Assembly (NCBI RefSeq): GCF_025972045.1 | Contig: NZ_JAPDHX010000001.1 | Span: forward strand, 910,787-974,786 | Direction of reading: 5' to 3' | Length of the DNA stretch: 64,000 nucleotides | Source of the DNA: Micropruina sonneratiae | GTDB taxonomy: Bacteria > Actinomycetota > Actinomycetes > Propionibacteriales > Propionibacteriaceae | Shown: positions 1 to 64,000 of the stretch, in pieces | Layout: every line of letters begins with the position of its first letter | How positions within the stretch are numbered: the first letter of the stretch is position 1 | Program-made: the position numbers and the translations under genes | The notes under the pieces: model-generated | What the model was told of the DNA's origin: nothing | Seen by the model: the letters and a program-made list of their open reading frames with translations, nothing else | Databases searched by the model: none

Positions 1-129
1 GGCAGCTATGGAACCCGAGAACAGTCGGCGTTGCTGAGAACGGACGCCCCGGACGCGACAGAAGGGTCGTGTTCCGGTGGTGGGGCTGAACGACATTCGG
101 CCGCGGGGGCGGGCGACTACCCTGAGCGG

Positions 130-732
130 GTGCCTTCCGAGAACAGCAGACCCCGCCGTCCGGCCTTCCGTGACCCGGCCATGCTCGAGCTGATGGGCGT
201 GGGCAGCGACCCGATCGCCCAGCTGCACGCCGCCCACGAGACCGCCGCTGTCCTGCTGCGCACCGGCCGGGCGGCCGACGATCCGGCGGTGACCAGGCGG
301 TTGGTCGACCTGGTGGACGAGATCGGGCTGTCGACGTTGGCCGATCTGTGGTCGTCGCGCCCGCCGCGCTCGCTGCCCGGTGCGTTGTGGCGGCTGTACT
401 TCCTGCGCGAGTGGATGCGCACCGACGCCCCCGGCGTGGCGCGCAGCTACGCCGCCGGCGTCCGGTTCACCGAACCCAACCACGTGGTGGCGGGCATCGA
501 TCCGCCCCGGCCCGACGACGTCCGCCGGGTCGCCGACGACATTCTGCGCGGCGCCTTTACCGGCGACTTCGCCGTCGCCCTCGAGCGGGCCGCGGCTTTC
601 TGCCTGGTGGCCTCCGCCGGCGGTGCCGACCTGGAGGGCTCCGAATGGCTGCTGCGGTCGCAGCGGCTGCAGCAGATGGCGTCCGACCTGACCGCGTGCG
701 CGGGGCTGTGGCGGGCCGGCACCCTGCAGTGA
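130..732 (+). CDS. hypothetical protein
   Basis: I do not recognise this 200-residue protein. It is soluble and looks mainly helical, with conserved-looking stretches LWRLYFLREWM and DLTACAGLWRAG. The frame is open from base 31, but I place the start at GTG 130 because TACCCT at 118-123 lies six bases before it, the same bases (ACTACCCTGAGCGGGTG) that precede truB at 8305. An ATG at 181 is the other candidate and would drop 17 residues. There are no membrane segments or metal motifs. It is followed on the opposite strand by the broken arsM gene, so its context gives no function. Confidence 0.6.
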   Translation: MPSENSRPRRPAFRDPAMLELMGVGSDPIAQLHAAHETAAVLLRTGRAADDPAVTRRLVDLVDEIGLSTLADLWSSRPPRSLPGALWRLYFLREWMRTDAPGVARSYAAGVRFTEPNHVVAGIDPPRPDDVRRVADDILRGAFTGDFAVALERAAAFCLVASAGGADLEGSEWLLRSQRLQQMASDLTACAGLWRAGTLQ

Positions 733-780
733 ATCAGGCGGAGGGTCGTCCCGGACCCGTCGCGGTGCGGGCCGGCCGGA

Positions 781-1501
781 TCATCGTGGGGCTTGGCCGA
801 GCGGCTTGACGGCCCTGATGAAGGCGCTGGCCAGCGCGCCATCGAGGGCGTCCACGGCGTCCGCCACCGTACGTCCCGCCGGCAGTTCGTCGCGCAGCGG
901 TTCGGCCAGTTCGGCTAGCTCGTCGCGGTCGTAGCGCCGCGTGATCTGCACGTCGGGTGCCCCGAAGCCGGCCGAGACGAGCTTGTCGCGGTAGTCGGTG
1001 ACGGTGAGCGCCGACGACGCACCCCGTCCACAACCCCGCCACCCGCACCCATTGCGGTGCCAGTTCGCGCAGCAGGACGACGTCGGCCGCGGCGAACCGG
1101 CCGTCGGGCCGCAGTACCCGGAACGCCTCGGCGAGCACGGCGTCCTTGTCGGTGGACACGGCCAGGCTGAGCAATTCGTCGGTGGCGTCGACCCCATAGG
1201 CGATGCCGCCCGGAGCGACGCGACGCGCCGACAGCAGGACGTCCAGCCCGCCGCCCGAACCGAGGTCGAGCACGTCGTCGCCGGGGTTGAGGTCGATCAG
1301 GGCGGTCGGGTTGCCGCAGCCGAGCGAGGCTGCGGCGGCGCCGGCCAGCGGCGCTTCGACGGCTGTGTACAGGTCGCGGGTGATCCGGTCGCAGCTGCCG
1401 CCGCAGCACGCGCCGTCGGTGCTGTCGGCGAGTCCCACCAGGCGCTGTGCGGACGTCGCGAACCTCTCGTGAACGGCCTGGGGGAGGTCGGCTGCGTCCA
1501 T
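781..1501 (-). pseudogene. arsM: arsenite methyltransferase, frameshifted and internally deleted
   Basis: The N-terminal part reads like ArsM, the SAM-dependent enzyme that methylates As(III): CCGGSC near residue 33, LGCGNPTALIDL, then the SAM motif LDLGSGGGLDVLLSARRV. Two lesions are visible. After DELLSLA the protein jumps to STDKDAVLAEAFRVLRP, skipping roughly 40 residues that ArsM proteins normally carry there. Near 1008-1012 the frame changes: GLWTGCV stays in frame 1, but TVTDYRDKLVSAGFG and the rest, to the stop at 781, lie in another frame. The start ATG 1501 has an AGGAGA ribosome site. It is divergent from arsR. I infer a dead gene; a sequencing error could explain the frameshift but not the missing block. 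Confidence 0.72.
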
Positions 1502-1511
1502 GGCGTCTCCT

Positions 1512-1531
1512 GATTCGATCAGTCTGGAATC
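1512..1531. promoter_or_regulatory. possible ArsR operator
   Basis: A short inverted repeat, GATTC-N10-GAATC, lies between the divergent arsM and arsR starts. ArsR-family repressors bind such dyads, and the position suits control of arsM. The arms are only five bases long, so this is weak. Confidence 0.25.
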
Positions 1532-1590
1532 AAGAGGTTGGCACGTAATTCGGCCAGGTCGGCCTCGGCGTCATCGGTCACGATAGAGGC

Positions 1591-1901
1591 ATGACGATCG
1601 AGGTGGACGCCTGCTGTCCCGGGCAGGGATCGACCGGTGAACCGGCCCCCGACGACCTGGCCGCCGGCTTCAAGGCGCTCGGCGATCCGGTGCGGGTGCG
1701 GCTGTACGCGCTGATCGCCGCACGCGACGAGATCTGTGTGTGCGAGCTCACGCCGCAGTTCGAGCAGTCCACGTCATCACCCATCACCTCAAGGTGTTGC
1801 GCGAGGCAGGACTGGGTCGCGCCCAGCGCCGCGGGACGTGGGTGTACCACGCCTCCGTGCCGGACGCCGTGGCGCGGCTGGGAGCGTTCCTCACCGCCTG
1901 A
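1591..1901 (+). pseudogene. arsR: ArsR-family arsenic-responsive repressor, frameshifted
   Basis: The first 60 codons encode an ArsR/SmtB winged-helix repressor: FKALGDPVRVRLYALIAA followed by EICVCELTP, with candidate As(III) ligands C8, C9, C49 and C51 (an N-terminal Cys pair plus a Cys in helix 3 or 4 is known in some actinobacterial ArsRs). At about 1772 one base appears to be missing. The recognition helix and wing continue in another frame, VITHHLKVLREAGLG, then RRGTWVYHASVPDAVARLGAF, to TGA at 1899-1901. As written the gene gives a chimeric protein with no DNA-binding wing. It is divergent from the equally broken arsM, so the whole module looks inactive unless these are sequence errors. 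Confidence 0.72.
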
Positions 1902-2511
1902 TCGGCTGAGCGTCCGCAGGGCGCCGCTTCGATCGCGCAACGCTCGAGCCGGGCCGGATTTGGGTTCTGGGTGGGACGGCCTATAGTTGGCGGTCGGTGT
2001 CGGGCTGAGGTAGCCCCGGGCTCCAACACTTGCCGCTACGAGCGGCCACGCGCCGAGAGGCGCTCCCAGCCCGGCACCGATCTTCTTCTCTCCCATGCCC
2101 TCGGTGAGGTCCCGGCATTCGCCGGGATGACGGATGTGGGCGGCCTTCGGTGAGGTCCCGGCGTTCGCCGGGATGACGGGGTGCGGTGGGTTCTCGGTGG
2201 GGTCCCGGCGTTCGCCGGGATGACGGGGTGCGGTGCGGGCCCTTCGGTGAGAATCCCCGGCGTCCGAACACGACTGAGCCCGGCCGTCCGAAGACAGCCG
2301 GGCCGGGAAGAGGAATCAGTCGATCGTGCGTTCAGACGCGCCTCCCTTCCGCACCACCACGCTCGCCGGCACCAAACGCTCGCCCCGGCTGGACGGCGAT
2401 CGTGGTGGAGACCCGGTTGTTCATGTCCGCTACTCAACCGGCCGTTTCCGTGGAGGCTCTGGCTGCGTCCTATGGCCTGCCTGTGAGTGCGGCCCGCTAC
2501 CCTTGGACGCC
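1902..2511. other. 610-base gap without a convincing gene
   Basis: I see no supported gene between arsR and ylxR. Several overlapping open frames here run through low-complexity codons and a palindrome array. The gap holds the repeat array at 2106-2226, a fourth degenerate unit near 2244-2270, and the -10 box for ylxR at 2498-2503. Genes rimP and nusA, which commonly precede ylxR, are not here. Confidence 0.6.
2106..2226. repeat. three tandem copies of a GGTCCCGGCGTTCGCCGGGA palindrome
   Basis: Three near-identical units, at 2106-2133, 2152-2179 and 2199-2226, recur every 46-47 bases. Each contains a CCCGGCGTTCGCCGGG stem-loop followed by ATGACGG. Related units occur in other gaps at 30421-30506, 37682-37750 and 61560-61587. 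This is a REP-like intergenic palindrome family, not a CRISPR: the units are self-complementary and the spacers resemble each other. Confidence 0.8.
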
Positions 2512-2763
2512 GTGACGACCCCCCAACGGATGTGCGCCGGCTGCCGCGAGCGGGCCGCCAAGGACGCCCTGGTCCGGCTGGTCTGGGACGGCGAAACCTC
2601 GGTCGTCGTCGACCTCCACCAGCGGTTGCCGGGGCGGGGCGTCTACCTGCACCCGGCCTGCGCCGCCCGGGCACTGAAATCGCGGGCGATCGGACGCGGC
2701 CTGCGCCGCAACCTCGACGGCAAGGAGGTGGGGAATGTCCTCGCCACGCTCCCGGTTGGGTGA
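2512..2763 (+). CDS. ylxR: YlxR family RNA-binding protein (DUF448)
   Basis: An 83-residue protein with the YlxR hallmark RMCAGCR near its start, followed by LVRLVWD, GRGVYLHPACAARAL and a basic C-terminus (GRGLRRNL). YlxR proteins are small nucleoid/RNA-binding proteins usually encoded between nusA and infB. I choose GTG 2512 because TACCCT at 2498-2503 stands eight bases upstream, as in other leaderless genes of this window; ATG 2530 is the alternative. It is followed by the infB leader. The usual upstream partner nusA is absent. Confidence 0.85.
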   Translation: MTTPQRMCAGCRERAAKDALVRLVWDGETSVVVDLHQRLPGRGVYLHPACAARALKSRAIGRGLRRNLDGKEVGNVLATLPVG

Positions 2764-2780
2764 TTCGAGGGCGACGGCGA

Positions 2781-2786
2781 TAGACT
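2781..2786 (+). promoter_or_regulatory. candidate -10 box for infB
   Basis: TAGACT follows the ylxR stop and precedes about 130 bases of leader. A weak TTGGGT lies 19 bases upstream. A transcript from here would carry the small hairpin at about 2800-2820 and the three mini-ORFs at 2845-2887. Confidence 0.35.
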
Positions 2787-2844
2787 TGCAGGTGCGCCTC
2801 CGCCGATCCGTGGCGGATCCCAACCAGAAAGTGGGCTAACGCTC

Positions 2845-2887
2845 ATGACCACTCGATGAGTACCTCGAAATGAGCAACAACAACTAG
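2845..2887 (+). other. three overlapping mini-ORFs in the infB leader
   Basis: Three tiny reading frames follow each other with ATGA overlaps. ATG 2845 encodes MTTR and stops at 2857-2859. ATG 2856 encodes MSTSK and stops at 2871-2873. ATG 2870 encodes MSNNN and ends at TAG 2885-2887. They end 35 bases before the infB GTG. Each stop overlaps the next start, so a ribosome could terminate and restart three times before reaching the SD of infB. This looks like a translational control leader, but that role is inference. Confidence 0.6.
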
Positions 2888-2922
2888 CTGGCCTGCGCAC
2901 CACGCGGGCCTGAAGGAGAGTA

Positions 2923-5871
2923 GTGGCCAAGGTCCGCGTCTACGAGCTCGCCAAGGAGCTCGGACTCGAAAGCAAAGATCTTCTGAAGAAGCTGAACGAC
3001 ATGGGCGAGTTCGTCCGGTCGGCTTCTTCCACCATCGAGCCGCCCGTCGTCCGGCGGCTCAACGAACGCATGTCGGCCGAGAAGGCCCCGAGCGCGCCGT
3101 CGTCCGGCGCCAAGCCCCAGGCCAACCGTCCCGGCGGCTCGGTCCCGCGTCCCGCTCCGGCTCAGCAGTCCGCGCCGCAGGCGTCCGCGACCACCGCCGG
3201 CGGGCAGCAGAGCACCCAGGCCCGGCCGTCCGGCCCGCGCCCGGGCGCCGGCCAGTCCGGCCAGGCGAGCCAGGCGAGCCAGCCGGCACCGAGCGTCCAG
3301 CAGCGGCCGTCGGCGACGCCGCAGCCGCGTCCGAGCGCGCCGCAGGCCCGCTCCGACGCAGGCCAGGCGCGCCCCGCCGAGCAGCAGCGCCCCGCGGCCC
3401 AGTCGCGTCCGGCCTCCGGCGAAGGGTCGGCAGCCACGGCGGCCCGTCCGTCGTCCGGCACCCCGGGGCCGCGTCCGTCGGCCCCGCGGCCGATGCCGCG
3501 TCCGGGTGGCACCGGCGGCCTGCCCGGCCAGGGCGGCAACCGCCGGCCCGGCGCACCGCGTCCGGGCAACAACCCGTTCTCGTCCAGCCAGGGCATGGGC
3601 GTGCGGCGCGCCCGGCCCGAGGGCGGCACGGCCCCGGCCGGCCGCACGGACGCCCGTGGCGGCTCCGCGCGTCCCGGACAGCCCGGCGGTGCCCGGCCCG
3701 GGCCCCGCTCCGGCGTGCCCGGCATGCCGCGTCCCAATCCCGCGATGATGCCCCGCCAGGCCAACCCGTCCCTGGGCAGCACCCAGGGCCGCACCGGTGG
3801 CGGCGGCGGACGCGGTGGCTTCGGCGGCGGCGGACGCCCCGGCGGCGGTCCCGCGAACCGGGGTGGCTTCGGTGGTCCCGGACGTCCCGCGGGTGGGCCT
3901 CCCACCGGTGGCGGCGGTCGCGGCCGTGGTGGCCGCGGCGGGTCGGGCACCCAGGGTGCGTTCGGTCGCGCCGGCGGGCCGGCCAAGCGCGGACGCAAGA
4001 GCAAGAAGCAGCGCAGGCAGGAATTCGACCAGATGGAGGCCCCGACGATCGGTGGCGTCCGGATCCGGTCCGGTGACGGCTCGACGGTGCGGCTGCGCCG
4101 TGGCGCGTCGTTGACCGACCTGGCCGAGAAGATCGGTGTCGATCCGGCGTCGCTGGTGCAGGTGCTGTTCAACCTGGGCGAGATGGTCAACGCCACCCAG
4201 TCGGTGGCCGACGACACGCTGCAGGTGCTGGGCGCCGAGCTCAACTACTCCATCGAGGTCGTCTCGCCCGAGGACGAGGACCGCGAACTGCTGGAGAGCT
4301 TCGACATCGAGTTCGGTGAGGACGAAGGCGGCGAGGCCGACCTGGCCCCGCGTCCGCCGGCCGTCACCGTGATGGGCCATGTCGACCACGGCAAGACCAA
4401 GCTGCTGGACGCCATCCGGCACACCAACGTGGTCGCCGGCGAGGCCGGTGGCATCACCCAGGCCATCGGCGCCTACCAGGTGACCACCGAGGTCGACGGC
4501 AACGAGCGCAAGATCACCTTCATCGACACCCCGGGTCACGAGGCGTTCACCGCCATGCGTGCCCGCGGCGCCAAGTCGACCGACATCGCCGTGCTGGTGG
4601 TGGCGGCCGACGACGGCGTGATGCCGCAGACGATCGAGGCGCTCAACCACGCCAAGGCGGCCGAGGTGCCGATCGTGGTCGCGGTGAACAAGGTCGACAA
4701 GGAGACCGCCGACCCGGCCAAGGTGCGCGGCCAGCTCACCGAGTACGGCCTGGTGCCCGAGGAGTACGGCGGCGACACCATGTTCGTCGACGTCTCGGCC
4801 ACCACCAGGCAGGGCCTGGACGAGCTGCTCGAGGCTATCGTGCTCACCGCGGACGCCTCACTCGACCTGCGCGCCAACCCGGACATGCCCGCGCAGGGCG
4901 TGGCCATCGAGGCGCACCTGGACAAGGGCCGCGGCCCGGTCGCCACGGTGCTGGTGCACCGCGGCACGCTGCACACCGGCGATTCGATTGTCGCCGGCTC
5001 GGCGCACGGTCGCGTCCGCGCCATGATCAACGACCAGGGCGAACAGGTCGACGAGGCGCCGCCGTCCATGCCGGTGCAGGTGCTCGGCTTGACCTCGGTG
5101 CCAGGCGCGGGCGACAACTTCCTGGTCGTCGAGGACGACCGGATGGCCCGGCAGATCGCCGACAAGCGCGAGGCCCGGAAGCGGGCGGCGATGCTGGCCA
5201 AGTCGACCCGGCGCAAGACCCTCGACCAGCTGTTCGAGCAGCTCGAGAAGGGCGAGACGCAGGAGCTCAAGCTCATCCTCAAGGGCGATTCGGCCGGTTC
5301 GGTCGAGGCGCTCGAGGACGCGCTGGCCAACATCGAGATCTCCGACGAGGTCAGCCTGCGGGTCATCGACCGCGGTGTCGGTGCGATCACCGAGACGAAC
5401 GTGTCGCTGGCCGAGGCGTCCGACGCGGTGATCATCGGCTTCAACGTGCGCCCCCAGGGCAAGGCCACCCAGCTGGCGGATTCGGCCGGTGTCGACATCC
5501 GCTACTACTCGGTGATCTACGCCGCGATCGACGACGTCGAGTCGGCGCTGAAGGGCATGCTCAAGCCGATCTTCGAAGAGAAGGTCACCGGCCAGGCCGA
5601 GATCCGGGAGATCTTCCGGTCGTCCAAGTTCGGCACCATCGCGGGCTGTATGGTCATCGACGGTTCCGTGCGGCGCAACTCGAAGGCCCGTCTGATCCGC
5701 GACGGAGTGGTGGTGACCGACACCTCGATCGCCTCCCTGCGGCGCGAGAAGGACGACGTCACGGAGGTCCGCGAGGGCTACGAGTGCGGCATGACGCTGA
5801 CCAACTACTCCGACATCAAGGTCGACGACGTGATCGAGACCTACGAGATGGTGGAGAAGCCGCGCGACTGA
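2923..5871 (+). CDS. infB: translation initiation factor IF-2
   Basis: A 982-residue IF-2, the GTPase that delivers initiator tRNA to the 30S subunit. It begins [21 protein letters not shown] (IF2-N domain). Residues 50-345 form a long Pro/Ala/Gly/Arg-rich linker with RGG-like blocks, then a second IF2-N domain lies around 390-440. The G domain carries G1 GHVDHGKT at 485-492, G3 DTPGH at 535-539 and G4 NKVD at 589-592. Domains II, III and C2 follow and end in [14 protein letters not shown] 2923 is preceded by AAGGAGAG. The length is typical of actinobacteria. The leader holds three overlapping mini-ORFs, and a strong hairpin follows the stop. Confidence 0.98.
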
Positions 5872-5880
5872 CGCGTCAGG

Positions 5881-5909
5881 GGCCCCGGTGGATGTCCTCC
5901 ACCGGGGCC
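5881..5909 (+). terminator. hairpin after infB
   Basis: A perfect 12-bp stem (GGCCCCGGTGGA paired with its complement) around a 5-base loop starts nine bases after the infB stop. There is no long T tract, so it may only attenuate read-through into rbfA, which begins 52 bases on. Confidence 0.65.
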
Positions 5910-5961
5910 TTGGCGCACTAGGGTGGGGGCGTTTCGTGACCCGCCGAGAAGGAGGCCCGTG

Positions 5962-6390
5962 ATGGGTAACCCGCGTTACATCAAGGTCGCCGAGCAGATC
6001 AAGGTGATCGTGGCGGAGCTGCTCGAGCGGAGGATCAAGGATCCCCGGCTCGGGTTCGTGACGCTCACCGACGTCCGGCTCACCGGCGACGGCCGGGAGG
6101 CGACCGTCTTCTACACCGTGATGGGCGACGAGCAGGCCCGCACCGACAGCGCCGCGGCGCTCGAGTCGGCGCGGGGGCTGATCCGCTCGCAGGTGGGCAA
6201 GCAACTCGGGATGAAGTTCACCCCGACCATCGCGTTCGTGCTCGACTCGGTCCCCGAATCGGCCGCCGCGATCGAGGACGTGCTGGCCCGGGCTCGCGCC
6301 GCCGACGAGGCGGTGGCCGCCCAGGCCGCCGAGGCGTCCTATGCCGGCGAGGCGGATCCGTACCGCAAGCCGGACGACCCGGAGGCCTGA
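5962..6390 (+). CDS. rbfA: 30S ribosome-binding factor RbfA
   Basis: A 142-residue RbfA, a KH-fold protein that matures the 5' end of 16S rRNA and is needed at low temperature. Family motifs are [20 protein letters not shown] at the N-terminus, [18 protein letters not shown], then [18 protein letters not shown] and the C-terminal IEDVLARA. The start is ATG 5962, with AAGGAGG eight bases upstream; the frame is open further back, but the family begins here. It sits behind infB as usual, but truB does not follow directly: about 1.9 kb of other genes intervene. Confidence 0.95.
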
Positions 6391-6414
6391 GCGCCCCGAT
6401 CGGCTCCGTCAAAC

Positions 6415-6446
6415 ACCAGCGCCCACGAGCTATCGTGGGCGCTGGT
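6415..6446 (+). terminator. intrinsic-type hairpin after rbfA
   Basis: A perfect 14-bp stem (6415-6428 with 6433-6446) and a 4-base loop, 25 bases after the rbfA stop. It closes the ylxR-infB-rbfA unit before the next promoter at 6475. Confidence 0.7.
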
Positions 6447-6474
6447 TCGCTTGTGGGGGCTTGCATTTCGCGCC

Positions 6475-6490
6475 TAGAATGCTAGCATTC
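6475..6490 (+). promoter_or_regulatory. -10 box overlapping a perfect 14-base palindrome
   Basis: TAGAAT (6475-6480) overlaps the perfect palindrome GAATGCTAGCATTC (6477-6490), four bases before ATG 6495. TTGTGG at 6451-6456 could be the -35 (18-base spacer). Ribbon-helix-helix proteins bind palindromes of this size at their own promoters, so autorepression by the next gene is likely. Confidence 0.55.
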
Positions 6491-6494
6491 AAGT

Positions 6495-6650
6495 ATGCGA
6501 GCAAATGAGGACGAGGACCCCAAGGTCCAGTTCAACGTGTACCTGCCGAAGTCGCTGGTCACGGCGTTGAAGCACCGGGCCATCGACGAGGGGCTGAGCA
6601 TGTCGGCGTTCGTCGAGCGGCTCGCCCGTGACTACCTCAAGGAGCAGTGA
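6495..6650 (+). CDS. small ribbon-helix-helix (CopG-like) DNA-binding protein
   Basis: A 51-residue protein that reads as a classic ribbon-helix-helix fold: the strand KVQFNVYLPKSLVTALKHRA, then the helix pair AIDEGLSMSAFVERLARDYLKEQ. Such dimers bind DNA through the beta strand and are common as antitoxins or autoregulators. Its TGA overlaps the ATG of the downstream VOC gene (TGATG), which implies translational coupling. A perfect palindrome covers its promoter. No toxin-like partner is present: the neighbour is a two-domain VOC protein, so I favour a specific regulator over a toxin-antitoxin pair. Confidence 0.8.
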   Translation: MRANEDEDPKVQFNVYLPKSLVTALKHRAIDEGLSMSAFVERLARDYLKEQ

Positions 6651-7387
6651 TGATCATCAGTAGGCCCGTGCAGTACACCAGCCGGGTGGGTGAGTACCGC
6701 GCGTTGTTGCGGGCGCTCGGCCTGGTCGAGTTGCCGACCGAGGCCGAAACCGGTGGGTCCGATGTCTGGACGGTGTTCCAGGCCGGGTCGGGACGGGTGG
6801 CGCTGCACGCCGTGGACGCCGGCGACCCGCTCGACGGCGGCGCGGCGCTGGGCTTCGAGACCGACGAGCTGGACGCCGTGGCCGGCCGCCTCGCCCAGGC
6901 GTCCGGGGTGGAGGTGCGCCGCTTCGCGCGCTCGGACGGCAAGGCGATCGAGGCGGTGGCGGCCGACGGTCAACACCTGTTCCTGCTGGCCCCGACCCCC
7001 GGCCAGGTCACGGCCGAGGTGGCCGAACTGGCCGCCCTGGCGCTGTGGGTGACCCCCGACGTCGCGGGCGCGGCTTACGTGCTGAACGGGCTCGGGTTGC
7101 GCGGCACGGTCGCCAGCGACGGTGGGGGCTGGTACCAGGCGTCCGCCGACGGTGGCGGGCTGGCCGCCGCGCACGACGGGACCGAGGCCTCGGCGCAACT
7201 GTCGTTCGAGTACGACGGCGACGTGCAGGCGCTGCAGGGCCGGCTCGAGGCCCATGGCATCGGCTGCGCACTGGTGGACGAGTCCTACGGACGCACGCTG
7301 CTGGTGGACCGCCCCGACGGCGGCGACCCGCTGTGGGTGAACGAGCGGCAGACCGATCTATACGGCTACGTGGCCCTGAACGCCTGA
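6650..7387 (+). CDS. two-domain VOC (glyoxalase/bleomycin-resistance fold) protein
   Basis: A 245-residue protein made of two VOC-like halves. In the first (about 1-115), SRVGEYRALLRALGLVE is the typical opening and GGAALGFETDELDAVAGRL the mid-domain strand and helix. The second (about 120-245) has LWVTPDVAGAAYVLNGLGLR and ends in DPLWVNERQTDLYGYV. VOC proteins act as glyoxalases, dioxygenases or drug-binding proteins; the usual His/Glu metal ligands are not obvious, so a binding role is as likely as catalysis. ATG 6650 overlaps the stop of the ribbon-helix-helix gene; GTG 6647 is possible. No substrate can be assigned. Confidence 0.75.
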   Translation: MIISRPVQYTSRVGEYRALLRALGLVELPTEAETGGSDVWTVFQAGSGRVALHAVDAGDPLDGGAALGFETDELDAVAGRLAQASGVEVRRFARSDGKAIEAVAADGQHLFLLAPTPGQVTAEVAELAALALWVTPDVAGAAYVLNGLGLRGTVASDGGGWYQASADGGGLAAAHDGTEASAQLSFEYDGDVQALQGRLEAHGIGCALVDESYGRTLLVDRPDGGDPLWVNERQTDLYGYVALNA

Positions 7388-7406
7388 CAGCGCGGGGCGG
7401 GGTGGG

Positions 7407-7643
7407 TCAGCGGGACGCCGCTGCCGCGCCCACCCCGAGCGCGACGTCGGCCAGGGCGTCGGCGTGGGCCTGGGCCGAGTCGATCAGCGGCAGCGGGCTC
7501 TCCTCGGGGCCGACCAGTAGGCCGATCTCGGTGCAGGCCAGCACCACCGCCTGAGCGGCCAGGTCGTCGATGGCGCGAAGGTAGTCGCGGCGGGAGGCGT
7601 CCGTCACCACGCCCTGGGTGAGTTCGTCGAAGACCTCGAACGC
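7407..7643 (-). pseudogene. aspartate/glutamate racemase, C-terminal remnant
   Basis: Reading leftwards from 7643, the frame gives FEVFDELTQGVVTDASRR, then AVVLACTEIGLLVGPEES and PLIDSAQAHADALA. This is the last third of the Asp/Glu racemase (YgeA) family, including the second catalytic Cys in the ACTEIG motif. The N-terminal two thirds with the first catalytic Cys are missing. Upstream of FEV the frame runs at once into the promoter region of the divergent acetyltransferase. I infer a 3' gene fragment left after deletion or recombination. Confidence 0.65.
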
Positions 7644-7714
7644 CCCCTACCGGTAGTGATCCGTCCGGAATGGTGCCTAGGGTGAGCGACGTGAGCACGA
7701 GACGGGAGGACGGC

Positions 7715-8287
7715 ATGACCCAGTACCGCGTGGAGGAGTTGACCGCGGCGACCTGGCCGGCGTTCGAGGCGCTGGTGCGCAAGCACAACGGCATTTTCGG
7801 CGGGTGCTGGTGCCTGTGGTTCCACGAGCAGCCCGGGACGGGTACCCAGGACGGCAACTGCGCGGCCAAGAAGGACCTCGTCGAGGACGGCGTCGCGCAC
7901 CACGCCCTGGTGATGGAGGGTGACGCCGCGGTCGGCTGGTGCGAGTACGGCAGCCCCGCCGAGCTGCCGAACATCTATCACCACAAGGAGTACGACGCCA
8001 GCGGCATCGAGCCTACGAGGTACCGGATCACCTGCTTCTTCGTGGACCGCGACCACCGGCGACACGGCGTCGCCGAACTGGCGCTGGGCGGGGCACTGGA
8101 TGCCATCGCCCGGGCCGGCGGCGGCAGCGTCGAAGGGTTCCCACGGCACGATCTGGACGGCCGCAAGCTGTCGGCGTCCTTCCTGTTCAACGGCACCTTG
8201 CACATGTTCGAGCGGGCCGGTTTCAGTCGGGTCCGCGACCTGGGCACGTTGCGTACCATCGTCCGGCGTGAGGTGGCCCCCGCCTGA
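7715..8287 (+). CDS. GNAT family N-acetyltransferase
   Basis: A 190-residue protein with a GNAT-like layout: beta-rich N-terminus (QYRVEELTAATWPAFEALV), a Cys/Trp-rich block FGGCWCLWFHEQ, the core strand RITCFFVDRDHRRHGVAELAL with the acetyl-CoA loop R-x-H-G, and C-terminal HMFERAGFSRVR. The substrate is unknown. FGGCWCLWFH belongs to a recognisable subgroup of small GNATs. ATG 7715 has GGGAGGA seven bases upstream. It abuts the racemase fragment on the other strand and precedes truB by 17 bases, but truB has its own -10 box. Confidence 0.8.
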   Translation: MTQYRVEELTAATWPAFEALVRKHNGIFGGCWCLWFHEQPGTGTQDGNCAAKKDLVEDGVAHHALVMEGDAAVGWCEYGSPAELPNIYHHKEYDASGIEPTRYRITCFFVDRDHRRHGVAELALGGALDAIARAGGGSVEGFPRHDLDGRKLSASFLFNGTLHMFERAGFSRVRDLGTLRTIVRREVAPA

Positions 8288-8304
8288 GTCACTACCCTGA
8301 GCGG

Positions 8305-9195
8305 GTGAATGACAGCGGCATCCTGGTCGTCGACAAACCGCAGGGCTGGACGTCCCATCAGGTCGTCGGCCGATGCCGCCGGCTGCTCGGCACCCGCAAG
8401 GTCGGCCACGCCGGCACCCTCGACCCGATGGCGACCGGCGTCCTGGTCGTCGGCGTGAACCGGGCCACCCGGCTGCTCGGCCACCTGGCGCTCACCTCCA
8501 AGAGCTACACCGCCACGGTCCGGCTCGGCGTCGCCACCGTCACCGACGACGCCGAGGGCGAGGCCACCTCCACCGCGGGTGCCGCGGGGTTGGGTGACGA
8601 CGCGATCGAGGCCGCGCTGGCGCCGCTGCGCGGCGACATCGTCCAGGTGCCCTCGACGGTGTCGGCGATCAAGATCGACGGCCAGCGGGCCTACGCCCGC
8701 GCCCGCCGTGGTGAAAACGTGCAGCTCGCCGGACGCCCCGTCACCGTCAGCCGCTTCGAGGTGCTCGGACGCCGTGACGCCACCGCCGACGGCGTCGCCG
8801 TGGTCGACCTCGACGTCGTCGTCGACTGCTCCTCAGGCACCTACATCAGGGCCCTGGCCCGCGACCTGGGAACGGCACTCGGCGTCGGCGGGCATCTGAC
8901 CGCCCTGCGCCGGACGAAGGTCGGCGGGTTCGACCTGGTCGGTGCCCTGACGCCCGTGGCGCTGACGGCCGACCCGCCCAGGCGTCCGGCCCTGATCCCA
9001 CTGGCCGAGGTGGCCCGGCGCAGCTTCGCCTGCCTCGAGCTGGACGCCGACGAGGCCCGCGATGTCGGCCACGGGCGGCCGCTGCGGCGTCCGGTGCCGG
9101 CCGAGGTGACCGCCCTGCTGCACGACGACGAGCTGCTCGCGCTCTACCGTCCCGAGGGGGAGCGCGCGGTCCCGGTGGCGGTGCTGGTCGGCTGA
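8305..9195 (+). CDS. truB: tRNA pseudouridine(55) synthase
   Basis: A 296-residue TruB, which converts U55 of the tRNA T-loop to pseudouridine. It opens SGILVVDKPQGWTSHQVV; the catalytic Asp is D40 in HAGTLDPMATGVL. QVPSTVSAIKIDGQRAYARAR and CSSGTYIRALARDLG are further family motifs. The C-terminal 60 residues form a small PUA-like actinobacterial extension. GTG 8305 lies six bases after TACCCT (8293-8298), a leaderless arrangement. Its usual partner ribF is found 8 kb downstream, so the cluster has been opened by inserted genes. Confidence 0.96.
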   Translation: MNDSGILVVDKPQGWTSHQVVGRCRRLLGTRKVGHAGTLDPMATGVLVVGVNRATRLLGHLALTSKSYTATVRLGVATVTDDAEGEATSTAGAAGLGDDAIEAALAPLRGDIVQVPSTVSAIKIDGQRAYARARRGENVQLAGRPVTVSRFEVLGRRDATADGVAVVDLDVVVDCSSGTYIRALARDLGTALGVGGHLTALRRTKVGGFDLVGALTPVALTADPPRRPALIPLAEVARRSFACLELDADEARDVGHGRPLRRPVPAEVTALLHDDELLALYRPEGERAVPVAVLVG

Positions 9196-9270
9196 GTTCT
9201 CCCGCCCGGAAGACGCTTGTCAGGCGTCCGCAGGTGGTGCAGGGTGTAGCCACACACCCCGGAGGTTGCC

Positions 9271-10686
9271 ATGTCCGCCACCGAACAGACCGAAACCGGC
9301 AAGCCCAACGAACTGAAGCGGGTGATGGGGCCGGGCCTGCTGCTGCTGTTCATCGTGGGCGACATCCTCGGCACCGGCATCTACGCCCTGACCGGCGTCG
9401 TGGCCAAAGAGGTGGGCGGGGTCGTCTGGCTGCCGTTCCTGATCGCCTTCGTGGTGGCCACCATCACCGCCTACAGCTACCTGGAGCTGGTCACCAAGTA
9501 TCCGCGGGCCGCCGGTGCGGCGCTGTACACCCACCGAGCCTTCGGCATCCACTTCCTCACCTTCGTCGTCGCCTTCACCGTGATGACCTCGGGCATCACC
9601 TCGGCCTCGACCGCCGCCCGCGCCTTCGCCGAGAACCTGCAGAAGGGCTTCGGCATGGACGCCTCGGCGGCCCTCACGACGGTGATCGCGATCGGTTTCA
9701 TGCTGCTGGTGGCCGCGGTCAACGTTCGCGGAGTCGGCGAGAGCGTCAAGGCGAACGTGGTGCTGACCTGCATCGAGCTGTCCGGCCTGCTGCTGGTCAT
9801 CTTCGTGGCCGTCTTCGCCATGTCGCAGGGCAGGGCCGACTTCTCCCGGGTGACCGTCTTCGACACCCCCGAGGACAAGGGCGTCTTCATCGCAGTCACC
9901 ACGGCGACCTCGCTCGCCTTCTTCGCCATGGTCGGGTTCGAGGATTCGGTCAACATGGCCGAGGAGACCAAGGACCCGACCAGGATCTTCCCGCGGATCA
10001 TGCTCACCGGGTTGAGCATCACCGGGCTGATCTACGTACTGGTGTCCATCTCCGCGGTGGCCCTGGTGCCGCCGGGCGAGTTGTCTCAGGAGGGCGCCAC
10101 CCCGCTGCTGCTGGTTGTCCAGACCGGCGCCCCGGACCTGCCGATCGCGGCCATCTTCCCGTTCATCTCGATGTTCGCGGTCGCCAACTCGGCCCTGATC
10201 AACATGCTGATGGCGTCGCGGCTGCTGTACGGCATGGCGAACGAGGGCGTGCTGCCTCCGGTCTTCGGCAAGGTGCTCAAGGGACGGCGGACGCCGTGGG
10301 TCGCGATCCTGTTCACCACCGCGCTGGCCGTCGGGCTGATCACCTTCGTCGGCCAGGTCTCCCAACTCGGCGGCACCACCGCGCTTCTGCTGCTCGGCGT
10401 CTTCGCCCTGGTCAACGTGGCCGTGCTGGTGCTGCGCAAGGACACCGTCGAGCACGACCACTTCACCGCCCCGAGCTGGCTGCCGATCGTCGGCGCGTTG
10501 AGCTGCGCCTATCTGGTCGGGCCGTGGACCGGCCGCTCCCTCGAGCAGTACTGGATCGCCGCGGTGCTGCTGGCGATCGGCGTCGGCCTGAGCCTGGTGA
10601 TGTTCCTGGTGAACAAGCGGCAGCACCGTCCGATGAGGTTCGAGCACCCCGACGACGACCTCGGGTCGCGCGGCCCGCTCAACTGA
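9271..10686 (+). CDS. APC superfamily amino acid permease
   Basis: A 471-residue inner-membrane transporter with about 12 hydrophobic segments. TM1 carries the APC unwound motif GDILGTGIYALTGVVAKEVGG, and FFAMVGFEDSVNMAEETKDP is the conserved TM6 loop region of the family. NSALINMLMASRLLYGMA is also typical. It probably takes up an amino acid or amine by proton symport; the substrate cannot be read. ATG 9271 is preceded by GGAGG. It is 75 bases after truB and about 100 bases before the siderophore operon, with no clear terminator. Confidence 0.88.
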   Translation: MSATEQTETGKPNELKRVMGPGLLLLFIVGDILGTGIYALTGVVAKEVGGVVWLPFLIAFVVATITAYSYLELVTKYPRAAGAALYTHRAFGIHFLTFVVAFTVMTSGITSASTAARAFAENLQKGFGMDASAALTTVIAIGFMLLVAAVNVRGVGESVKANVVLTCIELSGLLLVIFVAVFAMSQGRADFSRVTVFDTPEDKGVFIAVTTATSLAFFAMVGFEDSVNMAEETKDPTRIFPRIMLTGLSITGLIYVLVSISAVALVPPGELSQEGATPLLLVVQTGAPDLPIAAIFPFISMFAVANSALINMLMASRLLYGMANEGVLPPVFGKVLKGRRTPWVAILFTTALAVGLITFVGQVSQLGGTTALLLLGVFALVNVAVLVLRKDTVEHDHFTAPSWLPIVGALSCAYLVGPWTGRSLEQYWIAAVLLAIGVGLSLVMFLVNKRQHRPMRFEHPDDDLGSRGPLN

Positions 10687-10777
10687 GCCCGCACGACCGA
10701 ATTCCCCAGCGCCGGGCAGTGCCGCTGGCGAGGCGTGTGTTCACACTGCGGACCGGAGCCACCACAAGGCTGTCGAC

Positions 10778-10788
10778 TAAATACGTTA
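10778..10788 (+). promoter_or_regulatory. candidate -10 box of the siderophore importer
   Basis: TAAATA at 10778-10783 lies four bases before ATG 10788, in an AT-rich stretch unlike its surroundings. If that ATG is the true (leaderless) start, its frame must shift by one base near 10845-10855 to join the binding protein. I see no convincing DtxR/IdeR iron box. Confidence 0.4.
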
Positions 10789-10864
10789 TGCGCGTGTACT
10801 CAAATAAATCTCCCCGCACGTTGCCCCTGACGACCCGAAATCGGACCGCCGGGCCCTGCCTGCG

Positions 10865-11863
10865 GTGTTGCTCGCCGCGGTTGCGCTGCTGGCCACCGCC
10901 TGCAGCGCCGGCACCCCCGCGGCCTCCACGCCCGCCGGTCCGACGGTCGAGGTCGAGAACGCCAAGCCGACCCTGAAGCAGGTCGAGGAAGAGGGCACCA
11001 CCTCGATGCAGGAGGACCTCGAGGTGGCCCGCGCCTCGGTCACGGTGCCGCAGAACCCGGCCAAGGTGGTCACCTTCGACATCGCCACCCTCGACACGCT
11101 GGACGCCATCGGCGCCGGTGACAGCGTGGTGGGCATCCCCACCATCGGCCTGCCCGACTACCTCTCCACGTACGCCGACCTGCCCAAGGTCGGCACCCTG
11201 TTCGAGCCCGACTTCGAGGCCGTCAGCGCGCTGGCGCCCGACCTGATCGTCACGGCGGCCCGCAGCACCGGCCAGTACGACGAACTGGCGCGCATCGGCA
11301 CCACGATCGACCTGACCGCCAAGTACGCCGGCACCTTCGACCCCGACGCCGGGCTGGTCCGCGCCGAGCAGCTCGGCACCATCTTCGACAAGGCCGACGA
11401 GGTCACCAAACTGGCCGACGCCATCAAGGCCAAGCAGCAGGCGCTGCAGGCCTCGGCCAAGGACGCCGGCACCGCGCTGGTGCTGTCGGTCTCCGGCGGC
11501 GAGTACGGCGCGTTCGGTGAAGGCTCCCGGTTCGGCTACTTCTTCGACACCCTCGGCTTCACCCCGGCGGTCCCGGCCGCCGAGCTGCCGGGCGCGGAGG
11601 GTTCCTCGCACGGCGACACCGTCTCGAACGAGTTCATCCTGAAGGCCAACCCCGACTGGATCATCGCGTTCGATCGCGGCGCCGCCACCGGTGAGCCGGC
11701 CAGCGCCGAGGAGACCCTGAGCAACGAGCTGGTGGCGAAGACGACCGCGGGCAAGGAGCAGCAGATCATCTACCTGCCCGCGCCCGAGCTCTACATCGTG
11801 ATCAACGGCGTCACCGCCATCGATCGGGTGCTCGACTCGGTGCAGTCCGTGCTGGACAAGTGA
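10865..11863 (+). CDS. siderophore-type ABC transporter substrate-binding lipoprotein
   Basis: A periplasmic-binding-protein-fold lipoprotein of the FatB/YclQ type, which captures ferric siderophores for the two permeases and ATPase behind it. The lipobox is LLATAC. Family stretches are PAKVVTFDIATLDTLDAIGAG, the VSALAPDLIV strand and PDWIIAFDRG. The start is unclear: GTG 10865 gives a signal peptide without basic residues. The same frame continues upstream as RRALPAV, with no start codon before a stop at 10805, while ATG 10788 lies in another frame and would supply a basic N-terminus (MRVYSNKSPRTLPLTTRNR) if one base is missing. The mature domain is certain; the N-terminus is not. Confidence 0.85.
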   Translation: MLLAAVALLATACSAGTPAASTPAGPTVEVENAKPTLKQVEEEGTTSMQEDLEVARASVTVPQNPAKVVTFDIATLDTLDAIGAGDSVVGIPTIGLPDYLSTYADLPKVGTLFEPDFEAVSALAPDLIVTAARSTGQYDELARIGTTIDLTAKYAGTFDPDAGLVRAEQLGTIFDKADEVTKLADAIKAKQQALQASAKDAGTALVLSVSGGEYGAFGEGSRFGYFFDTLGFTPAVPAAELPGAEGSSHGDTVSNEFILKANPDWIIAFDRGAATGEPASAEETLSNELVAKTTAGKEQQIIYLPAPELYIVINGVTAIDRVLDSVQSVLDK

Positions 11864-11906
11864 GCCGGCGCTGAAGCGTCCCACCCTGCTGATCGTCGCG
11901 GGGGTC

Positions 11907-12857
11907 GTGCTGGTCACGGCCCTCGCGACGGCGTCCGTGCTGGTCGGTGTCGCCGAACTCGACCGTTTCGTGCTGCTCGCCAGCCGGCTGCCGCGCACCG
12001 CCGCCCTGGTCCTGACCGGGGCGGCGATGGCTGTCACCGGCCTGATCATGCAGCTGCTGACGCGCAACCGGTTCGTCGAACCGACCACCACCGGCGCCGG
12101 GGACGCCGCCAGCTTCGTCCTGCTGATGCTGCTGCTGACCACTCCGGGGCTGCCGCTGGCCGGCAAGGCCGCGGTGGCCACCCTGGGCGCGCTGGTCGGC
12201 GTGTTCGGCTTCCTCGCGCTGGCGCGGCGCATCCCCGTCCGCTCCAGCGTGCTGGTGCCGGTGATCGGCATCATGTACGGCGGCGTGATCGGCGCCGTGA
12301 CCACCTTCATCGCCTACCGCACCGAACTGCTGCAGGAGCTGCTCAGTTGGAGCGTCGGCGACTTCTCTGGCATCCTGCGTGGCCGCTACGAGATGCTCTA
12401 CCTCGCCGCCGCTGCCGCGCTGGTGGCCTGGGTCGCCGCCGACCGGTTCACCGTCGCAGCCCTCGGCGAGGACACCGCGCGCGGGCTGGGCCTGGACAGC
12501 CGCGGCGTCCTGCTGCTGGGGGTCACCATCGTCGCTGTCGTCACCGGCATCGTGTCGGTGACCACCGGGCTGGTGCCGTTCCTGGGCCTGGTGGTGCCCA
12601 ACCTGGTCAGCCGGATGATCGGCGACCACATGCGTAGGGCGGTGCCACTGGTCGCCCTGCTCGGGGCCGCCCTGGTGCTGGGTTGTGACCTGATCGGACG
12701 CCTCGTCCGGTTCCCGTTCGAGATCCCGATCTCGATCGTGATGGGCATCGTGGGCGGCGTGACCTTCCTGTGGCTGCTGCTCGGTCCCGCCTCGCAGCCG
12801 GGGCGCGCGTCACGTCCGGCCGCCCGGCCGGTTCCGGTGGGCCGACGCCGTGGCTGA
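11907..12857 (+). CDS. iron-siderophore ABC transporter permease (FecCD family), first subunit
   Basis: A BtuC/FecCD-type membrane subunit with about nine hydrophobic helices: RLPRTAALVLTGAAMAVTG near the start, FVEPTTTGAGDAASF, SVGDFSG, and the conserved end region TGLVPFLGLVVPNLVSRMIG. It forms the channel with the next gene. GTG 11907 truncates the first helix, since the same frame runs back to CTG 11871 (LKRPTLLIVAG). GTG 11860 overlaps the binding-protein stop and would be the natural coupled start, but it is one base out of frame. I suspect a lost base near 11868-11871 or a non-standard start. Confidence 0.85.
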   Translation: MLVTALATASVLVGVAELDRFVLLASRLPRTAALVLTGAAMAVTGLIMQLLTRNRFVEPTTTGAGDAASFVLLMLLLTTPGLPLAGKAAVATLGALVGVFGFLALARRIPVRSSVLVPVIGIMYGGVIGAVTTFIAYRTELLQELLSWSVGDFSGILRGRYEMLYLAAAAALVAWVAADRFTVAALGEDTARGLGLDSRGVLLLGVTIVAVVTGIVSVTTGLVPFLGLVVPNLVSRMIGDHMRRAVPLVALLGAALVLGCDLIGRLVRFPFEIPISIVMGIVGGVTFLWLLLGPASQPGRASRPAARPVPVGRRRG

Positions 12858-13884
12858 GCACACCCGCGCCGGAGCCGGCACCCGTCCCATTGCTTCGGGC
12901 GCCGCGTCAGGCACCACCTCCGCCCGGCGCCGTCCGGCCTTCGGTCCGGGCGCCCGGATCGCCCTGCTCGCAGTCGTGGCGGCAGGGGTGCTCGCGCTCT
13001 ACCTGTTCCAGGACCTGCCGGCCCGGTGGCAGTACCCGCTCGACCTGCGCGGCCGCACCCTCGCCGGCATGCTGCTGGTCGCGGTCGCCGTCGGCGTCTC
13101 GACCGTGCTGTTCCAGACCATCACCGCCAACCGCATCCTGACCCCCGGGATCATGGGGTTCGACGCGGTGTTCATGGCCATCCAGGTGTTCACCGTGTTC
13201 GCGCTCGGGCCGGTGGTGCTGGTCGCGACGCCGCCGCTGGTGTCGTGGGGGGTCGAACTGGTGCTGATGTCCGGCTTCGTGGTCGGGCTGTACTGGTGGC
13301 TGTTCATGGGCCGCCGGCTCGACCTGCACGTGATCGTGCTGGCCGGACTGGTGCTCGGCACGGTGTTCCGTTCGATCACCGCCTTCCTGCAGCGGCTACT
13401 CGACCCCGACACGTTCGCGATCGTGCAGGACCTCGCGTTCGCGAGCTTCACCTCCGTCGACCGCACCCTGCTGCTGCCCACCGCCGTGCTGGTGCTGGCG
13501 GCGCTGGCCAGCCTGTGGCCGATCCGGCACGACCTCGACGTGCTCGGCCTGGGCGAGGCGCCCGCGATCGGGCTCGGGGTGGAGCACCGCCGGGTCGTGA
13601 TGCACGTGATCGTCGTGGTCGCGGTCCTGGTGGGAGCGTCCACCGCGCTGGTCGGGCCGGTGATGTTCTTCGGCCTGCTGGTCGCCAACGTCGCCTACAC
13701 GATGGTGGGTCACCGGCACTCGCGCAGCCTGCCCGCGGCCGTGCTGATCGGGCTGATCGCCCTGGTGGGCGGGCAGTGGTTCCTCGACCGGGTGCTCGGC
13801 TTCGCCACCGAGCTGCCGGTCGTGATCGAATTCCTCGGCGGGGTCGTGTTCATCGCCCTCGTGCTGGCCGGAAGGGCACGGTGA
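12850..13884 (+). CDS. iron-siderophore ABC transporter permease, second subunit
   Basis: A 344-residue second FecCD-type permease. A 35-residue Ala/Gly/Arg-rich cytoplasmic leader precedes helix 1 (IALLAVVAAGVLALYLF). Typical stretches are NRILTPGIMGFDAVFMAIQ, LVLGTVFRSITAFLQRL, and the ending GPVMFFGLLVANVAYTM with LPVVIEFLGGVVFIAL. It overlaps the first permease by 8 bases, which implies co-translation. It is FatC/YclO-like by order and sequence. The ATPase follows after four bases. Confidence 0.88.
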   Translation: MAEHTRAGAGTRPIASGAASGTTSARRRPAFGPGARIALLAVVAAGVLALYLFQDLPARWQYPLDLRGRTLAGMLLVAVAVGVSTVLFQTITANRILTPGIMGFDAVFMAIQVFTVFALGPVVLVATPPLVSWGVELVLMSGFVVGLYWWLFMGRRLDLHVIVLAGLVLGTVFRSITAFLQRLLDPDTFAIVQDLAFASFTSVDRTLLLPTAVLVLAALASLWPIRHDLDVLGLGEAPAIGLGVEHRRVVMHVIVVVAVLVGASTALVGPVMFFGLLVANVAYTMVGHRHSRSLPAAVLIGLIALVGGQWFLDRVLGFATELPVVIEFLGGVVFIALVLAGRAR

Positions 13885-13888
13885 TCCG

Positions 13889-14641
13889 ATGATCCAGACT
13901 GATTCGCTGACCAAGCGGCACGGTGACATCGTGGCGGTCGACGACGTCACGATCGAGCTCGGAGACGGGCTGACCGCAATCATCGGGCCCAACGGCGCCG
14001 GCAAGTCGACCCTGCTGTGCTCCATCGGCCGGCTGATCCGCGCCGATGCCGGACGCGTCGTGGTCGGCGGTCTCGACGTCGCCACCACCCGCTCGCGCGA
14101 CCTGGCCCGCCGGCTGGCCGTCCTGCGCCAGGAGAACCACCTGCCGATCCGGCTCAGCGTCGAGGAGCTGGTCGGCTTCGGTCGCTTCCCGCACGGCGGC
14201 AACGGTCGCAGCGTGCACGACCGCGCCCGGATCGAGAACGCCCTCGATCTGCTGGGCCTCGAACCGGTGCGCGGACGCTTCCTCGACGAACTGTCCGGCG
14301 GGCAGCGGCAGCGCGCCTTCGTGGCGATGGCGCTGGCCCAGGACACCGACTACCTGCTGCTCGACGAGCCGCTGAACAACCTCGACCCCCGGCACGCCGT
14401 CGAGCTGATGCGGCTGCTCACCCGGCTGGTGACTCAGCGTGACCTACGGATCGTGGTGGTGCTGCACGACCTCAACGTCGCCGCCCGCTACGCCGACGAG
14501 GTGGTGGCGATGCGTGAGGGCCGGGTGGTCGCCCAGGGCAGCGTCGAGCAGGTGATCACCGTCGAGCAGCTCAGCGACCTGTTCGAGACCCCGGCCCGGG
14601 TGGCCGAGGTGGAGGGCCGCCGGATCGTGCTGTGGGAGTAG
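13889..14641 (+). CDS. iron-siderophore ABC transporter ATP-binding protein
   Basis: A 250-residue ABC ATPase that powers the importer: Walker A GPNGAGKST at 33-41, signature LSGGQRQRAFVAMAL, Walker B YLLLDEPLNNLD, and switch His in VVVLHDLNVAARY. The tail FETPARVAEVEGRRIVLWE fits the FatA/YclP group. It begins four bases after the second permease. A small GC stem (14655-14672) follows the stop, but without a T tract. Confidence 0.92.
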   Translation: MIQTDSLTKRHGDIVAVDDVTIELGDGLTAIIGPNGAGKSTLLCSIGRLIRADAGRVVVGGLDVATTRSRDLARRLAVLRQENHLPIRLSVEELVGFGRFPHGGNGRSVHDRARIENALDLLGLEPVRGRFLDELSGGQRQRAFVAMALAQDTDYLLLDEPLNNLDPRHAVELMRLLTRLVTQRDLRIVVVLHDLNVAARYADEVVAMREGRVVAQGSVEQVITVEQLSDLFETPARVAEVEGRRIVLWE

Positions 14642-14721
14642 TTCTGCGCAGTCCCGGACGCTGCGGCGTCCGCTCCTGACAGGCAGGCCCGAACACCCGG
14701 ACCGCTCTGATAGGAGGCGAC

Positions 14722-14973
14722 ATGCCCAACGAGGAGATCGACGCCAAGCTGGCTGCGAACTTCGCCCGTGCCATCGACTTCGCCGCGGTCGGTTCGACCG
14801 TGACCGAACTCGGCGGCTCCGTCTACGACGACGACGGCTGGATCCGGTGGTGCGGCAGTGACTACCGCATCTTCAAGTGGCGGGGCTTCGACGCCCGCGA
14901 CGAGCTGCTCAAGGAGCTCACCCTGAACCTGCGCGAGCTGAACGCCAAGCTCGGCCAGGGCCGGATCGGGTGA
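14722..14973 (+). CDS. conserved-looking small protein of unknown function
   Basis: An 83-residue acidic protein with no match I recognise. It has a helical N-terminal third (EEIDAKLAANFARAIDF), a central beta-like block rich in Gly, Trp and Tyr (GGSVYDDDGWIRWCGSDYRI), and a helical tail (DELLKELTLNLRELNAKLG). The single Cys sits between two Trp-containing stretches. ATG 14722 has AGGAGG seven bases upstream, a strong site. Its stop overlaps the start of the next gene (GTGA). It could be a small adaptor or a peptide precursor; neither is shown. Confidence 0.65.
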   Translation: MPNEEIDAKLAANFARAIDFAAVGSTVTELGGSVYDDDGWIRWCGSDYRIFKWRGFDARDELLKELTLNLRELNAKLGQGRIG

Positions 14974-16211
14974 TCACCACCACCACCGCACCCCCGGCCG
15001 GGCTCGCGTCCCGGCCGGGGGCGCCCGGCCCGGCGCCGACATCCGCACCGCCGATCGACCATGTCTGGGTCGGCCGCGGCCTCACCCTGGCGCACCGCGC
15101 CCTCGACATCGTCACCACCGCCGACCCGGACGCCGCCGCCGAGCTGGGCGCGAGCACCGGCAAGGTGATCGCCGAGACGGCGATCCTGCTGCGCGCCCTG
15201 CCCAGGGAGCATCGCGGGCCGCAGTGGCGGGCGCTCGCCGACCGGGTGGCCGCGCTGGCCCGGGATCCGCGCACGCTGCTCGCCCTGGCCCTGCACGCCT
15301 CGGCGTCGTTCGAACTGGCCGTGCCCTACCTGGTCCTGCGCGAACACTCCCGGTCGGAGGCAATCGATGCCCTGCTGCGTGCCTGCTTCGAGGCCTCGGC
15401 CGCGCAGGGCCGCGAACTGCTGCCGCACCGTGGGCTGGAGCGGCTGTGGCTGCTCGGCATGCTCGACGGCGACCCGACGATCGACCCGGCCGACCTGGCC
15501 GGCACCGTGCTCGCGCACGAACTCGACGTGCTGCACGGCACCCGCGACGATCACTACGCGTTCACCCACGCGCTGTTCTACGCCACCGATTTCGGGCGCT
15601 GCCCGGGCGCCGTGCCCACGACGCTGGTGCCCGGCCTGGTGGCGCAGGCACGCTCGGCACTGGCCGGCGCCCTCGATGACGACGACTATGACCTGGCCGG
15701 AGAGCTGCTGCTCACCTGGCCGCTGCTGGGAGTGCCGGCCGGGCCGGTCGAAGCCACCGCACTGCGGGTGCTGGCCGAGGTGGCCGAGCAGGTCGGCACG
15801 CTGCCGTCGCTGACCCTCGCCCTGCCGCAGCCCGAGGGTGCCGCTGTCGCTGCCGCGGACGCCGCGGTGCTCAGCACCTACCACACCGGCTTCGTGTTCA
15901 CCGTGCTGGCCGCGCTCGCCGGCCGGGTGCCGTGGGCGGCTCCCGAGGCGTCCCGCCGTGAACCCTTGGACGGCGGCGCGGCCGCAGGGCCGACGCTCGA
16001 CTGGCCCGACGACGGCCGGCGTCCGGGCTGGCTGGCGGTGCCCGCCGCGACTTTCGCGATGGGTGCTCTGCCGCTGGAGGCCCGGCTGCGCCGGCTCGCG
16101 CGGGCCGGCCGGGCGTCCGACCTGGCGCAGCTGCTGTGCCGCCGCGGCGTGCCGTCGACGCCGGCGACCAGGCAGGCGCTGCACCTGCTGCAGCGCCTCA
16201 GCCTGCTTTGA
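14970..16211 (+). CDS. helical protein of unknown function, possibly DUF6895-like
   Basis: A 413-residue protein with a 30-residue Pro/Ala-rich N-terminus, then an all-helical body. The striking motif is HYAFTHALFYATDFGR at about 195-210, which reminds me of the DUF6895 family, but that match is from memory and tentative. Other features are REHSRSEAIDALLRACFEA and LLPHRGLERLWLLGMLDG. There is no signal peptide or membrane segment. GTG 14970 overlaps the stop of the 83-residue gene by four bases, so the two are translationally coupled and probably work together. They follow the siderophore importer on the same strand after an 80-base gap. Confidence 0.65.
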   Translation: MITTTTAPPAGLASRPGAPGPAPTSAPPIDHVWVGRGLTLAHRALDIVTTADPDAAAELGASTGKVIAETAILLRALPREHRGPQWRALADRVAALARDPRTLLALALHASASFELAVPYLVLREHSRSEAIDALLRACFEASAAQGRELLPHRGLERLWLLGMLDGDPTIDPADLAGTVLAHELDVLHGTRDDHYAFTHALFYATDFGRCPGAVPTTLVPGLVAQARSALAGALDDDDYDLAGELLLTWPLLGVPAGPVEATALRVLAEVAEQVGTLPSLTLALPQPEGAAVAAADAAVLSTYHTGFVFTVLAALAGRVPWAAPEASRREPLDGGAAAGPTLDWPDDGRRPGWLAVPAATFAMGALPLEARLRRLARAGRASDLAQLLCRRGVPSTPATRQALHLLQRLSLL

Positions 16212-16226
16212 CCGCGATCGGCGGGG

Positions 16227-17237
16227 TCAGCTCGGGCGTTTCTCGGGGGTGCTCTGCGCGGTCAGCGCCGGGTCACGCACCACCACGTCGCCCAGTGCCT
16301 CGTCGATCGCGGCCAGCACCTCGGCCGACAGCCTCACCCCGGACGCCTGCGCGTTGCCCGTGACCTGCTCAGGCCTCGACGCGCCGACGATGGCGCAGGC
16401 GACGTTGTCGTTGGCCAGCACCCAGGCGATCGCCAGTTGCGCCATCGTGATGCCGAGATCGGACGCGATCGGCTGCAGCCGTTGCACCCGTTCGAGGATC
16501 GTGTCGTCCATGAACCGGCTGATCGTCCGCTGGCCGCCCTTGGTGTCGGTGGCCCGGGAGCCCTCGGGGGCCGCCTCGCCCGGCAGGTACTTGCCGGTCA
16601 GCACGCCCTGCGCGATCGGCGACCACACCACCTGGGACATGCCGAGCTCCTTCGAGGCGGGCACCACCTCGTCCTCGATCACCCGCCACAGCATCGAGTA
16701 CTGCGGCTGGTTCGACACCAGGGCGAAGCCGAGCTGCTTCGCCAGTTGCTGCCCGGCGCGCAGCTGGTCGGCCGACCATTCGCTGACCCCGATGTAGAGC
16801 GCCTTGCCGGCCCGGACGACGTCGGCGAAGGCCTGCATGGTCTCCTCCAACGGAGTCTCCACGTCGAAGCGGTGCGCCTGGTACACGTCCACGTAGTCGG
16901 TCCGCAGCCGGGTCAGCGAGCCGTTGATCGACTCCATGATGTGCTTGCGGGACAGTCCCGAGTCGTTGTGGCCGCCCGGGCCGGTCGGCCAGAACACCTT
17001 GGTCATGATCTCGATCGACTCGCGGCGCTGACCGGCCAGCGCCTCACCCAGCACCGTCTCGGCCTTGGTGTTGGCGTAGACGTCGGCGGTGTCGAAGGTG
17101 GTGATGCCTGCGTCCAGCGCGGCCCGCACGCAGGCCAGCGCCGCCTCGTTCTCGACCTGCGACCCGTGGGTCAGCCAGTTGCCGTAGGTGATCTCGGAGA
17201 TCTTCAGCCCCGAGCTGCCCAGATGACGAAACTCCAT
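16227..17237 (-). CDS. aldo-keto reductase
   Basis: A 336-residue TIM-barrel NADPH-dependent oxidoreductase of the Kv-beta/YghZ-like group. The opening is MEFRHLGSSGLKISEITYGNW. The catalytic tetrad is visible: Asp and Tyr in FDTADVYANT, Lys in IMTKVFW, His in VYQAHRFD. The NADP-binding C-terminus contains AIVGASRPEQV. The substrate is unknown. The start is ATG 17237; ATG 17246 in the same frame adds three residues. It is convergent with the helical protein at 16211 and divergent from ribF. Confidence 0.92.
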   Translation of the reverse strand: MEFRHLGSSGLKISEITYGNWLTHGSQVENEAALACVRAALDAGITTFDTADVYANTKAETVLGEALAGQRRESIEIMTKVFWPTGPGGHNDSGLSRKHIMESINGSLTRLRTDYVDVYQAHRFDVETPLEETMQAFADVVRAGKALYIGVSEWSADQLRAGQQLAKQLGFALVSNQPQYSMLWRVIEDEVVPASKELGMSQVVWSPIAQGVLTGKYLPGEAAPEGSRATDTKGGQRTISRFMDDTILERVQRLQPIASDLGITMAQLAIAWVLANDNVACAIVGASRPEQVTGNAQASGVRLSAEVLAAIDEALGDVVVRDPALTAQSTPEKRPS

Positions 17238-17307
17238 GCGCACCATCCAACCACTCCGGCGTCCCGCTGCTCCGGGGGTTGCGGGGGACGGACTAGGGTG
17301 GCTCCTC

Positions 17308-18231
17308 GTGAGCGGAACCGTGGTCGTGATCGGCAACTTCGACGGCGTCCATCCGGGCCATGTGGAGGTGTTGAGCGAGGCCAGGACCCGGCGTCCGGAG
17401 TTGCCGCTGGTGGTGGTCACGTTCTGGCCGCACCCCGTTCGGGTGCTGCGTCCCGAGCAGGCGCCGATGCTGCTGACCGGGCTGGCCGACCGGATCGCGC
17501 TTCTCGAGGCCGCCGGGGCCGACCGGGTCGAGGTGATCGACTTCACCCCCGAGTTCGCCCAACTCAGTCCCGAGCAGTTCGTCGACCGGGTGCTGTGGCC
17601 GCTCGACCCCGAACTGATCGTGGTGGGCGACAACTTCCGCTTCGGGCACCGCGCCGCGGGCAACGTCGAGACGCTGCGTGAGTTGGGCCGGGGCCGGTTC
17701 GAGGTCGAGGGGCTGCGGCTCGTCCGCTACGGCGACGAGGAGACCTGCTCGACGGTGATCAGGGAGGCGCTGGCGCGCGGCGACGTCGCGCACGCCGCCG
17801 AGCACCTCGGCCGTGCCTTCCGGTTCACCGGGGTGGTCGCGCACGGCGACCACCGCGGCCGCGAGCTCGGCTACCCGACGGCGAACCTGCCGGTGCCCGA
17901 CGAGCTGGCGTGTCCCGCCGACGGCGTCTACGCGGGCTGGCTCACCCGGCTCGACGGACGCGACGCGCACGGCCTGCTGCTCGGGGCCGGCAGCGGCGCG
18001 CCGCGCTGGCCGGCGGCGATCTCGGTGGGCACGAACCCGACCTTCGACGGCGTCCAGCGCCGGGTCGAGTCCTACGTGCTCGGCCGCACCGACCTGGAGC
18101 TGTACGACGCGCCGATCGCGGTGGAGTTCGTGGCGCGGATCCGCGGCATGGTGCGGTTCGACGGTATCGACGCGCTGATCGAGCAGATGGACGACGACGT
18201 CCGCCGCACCCACGAGATCCTCGGCGCCTGA
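17308..18231 (+). CDS. ribF: bifunctional riboflavin kinase/FAD synthetase
   Basis: A 307-residue RibF that phosphorylates riboflavin and adenylates FMN. The N-terminal nucleotidyltransferase domain has GNFDGVHPGH and DNFRFGHRAAGN; STVIREALARGDV links the halves. The kinase domain contains GVVAHGDHRGRELGYPTANLPVP and the catalytic region NPTFDGVQRRVESY. GTG 17308 stands eight bases after TAGGGT (17294-17299). In many genomes ribF directly follows truB; here they are 8.1 kb apart. A palindromic repeat follows the stop. Confidence 0.96.
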   Translation: MSGTVVVIGNFDGVHPGHVEVLSEARTRRPELPLVVVTFWPHPVRVLRPEQAPMLLTGLADRIALLEAAGADRVEVIDFTPEFAQLSPEQFVDRVLWPLDPELIVVGDNFRFGHRAAGNVETLRELGRGRFEVEGLRLVRYGDEETCSTVIREALARGDVAHAAEHLGRAFRFTGVVAHGDHRGRELGYPTANLPVPDELACPADGVYAGWLTRLDGRDAHGLLLGAGSGAPRWPAAISVGTNPTFDGVQRRVESYVLGRTDLELYDAPIAVEFVARIRGMVRFDGIDALIEQMDDDVRRTHEILGA

Positions 18232-18247
18232 CCGTCCGCCTTCCGCC

Positions 18248-18307
18248 GCTCGCCCAACTACCGAGCGCCACCGCCAAGCTTCGCGAGCGCTCGGTAGTTA
18301 GGCGAGC
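18248..18307. repeat. palindromic element, copy 1
   Basis: Two 21-base arms (18248-18268 and 18287-18307) pair with one mismatch around a centre containing CCAAGCTTCGCGA. The arms carry GCCCAACTACCGAGC. A near-identical element with a perfect 26-bp stem lies at 34631-34690. Both lie directly after a gene stop, so they may act as terminators or mRNA-end stabilisers. Confidence 0.8.
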
Positions 18308-18365
18308 CGGGGGGGAGGGGGTGCGGGCTATTGCGCAGCGTCGGGCGGAAGCGCACAGTTGACCC

Positions 18366-18866
18366 ATGGCCTGGCTGGTCGCGCTCCTCGTCGTCACCGC
18401 GCTCGTCGCGGTCGCGGTGGTGCTGCCGAAGGGTTCCCGTCGGCAATCAACGGCGCAGGTCGTGCCGGCCGACTACAGCCCCGCCCCGCTCAACACGCTC
18501 GGCCTCGCCAGGGGCGATGCCGAGGAACTGTGGGAGGTCGGACGCCGGGTCGAGGAGGAGTTCGGCCTGGCCCCGGTGCAGATCCTGCTGAACCGGCTCG
18601 GCAACGTGGTCCGTCGCAACGTTCCGTTGCGCGCCGTGCGTCCGGGCCCGTCGCGGGGGCTGGCGCGGATCTGCTTCGCCGACGGCACCACCCTGCAGGT
18701 GCGCGGACGCCAGGCCGGCGACCTGGGCCACCTGGCCGTGACCACCCTCACTCAGAAGGTATGGGTGTCGGACTTCCACGCCGAGCACAGCAACGTGGTG
18801 CTCAACCTCGACTGGAACCGCGGCCGGGTCAGCGTGCTGGCCGTCGGCCTCGACCAGGCCGACTGA
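18366..18866 (+). CDS. membrane-anchored protein of unknown function
   Basis: A 166-residue protein with one N-terminal membrane helix (AWLVALLVVTALVAVAVVLP) and no lipobox, so it is probably anchored by that helix. The soluble part has GDAEELWEVGRRVEEEF, then RARICFADG-like beta strands (LARICFADGTTLQVRGR) and ends in NVVLNLDWNRGRVSVLAVGLDQAD. I do not recognise the family. It stands alone between the palindrome after ribF and a convergent acetyltransferase. Confidence 0.6.
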   Translation: MAWLVALLVVTALVAVAVVLPKGSRRQSTAQVVPADYSPAPLNTLGLARGDAEELWEVGRRVEEEFGLAPVQILLNRLGNVVRRNVPLRAVRPGPSRGLARICFADGTTLQVRGRQAGDLGHLAVTTLTQKVWVSDFHAEHSNVVLNLDWNRGRVSVLAVGLDQAD

Positions 18867-18898
18867 ATTCCCTGGTCAGCCCGGCTTCGGCGACCTCC

Positions 18899-19387
18899 TC
18901 AGAGCAGCCGCAGCGACTTGCGGTAGATCGCGTCCATCTCCTCGCGGGAGTGGGTGTTCCCGAGCCCGTCGACGTACTGGTACGTGGTCAGCTTGTGGTC
19001 GCCGGTGGGGGTGTAGTCGAGCGAGATGTACATCGGGATCGCCGCAGCGTTCTGCGGGTCGACCCGCAGGAAGATCTCGTCGAAGCCCAGCTCGATGGCC
19101 TGCTGCTCGAGGAACCGGGTCAGTTCCCGCGCCGCGCCCTGGCGACGCGACTCCGGATAGACCCACAGGCTCTTGAGCTCCGGCTGCAGCAGGTTGTCCT
19201 CGCGGCAGTCCAGCACGCTGGTACCCAGCTGGGTGTCGCCGCGCAGGGCGATCGCGAAGAAGTAGTTGCCCTGCTGCTGGTGCTCGAAATGGCCCTGCGC
19301 ATACCGCGCGTTCGGATGCGGCTCCCGGCGTGCCAACGAGGCGAGGTCGTCCTCTGTGCACAGTCGCACCACGATGGGCTCCGTCAT
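18899..19387 (-). CDS. GNAT family N-acetyltransferase
   Basis: A 162-residue acetyltransferase. The core motif is LKSLWVYPESRRQGAARELTRFLEQQA, with the acetyl-CoA loop R-R-Q-G-A. The C-terminal FDEIFLRVDPQNAAAIPMYISLDYTPTG is the usual strand and helix with the Tyr general acid. The substrate is unknown. ATG 19387 follows GGAGGAAA. It is convergent with the membrane protein and shares a strand with pntB, but ends about 110 bases past that gene's stop and appears independent. Confidence 0.85.
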   Translation of the reverse strand: MTEPIVVRLCTEDDLASLARREPHPNARYAQGHFEHQQQGNYFFAIALRGDTQLGTSVLDCREDNLLQPELKSLWVYPESRRQGAARELTRFLEQQAIELGFDEIFLRVDPQNAAAIPMYISLDYTPTGDHKLTTYQYVDGLGNTHSREEMDAIYRKSLRLL

Positions 19388-19495
19388 AGATTTCCTCCAC
19401 GGTTCAGGTGTCGTGTCGGTGGCCGCCGGGCCGGATCGAACGACTCATTGTGTCAGACGCTGGCTAGCCTACGACCCCCGCAACCCACGGGAGCC

Positions 19496-20875
19496 TCAGC
19501 CGAGCTCCTTGAGCTGGCCGATCACGTCCCCGACGGCCTGCTGTGCGCTGCCGTACAGCATCGAGGTGTTGTCGGCGTAGAACAGCGCGTTCTCGATCCC
19601 GGAGTAGCCGGCGCCGCGGCCTCGCTTGATCACGATGCAGTTGCGGGCCTTGTCGGCGTCCAGGATCGGCATGCCGTAGATCGGCGACGACTTGTCGGTG
19701 CGCGCCACCGGGTTCACCACGTCGTTGGCGCCGATCACCAGCGCCACGTCCGACTGCGGGAACTCGGCGTTGATCTCGTCGAGGTCGAAGATCTTCTCGT
19801 ACGGGACGCCGGCCTCGGCGAGCAGCACGTTCATGTGGCCGGGCATCCGGCCGGCCACCGGGTGGATCGCGAACGACACCTCGACCCCGGCGTCCTCGAG
19901 CAGCTTGGCCATCTCCCACACCTTGTGCTGGGCGCCGGCCACGGCCATCCCGTAGCCGGGGATGATGATGACCTTCTCGGAGTAGCGCATCAGCGCGGCC
20001 GCGTCGGTGGCCGACATCTCCTTCATGCTGCCCTCGATCGCGCCACCGGCCTGCGCCTCGCCGCTGATCGGGGTGAACAGGACGCCGAGGATGGGCCGGT
20101 TCATCGCCTTGGCCATCAGCTGGGTGAGCAGGGTGCCGGAGGCGCCCACGACGATGCCGGCGATGATCAGGGTCGGGTTGCCCAGCACGTAGCCCTCGAA
20201 GCCGACCGCGAGGCCGGTGAAGGCGTTCAGCAGCGAGATCACCACCGGCATGTCGGCGCCGCCGATCGGCATCGTCACGATCGCGCCCAGGGCGAGCGAC
20301 AGGACGAAGAACAGCACCAGCAGCCACGGGTTGGCCGAGCCGGTGCCCATCGACGACAGCACGATCACGACACCGAGCGCGATGGTGAGTAGCGCCAGCA
20401 CGATGTTGATGAGGTTCTGGGCCGGTAGCCGGATCGCCTTCTTCATCACGCCCTGCAGCTTCAGGAACGCAACCACCGAACCGCTGAACGCGACCGAGCC
20501 GATGAGCGAGCCCAGCACCGCCAGGGTGCCCACCACCGGCCCGTGCACCTCGGCGCGGGCGAACTCGACCGCGGCGATCAGGGCTGCGGCACCGCCGCCC
20601 ATGCCGTTGTAGATGGCGACCATCTGCGGCATGTCGGTCATCTTGACGACGCGTCCGGCCCACCAGGCGACACCGCCGCCCAGCACGATGGCGACCAGGA
20701 TCAGGGCCAGGTTCTGCATGCCGGGCACCAGGAAGGTGACCAGCGTGGCCAGCACCATGCCGACCCCGGCCCAGGCGATGCCGCTGCGCGCCTTGACCGG
20801 CGACGACATCGCCTTCAGGCCGAGGATGAACAGCACGGCGACCAGCAGGTACACCCCGTTGACAAGCCACTCCAC
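19496..20875 (-). CDS. pntB: NAD(P) transhydrogenase subunit beta
   Basis: A 459-residue PntB. The N-terminal 260 residues span the membrane in about nine helices and form part of the proton channel (domain II). The C-terminal domain III binds NADP(H), with IIPGYGMAVAGAQHKVWEM, VSFAIHPVAGRMPGHMNVLLAEAGVPY and ALVIGANDVVNPVAR. The complex uses the proton-motive force to drive NADH to NADPH. It is the last gene of a three-gene operon and begins five bases after the alpha-2 gene. Confidence 0.96.
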   Translation of the reverse strand: MEWLVNGVYLLVAVLFILGLKAMSSPVKARSGIAWAGVGMVLATLVTFLVPGMQNLALILVAIVLGGGVAWWAGRVVKMTDMPQMVAIYNGMGGGAAALIAAVEFARAEVHGPVVGTLAVLGSLIGSVAFSGSVVAFLKLQGVMKKAIRLPAQNLINIVLALLTIALGVVIVLSSMGTGSANPWLLVLFFVLSLALGAIVTMPIGGADMPVVISLLNAFTGLAVGFEGYVLGNPTLIIAGIVVGASGTLLTQLMAKAMNRPILGVLFTPISGEAQAGGAIEGSMKEMSATDAAALMRYSEKVIIIPGYGMAVAGAQHKVWEMAKLLEDAGVEVSFAIHPVAGRMPGHMNVLLAEAGVPYEKIFDLDEINAEFPQSDVALVIGANDVVNPVARTDKSSPIYGMPILDADKARNCIVIKRGRGAGYSGIENALFYADNTSMLYGSAQQAVGDVIGQLKELG

Positions 20876-20880
20876 GGTGA

Positions 20881-21189
20881 TCAGGCCTCCTGCTCGCCGG
20901 CGGGGAGCTTCTTCTTCTTGGGTGCGAACATCGCCAACATCCGTTCCGTCACCACGTAGCCGCCCGCGGCGTTCGCGGCGCCCAGCAGCACCGCCAGGAA
21001 GCCGAGCACGATCTCCAGCGGCGTCTCGGCGTGACCGAGCGCGTACATGGCGCCGACCAGCACCACGCCGTGCACGAAGTTCGAGCCGGACATCAGCGGG
21101 GTGTGCAGGATCACCGGCACCCGCGAGATCACCTCGTAGCCGACGAATGCGGCCAGCATGAAGATGTACAGGTAGAGCAGGTCGGTCAT
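20881..21189 (-). CDS. NAD(P) transhydrogenase alpha subunit, membrane part
   Basis: A 102-residue protein with three or four hydrophobic helices: LLYLYIFMLAAFVGYEVIS, NFVHGVVLVGAMYALGH, LEIVLGFLAVLLGAANAAGGYVV. It ends in a Lys-rich tail. This is the membrane segment of PntA encoded as a separate gene (the three-subunit form, as in Rhodospirillum pntAB). VPVILHTPLMSGSNFVHGV is the family signature. It starts four bases after pntA1 and ends five bases before pntB. Confidence 0.93.
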   Translation of the reverse strand: MTDLLYLYIFMLAAFVGYEVISRVPVILHTPLMSGSNFVHGVVLVGAMYALGHAETPLEIVLGFLAVLLGAANAAGGYVVTERMLAMFAPKKKKLPAGEQEA

Positions 21190-21193
21190 GGCG

Positions 21194-22378
21194 TCACGCG
21201 TCCCCTCGTCCCGCCTGCGGCTGGTCGCCCGGCGGTTGTTCCGGCGATGGTTGTCCGAGCCCCAGCACCCGTGCCACCAGCGGGCTGGCCACGGCGCCGT
21301 CCAGGGTCAGCGCGGTGCCGGCGATCACCTCGTCGGTGAGGTCGATGGCGAGGCTGCCGTCGGTCACCATCGGGGCGGTGAAGTTGTAGAGGTTCTTGGC
21401 GAACATCTCCGAGGTGTGCACCGGCATCCGGCTGGGCAGGTTGACCGGTCCGACGATGTGTGCCGGCCCGACCCGGACCTCCGAGCCCGCCACCGTCCCG
21501 TACACGTTGCCGCCCTGTTCGGCGGCCATGTCGACGACGACGGCACCGGGCCGCATCGCGTTGACCATCATCTCGCTGACGATCCGGGGGGCCCGCTTGC
21601 CGGGCACCGCGGCCGTGGTGATCAGCACGTCGCACTGGGCGATCGCCTTGCCGAGCTTGGCCTCCTGGGCGCCCTTCTCGGCCTCGGTCAACTCACGGGC
21701 GTAGCCGCCCTCGCCGACGGCGGCGACCCCGGTGTCGACGAACTTCGCGCCCAGCGACTCGATCTGTTCCCGGGTCTCGGGGCGGACGTCGTAGCCCTCG
21801 ACGATCGCGCCCAGCCGCTTCGCCGTCGCGATCGCCTGCAGCCCGGCCACCCCGGCCCCGATCACCAGCACCCGGGCCGGGCGGACCGTGCCGGCGGCGT
21901 AGGTGAGCATCGGGAAGAACTTCGGGCAGCGGGCGGCGGCGATCAGCGCGCACTGGTAACCGGACGCCGCGCCCTGGCTGGACAGGATGTCCATCGACTG
22001 GGCGCGAGAGATGCGCGGCAGGAGCTCCATGGCGAACGAGTCCACACCGCCGGCGGCGAGCGCCCGGACTCGTTCGGCGTCCGCGAAGGGGGCCAGCGTG
22101 CCGATCAGGATGGTGCCCCGGCGCAGGGCCGCCAGGGCCTCGGGAGCCGGCGGGCCGATCGTCCACACCACGTCGGAGCCGGCTATCACCTCCTCGGTGG
22201 TGGCCGCCCAGGTGACCTCGCCGAGGTCGAACTCGGTGAGGTGGGCGCGGTCGGTGGCTCCGCGCTGGATCAGCAGGGTAGCCCCCAGCGACCGCAGTTT
22301 GTTCGCCACGTCCGGCACGATCGGGGTGCGCCGTTCGGCGGGGTCGGCGCTGACCGGTATGCCGAGCACGAAGCCCAT
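21194..22378 (-). CDS. pntA: NAD(P) transhydrogenase alpha subunit, NAD-binding part
   Basis: A 394-residue domain I protein related to alanine dehydrogenase that binds NADH. The opening is MGFVLGIPVSADPAERRTPIVPDVANKL. The Rossmann motif is VLVIGAGVAGLQAIATAKRLGA, and TAAVPGKRAPRIVSEMMV with GAVVVDMAAEQGGNV are family marks. I start at ATG 22378 (AAGGAGA upstream); the frame is open 12 codons further. It heads the pntA1-pntA2-pntB operon and is divergent from ahcY. A soluble transhydrogenase, sthA, lies at 36269. Confidence 0.95.
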   Translation of the reverse strand: MGFVLGIPVSADPAERRTPIVPDVANKLRSLGATLLIQRGATDRAHLTEFDLGEVTWAATTEEVIAGSDVVWTIGPPAPEALAALRRGTILIGTLAPFADAERVRALAAGGVDSFAMELLPRISRAQSMDILSSQGAASGYQCALIAAARCPKFFPMLTYAAGTVRPARVLVIGAGVAGLQAIATAKRLGAIVEGYDVRPETREQIESLGAKFVDTGVAAVGEGGYARELTEAEKGAQEAKLGKAIAQCDVLITTAAVPGKRAPRIVSEMMVNAMRPGAVVVDMAAEQGGNVYGTVAGSEVRVGPAHIVGPVNLPSRMPVHTSEMFAKNLYNFTAPMVTDGSLAIDLTDEVIAGTALTLDGAVASPLVARVLGLGQPSPEQPPGDQPQAGRGDA

Positions 22379-22551
22379 GGCTCTCCTTCTGATGGCTGTA
22401 CGCCCCCCATCCAACCGCGCCGGGGCCGCGCTGTCAGACGAACCCGCCGATGTCCGCAGGACGGACGGTTCCGGCTCGGGACGCGGCCCGCGCGCCGCTG
22501 CCCCCGGCGCAGGCGGCGGGGGAGCCGGGCGGGCTGCACTAGGCTGCTGCG

Positions 22552-23967
<1,416 letters not shown>

Positions 23968-24058
23968 CCCTACGGGCTCCGGTCGATCGCGTTTCGAGAC
24001 CAGGGCCCCGCCGGGAGTTTGCCGTTCTCATCAACGGCGACAGCTTTCGCGAACCGTT

Positions 24059-24088
24059 ACTGCTTTCGTGTTACAACGCGAAAGCAGT
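24059..24088. terminator. hairpin between convergent ahcY and the DUF2809 gene
   Basis: A perfect 10-bp stem, ACTGCTTTCG with its complement, around a 10-base loop. It lies in a 160-base gap that is less GC-rich than the rest of the window and could stop transcription from both sides. A GGAGGTGA followed by GTG at 24108 resembles a ribosome site, but the frame behind it is only 28 codons and overlaps the DUF2809 gene, so I do not call it. Confidence 0.45.
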
Positions 24089-24126
24089 CGACCGGAGGTG
24101 AAAGTAGTGGGCGCTGGTGAGAACGG

Positions 24127-24528
24127 TCAGCCTTGCGAGCGCCGTCCCAGGGCGGCGTCGATGGACGCCGCCAGCGCGACGGCAGCCACGTAGACGACCA
24201 GATCCCGGGCGTCGAAGCCGCTTCCGAACACCAGAGCGGCGGGACGGAAGACCGCCGCCCAGGCGCGGGGCAGCCCGGTGAGCTGAAACACCTCGATCGC
24301 GACGCAGAACGTGCCCGCGATCACCGCCACCCGGGCCGGACGCCACCGCGGCAGCAGCGTGACGGCCAGGGCGTAGATCAGCACCGCGTACAGGGCGTCG
24401 CCGGCGATGTCGGTGGCCACGCTGCTGGGCAGGGCCAGGTGCACCGCGAGTCCGGCGGCCACCGTGACCACGGACGCCAGGGCAGCGCGCCCACGCCGCC
24501 CGGACGCCGGGGTCGCCTCGCCTGCCAT
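24127..24528 (-). CDS. DUF2809 family membrane protein
   Basis: A 133-residue protein with four predicted membrane helices. ALYAVLIYALAVTLLPRWRPARVA, FCVAIEVFQLTGLP and AALVFGSGFDARDLVVYVAAV are marks of the DUF2809 family, whose function is unknown. I chose ATG 24528; the frame extends another 38 codons, but that stretch is rich in Ser/Gly/Glu and not membrane-like. It sits 92 bases after the ABC ATPase gene on the same strand and may be read from the same transcript. Confidence 0.75.
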   Translation of the reverse strand: MAGEATPASGRRGRAALASVVTVAAGLAVHLALPSSVATDIAGDALYAVLIYALAVTLLPRWRPARVAVIAGTFCVAIEVFQLTGLPRAWAAVFRPAALVFGSGFDARDLVVYVAAVALAASIDAALGRRSQG

Positions 24529-24620
24529 GCCGGCCAGGCTAGCCGGGACCGATCCTTCGTCCTCCCGTGCCTGCCCCGGGCTCGATGTCATCTCCGACGG
24601 GGCCACCCGTACTGCGAAGC

Positions 24621-25766
24621 TCACTCGGCAGGCAGCACCCAACCGCGCGAGCGGGGGAAGTCCACCTCGACCACGTCACCGACGGCGAGGATGTCGGAGG
24701 GGTCCGGGTCGCTGTCGATCGCCACGATCGGCCCGGCGGCGGTGTCCACCTCGTACTCGACATGCTCGCCGTAGAACACCGAGCGCAGCACCCGGCCGTG
24801 GTTGCCCTCGACCGTTTCTGCGCCCGCCGGGGCCTGCACGAGCCGACTGACCTTCACCGACTCAGGGCGCACCAGCACCACGTGGCCGGACGCCGCCGCG
24901 ACGCCGGGCGCGGCCGGGATGGTCCGCTCGCCGCCCAGCACCTCGACGATCGCGTTGCCGTCCGACGCCGACTGCAGCGTGCACTCCAGGAAGTTCGCCG
25001 AACCGATGAAGTCGGCCACGAACACGGTCGCCGGATGCCGGTAGATGTCCTCCGGCGTCCCGATCTGCTCGATCCGGCCGTGGTTCATCACCACGATCCG
25101 GTCCGACAGGCTCATCGCCTCATCCTGGTCGTGGGTGACGTACAGGGCCGTGATGCCGAGCCGCTGCTGCAGGCTGCGGATCTCGGTGCGCATCTGCACC
25201 CGCAGCTTGGCGTCCAGGTTCGACAGCGGCTCGTCGAACAGCAGCACCTTGGGCCGCATCACCATCGCCCGGGCCAGTGCCACCCGCTGCTGCTGGCCGC
25301 CCGACAGCTGGCTGGGTGCCCGATTGACGAACCGGACCAGATCCATCGAGGTCAGCGCGGCCTCGACCTGCTCGGCGATCTCTGCCCTGGGCAGCTTCTT
25401 CAGCTTCAGCCCGTAGGCCACGTTGTCGGCGACGCTCATGTGCGGGAACAGGGCGTAGCTCTGGAACACCATCGACATCGGCCGCTTGTCGGGGGTGAGC
25501 CGGGTCATGTCGTCGCCGTCGAGGGTGATCTGCCCGGACGTCGGGGTCTCGAAGCCGGCCACCATCCGCAGCGTGGTGGTCTTGCCGCAGCCCGAGGGGC
25601 CGAGCAGGGTGACGAACTCACCGGCCTCGGTGTCGAGGTCGATGTGGTCGACGGCCAGGGTGGCCCCTTCGCGGGAGTCGAACTGCTTGACCAGCTGGCG
25701 AAGGCTGATCCGGCCGAACTCCGCGGTGGCGTCGGTGCTGGTCAGGGCGGTGTCGGTGGCGGTCAC
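24621..25766 (-). CDS. ABC transporter ATPase of the Fe3+/phosphonate/polyamine class
   Basis: A 381-residue ATPase for the adjoining importer. Walker A is GPSGCGKTT at 56-64, the signature LSGGQQQRVALARAM, Walker B VLLFDEPLSNLD and the switch His in YVTHDQDEAMSLSD. A C-terminal TOBE-like domain (about 270-381) ends DVVEVDFPRSRGWVLPAE. GTG 25766 overlaps the permease stop by four bases. This is the FbpC/PotA/PhnT group; sequence alone does not separate iron from organophosphate substrates. Confidence 0.9.
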   Translation of the reverse strand: MTATDTALTSTDATAEFGRISLRQLVKQFDSREGATLAVDHIDLDTEAGEFVTLLGPSGCGKTTTLRMVAGFETPTSGQITLDGDDMTRLTPDKRPMSMVFQSYALFPHMSVADNVAYGLKLKKLPRAEIAEQVEAALTSMDLVRFVNRAPSQLSGGQQQRVALARAMVMRPKVLLFDEPLSNLDAKLRVQMRTEIRSLQQRLGITALYVTHDQDEAMSLSDRIVVMNHGRIEQIGTPEDIYRHPATVFVADFIGSANFLECTLQSASDGNAIVEVLGGERTIPAAPGVAAASGHVVLVRPESVKVSRLVQAPAGAETVEGNHGRVLRSVFYGEHVEYEVDTAAGPIVAIDSDPDPSDILAVGDVVEVDFPRSRGWVLPAE

Positions 25767-27526
25767 TGGGCTGCTCCTACGGAGTTGCGGCCCGCGGGGT
25801 TGCCGCGGACGATCAGGCTGAGAAGACCCATCACAGTGACCACGATGGCCAGCAGCAGGGTGCAGAAGGCGAAGGCGTTGCCGAAGCGTCCGGCGTCCAC
25901 CTCGGCGAGGATCTGCTTGGTCATGATCCGGGTCTCGGGAGTGGTGATGAAGATGATCGGCGACAGGGTGGTCATCGATCGGGCGAAGGCGTAGATCAAC
26001 CCGGACAGGAACGCCGGCCGGATCAGCGGCAGGGTGATGGTGCGGAACGTCGTCACGCCGGTCGCTCCCAGCGAGGCGGACGCCTCGTCGATGGAGGGGT
26101 CGATCTGGCGCAGCGCCGCGATGCCGGCGCGCTGGCCCGAGGGCAACGATCGGATCGTGTACACCATGACGATCGCGGCCGCGCCGCCGAGGATGGCGGC
26201 GCCGCCGCCGAGCGCCGGCAGGAACATCCGGTTGCCGATGATCAGTGGCTGGTTGAACGCGATCGCGTAGCCGATGCCGACGACGGTGCCCGGCACGGCG
26301 AGGCCGAGCATGCCGAGGAAGTCCAGCCAGGCCGACCCGTGACGCAGCCGTCGCACCACCAGCCAGGCGATGACCATGCCGAGCAGGCCGGCGATCGGGG
26401 TGGCGATCAGGGCCAGCACGGTGGTGTCGATGATGGCCTCGTTGCCGATGCCCGACAGCACGTACCTGAAGTTGTCCAGCGTGAACTCGTTGTTGACGCC
26501 GAGGATCTTGACGAAGGCGCCGATCAGCACCGTGGCGTAGATGCCGACGATCACCAGACCGACCAGGCCGGCGAACACCAGCAGCGGGACGCGTCCCGAC
26601 GGGTTGGTCAGCAGTCTGCGCTGGCCGGCCGGCTTGCCCGTGACGCTGATCGTCGACTTGCGGCTGACCCAGTACTGCTGGATGACGAACACCAGCACGG
26701 CGGGCAGCAGCAGGATCAGCGAGTAGGCAGAACCGGCCGCCGTGTCGTACTCGCCGGTGATGGCGATGAACGCCCGGGACGCCAGCACGGTGAAGTCGCC
26801 GCCGATGACCAGGGGGTTGGCCAGGTCGGCGATGGCCTCGACGAACAGCAGCAGGAAGGACGCCGCGAAGCCCGGCACCAGCATCGGGATGATGACCTTC
26901 CAGAAGGTCTGCCATTTCGAGCCGCCGAGGTTCTCCGAGGCTTCCTCGAGCGCCGGGTCGAGGTTTTCGAGCATGCCCTTGAAGGTCATGTAGGCGACCG
27001 GGAAGAACGACAGCACCAGCACCAAAGTCAGCCCGGGCAGGCCGTAGATGTTGGTCTGGGCGCCGAAGATGCCGTAGGTGATGATGCCTCGGCGTCCGAG
27101 CAGGGTGATGATCGCGGTGGCCACGGCGAACGGCGGCGACACCACAGGCAGCAGGCAGATCAAGTGGAAGATCTTCTTGCCTCGGAAGTCGACCATCACC
27201 TGGATGTAGGCCAGGACGAACCCCAGCAGCGTGCCCAGGGCCCCGACCACGGTGCCCAGGACCAGGGTGTTGGCCACAATGCCGCGGTTCACCGCCGAGG
27301 TGAACATCGAGGTGACGACCTCCCAGCCCGACTGGCTGAAGGCCTGGGCGAAGATCATTCCCAGCGGGTAGACGATCATCAACCCCAGCAGCAGCACCAC
27401 GACGCTCACCACGACCACGGTCGAGACGTCGACCCCGGCCCGGCCCGACGTCCGCCGTCGCTTGGCGGGCGTGGGCAGGGTCGCGGCCGACGGCTCGATC
27501 ACGGCCGGCACGGTTCCAGCGCTCAT
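25763..27526 (-). CDS. ABC transporter permease, fused two-domain (FbpB-like)
   Basis: A 587-residue permease with two BPD_transp_1 halves and about 12 membrane helices. Coupling (EAA-like) loops are EEASENLGGSKWQTFWKVIIPML in the first half and DEASASLGATGVTTFRTITLPLI in the second. The N-terminal 35 residues are a basic cytoplasmic tail. Fused permeases of this form serve Fe3+ and 2-aminoethylphosphonate importers. It starts seven bases after the binding-protein stop and overlaps the ATPase start. Confidence 0.92.
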   Translation of the reverse strand: MSAGTVPAVIEPSAATLPTPAKRRRTSGRAGVDVSTVVVVSVVVLLLGLMIVYPLGMIFAQAFSQSGWEVVTSMFTSAVNRGIVANTLVLGTVVGALGTLLGFVLAYIQVMVDFRGKKIFHLICLLPVVSPPFAVATAIITLLGRRGIITYGIFGAQTNIYGLPGLTLVLVLSFFPVAYMTFKGMLENLDPALEEASENLGGSKWQTFWKVIIPMLVPGFAASFLLLFVEAIADLANPLVIGGDFTVLASRAFIAITGEYDTAAGSAYSLILLLPAVLVFVIQQYWVSRKSTISVTGKPAGQRRLLTNPSGRVPLLVFAGLVGLVIVGIYATVLIGAFVKILGVNNEFTLDNFRYVLSGIGNEAIIDTTVLALIATPIAGLLGMVIAWLVVRRLRHGSAWLDFLGMLGLAVPGTVVGIGYAIAFNQPLIIGNRMFLPALGGGAAILGGAAAIVMVYTIRSLPSGQRAGIAALRQIDPSIDEASASLGATGVTTFRTITLPLIRPAFLSGLIYAFARSMTTLSPIIFITTPETRIMTKQILAEVDAGRFGNAFAFCTLLLAIVVTVMGLLSLIVRGNPAGRNSVGAAQ

Positions 27527-27533
27527 CGCAGCG

Positions 27534-28577
27534 TCATTCCTTCGGCTGGGCGGCGATCTCGGCGTCGAACCGGGCGGTGAGTTCCTTCTTCGCCGCGGCC
27601 GCCTTGGCGAAGTCGTAGTCGACCAGCTTGATGTCGGACAGCGTCACCATCCGCGGGTCCGAGGCTGCCTCGGGGTTGGTGTGCACCTGATACGAGCCGA
27701 CGGTCGGGCCGATGTTCTGCGCCTCGGCGGTCAGCGCCCAGTTCACGTACTGCTTGGCGGCGTCCATGTTCCTGGCGTTCTTGATCACCGCGACCCCGCC
27801 GACCTCGTAGCCGGTGCCCTCCTTCGGGAACGACACCTCCAGGTCGGTCATGCCCCGCTCCTTGTACAGCACGCAGTCGTGGCTGAAGACGAGGCCGACG
27901 GCGACCTCGCCGCGGCCGGCGACCTGGCCGGGGGCGGTGCCCGACTTGGTGTACTGCAGCACGTTGGAGTGCATCTTCTTCATGTAGTCGAGGCCGGCGT
28001 CCTCGCTGCCGAGGCGGGTGACCTGCGTCCACAGGGTGGTGAAGGCGGTGCCCGACGTGGAGGGATGGGCGGTAGAGACCTGCGACTTCAGCTTCGGGTC
28101 GAGCAGGTCCTCCCACGAGTCGGGGACGTCGAGGCCCAGCTCGTCCAGCACCTTGGTGTTGCTGCAGAAGCCGAGCGCACCCACGTACACACCGGCCCAG
28201 TAGCCGTTCGGGTCCTTGTACTTGTCGGGGATCTTGGCGGCCTCCTCGGGCACGAACTTCTCGATCAGGTCCTGCTCGACGGCGGCACCGAAGCCGTCGG
28301 CGGGGCCGCCGTGCCACACGTCGAACTCGGGCGACGCCTTGGCGGCGCCGAGGCGGGCCACGGTCTCACCGGAACTGAGCCGGACGAAGCTGGTCGGAAT
28401 GCCTGTCTTGGCCTGGAACGCTTTGGTCCACGCGTCACAGACCTCCTCCATGGCGCCGCAGGCGACGGTCAGCTTGTCGCTGCCGCCCTGCTGGCCCTCC
28501 TCGACGGCGCAGCCGGCCAGGCCCAGGGAAAGGGCGGCCGCGGCTGCGGCGATCCTGATCGTGCGGGTTCGCTTCAT
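27534..28577 (-). CDS. ABC transporter substrate-binding lipoprotein
   Basis: A 347-residue lipoprotein (MKRTRTIRIAAAAAALSLG then lipobox LAGC). The mature part is a type II binding protein of the AfuA/FutA/PhnS kind: LTVACGAMEEVCDAWTKAFQAKTG, SPEFDVWHGGPADGFGAA, and DPNGYWAGVYVGALGF. The paired Tyr ligands of ferric-binding proteins are not evident, so phosphoglycerate, phosphonate or another anion are as likely as iron. ATG 28577 follows AAGGAGA. A TAGGGT -10 box lies at 28623-28628, with response-regulator-like repeats further upstream. It is the first gene of the transporter operon. Confidence 0.88.
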   Translation of the reverse strand: MKRTRTIRIAAAAAALSLGLAGCAVEEGQQGGSDKLTVACGAMEEVCDAWTKAFQAKTGIPTSFVRLSSGETVARLGAAKASPEFDVWHGGPADGFGAAVEQDLIEKFVPEEAAKIPDKYKDPNGYWAGVYVGALGFCSNTKVLDELGLDVPDSWEDLLDPKLKSQVSTAHPSTSGTAFTTLWTQVTRLGSEDAGLDYMKKMHSNVLQYTKSGTAPGQVAGRGEVAVGLVFSHDCVLYKERGMTDLEVSFPKEGTGYEVGGVAVIKNARNMDAAKQYVNWALTAEAQNIGPTVGSYQVHTNPEAASDPRMVTLSDIKLVDYDFAKAAAAKKELTARFDAEIAAQPKE

Positions 28578-28622
28578 GTGTGTCTCCTTCGTCACCCGGG
28601 GCAGCACTGCCCCTCCTCCGGC

Positions 28623-28696
28623 ACCCTAGGGCGGGCCCCAGCCGTGGTCGGTCACGGTTCGGACGCAGATGGTCACCGTTGTGTGACGTTGTGACG
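28623..28696 (-). promoter_or_regulatory. promoter with GTGAC repeats upstream of the ABC importer
   Basis: On the minus strand TAGGGT (28628-28623) is the -10 box of the binding-protein gene. Behind it, the sequence read on the plus strand has GTCACGGTT at 28651, GTCACCGTT at 28672, GTGACGTT at 28683 and GTGACG at 28691. The first two are 21 bases apart, two helical turns, and sit where an OmpR/PhoB-type activator would bind. The adjacent response regulator is the obvious candidate; this is inference. Confidence 0.5.
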
Positions 28697-28738
28697 AGCC
28701 GGGACGCCGTGGCCGGCGGACAGCACCGGCCCGTGACG

Positions 28739-29440
28739 TCAGCGGGGGACCAGCCGGTAGCCGCGGCCGTGGTCGCTGAGGATGTGCCGGGGGTTGTGCG
28801 GATCGTCGCCGAGCTTGCCGCGCAGCCGGTAGACGGCGGTCCGCACGGCGTGTCGCCCGCCGCGCTGGCCGGACGCCTGGCCGAGCGCCCCGCTCAGGTC
28901 GGCCCAGCCGACGGTGCGCCCGGGCTGCTCGGCGAGCGTCCACAACAGCTTGAACTCCGACGGCGACAGGTGCAGGTCGCGGCCGCCGCTGAGCGCGCGC
29001 GAACGGGCGGCGTCCAGGTGGAGCTCGCCCACGGTGCGTTCGGTGCCGGACGCAGTGGCCGGCCCCGCGGCGGCGCGGCGCAGCACCGCGCCGATCCGCA
29101 GCACCAGTTCGCGCGGGCTGAACGGCTTCACCACGTAGTCGTCGGCGCCCGCCTCCAGTCCCCGGACGCGGTCGCCGTCGGCGCCCAGCGCGGTGAGCAG
29201 GATGATCGGCAGGTCGGACGCCTCACGCACCCTGCGGCACAGTTCCACGCCCGACATCGGGCCGGGCAGCATCACGTCGAGCACCACCAGCGCCAGCGGT
29301 TCGGCGCCCACCAGCTGCCAGGCGCTCTCGGCGTCCGACGCGGTGCGCACCTCGTACCCGGCAGCCTCGAGCGCGAACGTCAGCAACTCGAGCATCCGCG
29401 GCTCGTCGTCGACGATCAGGATCCGCCGGCCCACGCTCAT
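28739..29440 (-). CDS. OmpR/PhoB-family response regulator
   Basis: A 233-residue two-component regulator. The receiver domain has the acidic pair D11-D12 (LIVDDEPRM), phosphoacceptor D55 (LVVLDVMLPG), T83 and K105 (YVVKPFSPRE). The C-terminal winged helix shows LHLSPSEFKLLWTLAEQPG and ends GDDPHNPRHILSDHGRGYRLV. It overlaps the kinase gene by four bases (ATGA) and lies just upstream of the ABC importer, which it probably controls through the GTGAC repeats. Confidence 0.94.
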   Translation of the reverse strand: MSVGRRILIVDDEPRMLELLTFALEAAGYEVRTASDAESAWQLVGAEPLALVVLDVMLPGPMSGVELCRRVREASDLPIILLTALGADGDRVRGLEAGADDYVVKPFSPRELVLRIGAVLRRAAAGPATASGTERTVGELHLDAARSRALSGGRDLHLSPSEFKLLWTLAEQPGRTVGWADLSGALGQASGQRGGRHAVRTAVYRLRGKLGDDPHNPRHILSDHGRGYRLVPR

Positions 29441-30279
29441 GGTGCCTCCACCCCTTCCCGGCCGGCACCGTCGCCGCCGCCGGCCCGTAGTGGCAGGAAG
29501 GTGAGAATAGCGGTGCCCTTGGAGCTGATCGTGTCGACCAGGCAGCGGCCGCCGTGCAGTTCGATGATCCGTTTGGTGATCAGCATGCCGAGACCGTGCC
29601 CGGTGGCGGACTTGCCCTCCAGCGTGCGCCTGAACAGGTCCCGCTTCTGCTCGCCGGTCATCCCGCCACCGTCGTCGCTGACCACGATCAGGACACCGTC
29701 CTCCATCGTGCGGACGCTGACCGTGACGTGCGCGTCGTCGCCAGCGTGCCGCAGCGCGTTGGTGACGAGGTTGATCAGGGCCTGGCGCAGCAGGCCGCTG
29801 TCGGCGTACACCCGCGGGGGAGCGCCCCGGGCCGACAGGGTGATCCGGCCCGGGTGCAGCCGTCGCAGGTCGCTCACCACGTCGAACGCCAGCCGGCGGA
29901 CGTTGACGCTGCTCAGGTGCAGGGTGAACAGCTCGGCGTCGATGCGGGCATCGGCGAGCAGGTCCTCGGCCAGTTGCACCATCTCTCCACTCTTCACCCC
30001 GATCGTGTCCACCAGAGCCCGCTGCCGTTGGGTGAGCTCACCGGTGGCGCCGTCCTCGAGAAGTTCGCAGGCGCCGGCGATCAGCGCCAGCGGCGTCCTG
30101 ACCTCGTGGCTGAGCACGCTCACCCGGTCGGCGCGCTGCTGGGCGAACTCGCGCCAGCGCTGGTTCTCGACGCTGAGCGCGGCGGCCCTGCGGTGCTGGC
30201 GCAGCGCGACGACGCAGGCGAGCACGACGGCGAGCGCGAGTGCCGCCGTCGCCCAAGCCATGGGGCCAGTCAACCTCAC
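29437..30279 (-). CDS. sensor histidine kinase
   Basis: A 280-residue kinase with one N-terminal membrane helix (AWATAALALAVVLACVVAL) and almost no extracytoplasmic domain, so it must sense inside the cell, in the membrane or through a partner. The phosphoacceptor is H58 in LSHEVRTPLALIAG. The ATPase domain has NLVTNALRH (N box), VSDDGGGM (G1) and GHGLGM (G2). Its start may be GTG 30279 or ATG 30261. The lack of a sensor domain suggests that the binding protein or permease supplies the signal, as in transporter-coupled systems; this is inference. Confidence 0.92.
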   Translation of the reverse strand: MRLTGPMAWATAALALAVVLACVVALRQHRRAAALSVENQRWREFAQQRADRVSVLSHEVRTPLALIAGACELLEDGATGELTQRQRALVDTIGVKSGEMVQLAEDLLADARIDAELFTLHLSSVNVRRLAFDVVSDLRRLHPGRITLSARGAPPRVYADSGLLRQALINLVTNALRHAGDDAHVTVSVRTMEDGVLIVVSDDGGGMTGEQKRDLFRRTLEGKSATGHGLGMLITKRIIELHGGRCLVDTISSKGTAILTFLPLRAGGGDGAGREGVEAP

Positions 30280-30785
30280 CGACGCCGGACGGCGGAACTT
30301 CCGTGCATGCAGGGCGGGCCCGCTTGAGCGCCGACGGCACGCTTCGGGAGCGACGCTGGTCGTGGCTGAGTTGTGGCGCCGCAGCAGTGCGCGTCACCGG
30401 GGAAGGCGTGCCGACCAGTTCCCGGACATCGCTGGCCAAGCCGGGATGACGGTTCCGTGGGGCGCCGCAGGATCCCCGTCATCCCGCCGAACGCCGGGAT
30501 CTCCGGACCCGAACCGGGCCCAGCCATCGCCTGCGGTGCGTCGTCGATGCGGCGATCCGGCTGGCGCTTCCGGTGTTTGTCGTCCTCGAACTCGCCAGGC
30601 CCATCGCCGCTGACCGTGTCGTGACAGCACGGATTTCGGCATCCCCGATGCCTGCGGTAAACTCCGTTGTTGGCGTCAGGACGCCCGCGGACTCGAAAGA
30701 GCAGCCCAGCGATCTTCCCAGGAAATCGTGCCAACGGCAGGGTTGCGCCGCGCAACGGGAAACCGAGAGGAGAGCAGCAACCTTC
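30280..30785. other. 506-base gap with palindromes and the rpsO promoter
   Basis: No gene is supported here. A two-unit palindrome occupies 30421-30506. TAAACT at 30658-30663 is a likely -10 box for rpsO, followed by about 120 bases of leader containing the small stem GGCGTC-A-GGACGCC and an AGGAGAG ribosome site. Confidence 0.55.
30421..30506. repeat. degenerate inverted pair of the CCCGGCG palindrome family
   Basis: A degenerate unit (30421-30452, ending CCGGGATGACGG) faces a better unit on the other strand (30477-30506, CGTCATCCC with CGAACGCCGGGATCTC). The head-to-head order matches that of 37682-37750. Confidence 0.65.
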
Positions 30786-31049
30786 ATGGACGCTGATCTG
30801 AAGAAGAAGACCATCGAAGAATTCGCCACCAAGCCGGGTGACACGGGTTCGCCGGACGTGCAGATCGCACTGCTCACCCGCCGGATCGCCCACCTGACCG
30901 AGCATCTGAAGGTGCACAAGGGCGATCACCACAGCCGTCGTGGGCTGATGCTGCTGGTCGGCCAGCGCCGCCGGTTGCTCAACTACGTCGCCAAGCAGGA
31001 CGTCGAGCACTACCGCGAACTGATCGCGCGTCTCGGCCTGCGTCGCTGA
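30786..31049 (+). CDS. rpsO: 30S ribosomal protein S15
   Basis: An 87-residue S15, which binds 16S rRNA early in 30S assembly. Family residues are [34 protein letters not shown] and the rRNA-binding end [27 protein letters not shown] 30786 follows GAGGAGAG. It is the usual partner of pnp, which starts 263 bases later after a strong hairpin. Confidence 0.97.
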
Positions 31050-31055
31050 ACTCAG

Positions 31056-31083
31056 CAGGGGAGTGGCTGGTGCCACTCCCCTG
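31056..31083 (+). terminator. hairpin after rpsO
   Basis: A perfect 12-bp stem (CAGGGGAGTGGC and its complement) with a TGGT loop, seven bases after the stop. It should end or process the rpsO transcript; the rpsO-pnp gap is a known RNase-processed site in other bacteria. Confidence 0.75.
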
Positions 31084-31311
31084 ACAGCTTTCCCGGCCGG
31101 TTCGGGGTCTCGGAGAATCGAGCCCGGCCCAGCCGGCCGCCACAACTGAACAGATTTCCACCACCGTCCACCGCGCGAGGTCACGTGAATCGTCGGTCCT
31201 CGGTAGTGGCTCTCGGGTCGCAAGCCCCGCGGGCCTCGATCGAAGACCGGGTTCAAGCGCCGATGCCGGCCGTTTCGCCGCAGCGGTGGGACAACCCGAA
31301 AGGAGGTCCCC

Positions 31312-33507
31312 GTGGAGGGACCCGATCTGCAGTACACCGAAGCCGTCATCGACAACGGCTCGCACGGTAAGCGCGTCGTCCGTTTCGAGTCGGGCCTGCT
31401 GGCCCGCCAGGCGAACGGTTCGGCCAGCGTCTATCTGGACGGCGACACCATGCTGCTGTCCGCCACCACGGCGTCCAACAACCCCCGCGACGGCGTCGAC
31501 TTCTTCCCGCTGACCGTCGACGTCGAGGAGCGGATGTACGCCGCGGGCCGCATCCCCGGCTCGTTCTTCCGTCGTGAGGGACGCCCCGGCGAGGCCGCCA
31601 TCCTGGCCTGCCGGCTCACCGACCGTCCGCTGCGCCCCTGCTTCGTGAAGGGCCTGCGCAACGAGATCCAGGTCGTCATCACCGTGATGGCGCTCAACCC
31701 CGAGGTGCTCTACGACGTGCTGGCGATCAACGCCGGCTCGGCGTCGACCACGCTCGCCGGCCTGCCGTTCACCGGCCCGGTCGGCGGCGTCCGCGTCGCT
31801 CTGATCGGCAACGACTGGGTCGGCTTCCCGACCGTCACCCAGCTCGAGGACGCCACCTTCGACATGGTCGTGGCCGGCCGGGTGCTGCCCGACGGTGACG
31901 TGGCCATCATGATGGTCGAGGCCGAGTCGACCGAGCAGACCTGGGATCTGGTCCGCTCCGGCCGCACCGCCCCCACCGAGGAGGTCGTGGCCGCCGGTCT
32001 CGAGGCCGCCAAGCCGTTCATCAAGGCGCTGTGCGACGCGCAGTCCGAGCTGGCCGCCAAGCTGCCCAAGACCGTGGAGAGCCTGCCGCTGTTCCTCGAC
32101 TACCAGACCGACGTCTTCGACGCAGTCGCCGCCGCCGGCACCGAGCGGCTCGGCCAGGTCATGTCGATCGTCGGCAAGCACGAGCGTGAGGTGTCCACCG
32201 AGAACCTGCTCGCCGACCTGCACGCCGAGCTCGACGGCCAGTTCGCCGGCCGCGAGAAGGAGATCACCGGCGCCTACCGGGCGCTGACCAAGAAGGTCGT
32301 GCGCCGCAAGACGCTGACCGAAGAGGTCCGCATCGACGGCCGCGGGCTGCGCGACATCCGGACACTGTCCGCCGAGGTCGGCGTCCTGCCGCGGGTGCAC
32401 GGTTCGGCGCTGTTCATGCGCGGCGAGACCCAGATCCTGGGCGTCACCACGCTGAACATGCTCGACATGGAGCAGAAGATCGACTCGCTGGCGCCCGAGA
32501 CCACCAAGCGCTACATGCACAACTACAACTTCCCGCCCTACTCCACCGGTGAGACCGGCCGGGTCGGGTCGCCGAAGCGGCGTGAGATCGGCCACGGAGC
32601 GCTCGCCGAGCGTGCCCTGGTGCCGGTGCTGCCCAAGCGCGAGGAGTTCCCCTACGCGATCCGTCAGGTGTCCGAGGCGCTCGGCTCCAACGGCTCGACG
32701 TCGATGGGTTCGGTGTGCGCGTCCACCCTGTCGCTGCTGAACGCGGGCGTCCCGCTGAAGGCGCCGGTCGCCGGCATCGCGATGGGCCTGATGAGCGAGG
32801 AGATCGACGGCCAGATGCGCTACGTCGCGCTGACCGACATCCTCGGCGCCGAGGACGCGCTGGGCGACATGGACTTCAAGGTCGCCGGCACCCGTGACTT
32901 CGTCACCGCCCTGCAGCTCGACACCAAGCTCGACGGCATCCCCGCCGACGTGCTCGGCTCCGCGCTGCTGCAGGCCCGCGAGGCCCGGCACACCCTGCTC
33001 GACGTGATGGGTGAGGCGATCGACGTCCCTGACGAGATGTCGCCGTTCGCGCCGCGGATCATCAGCATCAAGATCCCGGTCGACAAGATCGGTGAGGTCA
33101 TCGGCCCCAAGGGCAAGATGATCAACCAGATCCAGGACGACACCGGCGCCAACATCTCCATCGAGGACGACGGCACCATCTACATCGGCGCCGACAACGG
33201 CGAGTCCGCCGACGCGGCCCGGTCGATGATCAACGCCATCGCCAACCCGACGATGCCCGAGCGGGGCGAGCGCTACCTCGGCACGGTCGTCAAGGTGATG
33301 AACTTCGGCGCCTTCGTGTCGTTGCTGCCCGGCAAGGACGGACTGCTGCACGTGACCAAGCTGCGCGCCCTCAACGGCGGCCAGCGGGTCGAGAACGTCG
33401 AGGACGTCGTCAGCGTCGGCCAGAAGATCCAGGTCGAGATCTCCGACATCGACGATCGCGGCAAGCTGTCGCTGATCCCGGTGGTCGAGGAGACCGTCGA
33501 GGCCTGA
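31312..33507 (+). CDS. pnp: polyribonucleotide nucleotidyltransferase (PNPase)
   Basis: A 731-residue PNPase, the phosphorolytic 3'-5' exonuclease. Two RNase PH domains are seen: the first with [14 protein letters not shown] and [10 protein letters not shown]; the second, catalytic one with [29 protein letters not shown] and [19 protein letters not shown] domain (GPKGK near 598) and an S1 domain ([25 protein letters not shown]) close it. GTG 31312 has AAAGGAGG just upstream. The 228 bases after the rpsO terminator form a leader that could carry autoregulation; I see no further gene in it. Confidence 0.98.
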
Positions 33508-33522
33508 TCCGCCCGATCACCA

Positions 33523-33557
33523 CGAACCCCCGTCACCTGTGTGGTGGCGGGGGTTCG
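33523..33557 (+). terminator. hairpin after pnp
   Basis: A 15-bp stem with one G-T pair (33523-33537 with 33543-33557) around TGTGT, 15 bases after the pnp stop. A typical strong actinobacterial terminator without a long T run. Confidence 0.75.
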
Positions 33558-33655
33558 CTGCGTCCGGCGCCGCCCGGGTCTGTGCGGACGGCCGGGGCGA
33601 CCAGCCTGCGGCGTCGGCACGGGTCGCGGCTGGGGCTGGGCTAGCATCGCCCAAC

Positions 33656-34606
33656 GTGACCGACGACATCACGGTTTTCTCAGGTTCGGCCCATCGCGAG
33701 TTCGCGGACGAGGTGTGCGAGCTGCTCGGCATCGATCTCGCACCCTCGGTCACCACCAGGTTCAGCAACGACTGCCTGCAGGTGCACCTGGACGGCAACT
33801 GCCGCAAGCGGGACGTGTTCATCATCCAGCCGCTGGTCCCGCCGGTGCAGGAGAACCTGGTCGAGTTGTTGTTGATGCTGGACGCCGCGCGCGGGGCCTC
33901 CGCCGGCCACCTGACCGTTGTGATGCCGCACTACGCCTACGCCCGCAGCGACAAGAAGGACGCCCCGCGGATCTCGATCGGGGCCCGGCTGGTGGCCGAC
34001 CTGCTGCACAAGGCCGGCGCCCAGCGGGTCGTCACGATGGCGCTGCATTCGCCGCAGGTGCACGGCATGTTCGAGATGCCGGTCGACCACCTGAGCGCCA
34101 ACCACGTGCTCGCCGAGCACTTCCGCACCAACGGCGACCTGTCGAACGCGGTGGTGGTCTCGCCCGACTTCGGCAACGTCAAGGAGGCCAGCCACTTCGC
34201 CCGGCTGCTCGACCTGCCGGTGGCGGCCGGTGCGAAGCGGCGGCTCTCCGACGACCGGGTGGTGATCGACTCGATCGTCGGTGACGTGGCGGGCAAGGAC
34301 GTCATCGTGCTCGACGACGAGATCGCGACCGCCGGTTCGCTGGTGGAGCTGTTCGACAAGCTGCGCGAGCAGCGGGTCAACTCGATCACCGCCGCCTGTG
34401 TGCACGGCCTGTTCACCGGCCCGGCGGTCGAGCGGCTGAACGCGCAGGGCGATCTCAAGGAGATCGTCTGCACCAACACGGTGCCGCCGCGGATGGCCGA
34501 GGGGCTGGAGAAGCTCACCGTGCTGTCGGTGGCCCCGCTGTTCGCCGAGGCCGTCCGACGCATCCACAGCGGCGAGTCGATCTCGTCGCTGTTCGATGCG
34601 CCCTGA
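33656..34606 (+). CDS. prs: ribose-phosphate pyrophosphokinase
   Basis: A 316-residue PRPP synthetase. FSGSAHREFADEVCELLG opens the protein, MPHYAYARSDKKDAPR is the ATP loop region and HSPQVHGMFEMPVDHLSA the substrate site. The PRPP loop reads VIVLDDEIATAGSLVE instead of the common VDDMIDTGGT, and VVSPDFGNVKEA replaces the usual VVSPDxGG. It therefore belongs to a divergent actinobacterial-type Prs. GTG 33656 is eight bases after TAGCAT (33642-33647), a leaderless layout; the frame is open upstream, but the family starts here. A palindrome follows the stop. Confidence 0.93.
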   Translation: MTDDITVFSGSAHREFADEVCELLGIDLAPSVTTRFSNDCLQVHLDGNCRKRDVFIIQPLVPPVQENLVELLLMLDAARGASAGHLTVVMPHYAYARSDKKDAPRISIGARLVADLLHKAGAQRVVTMALHSPQVHGMFEMPVDHLSANHVLAEHFRTNGDLSNAVVVSPDFGNVKEASHFARLLDLPVAAGAKRRLSDDRVVIDSIVGDVAGKDVIVLDDEIATAGSLVELFDKLREQRVNSITAACVHGLFTGPAVERLNAQGDLKEIVCTNTVPPRMAEGLEKLTVLSVAPLFAEAVRRIHSGESISSLFDAP

Positions 34607-34630
34607 CGACCCGCCTCCACACCGACCTAC

Positions 34631-35492
<862 letters not shown>

Positions 35493-35499
35493 GCACACC

Positions 35500-36195
35500 A
35501 TGAAGCGCTTCAGGTGGGTGTTCATCGTCGTGGCGGTGGTGGTGCTGGTTCTGGTGGCGGCCGAGTTCGGCGTCCGGGCGCTGGTGCAGTCCCAGGCCAG
35601 GCAGGCCGTCGCCGGCCTGGAGGACATCACCCTCGAGCAGCCCACGCTCGACCTCGGCGGGCCTTCTGTGTTGCTGGCGCTGGTGCAGGGCCGCTTCGTC
35701 GACGTGTCGGGGACGGCGTCCGCGGCCGAGGTGCCGTTCGAGGAGCACACGGTGCCGGTGCGGGCGATCAGCTACCGGGCGTCCGACATCCGGCTGGTCA
35801 GCACCAGCGAGGCCGTGATCGGCACGCTCGGGCTCACCGGAACGCTGCCCTGGAAGGGGTTGAGCGAGATCGCCGGGCTGCCGATGGCCGACGGCGGCGA
35901 CGGCCGGGTGCTGGTGACCTACACCGTCGACCTGCTGGGTGAGAACGTGCTGCAGATCGGCATCTCCAGCGTCCCCGTCCTCGACGTCGGGGCGCAGCAG
36001 GTGGACCTCACCCAGTCCCGCATCGACGTGGCCGGCATCGAGCTCAGCGAAACGGTGTCGCAGCAGATCATCGACCGCGTGGTGAAACCCATCTCGCTGG
36101 CCGCCGACGAGCAGGTACAGGCGACCGGCATCGCCGTCGAGCCGGACGGCCTGGTCGTCGACCTGCTCGCCACCGAACTGCCGGTGCGCCGCTGA
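35500..36195 (+). CDS. DUF2993 / LmeA-like exported lipid-binding protein
   Basis: A 231-residue protein with an N-terminal signal anchor ([21 protein letters not shown]) followed by a beta-rich domain: [31 protein letters not shown] and the late segment [20 protein letters not shown]. The shape fits DUF2993, whose mycobacterial member LmeA binds phospholipid and takes part in envelope glycolipid maturation. That function is from the family, not proven here. It starts seven bases after dapB. Confidence 0.75.
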
Positions 36196-36268
36196 GGGAG
36201 GTCCGGCGCCATTGCCGTCACCCCTTGTCGGGGTGGATGATCGGCGCAGCCGCGCGGACGGAGGCGCC

Positions 36269-37672
36269 ATGCAGTACGACTACGACCTGCTGGTGATCGG
36301 CAGCGGCCCGGGCGGACACCGGGCAGCCATCGCCGCGGCCAAGCTCGGACGGCGGGTCGCCATCGTCGACCGCCGGCAGATGCTCGGCGGGGTGTGCATC
36401 AACACCGGAACGATTCCGTCCAAGACGCTGCGCGAGGCTGTGCTGTACCTCACCGGCATGGCGCAGCGCGAGCTGTACGGGGCGTCCTACCGGGTCAAGG
36501 ACGAGATCACCATCGCCGATCTCACCGCGCGGACCCAGCACGTGATCGGCCGCGAGACCCAGGTGATCCGCAATCAGCTGCTCCGCAACCACGTCGCCCT
36601 CTACACCGGTGACGCCTCGTTCATCGACCCGCACACCGTGCTGGTCGAGGGGACCGATCACCACACGGTGAGCGCCGGCAGGGTGGTCCTCGCCCCCGGC
36701 ACCGAGCCGGCGCGTCCGGACAACATCGAGTTCGACGAGGTCAACGTCGTCGACTCCGACGGCATCCTCGATCTGCAGAAGGTGCCGGGCACCATGGTGG
36801 TCGTCGGCGCCGGGGTGATCGGCATCGAATACGCGTCGATGTTCGCCGCGCTGGGCACCCGGGTCACCGTCGTCGACTCCCGGCCCACGATGCTCGACTT
36901 CTGCGACGCCGAGATCGTCGAGTCGCTGCGCTTCCACCTGCGCGACCTGTCGGTCACCTTCCGGTTCGGCGAGACCGTGGAGAGGGTCGAGAAGAGCGAG
37001 CACGGCACCGTCACCACGCTCAAATCCGGCAAACGCATCCCCGCCGAGACCGTGATGTACTCGGCCGGACGCCAGGGCGCGACCCAGGCGCTCGGGCTCG
37101 AGAAGGCCGGACTCGAGGCGGACGCGCGGGGCCGGATCGCGGTCGACGAGCATTTCCGCACCACCCAGCACCACATTTATGCGGTCGGCGACGTGATCGG
37201 CTTTCCGGCGCTGGCCGCCACGTCGATGGAGCAGGGCCGGCTGGCGGCCATGCATGCGATGGGGGAGAAGCCCGGTCAGATCACCCCGCTGCAACCGATC
37301 GGCATCTACACGATCCCGGAGATCTCCTACGTGGGACGCAGTGAGGACGAGCTGACCGGCGAATCGGTGCCGTACGAGACCGGCCTGTCCCGCTACCGCG
37401 AACTGGCCCGCGGGCAGATCGTCGGCGACTCCTACGGCATGCTCAAGCTGCTCGTGCATTCCACCGAACGGACGCTGCTCGGCGTCCATGTCTTCGGCAC
37501 CGGCGCCACCGACCTGGTGCACATCGGCCAGGCGGTGATGGGCTGCGGCGGCACCGTGGACTACCTGGTTGACACGGTGTTCAACTATCCGACCTTGTCG
37601 GAGGCGTACAAGGTGGCTGCCCTGGACGCCACCAACAAGCTGCGGGCGCTGCGCCGCTTCGACGTGGCGTAG
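36269..37672 (+). CDS. sthA: soluble pyridine nucleotide transhydrogenase
   Basis: A 467-residue flavoprotein disulfide reductase homologue lacking the redox Cys pair: the motif reads [13 protein letters not shown] (C43 present, second Cys replaced by Thr), which is diagnostic of SthA. FAD binding is by [17 protein letters not shown](P) binding by [20 protein letters not shown], and [16 protein letters not shown] closes the FAD site. It interconverts NADPH and NADH. ATG 36269 has GGACGGAGG upstream. The proton-pumping enzyme pntAB is also in this window. Confidence 0.93.
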
Positions 37673-37681
37673 TGGGTTCGC

Positions 37682-37750
37682 CGTCATCCCGGGCTTGCCC
37701 CGGGATCTCGGGAACAGAGGAGCGAGATCCCGGCGTTCGCCGGGATGACG
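37682..37750. repeat. inverted pair of the CCCGGCG palindrome family
   Basis: Unit 1 (37682-37710, CGTCATCCCGGG start) and unit 2 (37723-37750, ending CGCCGGGATGACG) face each other across 12 bases, so the whole stretch can fold into one long stem or two small ones. It lies between the convergent sthA and the reductase gene at 37785, a typical REP/BIME position. Confidence 0.8.
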
Positions 37751-37784
37751 AGGGCTGGTCGAGCCTATTGAGACCCCTGAGCCG

Positions 37785-38825
37785 TCAGCCGACCTCAAGC
37801 GGGTTGGGCACTTCCTCGCCGGGACGGACTGGGCCGGGCGGCGTTCCGTCGCCGAACGGACGCCCACCCAGCTCCTCGCGGCCGTGCGGGCTCAGCCACC
37901 CGGACAGGTCGGGCCCGTCGGGCACGATGCCCAGCGGGTTCAGGTCGGTGTGCACGATGTAGTAGTGCTGCTTGATCTGCACGAAGTCGACGGTGTCGCC
38001 GAACCCGGGCGTCTGGTAGAGGTCGCGGGCGTAGCCCCACAACGCAGGCAGCTCGGCCAGCTTCGACCGGTTGCATTTGAAGTGCCCGTGATAGACCGGA
38101 TCGAACCGCGCCAGCGTGGTGAACAGCCGCACGTCCGCCTCGGTGATCGACTCACCCATCAGGTAGCGCTGCCCGGTGAGCCGTTCCTCGAGCCAGTCCA
38201 GCGCCGTCCACAGCCGCTGGTAGGCGCTGTCGTAGGCCTCCTGCGACCCCGCGAAGCCGCAGCGGTAGACGCCGTTGTTGACCTCGGTGTAGACCCGCTG
38301 CATCACCTCGCGCATCTCGTCGAGCCGGTCGGCCGGCCACAGGTCGGGGGCGCCGTCGCGGTGGAACGCGGTCCACTGGGTGGAGAAGTCCTCGGTGATC
38401 TGGGCGAAGTCGTTGGTGACCACCTTGCCGGACGCCACCTCGACGATCGCCGGCACCGTGATGCCGCGCGGGTAGTCGGGGAATCGCTTCAGGAAGGCGT
38501 CCTTGAGCTTGTGGATGCCCAGGACGGGGTCGACGCCGCCGGGGTCGAGGTCGAACGTCCACGAGTCGGCGTCGTGCGTGGGGCCGGGCATCCCGACCGA
38601 CAGCGCGTCCTCCAGCCCCAGTAGCCGCCGCACGATCAGGGTCCGGTTCGCCCACGGGCAGGCCCGGGCCGCGATCAGCCGGTAGCGGCCCGCCTCGACC
38701 GGCCACTCGTCGTCCGCCGACGGCCGGGCGACGATCCGGTCGTTGATGTAGCGGGTGTCGCGGGTGAACTCCTGGCCCTTGGTCGAGTACACCCCACCCT
38801 TGCCGTGCTGGGAATCGTCGGTCAT
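37785..38825 (-). CDS. glutathionyl/mycothiolyl-hydroquinone reductase (ECM4/YqjG family)
   Basis: A 346-residue Xi-class GST-like enzyme. The catalytic Cys is C56 in AARACPWANRTLI. Further family marks are THDADSWTFD, YWNTxxx-type replacement VTNDFAQITEDFS, NNGVYRCGFAGSQEAYD and the C-terminal HTDLNPLGIVP. Enzymes of this family reduce thiol-conjugated hydroquinones; in an actinobacterium the thiol is presumably mycothiol. ATG 38825 has GGAGG close by and a TACGGT box six bases upstream. It is convergent with sthA. Confidence 0.9.
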   Translation of the reverse strand: MTDDSQHGKGGVYSTKGQEFTRDTRYINDRIVARPSADDEWPVEAGRYRLIAARACPWANRTLIVRRLLGLEDALSVGMPGPTHDADSWTFDLDPGGVDPVLGIHKLKDAFLKRFPDYPRGITVPAIVEVASGKVVTNDFAQITEDFSTQWTAFHRDGAPDLWPADRLDEMREVMQRVYTEVNNGVYRCGFAGSQEAYDSAYQRLWTALDWLEERLTGQRYLMGESITEADVRLFTTLARFDPVYHGHFKCNRSKLAELPALWGYARDLYQTPGFGDTVDFVQIKQHYYIVHTDLNPLGIVPDGPDLSGWLSPHGREELGGRPFGDGTPPGPVRPGEEVPNPLEVG

Positions 38826-38874
38826 GCCTCCACCGTAGGCGGGCGGGCCACGTTGCGGCCACTGCGTGGGGGCT

Positions 38875-40170
38875 TCACCAGACCCGCAGCTCCTTCGCCT
38901 GCTCGGTGAGCTGGTCGCGGAAGGCCGGATGCGCGATGTCGATCAGGGCCCGAGCGCGCTCCCGCACCGACCGGCCCCGCAGCCTGGCTACACCGAACTC
39001 GGTCACCACGTGGTCGACGTCGTTCTTCCCCGTCGTGATCGGGGTGCCGGGCAGGTGTGTGGCGACGATCCTGCTGATCGTGTCGCCGCGCGCGGTGGCC
39101 GGCAGCACGATGATCGACTTGCCTCCCTTGGAGGCGTTCGCGGCCCGGACGAAGTCGACCTGCCCTCCCGGCCCGGAGAACGGACGCCGGCCCAGCGACT
39201 CCGAGGCGCACTGCCCGAAGAAGTCCACCGCCAGGGTGCCGTTGATCGAGTGCAGGTTGTCGTTGCGGCTGGCCACGAACGGGTTGTTGGTGTAGTCCAC
39301 CGGGTGCATCTCCAGGTCGGCCCGGTGATCCATGAACTCGTACAGCCGCGCCGAGCCCAGCGCGAAGGTGGCGATCAGCTTGCCCGGATGGAAGTTCTTG
39401 CAGGCATTGGTGATCACCCCGGCCTCGACCAGCGCCAGGGTGCCGTCGCCGAGCATCTCGGTGTGCAGGCCCAGGTCGTTCTTGGTCATCAGCTGCTTCA
39501 CCACGGCGTCCGGAATGCCGCCGATGCCGATCTGCAGCGTGGCGCCATCGGGGATCAGATCGGCGACGAAGCGGGCGATCCGCACCTGGGTGTCACCGAT
39601 CGCCGAGGGCGGCAACTCCACCATCGGCGCGGTGCCGTCCACGACCGCGGCCACCTGGCTGAGATGGATGTGGCAGTTGCCCTCGGTGAACGGCAGCGCC
39701 TGGTTCACCTCGACGACCACGGCGCGGGCCCGTTCCACGGCCGCCAGCGTGTAGTCGGTGCTGACACCGAGCGCGAACCGTCCGTCCGGGCTCATCGGGG
39801 ACACCTGGGCGAACACCACGTCGCACGGCATCAGCCCCTGCCGGATGAGGGTGGGCACCTCCGAGAAATGGGCCGGCACCCAGTCCACCCAGCCCTCCTC
39901 GGCTCCTGTCCGGGTGGCGGCACCCAGGAACGGCGAGGAGTGCCGCACGTGGCCGGCGTGGGCGGCAGCCAGATAGGCGTAGCGGCCCAGTCCGAGAAGC
40001 TGCGAGACGACCACGCCACGCAGCTGGTCGATCCGCTCCGACAGGGCGGTGAGCAGGGCGGGTGGTTCGCCCGCGGCGATCGGCACCACGATGGTGTCGC
40101 CGTCGCGGACGAGGTTGACGGCCTGGGCGGCGTCGGTGCGGAGCCGATCCAGGTCGGTTCGGAAAGACAT
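38875..40170 (-). CDS. acetyl-CoA hydrolase/transferase family protein
   Basis: A 431-residue class I CoA-transferase. IPDGATLQIGIGGIPDAVV is the oxyanion/CoA loop, and LGLHTEMLGDGTLALVEAGVIT contains the probable catalytic Glu that forms the CoA thioester. The C-terminal GGQVDFVRAANASKGGKSIIVLP and DVDHVVTEFGVARLRGRSVRERA are shared with 4-hydroxybutyrate and succinyl-CoA:acetate CoA-transferases. The acyl donor cannot be chosen from sequence. The gene runs away from the acetyltransferase at 40220 and is alone on its transcript as far as I can see. Confidence 0.9.
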   Translation of the reverse strand: MSFRTDLDRLRTDAAQAVNLVRDGDTIVVPIAAGEPPALLTALSERIDQLRGVVVSQLLGLGRYAYLAAAHAGHVRHSSPFLGAATRTGAEEGWVDWVPAHFSEVPTLIRQGLMPCDVVFAQVSPMSPDGRFALGVSTDYTLAAVERARAVVVEVNQALPFTEGNCHIHLSQVAAVVDGTAPMVELPPSAIGDTQVRIARFVADLIPDGATLQIGIGGIPDAVVKQLMTKNDLGLHTEMLGDGTLALVEAGVITNACKNFHPGKLIATFALGSARLYEFMDHRADLEMHPVDYTNNPFVASRNDNLHSINGTLAVDFFGQCASESLGRRPFSGPGGQVDFVRAANASKGGKSIIVLPATARGDTISRIVATHLPGTPITTGKNDVDHVVTEFGVARLRGRSVRERARALIDIAHPAFRDQLTEQAKELRVW

Positions 40171-40219
40171 CGTCGTCCTCCTTCGTAGGGGCCGTACCCC
40201 CGGCCCGGCGGGTCCCGGT

Positions 40220-40756
40220 TCAGCCCGAGATGTCAGTGTGCAGCCGCACCAGCTTGAGCCGGGTCGTGTCGTCGTCGCTGCCGACCTCCTGGTGGCCGCC
40301 GTCCGCGCCCCAGCCGGCCTCGGTGAGGAAGCGCCGCAGCACGTCGTCGGTGGACCGCACCCACCAGCTGGCCCGCACGAACCCGTCGGCGCGCAACGTG
40401 TCCACGCAGGCGTTCAACAACCGCGATCCGTGTCCCGAGCGCTGCGCCTGCGGGTCGACGGTGAACTCGGCGACCATGCCGTCGGCGCCGGGTTCGGCGT
40501 CGGGATCGTCGCTCGGACCGACCGCGGCGAAACCCACCACGCGCGAGTCGGCGACGGCCACCAGCACCCGGAACTGGGCCAGCGGCGGCCGCTGGATCGC
40601 ACCCTGCCAGGACGCCGTCATCGACGCCAGGTCGACGGTGCCGAGCACCGAGTCGGCCACCTCGGACGGAAACTGCTGCGTCCAGCTGCGCCGCTGCACC
40701 GCCGCGATCTGCTCGGCTTCGACAGGCAGGGCGAGACGGACGGAGTCAGCGATCAC
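40220..40756 (-). CDS. GNAT family N-acetyltransferase
   Basis: A 178-residue acetyltransferase with IRLA-type start (SVRLALPVEAEQIAAVQRRSW), the core FTVDPQAQRSGHGSRLLNACVDTL (acetyl-CoA loop Q-R-S-G-H-G) and the end strand ASWWVRSTDDVLRRFLTEAGW. The substrate is unknown. GTG 40756 is six bases after TAGCAT (minus strand, 40768-40763), a leaderless arrangement. It is divergent from RNase J. Confidence 0.88.
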   Translation of the reverse strand: MIADSVRLALPVEAEQIAAVQRRSWTQQFPSEVADSVLGTVDLASMTASWQGAIQRPPLAQFRVLVAVADSRVVGFAAVGPSDDPDAEPGADGMVAEFTVDPQAQRSGHGSRLLNACVDTLRADGFVRASWWVRSTDDVLRRFLTEAGWGADGGHQEVGSDDDTTRLKLVRLHTDISG

Positions 40757-40894
40757 CCGCTCATGCTAACCGTCGGCCATCACCGCCGGGCGGCTTCGGG
40801 CAGCGGCACCCATCCGGTCCGGGCGCCGGGCGGGCGGCGGCGTCCGGTCCCGGCAGGGGAGCCGCCCGGCGGGCCGTCCCGCTAGGGTTACGAC

Positions 40895-42577
40895 GTGCGA
40901 GAGTCTCTACGAACCCCCCCGGCCCTGGCCAAGGACACGCTGCGGATCGTCCCGCTCGGCGGCCTGGGCGATGTGGGCCGCAACAGCACCAGCTTCGAAC
41001 TCAACGGCCAGCTGCTGATGGTCGACTGCGGAGTGCTGTTCCCCTCCGACGACCACCCCGGCGTCGACCTGATCCTGCCCGGCCTGCACCTGCTCGAGGA
41101 GCGGTTCGACGACATCCAGGCGCTGGTGCTCACCCACGGCCACGAGGACCACATCGGTGCCGTGCCCTACCTGCTGCGCCGGCGTCCCGACATTCCGGTG
41201 ATCGGTTCGCGCCTGACCCTGGCGCTGGTGCGCGAGAAGCTCAAGGAGCACCGGCTGCGCGACGTGCACCTCAAGGTGGTCAGCGAGGGTGCCCGCATCC
41301 GGGTCGGCGAGTTCGACTTGGAGTTCTTCGCCGTCAACCACTCCATCCCCGACGCCCTGGCGATCGCCATCCGTACCCCTGCGGGCCTGGTGCTGCACAC
41401 CGGCGACTTCAAGATGGACCAGTTGCCGCTCGACAACCGGCTGACCGACCTGCGCGGCTTCGCCCGGCTCGGTGAAGAGGGCGTCGACCTGTTCATGGCC
41501 GACTCGACCAACGCCGAGTCGCCCGGCTTCACCACCCACGAGCGCGACATCGAGCCCGCCATGGAACGGGTGTTCTCCCAGGCCAAGCAGAAGTTGATCG
41601 TGGCCTGCTTCGCCTCGCACGTGCACCGCGTCCAGCAGGTGATGGACGCCGCGGTGCGGCACGGCCGCAAGGTCGTCTATATCGGCCGCTCGATGGTGCG
41701 CAACATGACCGTGGCCCAGGAACTCGGCTACCTGAAGGTGCCGAAGAACACGTTGATCGAGCTGCGCCAGCTGCAGGACTACCCAGACGACAAGGTCGTG
41801 ATGATCTCCACCGGGTCGCAGGGCGAGCCGCTGTCGGCGCTGTCCCGGATCTCCAACCACGAGCATCCCGTGGTGCAGGCCGGTCCCGGCGACGTGGTGC
41901 TGCTGGCGTCCTCGCTGATCCCCGGCAACGAGAACTCGGTGTACCGGGTGATCAACGGGCTGGCCCGCAACGGCGTCACGGTCGTGCACAAGGCCAACGC
42001 GCTGGTGCACGTCTCTGGGCACGCCTCGGCGGGCGAGCTGCTGTACTGCTACAACCTGATCAAGCCGCGCAACGCGATGCCGGTGCACGGCGAGATCCGG
42101 CACCTGATCGCCAACGCCGACCTGGCGGTCAAGACCGGCGTACCGCGTAAGCGGGCGCTCGTCGTCGAGGACGGCGGCGTCGTCGACCTGGCCGACGGCA
42201 AGGCCGAGGTGGTCGGACGCCTCGACTGCGGCTACATCTTCGTCGACGGCTCGACGGTGGGCGAGATCGGCGACGCCGAGCTCAGTGATCGCAAGATCCT
42301 CGGCGCCGACGGCTTCATCAGCGTCGTGGTGGTGGTCAACCTGCACTCGATGAGCCTGGTGTCCGGCCCCGACATCCACGCCCGCGGCTTCACCGAGGAC
42401 AACTCGATCTTCGACGAGGTCAAGGGTCAGGTCGCCCAGGCGATCACCGAGGCGATGGCCGACGGCTCCGAGGACGTCCGCAGCCTGCAGCAGGTGGTGC
42501 GCCGCACCGTCGGCCGCTGGGTCAACAACACCTACCGGCGGCGGCCGATGATCCTGCCGGTGGTCGTTTCTGCCTAG
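40895..42577 (+). CDS. rnj: ribonuclease J
   Basis: A 560-residue beta-CASP metallo-beta-lactamase nuclease with endo- and 5'-3' exonuclease activity in RNA processing. The zinc motif is HGHEDH at 81-86. LHTGDFKMDQLPLD, ADSTNAESPGFTTHERDI and CFASHVHRVQQVMDAA are family marks, and HVSGHASAGELLYCYNLIKPRNAMPVHGE (beta-CASP motifs B and C region) follows. The C-terminal 110 residues are the dimer domain. GTG 40895 lies six bases after TAGGGT (40883-40888). Confidence 0.96.
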   Translation: MRESLRTPPALAKDTLRIVPLGGLGDVGRNSTSFELNGQLLMVDCGVLFPSDDHPGVDLILPGLHLLEERFDDIQALVLTHGHEDHIGAVPYLLRRRPDIPVIGSRLTLALVREKLKEHRLRDVHLKVVSEGARIRVGEFDLEFFAVNHSIPDALAIAIRTPAGLVLHTGDFKMDQLPLDNRLTDLRGFARLGEEGVDLFMADSTNAESPGFTTHERDIEPAMERVFSQAKQKLIVACFASHVHRVQQVMDAAVRHGRKVVYIGRSMVRNMTVAQELGYLKVPKNTLIELRQLQDYPDDKVVMISTGSQGEPLSALSRISNHEHPVVQAGPGDVVLLASSLIPGNENSVYRVINGLARNGVTVVHKANALVHVSGHASAGELLYCYNLIKPRNAMPVHGEIRHLIANADLAVKTGVPRKRALVVEDGGVVDLADGKAEVVGRLDCGYIFVDGSTVGEIGDAELSDRKILGADGFISVVVVVNLHSMSLVSGPDIHARGFTEDNSIFDEVKGQVAQAITEAMADGSEDVRSLQQVVRRTVGRWVNNTYRRRPMILPVVVSA

Positions 42578-42629
42578 GCCGGCCGCCCACCCGCGCCGGC
42601 ACCGTTCGCGCCCCGTCGGACCCCCGCGG

Positions 42630-43355
42630 TCAGAATCCTGCCGCCACGGACTCGACGAGCCGCCAGCCGGACTCCTGGGAACGAAGCACCACCAGGCCGG
42701 TGGGGGCGAGTTGCACCTCGGCCGCGTCCGGGACCCGCAGCGCGATCCAGCAGCGGATCGCCTCGCCGTGGCTCACCACCAGCGCGTTGCTGCCGGCTGC
42801 CACCACCGCGGCCAGGGCGGCGTCCATCCGGGCCAGGAACTCCGTCCCCGACTCGCCGCCGGGTATCCGTGCGTCCAGCTCACCCTGCAGCCAGCGCCCC
42901 TCGACGGCGAGGAAGTCCTCGGCCACAGCACTGACCGGGAGGCCTTCGAACTCGCCGGCGGTCACTTCGGCCAGGCCGTCCAACACGGTGACCGGCAGGC
43001 CGGTGGCGGTGGCGAACGCGTCCGCGGTCTCGCGCGCGCGGGCCAGCGGTGAGCTGACGATGAGGTCGAATCCGCGTCCCACCAGGCCGGACGCCGCCCG
43101 GCCGGCCTGGGCGTGACCGGCCTCGGTCAGTCCCTGGCCCGGTACGGCCGTGCTCAGGATTCCCGCGACGGATGCGATCGACTCGCCGTGCCGCAGCAGG
43201 CTGACCGTGGCGGTGTCGGTCGCCGACCGCGAGATGCCGGCCGAGGTCCGGGGGGCGTCCGGGCCGGCACAGCCGGTGACGAGGACGAGGCCGCCGAGCA
43301 GCACGGCGCGGCGTGACGGGCCAACGGCTCTCCGGCCCCGGTCGGGTGGTGTCAC
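42630..43355 (-). CDS. exported histidine phosphatase family lipoprotein
   Basis: A 241-residue phosphoglycerate-mutase-fold protein. The N-terminus has a twin-arginine-like signal (GPSRRAVLLGGLVLVTGC) that ends in a lipobox Cys. The catalytic site is LLRHGESIAS (RHG His), with SSPLARARETADAF and the second His in LVVSHGEAIRCWIALR. It probably dephosphorylates an extracytoplasmic substrate. GTG 43355 lies six bases after TATCCT (minus strand, 43367-43362). The frame is open far upstream, but those residues are low complexity. It is convergent with RNase J. Confidence 0.87.
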   Translation of the reverse strand: MTPPDRGRRAVGPSRRAVLLGGLVLVTGCAGPDAPRTSAGISRSATDTATVSLLRHGESIASVAGILSTAVPGQGLTEAGHAQAGRAASGLVGRGFDLIVSSPLARARETADAFATATGLPVTVLDGLAEVTAGEFEGLPVSAVAEDFLAVEGRWLQGELDARIPGGESGTEFLARMDAALAAVVAAGSNALVVSHGEAIRCWIALRVPDAAEVQLAPTGLVVLRSQESGWRLVESVAAGF

Positions 43356-43574
43356 GGCGACAGGATAGGCAGGCGCCGACGTCGGCGGCACCGGTGTGGG
43401 CGGGTCGATGATTCCGCGGCGGGTGGCAGTTGTACCCATGCCTCGCCGGCGCTGTTGACGCGCCGGGGGCGGTGGTATTGGGTATCCGCTACGAGGGCGG
43501 GGTGTGGGGGCACCCCTGGCGGCAAAGAGGCTGCAAAATGCCCGGTCGCCACGCTCGAACGGGGGGAGGGTCCT

Positions 43575-44465
43575 GTGCGTCTCCATGTGTTCTTTGCCGC
43601 CGTAGTGGTGGTCATGGTCGCCGGCTGCAGCCAGCCGGCAGGCTCGACGGCGACGAGCCCGACAGGGCCCGCCGCGAGTGTCACGGCGTCCGCAACACCG
43701 CCGCTGGCGGAGGCGACCGGCCGCGCCGAGGTGATACTTCCGCAGGGGTCGGAGAGTCCGACGGCCTGCGATCCGGGGGAGTTCGCCGACAGCAGAGGGA
43801 TCTGCCTGCCGTGCCAGGACTACGAGGGTTGCTTCACCAGCGCCACCGACATGTCCTACTTCTACAACGTCGGCATCGGGCTGATCGAGAACTACAGCCA
43901 GGACGCCTTCGGCAAGCGGCTCGACCCCGACAAGTGGTGGTACGTGCAGACCGGGGTGACCGGGCAGGAGCCCTGCACGAAGGCCGGAGGAGGCCTGGCG
44001 ACGTACACCGACCGCTCCTACGAGTACTGTCCGGTCGATCGCGCGGTCTACGTCGGCGAACAGAGCATGTGGGCCTACTACTCCACACAAGGCGACGCAG
44101 CACCGATCGTCGGCCTGGCCCACGAGTGGGGGCATCATCTGCAGGAGCTGGCGGGCATCAGGACCAGGAGCGCGAGCCGGAGCGCCGACACCCTGGCGCA
44201 GGAGATCCAGGCGGATTGCGTGGCGGGTGCCTGGGCGGGCTGGGCCAGGACCAACCAGGTGCTGAACGAGTCCGACGACCTCGCCGACATCGCCGCACTG
44301 ATGAAGGCGGTCGCCGACTACGGCCCCGAGCGCCAGCACGGTGACCTGACCGAACGCGTCCAGGCGTTCGACAACGGCCTGGCCAACGGCATCGTCGCGT
44401 GCAACGCCTACGTCGACTGGACGCCGCTGGTGACCGATGCGGGACCGGTGTCCGTGCTGCCCTGA
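43575..44465 (+). CDS. exported neutral zinc metallopeptidase (YpfJ family)
   Basis: A 296-residue lipoprotein: signal VRLHVFFAAVVVVMVAGC, a Ser/Thr/Ala-rich linker, then a Cys-rich block (CDPGEFADSRGICLPCQDYEGC). The zinc motif is HEWGHH at 183-188 (HExxH), and QADCVAGAWAGW with the downstream Asp/Glu helps complete the site. The fold fits the putative neutral zinc metallopeptidase family PF04228. GTG 43575 has GGGGAGGG upstream. The 219 bases before it hold a TTGACG at 43455 but no gene. Confidence 0.85.
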   Translation: MRLHVFFAAVVVVMVAGCSQPAGSTATSPTGPAASVTASATPPLAEATGRAEVILPQGSESPTACDPGEFADSRGICLPCQDYEGCFTSATDMSYFYNVGIGLIENYSQDAFGKRLDPDKWWYVQTGVTGQEPCTKAGGGLATYTDRSYEYCPVDRAVYVGEQSMWAYYSTQGDAAPIVGLAHEWGHHLQELAGIRTRSASRSADTLAQEIQADCVAGAWAGWARTNQVLNESDDLADIAALMKAVADYGPERQHGDLTERVQAFDNGLANGIVACNAYVDWTPLVTDAGPVSVLP

Positions 44466-44586
44466 GGGCGTCCGCTGCCGGCCCCGGCGCCCGCCCAAGG
44501 CGTCCGATTATGACTCCCAGTGGGCTCTCGGGTATTGTTGGACGGTCCCTGATGGGGCCGAAACCCAAGCAATCGAGGAGTTACCA

Positions 44587-44772
44587 GTGGCTGCCGTGTG
44601 TGACATCTGCGCCAAGGGCCCAGGCTTTGGCCACAACGTGCCCTGGTCGAAGAAGAAGACCAACCGTCGGTGGAACCCGAACATCCAGCGCGTCCGCGCC
44701 GTGGTCGGGGGAGCGCCGAAGCGGCTGAACGTCTGCACTTCGTGCCTGAAGTCCGGCAAGGTCACCCGCTGA
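44587..44772 (+). CDS. rpmB: 50S ribosomal protein L28, zinc-ribbon form
   Basis: A 61-residue L28 with two Cys pairs, CDIC near the N-terminus and CTSC near the C-terminus, which make it the zinc-binding (C+) version. NVPWSKKKTNRRWNPNIQRV is the conserved centre. GTG 44587 has GAGGAG upstream, and TATTGT at 44532-44537 is a likely -10 box. A T-tailed terminator follows. Confidence 0.96.
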   Translation: MAAVCDICAKGPGFGHNVPWSKKKTNRRWNPNIQRVRAVVGGAPKRLNVCTSCLKSGKVTR

Positions 44773-44789
44773 CCTGACCGGCACGCTGA

Positions 44790-44810
44790 GGACCCGCCAC
44801 CGGCGGGTCC
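44790..44810 (+). terminator. intrinsic terminator after rpmB
   Basis: A 9-bp stem (GGACCCGCC with its complement) and 3-base loop, followed directly by TTTTG. This is the clearest rho-independent terminator in the window. Confidence 0.85.
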
Positions 44811-44906
44811 TTTTGCTGTGCCCCCAACACCGCAGCCGTCCGGGCCGGCGCCCGCGTCGTCCGCCCGCGTCCTGGGCCTCCCGCACCGCCCGGATGGCGG
44901 TTCTGG

Positions 44907-45334
44907 GTGGACGAGCCGGGCGTCGCCCACGTCGTCCGGGTGCGGAAGGTGGCGAACTTCCTGGTCGAGGACGCCCGGCTCGACCTGGACCCCGCCGCCG
45001 AGGCGGCGATCGGGCTGGCCGGGGGGACTGCTCCCGGCACCGAGCTCGTTCTGGAGCTGTTCCGTGCCCGGCACGGCGGGCTGTGGGTCGGCGGAACGTT
45101 CGTGGTGACCGACGCCACGGTGAAGTTCCACGCGAACGCACTCAATCGCCTGGTCCAATCGGGCAGCCTCGACGTCGTGCTGCGCTGAACGACATCGGTG
45201 CGGTCCACCACGTCCCCGCCTTCGGCACCGACATCGTCGTCCTCGACGTCGGCCACCAGCGGGCCAGGGCACGGATGTGGGGCGCCCAGCAGGTGGTGCG
45301 CATCCTCAACGGGATGCAGGACGCCGCGCGCTGA
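44907..45334 (+). pseudogene. PH-like (GRAM-type) domain protein, frameshifted
   Basis: The first frame (44907-45188, 93 residues) contains VVTDATVKFHANALNRLVQSG and stops after LDVVLR. The protein plainly continues one base out of frame: LNDIGAVHHVPAFGTDIVVLD, then RARMWGAQQVVRILNGMQDA, to TGA 45332-45334. Together they look like a small PH/GRAM-like beta barrel ending in a helix. One base is missing around 45183-45186 (GCGCTGA). The start is uncertain: GTG 44907 or a little upstream. It lies between the rpmB terminator and recG. Real decay or a sequence error are both possible. Confidence 0.6.
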
Positions 45335-45380
45335 GTGGCCTGGCCCGCCCCTGTCGGTGGGCCCGGCTAGGGTTCCGACC

Positions 45381-47558
45381 ATGGCGCAGTGGCAGACGCA
45401 GGCATTCCGCGAACTGCACACCCCGGTCGCCGACGTGTTGGGTGCGCGCACCGCGAAGGATCTCGAGAAGCTGCGCATCCGCACCGTGGGCGACCTGCTG
45501 CGGCACCTGCCGCGGCGCTACCTGTCCGGCACCGAGCTGACCGATCTGGCCACCATCGAGCAGGGCGAGCACGTGGCGGTGATGGCGAAGGTCAGCCGCA
45601 CCCAGGTCGTGCACGGGGGCCGCAACCGGCCCAGCCGGCTCGAAGTCACCCTCACCGACGGCCAGGGCTACCTGGCGGTCACCTTCTTCGGCCGCGAACA
45701 CCTGGTGGAGTACTGGCAACGCGAACTCGGCAAGGGCGTCCGCGGCATCTTCGTCGGCAAGGTGGGGCAGTTCCGCGACCAGCTCCAGCTGACCCACCCC
45801 GAGTTCGTCATGCTGGACGCCGCGGGCGCGATCGTCGGCTCGTCGGAGAAGAAGCAGCTGATCGCCACCATGAGCCGCACCGCCCTGGTCGGCATGTATC
45901 CGGCGACGGCGAAGCTGCCCACCTGGAAGGTCGCCGAATGCTGCCGGCTGGCGCTGGCCACCCTGAGCGGCGCCGACGACCCGTGGCCCGACTGGGTGCT
46001 GGACGCCGCCGACCTGATGCCGCTCGCCGACGCGTTCGCCGCCGTCCACCAGCCACGCTCACTCGCCGAGGCGGAGGCCGGCGCCCACCGGCTGCGTTTC
46101 GACGAGGCGTTCGCCACCCAGCTCACCATGGCCTACCGGCGCGCCGACGCCTCCACGCACACCGCGGTGCGGCGTCCGGTTCGTGCGGGCGGCCTGCTCG
46201 ACGCGCTGGACGCCCGGCTGCCGTTCGCGCTCACCGACGGTCAGCGGGCGGTCGGCGACACCCTGTTCGCCGAACTCGACCGGCCGCGTCCGATGCAGCG
46301 GCTTTTGCAGGGTGAGGTCGGCTCGGGCAAGACGGTGGTGGCGCTGCGCGCCATGCTGGCGGTCGTGGACGCCGGGGGGCAGTGCGCCCTGCTGGCGCCC
46401 ACCGAGGTGCTCGCCCAGCAGCACTACGCCACGATCCGGGCGCTGATGGGCGACCTGGCCGGCGGGGGACTGCTGGGCGCCCCGGAGGGCTCCACCGACG
46501 TGGTGCTGCTGACCGGGTCGATGCCGGCGGCGGCCAGGCGCGAGGCGTTGCTGCGGGCGGCCTCGGGCGAGGCGGGCATCGTGGTCGGCACCCACGCGCT
46601 GCTCAACGAGAAGGTGCAGTTCGCCGACCTCGGCTTCGTCGTGATCGACGAGCAGCACCGCTTCGGCGTCGAGCAGCGCGGCGTCCTGACCGACAAGGCG
46701 TCCGCCCGGCCGCACGTGCTGGTGCTCACCGCCACCCCGATCCCACGGTCGGTGGCGATGACCATCTTCGGCGACCTGGACATCTCCACGCTGGCCGAGT
46801 TGCCGGCCGGGCGGCAGGTGATCGGCACCGTCGTGGTCGATGCGGCGCGGCGTCCGGCCTGGGTCGAGCGGGCGTGGCAGCGGGTCGCCGAAGAGGTCGC
46901 CCAGCACCGGCAGGCGTTCGTGGTGGTGCCCCGGATCAACTCCAGCGACGAGGGCACCGGGGTGGTCGACCTGGCCGACCAGTTGCGGGCCGGTCCGCTG
47001 GCCGGGGTGCGCGTGGGCGTCCTGCACGGCCAGTTGGCCGCCGACGCCAAGGAGTCCACGATGGCCGCGTTCGCCGCCGGTGAGCTCGACGTGCTGGTCG
47101 CCACCACCGTCATCGAGGTGGGCGTCGACGTGCCGAACGCCACCATGATGGTGATCTGGGACGCCGAACGGTTCGGCATCTCGCAGCTGCACCAGCTGCG
47201 CGGCCGGATCGGTCGGGGCGAGCATCCCGGGGTGTGCCTGCTGGTCTCCTCGGCGGTCGAGAACGACACCATCCGTGAACGGTTGGACGCCGTGGCGGCC
47301 ACCAACGACGGCTTCGAACTGGCCGAGCTCGACCTGATCCAGCGCCGTGAGGGCGATGTGCTCGGGGCCGAACAGTCGGGGGCCCGCTCGAGCCTGCGTC
47401 TGCTGAGCGTGCTCGAGCACGCCGACGTCATCGCCCAGGCCAAGACGATCGCCGGACGGGCGGTCGAGCGCGACCCCGGCCGCACGACGCCCGGCTTCGT
47501 CGACGCCGTGCTGGCCACCGAGCAGTTGATGAGCGGGGACTTCCTCGAGTTGAGCTGA
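45381..47558 (+). CDS. recG: ATP-dependent DNA helicase RecG
   Basis: A 725-residue RecG that remodels stalled forks and branched DNA. The N-terminal wedge domain contains VGDLLRHLPRRY and an OB fold. Walker A is GEVGSGKT at 311-318, Walker B DEQH at 423-426 (VVIDEQHRFGVEQR), and motifs TATPIPRS, VVVPRI, DVLVATTVIEVGVDVPNATMM and LHQLRGRIGRG follow. The C-terminal RREGDVLGAEQSG is the TRG-type end. ATG 45381 stands seven bases after TAGGGT (45368-45373), leaderless; earlier in-frame codons do not resemble RecG. Confidence 0.96.
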   Translation: MAQWQTQAFRELHTPVADVLGARTAKDLEKLRIRTVGDLLRHLPRRYLSGTELTDLATIEQGEHVAVMAKVSRTQVVHGGRNRPSRLEVTLTDGQGYLAVTFFGREHLVEYWQRELGKGVRGIFVGKVGQFRDQLQLTHPEFVMLDAAGAIVGSSEKKQLIATMSRTALVGMYPATAKLPTWKVAECCRLALATLSGADDPWPDWVLDAADLMPLADAFAAVHQPRSLAEAEAGAHRLRFDEAFATQLTMAYRRADASTHTAVRRPVRAGGLLDALDARLPFALTDGQRAVGDTLFAELDRPRPMQRLLQGEVGSGKTVVALRAMLAVVDAGGQCALLAPTEVLAQQHYATIRALMGDLAGGGLLGAPEGSTDVVLLTGSMPAAARREALLRAASGEAGIVVGTHALLNEKVQFADLGFVVIDEQHRFGVEQRGVLTDKASARPHVLVLTATPIPRSVAMTIFGDLDISTLAELPAGRQVIGTVVVDAARRPAWVERAWQRVAEEVAQHRQAFVVVPRINSSDEGTGVVDLADQLRAGPLAGVRVGVLHGQLAADAKESTMAAFAAGELDVLVATTVIEVGVDVPNATMMVIWDAERFGISQLHQLRGRIGRGEHPGVCLLVSSAVENDTIRERLDAVAATNDGFELAELDLIQRREGDVLGAEQSGARSSLRLLSVLEHADVIAQAKTIAGRAVERDPGRTTPGFVDAVLATEQLMSGDFLELS

Positions 47559-47586
47559 CACCGGGGAGCTCTGGCACGATGAACCG

Positions 47587-48474
47587 GTGACGCTGATCGC
47601 CGCCGCAGACGGATCCGCCCTCGGCAACCCCGGCCCGGCCGGGTGGGGCTGGTACATCGACGAGAACCGCTGGGCCAGCGGCGGGTGGCCGCGCGGCACC
47701 AACAACATGGGCGAGCTGACCGCCGTGCTCGACCTGCTGCAACAGACGGCGGGCGTCGAGGAGGAGCTGCTGATCTACTGCGACTCGGTGTACGCCATCA
47801 ACTCGATCACCAAGTGGATGCCCGGCTGGAAGCGCAAGGGGTGGCGCAAGGGCGACGGCAAGCCGGTGCTCAACGTGGACATCATGAAGGCGCTGGACGC
47901 CGCGATGCAGGGCCGGCGGGTCCGGTTCGAATGGGTCAAGGGACACTCCGGCCACGACCTCAACACCGAGGCCGACCGGCTCGCGAACGCCGCCGCCGTC
48001 GCGTTCAAACAGGGCCGCACGCCTGATGCCGGCCCGGGGTTCGGCAACTCGCCCTCCAGCGCGGCCACCGGGCGCTCGACGGAGAGTCCCGGGTACGCCG
48101 ACCAGCCGGACCTGTTCGGCACACCCCCCGACGAGGCGTCCGACCTCGACCGGGTGGTGGAACTGGAGCGGTCGCTGCTCACCGACGAGGTGCGCACCGA
48201 CCCCGCGGCGCTGGCGGCGCTGCTGCACGAGGACTGGTGCGAGGTCGGGCGGTCCGGCCGGCTCTGGAACCGTGACGAGATGTTGGCCGAACTGGGTCCG
48301 CTGGCCGAACCCGTCGAGTTGGAGCCGCTGTCGGCATCCCGGCTGGACGACGCCTCGATCCTGCTGGTGTGGCGGTCGCGCAGCCCGCATGGCACTGCGC
48401 TGCGCAGTTCGCTGTGGATGCGTGAGGGTGGCGACTGGCGGCAGCGCTACCACCAGGGCACCGACGAGAGCTGA
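47587..48474 (+). CDS. ribonuclease HI fused to a DUF4440/NTF2-like domain
   Basis: A 295-residue protein. Residues 1-145 are RNase HI, with the catalytic D8 (AADGSALGNPG), E43 (NNMGELTAV), D66 (IYCDSVYA) and D130 (NTEADRLAN), plus GHSGH at 119-123. It should cut RNA in RNA-DNA hybrids. A linker of about 40 Ser/Gly/Pro-rich residues leads to a second domain (about 185-290: ELERSLLTDEVRTDPAALAALLHEDWCEVGRSGRLW, then LRSSLWMREGGDWRQRYHQGT), which matches the DUF4440/NTF2-like pattern. GTG 47587 is 29 bases after recG. The role of the added domain is unknown. Confidence 0.85.
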   Translation: MTLIAAADGSALGNPGPAGWGWYIDENRWASGGWPRGTNNMGELTAVLDLLQQTAGVEEELLIYCDSVYAINSITKWMPGWKRKGWRKGDGKPVLNVDIMKALDAAMQGRRVRFEWVKGHSGHDLNTEADRLANAAAVAFKQGRTPDAGPGFGNSPSSAATGRSTESPGYADQPDLFGTPPDEASDLDRVVELERSLLTDEVRTDPAALAALLHEDWCEVGRSGRLWNRDEMLAELGPLAEPVELEPLSASRLDDASILLVWRSRSPHGTALRSSLWMREGGDWRQRYHQGTDES

Positions 48475-48524
48475 CCCGCCCCGGATCGCCGGCCCCGAGC
48501 CTGGGACGGGCAGCGCCCGCCAGG

Positions 48525-48959
48525 TCAGGACGCCGTGTCGAACTCGTCCGCCGGCTCGTCGCCGAAGGTGAACCGGCGTCCGTTGATCTCGTCGACGTTG
48601 ATCCTGATGTGGTGGGTCTTCACCGTCGGTACCCACGAACGCAGCGGCAGGCCCTCCAGCCGGTCCAGTTCGTCGGTCTCCTCGACCGCATGCGCACGGC
48701 CCTTGGCGACGACACTCCAGCCTTCGCCGTTGGCCCACCCGTCCGCCTCGAAGGCGACGGTCGCGTTGGCGGTCAGCTGCAGCAGCTTGGTGCCTGCCGC
48801 CGTCTTGAACACGATGCTGCGACCGTCGAGGGTGAAGTTCACCGGAAAGATATCCGGCTGCCGGTCGATCACCGTCGCCAGCCGGCCCACGGTTGTGCCG
48901 CCCAGGGCCTCCCAGGCGTCGTCCTCGCTCAGCTTGCGGATGGGGCTGTCAGAAGTCAT
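48525..48959 (-). CDS. pyridoxamine 5'-phosphate oxidase family protein
   Basis: A 144-residue split-barrel protein. GGTTVGRLATVIDRQPDIFPVNFTLDGRSIVFKTAAGTKL is the usual FMN/F420-binding beta region, and AVAFEADGW-like ATVAFEADGWANGEGWSVVAKGRA follows. It may bind FMN, F420 or heme; the sequence does not decide. ATG 48959 lies close behind CAGAAT and is divergent from rsmD. Confidence 0.85.
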   Translation of the reverse strand: MTSDSPIRKLSEDDAWEALGGTTVGRLATVIDRQPDIFPVNFTLDGRSIVFKTAAGTKLLQLTANATVAFEADGWANGEGWSVVAKGRAHAVEETDELDRLEGLPLRSWVPTVKTHHIRINVDEINGRRFTFGDEPADEFDTAS

Positions 48960-49022
48960 GCCCTATTCTGTCACTCCGGCGCCGCCCCACCGAGGGCGGC
49001 CACATCGGCTAGCGTCGTGGCC

Positions 49023-49601
49023 ATGTCGCGCGTCATCGCCGGTAGCCGCAGGGGGCATCGACTTCTCGCCCCGCCCGGCGACCTCACCCGGCCCACCTCC
49101 GACCGGGTCCGGGAGGCCGCCTTCGGCGTGCTGGCGTCCGAACTTGGCCGGGTCGGCGAGCCCGAGTCGATGCTGGCCGGGCTTGCCTTCTTCGACCTCT
49201 ACGCGGGCTCGGGGGCGGTGGCGATCGAGGCGGCCAGCCGCGGTGCCGCTCCGGTGGTGGCGGTCGAACAGGACCGCCGCGCACTGCAGGCCATCCGCCG
49301 CAACGTGGGCGAGACCGGCCTCGCCGTGCGGGTGGTGGGCGGCAGCGTCGAGAAGTACCTGGCCGGGACGCCGTCGCCGGTCGACCTGGCCTGGCTCGAC
49401 CCGCCCTACCGGGTGCCCGGCGAAACCGTCGCCGCGGTCGTCCAGCGACTCACCGAGGGCTGGCTGACCGACCGGGCCGTGGTGGTCGTCGAGCGCTCCA
49501 GCCGGCGCGGCGAGTTCGACTGGCCCGCCCGGCTGGGCGATCGTTGGGAACGTCGCTACGGTGAGACGACGCTGTACTTCGCGACGGAAGGTGACCGATG
49601 A
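49023..49601 (+). CDS. rsmD: 16S rRNA (guanine(966)-N(2))-methyltransferase
   Basis: A 192-residue RsmD. MSRVIAGSRRGHRLLAPPG and RPTSDRVREAAFGVL form its N-terminus. SAM motif I is FFDLYAGSGAVAIEAASRG, and the catalytic DPPY is at 126-129. It methylates G966 of 16S rRNA in the assembled small subunit. ATG 49023 is seven bases after TAGCGT (49010-49015). Its stop overlaps the coaD start (ATGA). Confidence 0.95.
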   Translation: MSRVIAGSRRGHRLLAPPGDLTRPTSDRVREAAFGVLASELGRVGEPESMLAGLAFFDLYAGSGAVAIEAASRGAAPVVAVEQDRRALQAIRRNVGETGLAVRVVGGSVEKYLAGTPSPVDLAWLDPPYRVPGETVAAVVQRLTEGWLTDRAVVVVERSSRRGEFDWPARLGDRWERRYGETTLYFATEGDR

Positions 49602-50083
49602 GGGCCGTCTGCCCCGGTTCGTTCGACCCGATCACGCACGGTCACGTGGACATCATCACCCGCGCGGCGGAACTGTTCGACGAGGTGATCGTCGCCGTCG
49701 GCCGCAACTCCGCCAAGAACTACCTGTTCGACACCGACGAACGCGTCGAACTGGCCGCTGCGGCGGTCGCGGGCGTGGCCGGCGTCCGGGTCGAGGTGCT
49801 GTCCGGCCTGCTGGTGGACTTCTGCCGCGACCGCGGGGCCGGCGTGGTGGTGAAGGGGCTGCGGTTCGCCTCCGACTTCGACTTCGAGCTGCAGATGGCG
49901 CACATCAACGGCTCGCTGACAGGACTCGAGACCGTGCTGCTGCCGGCGTCGGCGAAGTGGGGCACCCTGTCGTCCACCATGATCCGCGAGGTGGCCTCGC
50001 TGGGCGGCGACGTGTCCGCCTTCGTCCCGGCCCTGGTCGCGCAAAGGATCGACGAGAAGAAGAGGGACAACTCCAATGGCTGA
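49598..50083 (+). CDS. coaD: pantetheine-phosphate adenylyltransferase
   Basis: A 161-residue CoaD that makes dephospho-CoA. The nucleotidyltransferase motif THGH is at 13-16 within PGSFDPITHGHVDII. VVKGLRFASDFDFELQMAHIN and WGTLSSTMIREVASLGGDVS (the ISSTxxR-like site) are conserved. It overlaps rsmD by four bases and the SepIVA-like gene by eight, forming one operon. Confidence 0.96.
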   Translation: MRAVCPGSFDPITHGHVDIITRAAELFDEVIVAVGRNSAKNYLFDTDERVELAAAAVAGVAGVRVEVLSGLLVDFCRDRGAGVVVKGLRFASDFDFELQMAHINGSLTGLETVLLPASAKWGTLSSTMIREVASLGGDVSAFVPALVAQRIDEKKRDNSNG

Positions 50084-50552
50084 ATCCAGCGCCGACCGGC
50101 TCGACGCCCTGCACACGATGGTCGAGCAGGCGAAGGCGGTGCCGATGTCGGCGTCCTGCATGATCAACCGCGCCGAGGCGCTGGCGCTGATCGAAGCCGC
50201 CCGCGACGCCGTTGCCGGCGACCTGGCCGAAGCCCGTGAACTGGCCGAGCGGACGCCGCCGGAGGTGCAGCAGGCGCGACAGGAGGCCGAGCGCGTCCTG
50301 GCCGAGGCCCGCGAGCGGGCCGACCAGCTGGTCGAGGAGTCCGCGGTGCTGGACGCCGCCCGCAGCCGTGCCGCTGAGCTCGAGCAGCAGGCGGGCGCCG
50401 ACGCCGAGGGTCTGCGGCGCGAGGCCGACGTGTTCGTCGACGGCCGGATCGCGGCCTTCGAGGCCGGCCTACAGAAGACGCTCAGCCAGGTGCAGACGAT
50501 GCGCGCCCGGCTCGCGGCCCGCTCAGGGCTGGACGCCGGCGACGCCCGCTGA
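50076..50552 (+). CDS. sepIVA: SepIVA-like DivIVA-family coiled-coil protein
   Basis: A 158-residue, largely coiled-coil protein. A short N-terminal DivIVA-like segment (LDALHTMVEQAKAVPMSASCMINRAEALALIE) is followed by heptad-rich Ala/Glu/Arg helices (EVQQARQEAERVLAEARERAD...) to the end. In mycobacteria the septation/elongation protein SepIVA (Rv2927c) precedes the DUF177 gene and rnc, the same order as here, so orthology is likely. It overlaps coaD by eight bases. Confidence 0.8.
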   Translation: MAESSADRLDALHTMVEQAKAVPMSASCMINRAEALALIEAARDAVAGDLAEARELAERTPPEVQQARQEAERVLAEARERADQLVEESAVLDAARSRAAELEQQAGADAEGLRREADVFVDGRIAAFEAGLQKTLSQVQTMRARLAARSGLDAGDAR

Positions 50553-50667
50553 GCGACACGGCCCGGCCAGCACCCCAGGGCGAGCCCCATGGCCCCACGC
50601 GCGCGGCCGGGCGAACCACCGCCGATTGGCGCCTTCGCGCAGCGGCCGGTAAAGTGTCCCTTCGGTC

Positions 50668-51258
50668 ATGACTATGTTCAATCGCCACCCAGATCCCCGC
50701 TCCGGGCTCGTTATCGACACCCATGAGTTGGGCCGACGGGTCGGCGCCATGAAGGAGATCCAGCGGGTCGCCGAGGCGCCGGAGGGGATCGGCATGGACG
50801 TGATCGGGGTGCCACCCGGTTCCCCCGTCGACCTCGACCTTCGGCTCGAGTCGGTGGTGGAGGGGGTGCTGGTCACCGGAACCGCCGAGGTTTCCTTGCA
50901 GGGGCAGTGCGCACGCTGCCTGGAACGGATCGACTCCGCTGAGGAGGTCGATCTCCAGGAGCTGTATCTGTACCCGGACAAGGAACCCGACGACGACGAG
51001 GCCAGCCGGATCGAGGACGAGTTGATCGACCTCGAGCCCCTACTCAGGGACACGGTGGTGCTCGACCTGCCGTACACGCCAGTGTGCCGGCCGGACTGCG
51101 CAGGCCTGTGTCCCGAGTGCGGGGCCAACCTGAACGCGGATCCCGACCACGCGCACGACGACAGGGTCGACCCTCGCTGGGCCGGCCTGTCGGGCTGGGC
51201 GGCGGACCCTGACGACGACAATGAACAGGCCTCGCAGCAGGCCGAGAGCAAGGAGTGA
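50668..51258 (+). CDS. YceD family protein (DUF177)
   Basis: A 196-residue DUF177 protein. [18 protein letters not shown] is the opening, and QCARCLERI with [18 protein letters not shown] supply six Cys that look like a metal site. YceD homologues are linked to 23S rRNA or L32 production and almost always sit before rpmF, as here (3-base gap). The tail is acidic. ATG 50668 has a TAAAGT box at 50650-50655. Confidence 0.9.
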
Positions 51259-51261
51259 GCC

Positions 51262-51453
51262 GTGGCCGTTCCCAAGCGGAAGATGTCCCGGAGCAATACC
51301 CGGCACCGCCGTTCCCAGTGGAAGGCCGCCGTGCCCACCCTGGTGACCTGCGCCAACGCGGCCTGCCGCGCCAAGCACCTCCCGCACACCGCGTGCCCCG
51401 CGTGCGGCCAGTACGGGCCCCGCGCCGCCCGGCGTCAGATTCTCGAACCCTGA
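51262..51453 (+). CDS. rpmF: 50S ribosomal protein L32, zinc form
   Basis: A 63-residue L32. [21 protein letters not shown] is universal, and [19 protein letters not shown] carries the four zinc Cys. GTG 51262 follows the DUF177 stop by three bases. The rnc gene starts 11 bases after its stop. Confidence 0.96.
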
Positions 51454-51464
51454 CGAGAGCGGCG

Positions 51465-52142
51465 ATGAGCCGCATCCAGGACCTTCTCGACGAGCTGGGG
51501 ATCACGATTGATCCCCAGCTCTTCGAGCTTGCCCTGGTGCATCGCAGCTACGCCTACGAACACGGCGCGATACCGCACAACGAGCGGCTCGAGTTCCTCG
51601 GCGACTCCGTGCTCGGCGTCGTCGTCACCGCGCACCTGTACCTGCGGTTCCCCGACCTGCCCGAGGGCCAGCTGGCGAAACTGCGCGCCGCCGTCGTCAA
51701 CGCGCACGCCTTGGCCGACGTCGCCCGCGACCTGCAGCTGGGTCCGCTGCTGAAGCTGGGCAAGGGTGAACTCGCCACCGGGGGTGCCGACAAGTCCTCG
51801 ATCCTGGCCGACGCGTTCGAGGCCGTCCTGGGGGCGTTGTACCTGTCCGCCGGCCGGGACGCCGCGGACGCCTTCGTGCACACCCTGTTCGACCCACTGA
51901 TCGAGACCGCCAGCGGCCTGGGCGCCGGACTGGACTGGAAGACCAGCCTGCAGGAGCTGTGCGCCACGCTCGAGATCGGCGTCCCGACCTACGCGGTGAC
52001 CGAGTCCGGCCCCGACCACGACAAGCGTTTCGAGGCAGTCGCCGTGATCGGCGAGCGGACGTTTCCGAGCGCGGGCGGTACGTCGAAGAAGCAGGCCGAG
52101 CAGGGTGCGGCCAAGGCCGCCTTCCATCAACTGAACGCCTGA
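51465..52142 (+). CDS. rnc: ribonuclease III
   Basis: A 225-residue RNase III that cuts double-stranded RNA in rRNA and mRNA processing. The signature [13 protein letters not shown] is at 39-51, with metal ligands E43 and D47. [19 protein letters not shown] supplies the second acidic pair, and a dsRNA-binding domain ([16 protein letters not shown] to [19 protein letters not shown]) ends the protein. ATG 51465 begins the family domain. It closes the coaD-to-rnc block and is convergent with terC. Confidence 0.96.
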
Positions 52143-52182
52143 GCCACCCGCCGTACGACCTCCCGGAACCGGCTGAACCGGC

Positions 52183-53166
52183 TCAGGCCACCGCGTCCGG
52201 CTCGCGGTCGCGCTCGCGCCGGTTCGCCCACAGGCTGGTGCAGATCACCACGGCGAGAATGCCGACGATCACGGCCAGCGAGGCCAGGGTCGGCACGACC
52301 GGCACCCACTCCCACAGCCCGTGCGCCCAGTGCAGCATCAGTTTCACCCCGATGAAGCCGAGAATGGCGGCCAGCCCGAAGCCCAGGTGCACCAGGGCCG
52401 ACAGGGCGCCGGCCAGCACGAAGTACAGGGCCCGCAGGCCGAGCAGGGCGAATGCGTTGGTCGCGAAGACCAGGAACGGGTCGCCGGTGATGCCGTAGAC
52501 GGCGGGCACCGAGTCGACGGCGAAGACGATGTCGGCGGCCAGGATGGCGATCACCACCAGCGCGAGCGGGGTGAGCGCGCGGCGTCCGTTCTCGACCACG
52601 GCCATGGCGGTGCCGCGGTAGTCCTCGGTCACCGGGACGAAGCGGCGGACCAGCCGCACCGACCGCAGTTCGGACACCTCCACGACGTGCTCGCCGCCCT
52701 TGATCGCGTCGGCCAGCATCTTGACGGCGGTGGCCAGCAGGACGAGCCCGAACAGCAGGAACGCCCAGGAGAAGCTGGAGATCAGCTGGGCGCCCAGCGC
52801 AATGAACACCGCCCGCAGCACCAGGGCGCCTGCGACGCCGAACAGCAGCACCCGTTGCTGCAGCTTCTTCGGCACGGCGAAGGCCGCCAGCAGCAGCATG
52901 AAGACGAACAAGTTGTCCACCGACAGCGTCTTCTCGACCAGGTAGCCGGTGTAGTACTCCAGCCCGCGCTGGTCGCCGTGTGCTGTCCACACCCAGACGC
53001 CGAACGCCAGCGGTAGCGCGATGTAGAACGCCGACCAGCCGATCGCCTCGCGCATGCTCACCTCGTGCGGGCGACGGGTGATGACGAAGTCCAGAACCAG
53101 CAGCAGCAGAACTGCGCCGATGGTGAGTCCCCAGGCCAGGGGGGTGCCGATAGAGGTGAGTTCCAT
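52183..53166 (-). CDS. TerC/Alx family membrane protein, probable Mn2+ exporter
   Basis: A 327-residue integral membrane protein with eight or nine helices. EKTLSVDNLFVFMLLLAAFAVP and ADIVFAVDSVPAVYGITGDPFLVFATNAFALLGLRALYFVLAG hold the conserved acidic residues of the TerC family. Relatives (Alx, MeeF/MeeY) export manganese. ATG 53166 follows a leader that matches the Mn2+-sensing yybP-ykoY riboswitch, which strongly supports a manganese role. It is convergent with rnc. Confidence 0.92.
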   Translation of the reverse strand: MELTSIGTPLAWGLTIGAVLLLLVLDFVITRRPHEVSMREAIGWSAFYIALPLAFGVWVWTAHGDQRGLEYYTGYLVEKTLSVDNLFVFMLLLAAFAVPKKLQQRVLLFGVAGALVLRAVFIALGAQLISSFSWAFLLFGLVLLATAVKMLADAIKGGEHVVEVSELRSVRLVRRFVPVTEDYRGTAMAVVENGRRALTPLALVVIAILAADIVFAVDSVPAVYGITGDPFLVFATNAFALLGLRALYFVLAGALSALVHLGFGLAAILGFIGVKLMLHWAHGLWEWVPVVPTLASLAVIVGILAVVICTSLWANRRERDREPDAVA

Positions 53167-53177
53167 GCGTGGGGTGT

Positions 53178-53276
53178 CCTCAGCGTGTAGTCGTTGAGGT
53201 CTCCTTGGCCGTGGCCTCCCACCCGAGGCGCCGGTGGCGCCGTACTGACCGGATGAGACGAGAAGTACTCCCCTCA
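53178..53276 (-). ncRNA. yybP-ykoY manganese riboswitch
   Basis: On the minus strand the terC leader contains the motif GGGGAGTAC (53273-53265), a GC-rich arm, and then GGCCACGGCCAAGGAGACCTC near the end of the aptamer. These are the conserved blocks of the yybP-ykoY Mn2+ riboswitch. The CCTCA that ends the aptamer (53199-53195) can also pair with TGAGG (53182-53178), which includes the likely ribosome site of terC. This suggests a translational switch: Mn2+ binding frees the site. TACAGT at 53289-53284 is the probable -10 box. Confidence 0.82.
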
Positions 53277-53320
53277 GACACGAACTGTACCGGACGCTGA
53301 CACGACACCAAAAGGCTCCC

Positions 53321-53938
53321 TCAGCCGGCCAGGTGGGAGGAGTACTCCTGCCAGCCGCCGTCGAGCAGGCCGAACGCCGCCTCGAGGGTCTCCAGCGGTG
53401 TCTCGCTCGCGCCGGCCAGCAGCTGGACCTGCAGGACGAAGCGGGCGTAGGTCCGGATCTGTTCGGTCGGCTCGGTCAGCCCGAGCTCGGACGCGATGGC
53501 GCCGGCGAGGGCGTCCTCGTGACGCAGCCACATCTTGGCCGCATAGTCGCCCAGCGCGGGGGTGGCGTCGATGAAGGCCATGAACTCGCGGCGCCGGACG
53601 CCGTCCGGATCCTCCGGTGGCAGCACGTCGGCCCGGTAGGCGTCGAGCAGGGCCTGCGAGATGGACACCCCGGGCGCCCTGTCGCGGACGATGCGGACGA
53701 GATGTTCGCGCTGCTCGTCGTCCTCGTCGAAGACCAGCGCCTCCTTCTGGGGGAAGTGGGCGAACACGGTGGTGGGGGAGACGTCGGCGGCGTCGGCCAC
53801 CTCGCGAATGCTCACGTTGTCGAAGCCGCGCTCCATGAACAGCCTGGTGGCCGCGTGTGAGATCGCGGCCCGGGTCGCCGCCTTCTTGCGCTCCCGGCGG
53901 CCCAACGGTTCGGCGGGGGAGGTCGTCGTCGAGGTCAC
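53321..53938 (-). CDS. TetR family transcriptional regulator
   Basis: A 205-residue TetR repressor. The N-terminal helix-turn-helix reads RAAISHAATRLFMERGFDNVSIREVADAADVSPTTVFAHFPQKEAL, and the rest is a variable ligand-binding domain. GTG 53938 is six bases after TATAGT (minus strand, 53950-53945), so it is probably leaderless. It is divergent from an MFS pump with only 68 bases between starts, and a dyad of TTCGTA/TACGAA lies between them; it probably represses both genes. Confidence 0.92.
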   Translation of the reverse strand: MTSTTTSPAEPLGRRERKKAATRAAISHAATRLFMERGFDNVSIREVADAADVSPTTVFAHFPQKEALVFDEDDEQREHLVRIVRDRAPGVSISQALLDAYRADVLPPEDPDGVRRREFMAFIDATPALGDYAAKMWLRHEDALAGAIASELGLTEPTEQIRTYARFVLQVQLLAGASETPLETLEAAFGLLDGGWQEYSSHLAG

Positions 53939-53944
53939 GCACTC

Positions 53945-54000
53945 ACTATAGCGAAATCGCTACGAGTTCGTATTGATTTTAAAACTGGTACGAATACAGT
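53945..54000. promoter_or_regulatory. divergent tetR/MFS promoters with operator dyads
   Basis: TACGA-GT-TCGTA at 53961-53972 is a small palindrome; its TTCGTA half (53967-53972) is inverted at 53989-53994 (TACGAA). TTGATT (53973-53978) and TACAGT (53995-54000), 16 bases apart, form the MFS promoter, and TATAGT (53950-53945) the tetR one. Repressor on these dyads would block both. Confidence 0.65.
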
Positions 54001-54006
54001 TATGGC

Positions 54007-55284
54007 GTGACTTCACCTATTTCGTCCTCGGCGCGTCCGCGTGGTTCGCGGCGCGCCTGGGTCATGCTGATCGCAATCACCATGCTCAACGTCGTCGGCA
54101 TGACCGTGGTGCTCCCTGTGCTGCCCTTCGTGGTGGCCCGCTACGTCGGTGATCAGTCGCAGCTCGCGATGTGGGTCGGCGCCCTCGAGACCGTCAATGC
54201 ACTGTGCGCCTTCCTGGTCGCGCCGTTGTTCGGCGGCCTGTCGGATCGCTACGGACGCCGTCCCGTCATCGTGCTGGCCGCGTTCGGTGCGGCCGTCGGG
54301 TTCGCCACCTTCGGCGTCGGCGGATCCATCTGGGTGCTGCTGGCGGGCCGGGTCATCCAGGGAGTGACGGCCGGCGACATGCCGGCCCTGTTCGCCTACG
54401 CCGCCGACATCACTCGCCCCGAAGACCGGGCGAAGCGGTTCGGCCTGCTCGGCGCGCTGTCGGGGATCGGCTTCATGGTGGGCCCCGCCCTGGGCGGCCT
54501 GCTCTCCGTGGTCGACCTCGACCTGCCCGTCTTCGTCACCGCCGGCATCGCCACGATCGTGGCAGTGCTGAGCCTGTTCCTGCTGCCCGAGAGCCTCAGG
54601 CCCGAGAACCGGACCGCCTCCCTCGAACTGCACACGCTGCATCCGGTCCGGGTGTTCCGCACCGCCTTCTCCCGCCCCGACCTGCGGGGCCTGCTGCTGG
54701 CCGTCGTGCTGGTCGGCCTGCCGTTCGGCATGTTCGTGAACAACGTCAGCGTGCTGGCCCTCGACCAGGTGCACTGGAGCGCGACCGAGGTGGGGCTGCT
54801 GACCGCGGGGGTGGGCGTCCTGGACATCGTGTTGCAGGGCGGTCTGATGCAGATCCTGCTGCCGCGCATCGGTGAGCGTGGGGTGATCATCGCGGGCGTC
54901 GTCGCCCAGGCGGTGGGCATGTTGGCACTGGCCCTGGTGGCGTCCGTGGTGGCGCAGCCCTGGCTGCTGATCGTCGGCACCCTCGCGCTGGGCGGCGGGC
55001 AGGGCCCGGCCACGGCGGCCTTGGACGGCGTGGTGTCCCTGCAGGCCGGCGACGACGAGCAGGGTTGGGTGGCCGGCGTCCTGCAGTCGCTCAACACCGG
55101 TCTCAATGTCGTCGCGCCCCTGCTGGCCGGCGTGCTGTACACCACGCTGACCCGCTCGACGCCCTACTGGCTGGGCTTCGCCATGGTCGCCGCCGCGGTG
55201 CTGCTGCTGACCCGGCTCCGGTTCCCGAGCCCGGCCGGGCAGCCACTCTCCGACACGGTGGCGACCGACGCCCTCCCCGGCTGA
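54007..55284 (+). CDS. MFS drug-efflux-type transporter
   Basis: A 425-residue, 12-helix transporter. Motif A between helices 2 and 3 is GGLSDRYGRRPVIVLAAFG, and motif C in helix 5 is ALSGIGFMVGPALGGLL, the mark of drug/H+ antiporters such as TetA. GTG 54007 is six bases after TACAGT. It is controlled by the divergent TetR protein; its substrate is unknown, perhaps a ligand of that repressor. Confidence 0.9.
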   Translation: MTSPISSSARPRGSRRAWVMLIAITMLNVVGMTVVLPVLPFVVARYVGDQSQLAMWVGALETVNALCAFLVAPLFGGLSDRYGRRPVIVLAAFGAAVGFATFGVGGSIWVLLAGRVIQGVTAGDMPALFAYAADITRPEDRAKRFGLLGALSGIGFMVGPALGGLLSVVDLDLPVFVTAGIATIVAVLSLFLLPESLRPENRTASLELHTLHPVRVFRTAFSRPDLRGLLLAVVLVGLPFGMFVNNVSVLALDQVHWSATEVGLLTAGVGVLDIVLQGGLMQILLPRIGERGVIIAGVVAQAVGMLALALVASVVAQPWLLIVGTLALGGGQGPATAALDGVVSLQAGDDEQGWVAGVLQSLNTGLNVVAPLLAGVLYTTLTRSTPYWLGFAMVAAAVLLLTRLRFPSPAGQPLSDTVATDALPG

Positions 55285-55338
55285 CTCTCACCGTTTACGG
55301 CCCTGTTGTGCCGCCCGGAGGCGGTACAGGATGGGGTG

Positions 55339-56502
55339 ATGGACAGCATCGTCATCCTGGGCGGCGGACTGACCGCCGCCAACGCCGTCGAGACCCTGCG
55401 TGAGGAGGGTTTCGACGGGCCGGTCACCGTGGTGGCGGCAGAGCCGCTGCTGCCCTACGAACGGCCGCCGCTCTCCAAGGACGTGCTGCAGGGCGCAGCC
55501 GAGTTCGAGGTACTGCACGACGCCCATTGGTACGCCGAACGCGAGGTGCGGGTGCTCACCGGCATCGAGGCGTCCGGGCTCGACCTGGAGGGGCGGGTGG
55601 TCGGCCTGGTCGGCGGCGACGAGCTGCACTACGACCGGCTGTTGATCGCCACCGGCGCCGAACCGCGGCTGCCGGACCTGCCAGGGATCGACCGGGTCCG
55701 GGTGCTGCGCACCCGCGCCGACGAGCAACTGCTGCGTTCCGGCCTCACCGAGGGAACCCGGCTGGCGATCATCGGCGGCGGTTGGATCGGCCTCGAGGTG
55801 GCGGCCTCCGCACGCCAGGCCGGGGTGGACGTCACCGTGCTGGTCCGCGGCGAGGCGCCGCTGGCCGGCGTGCTGGGGCCGCGCCTGGCCGGTCACCTTG
55901 CCGACCTGCACCGCGGGCACGGTGTCGAGGTGCGCACCGGCGTCCAGACCCTGGCCGTGACCGGCACCGGGGTGGCCACCTCACAGGGCGAGATCGGTGC
56001 CGACGTGGTGCTGGCCGCGACCGGGGTGCGGCCGAACACCGCGCTCGCGGAGACATCCGGGCTGGCGGTGGACGACGGCATCGTCACCGACGCGGCGCTG
56101 CGCACCTCCGACCCCCACGTGTGGGCGGCCGGGGACGTCGCCCTGGCGCTGAACACGGCGCTGGGACCGCTGCGAATCGAGCACTGGGACAACGCCATCC
56201 GGCAGGGCAAGCTGGCCGCCCGGTCGATGCTCGGCCAGGACGTCGGCTACGACTGGCAGCCGTACTTCTTCACCGACCAGTTCGAGTTCTCGATGGAGTA
56301 CGTCGGCCACTCCTCGCCGGCCGACACCGTGGAGCTGCGCGGCGACGTCGAGGGCAACGAGTTCATCGCGTACTGGCTGGGCGGCGCCGACGGGCGCACC
56401 GTGACGGCCGGCATGAACGTCGGCATCTGGGACGTCAACGACACCCTGCGGGACCTGATCGGCAGCAGCGTCAACCCGGCCGAGCTGACCGACCTGCGCT
56501 GA
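55339..56502 (+). CDS. FAD-dependent ferredoxin/rubredoxin reductase-like protein
   Basis: A 387-residue flavoprotein. FAD binding is by SIVILGGGLTAANAVETLREEGF, the NAD(P)-binding site by LAIIGGGWIGLEVAASARQAG, and VWAAGDVALALN closes the FAD site. PYERPPLSKDVL and the C-terminal domain (EHWDNAIRQGKLAARSMLG) fit the ferredoxin reductases of Rieske/P450 systems. There is no neighbouring ferredoxin, so its partner is elsewhere. ATG 55339 follows CAGGAT by six bases; earlier in-frame codons are not family-like. Confidence 0.9.
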   Translation: MDSIVILGGGLTAANAVETLREEGFDGPVTVVAAEPLLPYERPPLSKDVLQGAAEFEVLHDAHWYAEREVRVLTGIEASGLDLEGRVVGLVGGDELHYDRLLIATGAEPRLPDLPGIDRVRVLRTRADEQLLRSGLTEGTRLAIIGGGWIGLEVAASARQAGVDVTVLVRGEAPLAGVLGPRLAGHLADLHRGHGVEVRTGVQTLAVTGTGVATSQGEIGADVVLAATGVRPNTALAETSGLAVDDGIVTDAALRTSDPHVWAAGDVALALNTALGPLRIEHWDNAIRQGKLAARSMLGQDVGYDWQPYFFTDQFEFSMEYVGHSSPADTVELRGDVEGNEFIAYWLGGADGRTVTAGMNVGIWDVNDTLRDLIGSSVNPAELTDLR

Positions 56503-56534
56503 GCGCCCGCTTCGGGTGGTGACAGAATCACCGG

Positions 56535-57437
56535 GTGCCCGAGCTGCCCGAAGTCGAGACCGTCCGCGCCGGTCTGGCCGCCATCGTGACCGGACGCCGG
56601 ATCGAGCAGGTCACCGTGCTGCACGCCAGGCCGGTGCGCCGGCACGTCGGTGGGCCGGGCGACTTCGCCGCCGCCCTGGCCGGGCGCACCTTCGACGATC
56701 CGCGCCGGCGCGGTAAGTACCTGTGGCTGCCCTTCACCGACGGCGACGCCCTGCTCGCCCACCTCGGCATGAGCGGCCAGTTCCGGCTGGACGCCGCCGA
56801 CGCCCCGTTGCTGCCCAACACTCGCGTGCTGTTCGACCTGGCGCCGCCACCGGTTGGCCCTCTCGACACCACGGTGGCGCCGTCACTCAACCAGCTCCGC
56901 TTCGTCGACCAACGGATGTTCGGCGGGCTGTCGCTCAGTCCGGGGGGCGCCGACCTGCCCGCCGAACTGGCCCACATCGGCCGCGACCTGTTCGACCCGG
57001 ACTTCGACACCGCCTCGGTGGTGGCGAGGATCCGTCGCAAGCGCTCCGGCATCAAACGGGTGCTGCTCGACCAGACGGTTACCTCCGGCATCGGGAACAT
57101 CTATGCCGACGAGGCGCTGTGGCGGGTGAAACTGCACTACGACACCGCCGCGGACTCGCTGCGCCCCGCCCGCATCCGTGAACTCCTGGACGCCGCCCGC
57201 ACCGTCATGGCCGAGGCGCTGGCCCAGGGCGGCACCTCGTTCGACTCCCTCTACGTCAACGTCAACGGATCGTCGGGCTACTTCGGCCGGGCGCTCGCCG
57301 TCTACGGCCGGGAGGGCCTGCCCTGCCTGCGGTGCGGGCGTGCAATCGTGCGGGAGGCGTTCATGAACCGTTCGTCGTTCCGCTGCCCGTCGTGCCAGCG
57401 GCGTCCGCGCGCCGCGACCTATAGGGTGCCTGGGTGA
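56535..57437 (+). CDS. mutM: formamidopyrimidine-DNA glycosylase
   Basis: A 300-residue Fpg that removes 8-oxoguanine and nicks the DNA. PELPEVETVRAGL carries the catalytic Pro and Glu after Met removal, with the conserved Lys in RRRGKYLWL. The H2TH region is LDQTVTSGIGNIYADEALW and the zinc finger CLRCGRAIVREAF with CPSC. GTG 56535 follows CAGAAT by six bases. Its stop overlaps the start of the GtrA-like gene, and mutM-smc adjacency is usual in actinobacteria. Confidence 0.96.
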   Translation: MPELPEVETVRAGLAAIVTGRRIEQVTVLHARPVRRHVGGPGDFAAALAGRTFDDPRRRGKYLWLPFTDGDALLAHLGMSGQFRLDAADAPLLPNTRVLFDLAPPPVGPLDTTVAPSLNQLRFVDQRMFGGLSLSPGGADLPAELAHIGRDLFDPDFDTASVVARIRRKRSGIKRVLLDQTVTSGIGNIYADEALWRVKLHYDTAADSLRPARIRELLDAARTVMAEALAQGGTSFDSLYVNVNGSSGYFGRALAVYGREGLPCLRCGRAIVREAFMNRSSFRCPSCQRRPRAATYRVPG

Positions 57438-57994
57438 CCACCGCCGGCCCCTTCTACCGCCGCTACGCCCACGTCGGCCGGCAGTTCCTCAAGTTCGGCC
57501 TGGTGGGTGGCGCCGGTGTCGTGGTCAACATGGTGGTCGCCATCATCATGAACAAGGCCAACGGCGGCACCGTCAACGCCCAGAACATCCTGTTCAGCAT
57601 TCCCGGCACCCCCTACAACGTCCGGTTCACGGTGTTGGTGTGGGTCGTCGGCTTCCTGGTCGCCAACCTGTTCAACTTCGAGTTGAACCGGCGCTGGACG
57701 TTCAAGGCGGGAAACGCGGCACCGTGGTTGAAGGAGTTCCTGCCCTTCCTCGCCGTCGGCAGCGCCGCGGCCCTGGTCGGAATCTTCATCAAGGTCGGCT
57801 TCACCAATCCCACCTCGCCGATCTACCTGCCGTACCCGTGGTTCCACGAGGACACCGGCCTGCAGTCACGCGAGTACTGGGCGCAGTTGCTCACCATCGT
57901 CATCACCACGCCGATCAACTTCCTGGTCAACAAGCTGTGGACGTTCCGTTTCGTCCGTAACCGTCACGCGGACTCTGTCGACACCATCGGGTAG
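57434..57994 (+). CDS. GtrA-like membrane protein
   Basis: A 186-residue protein with four helices: FLKFGLVGGAGVVVNMVVAIIM, VLVWVVGFLVANLFNFELNRRWTF, a third near FLPFLAVGSAAALVGIF and a fourth at LLTIVITTPINFLVNKLWTFRF. NFELNRRWTF and the repeat NKLWTFRF are the GtrA-family marks; GtrA proteins are thought to flip polyprenyl-linked sugars. GTG 57434 stands six bases after TAGGGT (57422-57427) inside the end of mutM, so it has its own promoter. The smc start is four bases beyond its stop. Confidence 0.88.
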   Translation: MTTAGPFYRRYAHVGRQFLKFGLVGGAGVVVNMVVAIIMNKANGGTVNAQNILFSIPGTPYNVRFTVLVWVVGFLVANLFNFELNRRWTFKAGNAAPWLKEFLPFLAVGSAAALVGIFIKVGFTNPTSPIYLPYPWFHEDTGLQSREYWAQLLTIVITTPINFLVNKLWTFRFVRNRHADSVDTIG

Positions 57995-57997
57995 CCC

Positions 57998-60900
57998 ATG
58001 CATCTGAAGTCCCTCACCCTGCGCGGTTTCAAGTCGTTCGCCTCCACCACCAGCCTCGCCTTCGAGCCCGGCATCACCTGCGTCGTCGGCCCCAACGGCT
58101 CCGGCAAGTCGAACGTGGTGGACGCCCTGAGCTGGGTGATGGGCGAGCAGGGGGCCAAGTCGCTGCGCGGCGGGAAGATGGAGGACGTCATCTTCGCCGG
58201 CACGTCCGGACGCGCACCGCTGGGCCGGGCCGAAGTGACCCTGACCATCGACAACACCGACGGCGCCCTGCCGATCGACTACACCGAGGTCACGATCAGC
58301 CGCACCATGTTCCGCTCCGGCGGCTCGGAGTACGCGATCAACGGCCACACCGCCCGCTTGCTCGACGTGCAGGATCTGCTGTCCGATTCCGGCATCGGAC
58401 GCGAGATGCACGTCATCGTCGGACAGGGCCAGCTCGACTCGATCCTGCAGGCCACCCCCGAGATCCGCCGCGGCTTCATCGAGGAGGCGGCCGGCGTCCT
58501 GAAGCACCGCAAGCGCAAGGAGAAGGCGCTGCGCAAGCTGGAGGCGACCGCCACCAACCTCAACCGGCTGGGCGACCTGCTGGCCGAGATCCGTCGCCAG
58601 CTCAAGCCGCTCGGACGCCAGGCCGAGGTGGCCCGCAAGGCGGCGGTCATTCAGGCCGAGGTCCGCGACTCGCGGGCCAGGCTGATCGCCGACGACTACC
58701 TGCAGGCCAGCCTCGCCCTGGAATCCGACCTCGCGGCCGAGGCCGAGGTGAAATCGCGCCGGCGCTCGCTCGAGGCCGACCTGGACGCCGCCCGCGCCGC
58801 CGAGGCTCGGGCCGAGGCCGCCAGCCGCGAATCGCTACCGCGGCTGAACGCCGCCCAGGAGACCTGGTACGGCCTGGCGGCATTGCGGGAGCGGCTGGCG
58901 TCGACGGTGACGATCGCCGGCGAGCGGGTCCGCAACGCCGAGGCCGCCGGCGACGGCGACCGCCCCGGCCGCGATCCGGAGCTGATCGAACGCGAGGCCG
59001 CCGAGATGCGCGCCGCCGAGGAGAAGCTCAACGTCGAGGTCGGCCGGGCGGCCGAGGCGCTGGCCGAGGCGACCGCGGCCATGCAGTCCGCCGAGGCCGC
59101 CCACGACCGGGCCGAGAAGACGTTCGCCGCGCAGCAACGCGCGATCGCCGACCGCCGCGAGGGTCTGGCCCGGCTCACCGGCGAGGTGAACACGCTGCGC
59201 AGCCGCACCGAGGCGGCCGGCGCCGAGATCGAGCGACTCGTCGCCGCCCGCGACGACGCCCTGGGCCGCTCCGCGGAGGCCACCCACCGGTTCGCCAGCC
59301 TGGAGACCCGCCTGGCCGGGGTCAGCGAGGGCGAGTCCGGCCTGGACGACGCGTACGAGGCCGCCGCCCAACAGGTCGAGCAGCTCGAGGAGGCGATCGC
59401 GCAGGTGCGGGCAGTCGAGGCTGCGGCGCAGACCGAACGGGCCTCATTGGCGGCCCGACTGGACGCCCTGTCGCTGGGTCTCGAACGCAAGGACGCCTCC
59501 GCGGCGCTGCTCGCCGCGGGCGAGGCCGTCGGTGGACTGCTGGGGTCGGTGGCGACCCTGATCGGCGTCCGGCCCGGCTACGAAACCGCGATCTCGGCCG
59601 CGCTGGGCTCGGCCGCCGACGCGGTCGCGGTCACCGGCCTGGACGCGGCGATGACCGCCTTCGGGCACCTCAAGGCCGAGGACCTGGGCCGGGCCGGACT
59701 GCTGCTGGGTGGTTCGGCCGAACCGAACGAGTCGCCCTGGCCGCCCTTGCCCGACTCGGCGAACTGGGCCGTCGACGTGGTCGACTGCGACGAGGGCGTC
59801 CGGCCGGCGATGGTGCGGCTGCTGCGCAAGGTCGCCGTCGTGGACGACCTGCCCGGGGCGCGGAGCCTGGTCGCCCAACTGCCCGACGTGACGGCGGTGA
59901 CCCGCGAGGGAGACGTGCTGAGTCAGTGGTTCGCGTCGGGTGGTTCGGGCGCCAAGCCGTCGCTGATCGAGGTACAGGCCGCGGTCGACGAGACGAAGGC
60001 GCGGCTGGGCACGGCCCAGGCCGACCTCGAGCGGGCCAGGTTCGCGCTCGCCCAGCGCGAGGGCGAACTGGTCGAGGTCCGCGAACAGGCGGACGCCGCC
60101 CTGGCCAGGCTGCACGAGTCGGACGCCCAGCACGCCGCGCTCGCCGAGGAACTGGCCGCACTCAGCCAGACCGCCCGCGCGGCGCAGGCCGAGGCGCAGC
60201 GGTTGGAGGCGTCCACCGAAGCTGCGCAGGCGACGCGTGAACAGAACCGGGTCGCGCTGGCCGAGTTGGAGGCCCGGCTGGAGCTGGCGTCGGTGCAGAC
60301 CGAGGTCACCGAGGCCGACCCGGCCGAGCGCGATCGTCTCGGCGACCTGGCCCGGCTGGCCCGCGGAGCCGAGATGGAGGCGCGGCTGGCGCTGCGCACC
60401 ACCGAGGAGCGGGCCCGCGCGGTTGCCGGACGGGCGGAGTCGCTGACCAGGGCCGCGGCCGCCGAGCGGCAGGCGCGGCAGCGGGCGGCGGCCCGTCGCG
60501 AGCAGCTGCGCCGCGAGGCCGCCGACGCCCGCGCGGTTGGGGCAGCGGCGACGTGGCTGTTGGGCCGCGTCGAGGCGTCCCAGGAACTGGCGCAGGCGGA
60601 ACGATCCGCCGCCGAAGCGGCCAGGCTGGCCGCCGAGGGCGCCCTGACCGACGCCCGGCGCCTGGGAAGGGAGCTGGCCAAGCAGTTCGAGGAGCTGGTC
60701 GATCACGCCCACCGCGACGAGCTGGCCCGCGCCGAGCAGCGGTTGCGGCTGGAGGCGCTGGCCGAGCGGGCGATGGTCGAACTGGGACTCGACGTCGAGG
60801 TACTGGTGGCCGAGTACGGACCGGACCAGCTCATCCCGGTGCTCACCGCCGAGGACGGTTCGGCGCTCGGCCCCGACGACGAACAGCCGGCACCGGTGCC

Positions 60901-61555
60901 GTTCGTGCGCGCCGAGCAGGAGAAGCGGCTGCGGGCCGCCGAGCGCAACCTCGGCGTCCTGGGCAAGGTGAACCCCCTCGCGCTGGAGGAGTTCGACGCG
61001 ATGCAGGAGCGGCACGCCTTCCTCGCCGAGCAACTCGACGACCTGCGCAAGACCCGTGACGACCTGGCCGGCATCATCGACGACGTGGACGCCCGGGTGC
61101 AGGAGGTGTTCGCGGCCGCCTACGCCGACGTCGAGCAGGCGTTCGAGCAGTCCTTCTCGCGGCTGTTCCCCGGCGGTGAGGGTCGCCTGGTGCTGACCGA
61201 ACCGGGGCAGTGGCTGACCACGGGGGTCGACGTCGAGGCACGCCCGGCGGGCAAGAAGGTGAAGCGGCTGTCGCTGCTGTCGGGCGGCGAGCGGTCGCTG
61301 GTCGCCGTGGCCTTCCTGGTGGCGCTCTTCAAGGCGAGGCCGAGCCCGTTCTACATCCTCGACGAGGTGGAAGCGGCGCTCGACGACACCAACCTGGGCC
61401 GGCTGCTGGAGATCTACGAGGAGCTGCGGGAGAACTCGCAGCTGCTGGTGATCACCCACCAGAAGCGCACCATGGAGATCGCCGACGCCCTCTACGGGGT
61501 GACCATGCGCGCCGACGGGGTGTCGGCGGTCATCTCCCAGCGGCTCCGGGACTGA
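57998..61555 (+). CDS. smc: chromosome segregation protein SMC
   Basis: A 1185-residue SMC ATPase that organises the chromosome with ScpAB. Walker A GPNGSGKS is at 31-38 and the Q-loop lies near LSDSGIGREMHVIVGQGQLD. Two long coiled coils rich in Ala, Glu and Arg flank a hinge at about 505-645 (GGLLGSVATLIGVRPGYETAISAALGSAADAVAV). The C-terminal signature LSGGERS is near 1093-1099 and Walker B D1122 (FYILDEVEAALDD). It follows the GtrA-like gene by three bases. A REP-like palindrome follows the stop. Confidence 0.97.
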   Translation: MHLKSLTLRGFKSFASTTSLAFEPGITCVVGPNGSGKSNVVDALSWVMGEQGAKSLRGGKMEDVIFAGTSGRAPLGRAEVTLTIDNTDGALPIDYTEVTISRTMFRSGGSEYAINGHTARLLDVQDLLSDSGIGREMHVIVGQGQLDSILQATPEIRRGFIEEAAGVLKHRKRKEKALRKLEATATNLNRLGDLLAEIRRQLKPLGRQAEVARKAAVIQAEVRDSRARLIADDYLQASLALESDLAAEAEVKSRRRSLEADLDAARAAEARAEAASRESLPRLNAAQETWYGLAALRERLASTVTIAGERVRNAEAAGDGDRPGRDPELIEREAAEMRAAEEKLNVEVGRAAEALAEATAAMQSAEAAHDRAEKTFAAQQRAIADRREGLARLTGEVNTLRSRTEAAGAEIERLVAARDDALGRSAEATHRFASLETRLAGVSEGESGLDDAYEAAAQQVEQLEEAIAQVRAVEAAAQTERASLAARLDALSLGLERKDASAALLAAGEAVGGLLGSVATLIGVRPGYETAISAALGSAADAVAVTGLDAAMTAFGHLKAEDLGRAGLLLGGSAEPNESPWPPLPDSANWAVDVVDCDEGVRPAMVRLLRKVAVVDDLPGARSLVAQLPDVTAVTREGDVLSQWFASGGSGAKPSLIEVQAAVDETKARLGTAQADLERARFALAQREGELVEVREQADAALARLHESDAQHAALAEELAALSQTARAAQAEAQRLEASTEAAQATREQNRVALAELEARLELASVQTEVTEADPAERDRLGDLARLARGAEMEARLALRTTEERARAVAGRAESLTRAAAAERQARQRAAARREQLRREAADARAVGAAATWLLGRVEASQELAQAERSAAEAARLAAEGALTDARRLGRELAKQFEELVDHAHRDELARAEQRLRLEALAERAMVELGLDVEVLVAEYGPDQLIPVLTAEDGSALGPDDEQPAPVPFVRAEQEKRLRAAERNLGVLGKVNPLALEEFDAMQERHAFLAEQLDDLRKTRDDLAGIIDDVDARVQEVFAAAYADVEQAFEQSFSRLFPGGEGRLVLTEPGQWLTTGVDVEARPAGKKVKRLSLLSGGERSLVAVAFLVALFKARPSPFYILDEVEAALDDTNLGRLLEIYEELRENSQLLVITHQKRTMEIADALYGVTMRADGVSAVISQRLRD

Positions 61556-61559
61556 CCCC

Positions 61560-61587
61560 CGTCATCCCGGCGAACGCCGGGACCTCG
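61560..61587. repeat. single unit of the CCCGGCG palindrome family
   Basis: CGTCATCCCGGCGAACGCC with GGGACCTCG occupies 61560-61587, five bases after smc. It is the reverse orientation of the units at 2106-2226 and can form a stem-loop at the end of the smc message. Confidence 0.75.
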
Positions 61588-61682
61588 TGCCGGCGCGGGC
61601 GGACGCGGTGGCTCACCCTGCGTCGTGGCGTCCGGCGCCCCGAAGCGGGTGAGGCATACTGGAGTGGCTCTAGGAGGTACCC

Positions 61683-61922
61683 GTGGCAGTCGCCCTACTC
61701 GTGATGGTGGTCATTCTCGCCATCGCCATCGGCATCGTCGCGATCGTGGCGATGGGCATGCAGGGCGCCGGCCGTGACAGGGTGCCCGAGTTGGCCAATG
61801 TGATGGCCGAGACCGCGCGGCATCTCAACGGCGACGCCGAGCCGCCGCAGGGCCTTGTGGAGTTCTTCGAGGAGCTGCCCGACCCGCGTCGCAGCGCGTC
61901 CTCGGCCAAGTCCGCGGAGTAA
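61683..61922 (+). CDS. small single-pass membrane protein
   Basis: A 79-residue protein: an N-terminal hydrophobic helix (ALLVMVVILAIAIGIVAIVAMGMQG), then RVPELANVMAETARHLNGD and an acidic Pro-rich tail. I know no function. GTG 61683 has AGGAGG four to nine bases upstream, a strong site. It lies between smc and ftsY; small membrane proteins at this place are not part of the usual actinobacterial order. Confidence 0.7.
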   Translation: MAVALLVMVVILAIAIGIVAIVAMGMQGAGRDRVPELANVMAETARHLNGDAEPPQGLVEFFEELPDPRRSASSAKSAE

Positions 61923-62017
61923 CGCCGAGCGAGGCCGGTGGCCGCCGAGCGGCTCGGCCACGGATCACCGGAGCGGCCCGCGAAAACGCCCGGTCGGATC
62001 GCCCCTAGCATGAGGGC

Positions 62018-63151
62018 GTGGATCTGCTTCAGCTTCTGATCATCGGTGTACTGGGCTTCGCGATCGTCGTCGCGGGCACCATCTTCCTGGCCAGGCGGCG
62101 CATGCTGCCCCCCTCGGAGCCGCGCCGGCAGTTGCCCGAGGAGCCGGCGCCGTCGGAGCCGGCCGGCGAACCGGCGGCCGACCAGCCCGCGGCGTCCGCA
62201 CCGGCGACGCCCACGCTGGAGCGTCCCGAGGCACCGACCACCCGGATGGCTCGGCTGCGTCGTCGGCTGGCCGGCAGCAACAACCCGCTGGCGCGTGGGC
62301 TGTTGTCGATCCTTTCGTCGGACCGGCTGGACGCCGAGGTCTGGGACGACTTCGAGGCCACCCTGATCACCTCCGACCTGGGCGTCGGTCCCACCCAGGA
62401 GCTCGTGGACGCGCTGCGCAGCGAACTGGCGATCGAAGGGGTGGGGGACGCGGGCCGCGCCCGTGACGTGCTGCGCCGGGAACTGCTGCAGCTGGTCAAC
62501 CCCGACTTCGACCGCACCCTTGCCGTCGACGGCGCCGACGGCAAGCCGGGGGTCGTGCTGGTGGTGGGTGTGAACGGCACCGGCAAGACCACCACCATCG
62601 GCAAGCTGGCCCGGGTTCTGGTCGCCGAGGGAAAGTCCGTCGTGCTGGGTGCCGCCGACACGTTCCGTGCCGCCGCGGCCGACCAGCTGCAGACGTGGGG
62701 CGACCGGGTCGGCGTGCCCACCGTCCGCGGCCCCGAGGGCGGAGACCCAGCCGCCGTGGCGTACCAGGCCGTGCAACGCGGCCTCGACGAGGGCGCCGAC
62801 GTCGTGGTCGTCGACACCGCCGGACGCCTGCACACCAAGACCGGGCTGATGGACGAGCTCGGCAAGATCAAGCGGGTCATCGAGAAGCTGGCCCCGGTCA
62901 CCGAGGTGCTGCTGCTGATCGACGCCACCACCGGCCAGAACGGGCTGATCCAGGCCCGCGTGTTCGCCGAGGTGGTGCAGATCACCGGCATCGTGCTGTC
63001 CAAGCTGGACGGCTCGGCCAAGGGCGGCATCGTCGTCCAGGTGCAGCGCGAGCTCGGCGTCCCGGTGAAACTGATCGGCCTCGGTGAGGGTGTCGACGAC
63101 CTGGTGCCGTTCGACGCCGCCGAGTTCGTGGACGCGCTGCTCACCGACTGA
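62018..63151 (+). CDS. ftsY: signal recognition particle receptor FtsY
   Basis: A 377-residue SRP receptor. The N-terminus has a real membrane helix (LLQLLIIGVLGFAIVVAGTIFLA) and a Pro/Ala/Glu linker, then the N domain (LLSILSSDRLDAEVWDDFEATLITSDLGV). The GTPase shows G1 GVNGTGKT at 184-191, DTFRAAAADQL, DTAGR at 266-270 and SKLDGSAKGG. GTG 62018 is six bases after TAGCAT (62006-62011). It follows smc, as in mycobacteria. Confidence 0.97.
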   Translation: MDLLQLLIIGVLGFAIVVAGTIFLARRRMLPPSEPRRQLPEEPAPSEPAGEPAADQPAASAPATPTLERPEAPTTRMARLRRRLAGSNNPLARGLLSILSSDRLDAEVWDDFEATLITSDLGVGPTQELVDALRSELAIEGVGDAGRARDVLRRELLQLVNPDFDRTLAVDGADGKPGVVLVVGVNGTGKTTTIGKLARVLVAEGKSVVLGAADTFRAAAADQLQTWGDRVGVPTVRGPEGGDPAAVAYQAVQRGLDEGADVVVVDTAGRLHTKTGLMDELGKIKRVIEKLAPVTEVLLLIDATTGQNGLIQARVFAEVVQITGIVLSKLDGSAKGGIVVQVQRELGVPVKLIGLGEGVDDLVPFDAAEFVDALLTD

Positions 63152-63294
63152 GCCCGCTCCATCCCCGTCCGTCGGCGCTCGGGCCGACGGTTCGCTGCGG
63201 TCGACCTGGTGTACCGGCGTGGTCTGGGCCGCCGGGGTGTGCCGAAGCGCCGCGCCGCGCGCCACGATCGGCACCAAGCGACGAAGGACGCCCC

Positions 63295-63843
63295 ATGAGA
63301 CTGGTCATCACCCAGAACATGACCGCCGACGGTGCGGTCGAGATGCTCGACGGCTGGTTCGACCCGAGCGTCTCCGACGAGGAGCTGGCTGCGGAGCAGC
63401 GCAGGCAGGACGAGACCTGCGATGCCGTCCTGCTGGGCAGGCAGACGTTCGAGGATTTCCGGGGCTACTGGCCCGATCAGGTGGGCAGCGACACCACCGG
63501 CGTCGCGGAGCAGCTGAACCGGGTGGCGAAGTTCGTGGTCTCCAGCACCCTGGCCGATCCGCAGTGGCGCAACAGCACCGTGCTCGCCGGCGACCCCGTC
63601 GAGGAGGTCGGCCGGGTGAAACAGTTGTCCGGCAACGACGTGGTGCTCACGGGCAGCATCTCCCTGGCGCACCTGGTGATCGCCCAGGGGCTGGTCGACG
63701 AGTTCCGGATGTTCGTGTACCCGGCCGTGCAGGGTCGTGGCCGGCGCTTCTTCCCGGAGGGCTATGCGGCGTCGCTGGAACTGATTGACTGCCGCCGGTT
63801 CAGCTGCGGGGTGACCTACGTGGCGTATCGGCCCGTCGGCTGA
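63295..63843 (+). CDS. dihydrofolate reductase/RibD C-terminal family protein
   Basis: A 182-residue DHFR-fold protein. VITQNMTADGAVEM is the opening strand, and DAVLLGRQTFEDFRGYWP is the NADPH-site helix that marks the RibD-C/DHFR-like family. VVLTGSISLAHLVIAQGLVDEFRMFVYPAVQGRGRRFF is the C-terminal half. It is probably an NADPH-dependent reductase; its substrate is unknown. ATG 63295 follows GAAGGA. It is 143 bases beyond ftsY and has its own gap. Confidence 0.88.
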   Translation: MRLVITQNMTADGAVEMLDGWFDPSVSDEELAAEQRRQDETCDAVLLGRQTFEDFRGYWPDQVGSDTTGVAEQLNRVAKFVVSSTLADPQWRNSTVLAGDPVEEVGRVKQLSGNDVVLTGSISLAHLVIAQGLVDEFRMFVYPAVQGRGRRFFPEGYAASLELIDCRRFSCGVTYVAYRPVG

Positions 63844-63852
63844 CCGGGCCGC

Positions 63853-63999
63853 TCACCTGCGTCGCAGCAGCAGCCACGCGATGAAGGCCGGGACCAGGAC
63901 CATCAGCAGTTGGCCGACGACGTAGCCGAACAGGTAGGCCGCGTCCGCGCGTGAGGGACCGTTTCCGTTGGCGGTGGCGGCGAGTGCCGCGAGGGCCAT
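63853..63999 (-). CDS. small membrane protein, possibly the end of a longer gene
   Basis: Read leftwards from ATG 63999, 48 codons give MALAALAATANG, then AAYLFGYVVGQLLMVLVPAFIAWLLLRRR and a stop at 63853. One strong membrane helix ends in three Arg. The window edge prevents deciding whether the ATG is internal to a longer protein. No family is recognised. Confidence 0.45.
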   Translation of the reverse strand: MALAALAATANGNGPSRADAAYLFGYVVGQLLMVLVPAFIAWLLLRRR

Positions 64000-64000
64000 G

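Follow-up and report, generated by a model that had tools for sequence, protein, structure and literature searches.

Overlapping mini-ORFs and a predicted re-pairing hairpin in the infB leader of actinomycetes: a candidate translational attenuator

Leader-peptide attenuators of the ermC and trp type use the position of a ribosome in a leader ORF to select between exclusive hairpins, and in E. coli the autoregulation of IF3 acts at the infC start codon, which is non-standard. Other described systems make use of overlapping stop and start codons. AUGA and UGAUG gene overlaps (PMC6728339, PMC12548453) couple translation through the same junctions as those considered here, where the downstream ORFs lack a Shine-Dalgarno (SD) sequence and should depend on coupling; in M. 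tuberculosis an AUGA-linked uORF, uPPE2, controls the downstream gene PPE2 (PMC11260477); and the MIRU elements of mycobacteria (PMC12548453) likewise couple a short ORF to a gene by a -4 nt overlap. In the ilvB1 attenuator of M. tuberculosis (PMC13236596), as in the scheme proposed below, the position of the leader-ORF ribosome would choose between two exclusive hairpins. In nearly all actinomycetes sampled, infB, the gene for IF2, is preceded by about three overlapping mini-ORFs and a predicted re-pairing hairpin, which together look like an undescribed control element, by which the cell may monitor how well it can initiate protein synthesis. A search of a literature collection returned no account of this infB leader.

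The mini-ORF chain and its conservation

In the window (the whole 64,000-nt stretch of Micropruina sonneratiae DNA that was analysed), infB lies between ylxR upstream and rbfA downstream (Pfam). All leader features described below are on the forward strand, as are ylxR (2512..2763; Pfam YlxR, E 2.5e-18 on 2515-2760, with the start codon read from the sequence) and infB, which runs from a GTG start over 2923..5871 (Pfam IF2_N, GTP_EFTU and IF-2), leaving a leader of 159 nt between the two genes. GTG was found at every infB start read in the class with ATG, GTG and TTG all allowed; outside the class the starts are a mixture of ATG, GTG and TTG. The slot upstream of ylxR, often occupied by nusA, holds methyltransferase-like and ArsR-type-like ORFs here: at 734-1501 (-) and 1591-1986 (+) a methyltransferase-like gene (Pfam Methyltransf_31) is apparently split over two frames, beside an ORF with a changed frame that resembles an ArsR-type regulator by eye and has no Pfam match. 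Several GGTCCCGGCGTTCGCCGGGATGACGG-like repeat copies occupy 2100-2240, and similar GGGATGACG repeats occur elsewhere in the genome. Rfam gave no match above the gathering score in positions 1-8000 of the window.

A sigma-70 scan of 2500-3000 found no full canonical promoter. A possible -10 box, TAGACT (2781..2786), with a TAGACT/TACACT-like box at a similar place in about nine of the closest relatives by eye, gives a weak hint to a transcript start upstream of the mini-ORF chain. A 5' hairpin is predicted by folding directly before the first SD sequence (2799..2817), and similar inverted repeats are visible by eye in relatives.

The chain itself reads ATGACCACTCG, ATGAGTACCTCGAA and ATGAGCAACAACAACTAG in succession. 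The first-pass annotation had placed MTTR, MSTSK and MSNNN at 2845-2887, chained by ATGA and ending 35 nt before the infB GTG, and this description proved exact: uORF1 (MTTR, 2845..2859) shares an ATGA with uORF2 (MSTSK, 2856..2873), which shares another with uORF3 (MSNNN, 2870..2887), so that two in-frame overlaps link three ORFs, the last of which ends in TAG and is separated from the GTG at 2923 by 2888-2922. Folds also pair the start of uORF1 with that of uORF3 (GCTCAT/ATGAGC), a feature confined to the sequence of the window's family. Strings of the form ATGA n4-22 ATGA n4-22 ATGA occur 51 times in the 3.5 Mb genome, and among the distinct strings read only 4 have two successive in-frame links, namely the infB leader, two tandem copies of dispersed repeats and the purB start; other large genomes, read by eye, also hold a few in-frame double links by chance. 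Since double links arise by chance elsewhere, the argument is one of conservation and not of uniqueness.

Leaders were considered across the window's family, the class and 80 named genome contigs, gathered by homology to IF2 and not by the leader itself. After identical sequences were dropped, 197 distinct infB leaders remained, which share phylogeny. The script that assembled them took GTG starts only, earlier passes with ATG and TTG allowed having given only GTG, and 13 loci had no start that it could parse. Counting ATGA, GTGA, TGATG and TAATG junctions, at least three linked mini-ORFs are present in 192/197 leaders against 15/3940 dinucleotide shuffles, which bears out the earlier claim that the chain is unlikely by chance; the antisense strands yield 1/197. 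In other classes of the phylum, the chain was found at 0/16 candidate infB starts. Chained mini-ORFs as a general habit of leaders were rejected: purB leaders of the window's family hold at least three linked mini-ORFs in 0/25 cases, with at most one mini-ORF within 130 nt, and the purB link in the window's genus enters the gene itself. There (G000:C12:131542-131908; L286, L288) ATGA junctions connect the two upstream mini-ORFs, MTR and MNL, and connect this pair with the purB ATG; MKA and MNP are arranged likewise in another genome of the genus, while in many of the family's other genera an SD sequence takes their place. This looks like a genus-level change at the purB start from SD-led to relay initiation.

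The proposal that relatives would keep the overlaps whilst the peptide residues vary was strongly upheld across about 36 families, and such a pattern implies a chain that acts through termination and restart and not through its peptides. Most leaders have three units and some, including those of Kribbella and Cellulomonas, have four; two near-identical leaders (L053, L084) have one mini-ORF only. Successive ATGA motifs are spaced by 3n-1, which preserves frame, in 352/378 instances, so mini-ORF lengths vary by whole codons. The 438 junctions in the 197 leaders comprise 406 ATGA, 15 GTGA, 14 TGATG and 3 TAATG, with one junction being GTGA in Mycobacteriaceae-like genomes, a label given on the basis of protein and genome size. 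In two families the first ATG has become ACG (GTGACTCTCACGAGCGTTCGATGA; ATGGCGACGAGCACGCGATGA) and is replaced by an in-frame start upstream (MTLTSVR, MATSTR). The overlap bases are nearly fixed, and the unforced codon positions vary by 0.7-1.8 bits. An arrest-peptide leader was rejected, there being no conserved peptide and the unforced codon positions being variable. What appears to have been kept through evolution is the act of stopping and restarting, not the peptide.

These observations also bear on the alternative that the CGATGAGTAC-like repeated units form a protein- or RNA-binding motif in which reading frames are incidental. Several families do conserve the nucleotide repeat strongly. 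Yet lengths change without loss of frame, one junction type is exchanged for another, starts are relocated, and AT-rich leaders have the same chain with a different sequence, all of which argues against this explanation; we regard it as very improbable. A reading as a binding motif only was rejected, since it is the frames, the types of junction and the relocated starts that persist. The chain is, from its sequence record, very probably a functional translated relay, and we infer actual translation of the mini-ORFs from their evolution.

Shine-Dalgarno placement and competing hairpins

Duplex energies were calculated with the 16S tail GGATCACCTCCTTTCT, confirmed in the organism's own genome. 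In the window, the extended SD of uORF1, AGAAAGTGGG (2826..2835), which carries a recurrent mismatch to the 16S tail, gives -9.4 kcal/mol, and the infB SD, GAAGGAG (2912..2918), gives -8.3 kcal/mol; uORF2 and uORF3 lack an SD. Median energies across the class are -9.4 for the first mini-ORF (192 leaders), -3.8 for the second, -2.2 for the third and -8.5 kcal/mol for infB, so that SD sequences appear to belong to the first mini-ORF and to infB only. The uORF1 SD (AGAAAGTGGG, or GGAAGCGGGT in other families) falls short of the perfect 16S-tail complement, and in many families it does so at one and the same position, which gives the impression that the imperfection is maintained.

One alternative is simple ribosome delivery: ribosomes loaded through the relay would scan onwards from the last stop until they reach the infB GTG, so that the mini-ORFs would be activators of infB and the hairpin would just shorten the path. 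In most leaders the last stop is 35-50 nt upstream of the GTG, near the post-termination reach of >40 nt (cited in PMC5972666), and AUGA coupling has been tested with a positive outcome for uPPE2-PPE2 of M. tuberculosis (PMC11260477). Nevertheless, infB has a good SD of its own and a single mini-ORF would be enough for delivery, and we consider this explanation rather unlikely.

Between the last stop and infB, folding predicts a hairpin (A; 2890..2910, -15.9 kcal/mol, z -2.3) in which GGCCTGCG (2890-2897) pairs with CGCGGGCC (2903-2910) and the infB SD is left free. Across 190 leaders the region from last stop to infB folds with a mean of -17.8 kcal/mol against -13.0 kcal/mol when shuffled, and in 98% of leaders it folds better than the mean of its own shuffles. 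The median distance from the last stop to the start of hairpin A is 2 nt, and that from its end to the GTG is 13 nt. Pair counts lend it modest support, with 23 double-change cells against 13.5 shuffled in an alignment where some rows were misaligned by MAFFT. One family (f12) apparently lacks hairpin A and keeps the chain. In several leaders (e.g. L031, L039, L060, L183) the loop of A contains CCTGTC, which is complementary to GACAGG in the SD stretch of infB and might form a pseudoknot or a third pairing; in such lineages the SD could be masked in the A state and the sign of control reversed.

Folding of a longer piece predicts a rival hairpin (B; 2902..2939), in which 2902-2911 pairs with infB codons 3-6 (2930-2939) and encloses the infB SD and GTG. 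The two predicted hairpins share the arm 2903-2910 and are mutually exclusive. When the 5' arm of A is omitted, at least 5 pairs between tail and coding sequence form in 92% of leaders, with B the more stable state in 82%. Pairing of the 3' arm with the infB codons of its own leader averages -16.6 kcal/mol, compared with -12.6 for synonymous versions, -14.4 for the codons of other leaders and -10.8 for a shuffled arm. The codons of this stretch also show synonymous constraint: codon 4 is GTC or GTT in 149/149 KVR leaders and never GTG, which supplies 33% of valines later in infB, and codon 5 is CGG in 59% of KVR-type leaders against 16% later in infB. At the third position of codon 5, the base can pair with its opposite number in the arm in 115/129 leaders, compared with 69.4 by permutation (P<1/5000), and in 56/63 non-redundant leaders against 37.6; in the window's own family the match is weaker, holding in about half of those listed. 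Ribosome delivery would leave this covariation between arm and codons unexplained. A tree-aware test on the 63 leaders with enough coding sequence found 4 branches with joint change, all of which end paired, where 1.8 were expected (P=0.08); this outcome is suggestive only, and we regard hairpin B as supported but not proven.

Two further features qualify the B state. The infB SD lies unpaired in its loop, so repression would need the flanking stem; the start region is unpaired to 0.36 in B versus 0.47, and the SD itself is not less open in B. Hairpin B is not formed in the leaders of one family (f32), and in Mycobacteriaceae-like leaders the SD is instead faced by a CCTC in the 3' arm. We consider a switch between A and B somewhat more likely than not.

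A putative relay-driven attenuator

We tentatively propose, with slightly less than even confidence, that successive rounds of termination and re-initiation in the infB leader form a relay, and that this relay drives a translational attenuator of infB. Ribosomes would enter at the uORF1 SD and reach uORF2 and uORF3, which lack an SD, by termination and re-initiation at the AUGA overlaps, so that the chance of arrival at the last stop would be the product of several re-initiation steps. A ribosome on the last stop would cover the 5' arm of hairpin A, which starts about 2 nt beyond. With the 5' arm free, hairpin A would form first and the infB start region would be open; with it covered, the 3' arm would pair with infB codons 3-6 to form B, trapping the infB SD and GTG. 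Since re-initiation depends on IF2, infB would be shut when the factor is plentiful and open when it is scarce. The first-pass annotation had suggested that the chain could adjust infB translation, and that suggestion is supported indirectly, through SD placement, hairpin A and the predicted competing hairpin B, which it had not seen.

We infer the switching, the sign of control and IF2 as the signal, and the confidence attached to these parts differs. IF2 or initiator-tRNA sensing is plausible since IF2 promotes re-initiation in E. coli, where overproduction of IF2 increased re-initiation, about 2.5-fold when the initiator tRNA was a mutant and slightly when it was normal, and where re-initiation appeared to require IF2 more than de novo initiation did (PMC2268962). 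The same study found that IF3 lowers re-initiation (PMC2268962), and the sensed signal could alternatively be IF3, release factors or recycling. Negative feedback of IF2 on infB is doubtful, if possible; for the more complete scheme, in which the count of successive re-initiations would respond steeply, as a power law, to the supply of IF2 (or initiator tRNA) and so measure it, and in which two competing hairpins would set infB translation across the class, the chances are, in our view, much the same.

A transcriptional role for the leader is also conceivable, translation of the mini-ORFs keeping a ribosome behind RNA polymerase and so preventing Rho-dependent termination before infB. Translated uORFs do interplay with Rho in M. 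tuberculosis leaders (PMC12810186, PMC11260477), but one ORF of equal length would suffice for such protection, the conserved feature being the repeated stop and start, and we judge this role improbable. No intrinsic-terminator-like site was found at 2500-3000, by a scan that does not address Rho. The multiplicity of stop-start steps is left unexplained both by simple delivery and by protection from Rho.

If the attenuator proposed here is correct, nearly all actinomycetes, streptomycetes and mycobacteria included, would share a conserved control of IF2 synthesis in cis, and how the IF2 level is set in these organisms would become directly testable. The infB leader might then also be used as a natural reporter, both of how efficiently ribosomes re-initiate and of compounds that inhibit initiation.

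Comparison with described systems

The AUGA and UGAUG couplings cited above join pairs of real genes, whereas the infB leader chains 3-4 ORFs of about 4-7 codons and is conserved across a class. MIRUs are mobile repeats found at many genes; the infB leader, in contrast, is fixed at one gene and has several chained ORFs. Similarly, uPPE2 overlaps PPE2 itself and comes under B12 riboswitch control, whilst the last mini-ORF of the window ends 35 nt short of its gene, next to a hairpin. As with IF3 and infC in E. coli, initiation itself would be the step at which an initiation factor regulates the gene that encodes it, but infC has no mini-ORF relay. Finally, unlike the leader-peptide attenuators, the infB leader has neither stalling codons nor an arrest peptide, and the variable would instead be the completion of serial re-initiation. 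Measuring by serial re-initiation would put the AUGA overlap to a new use.
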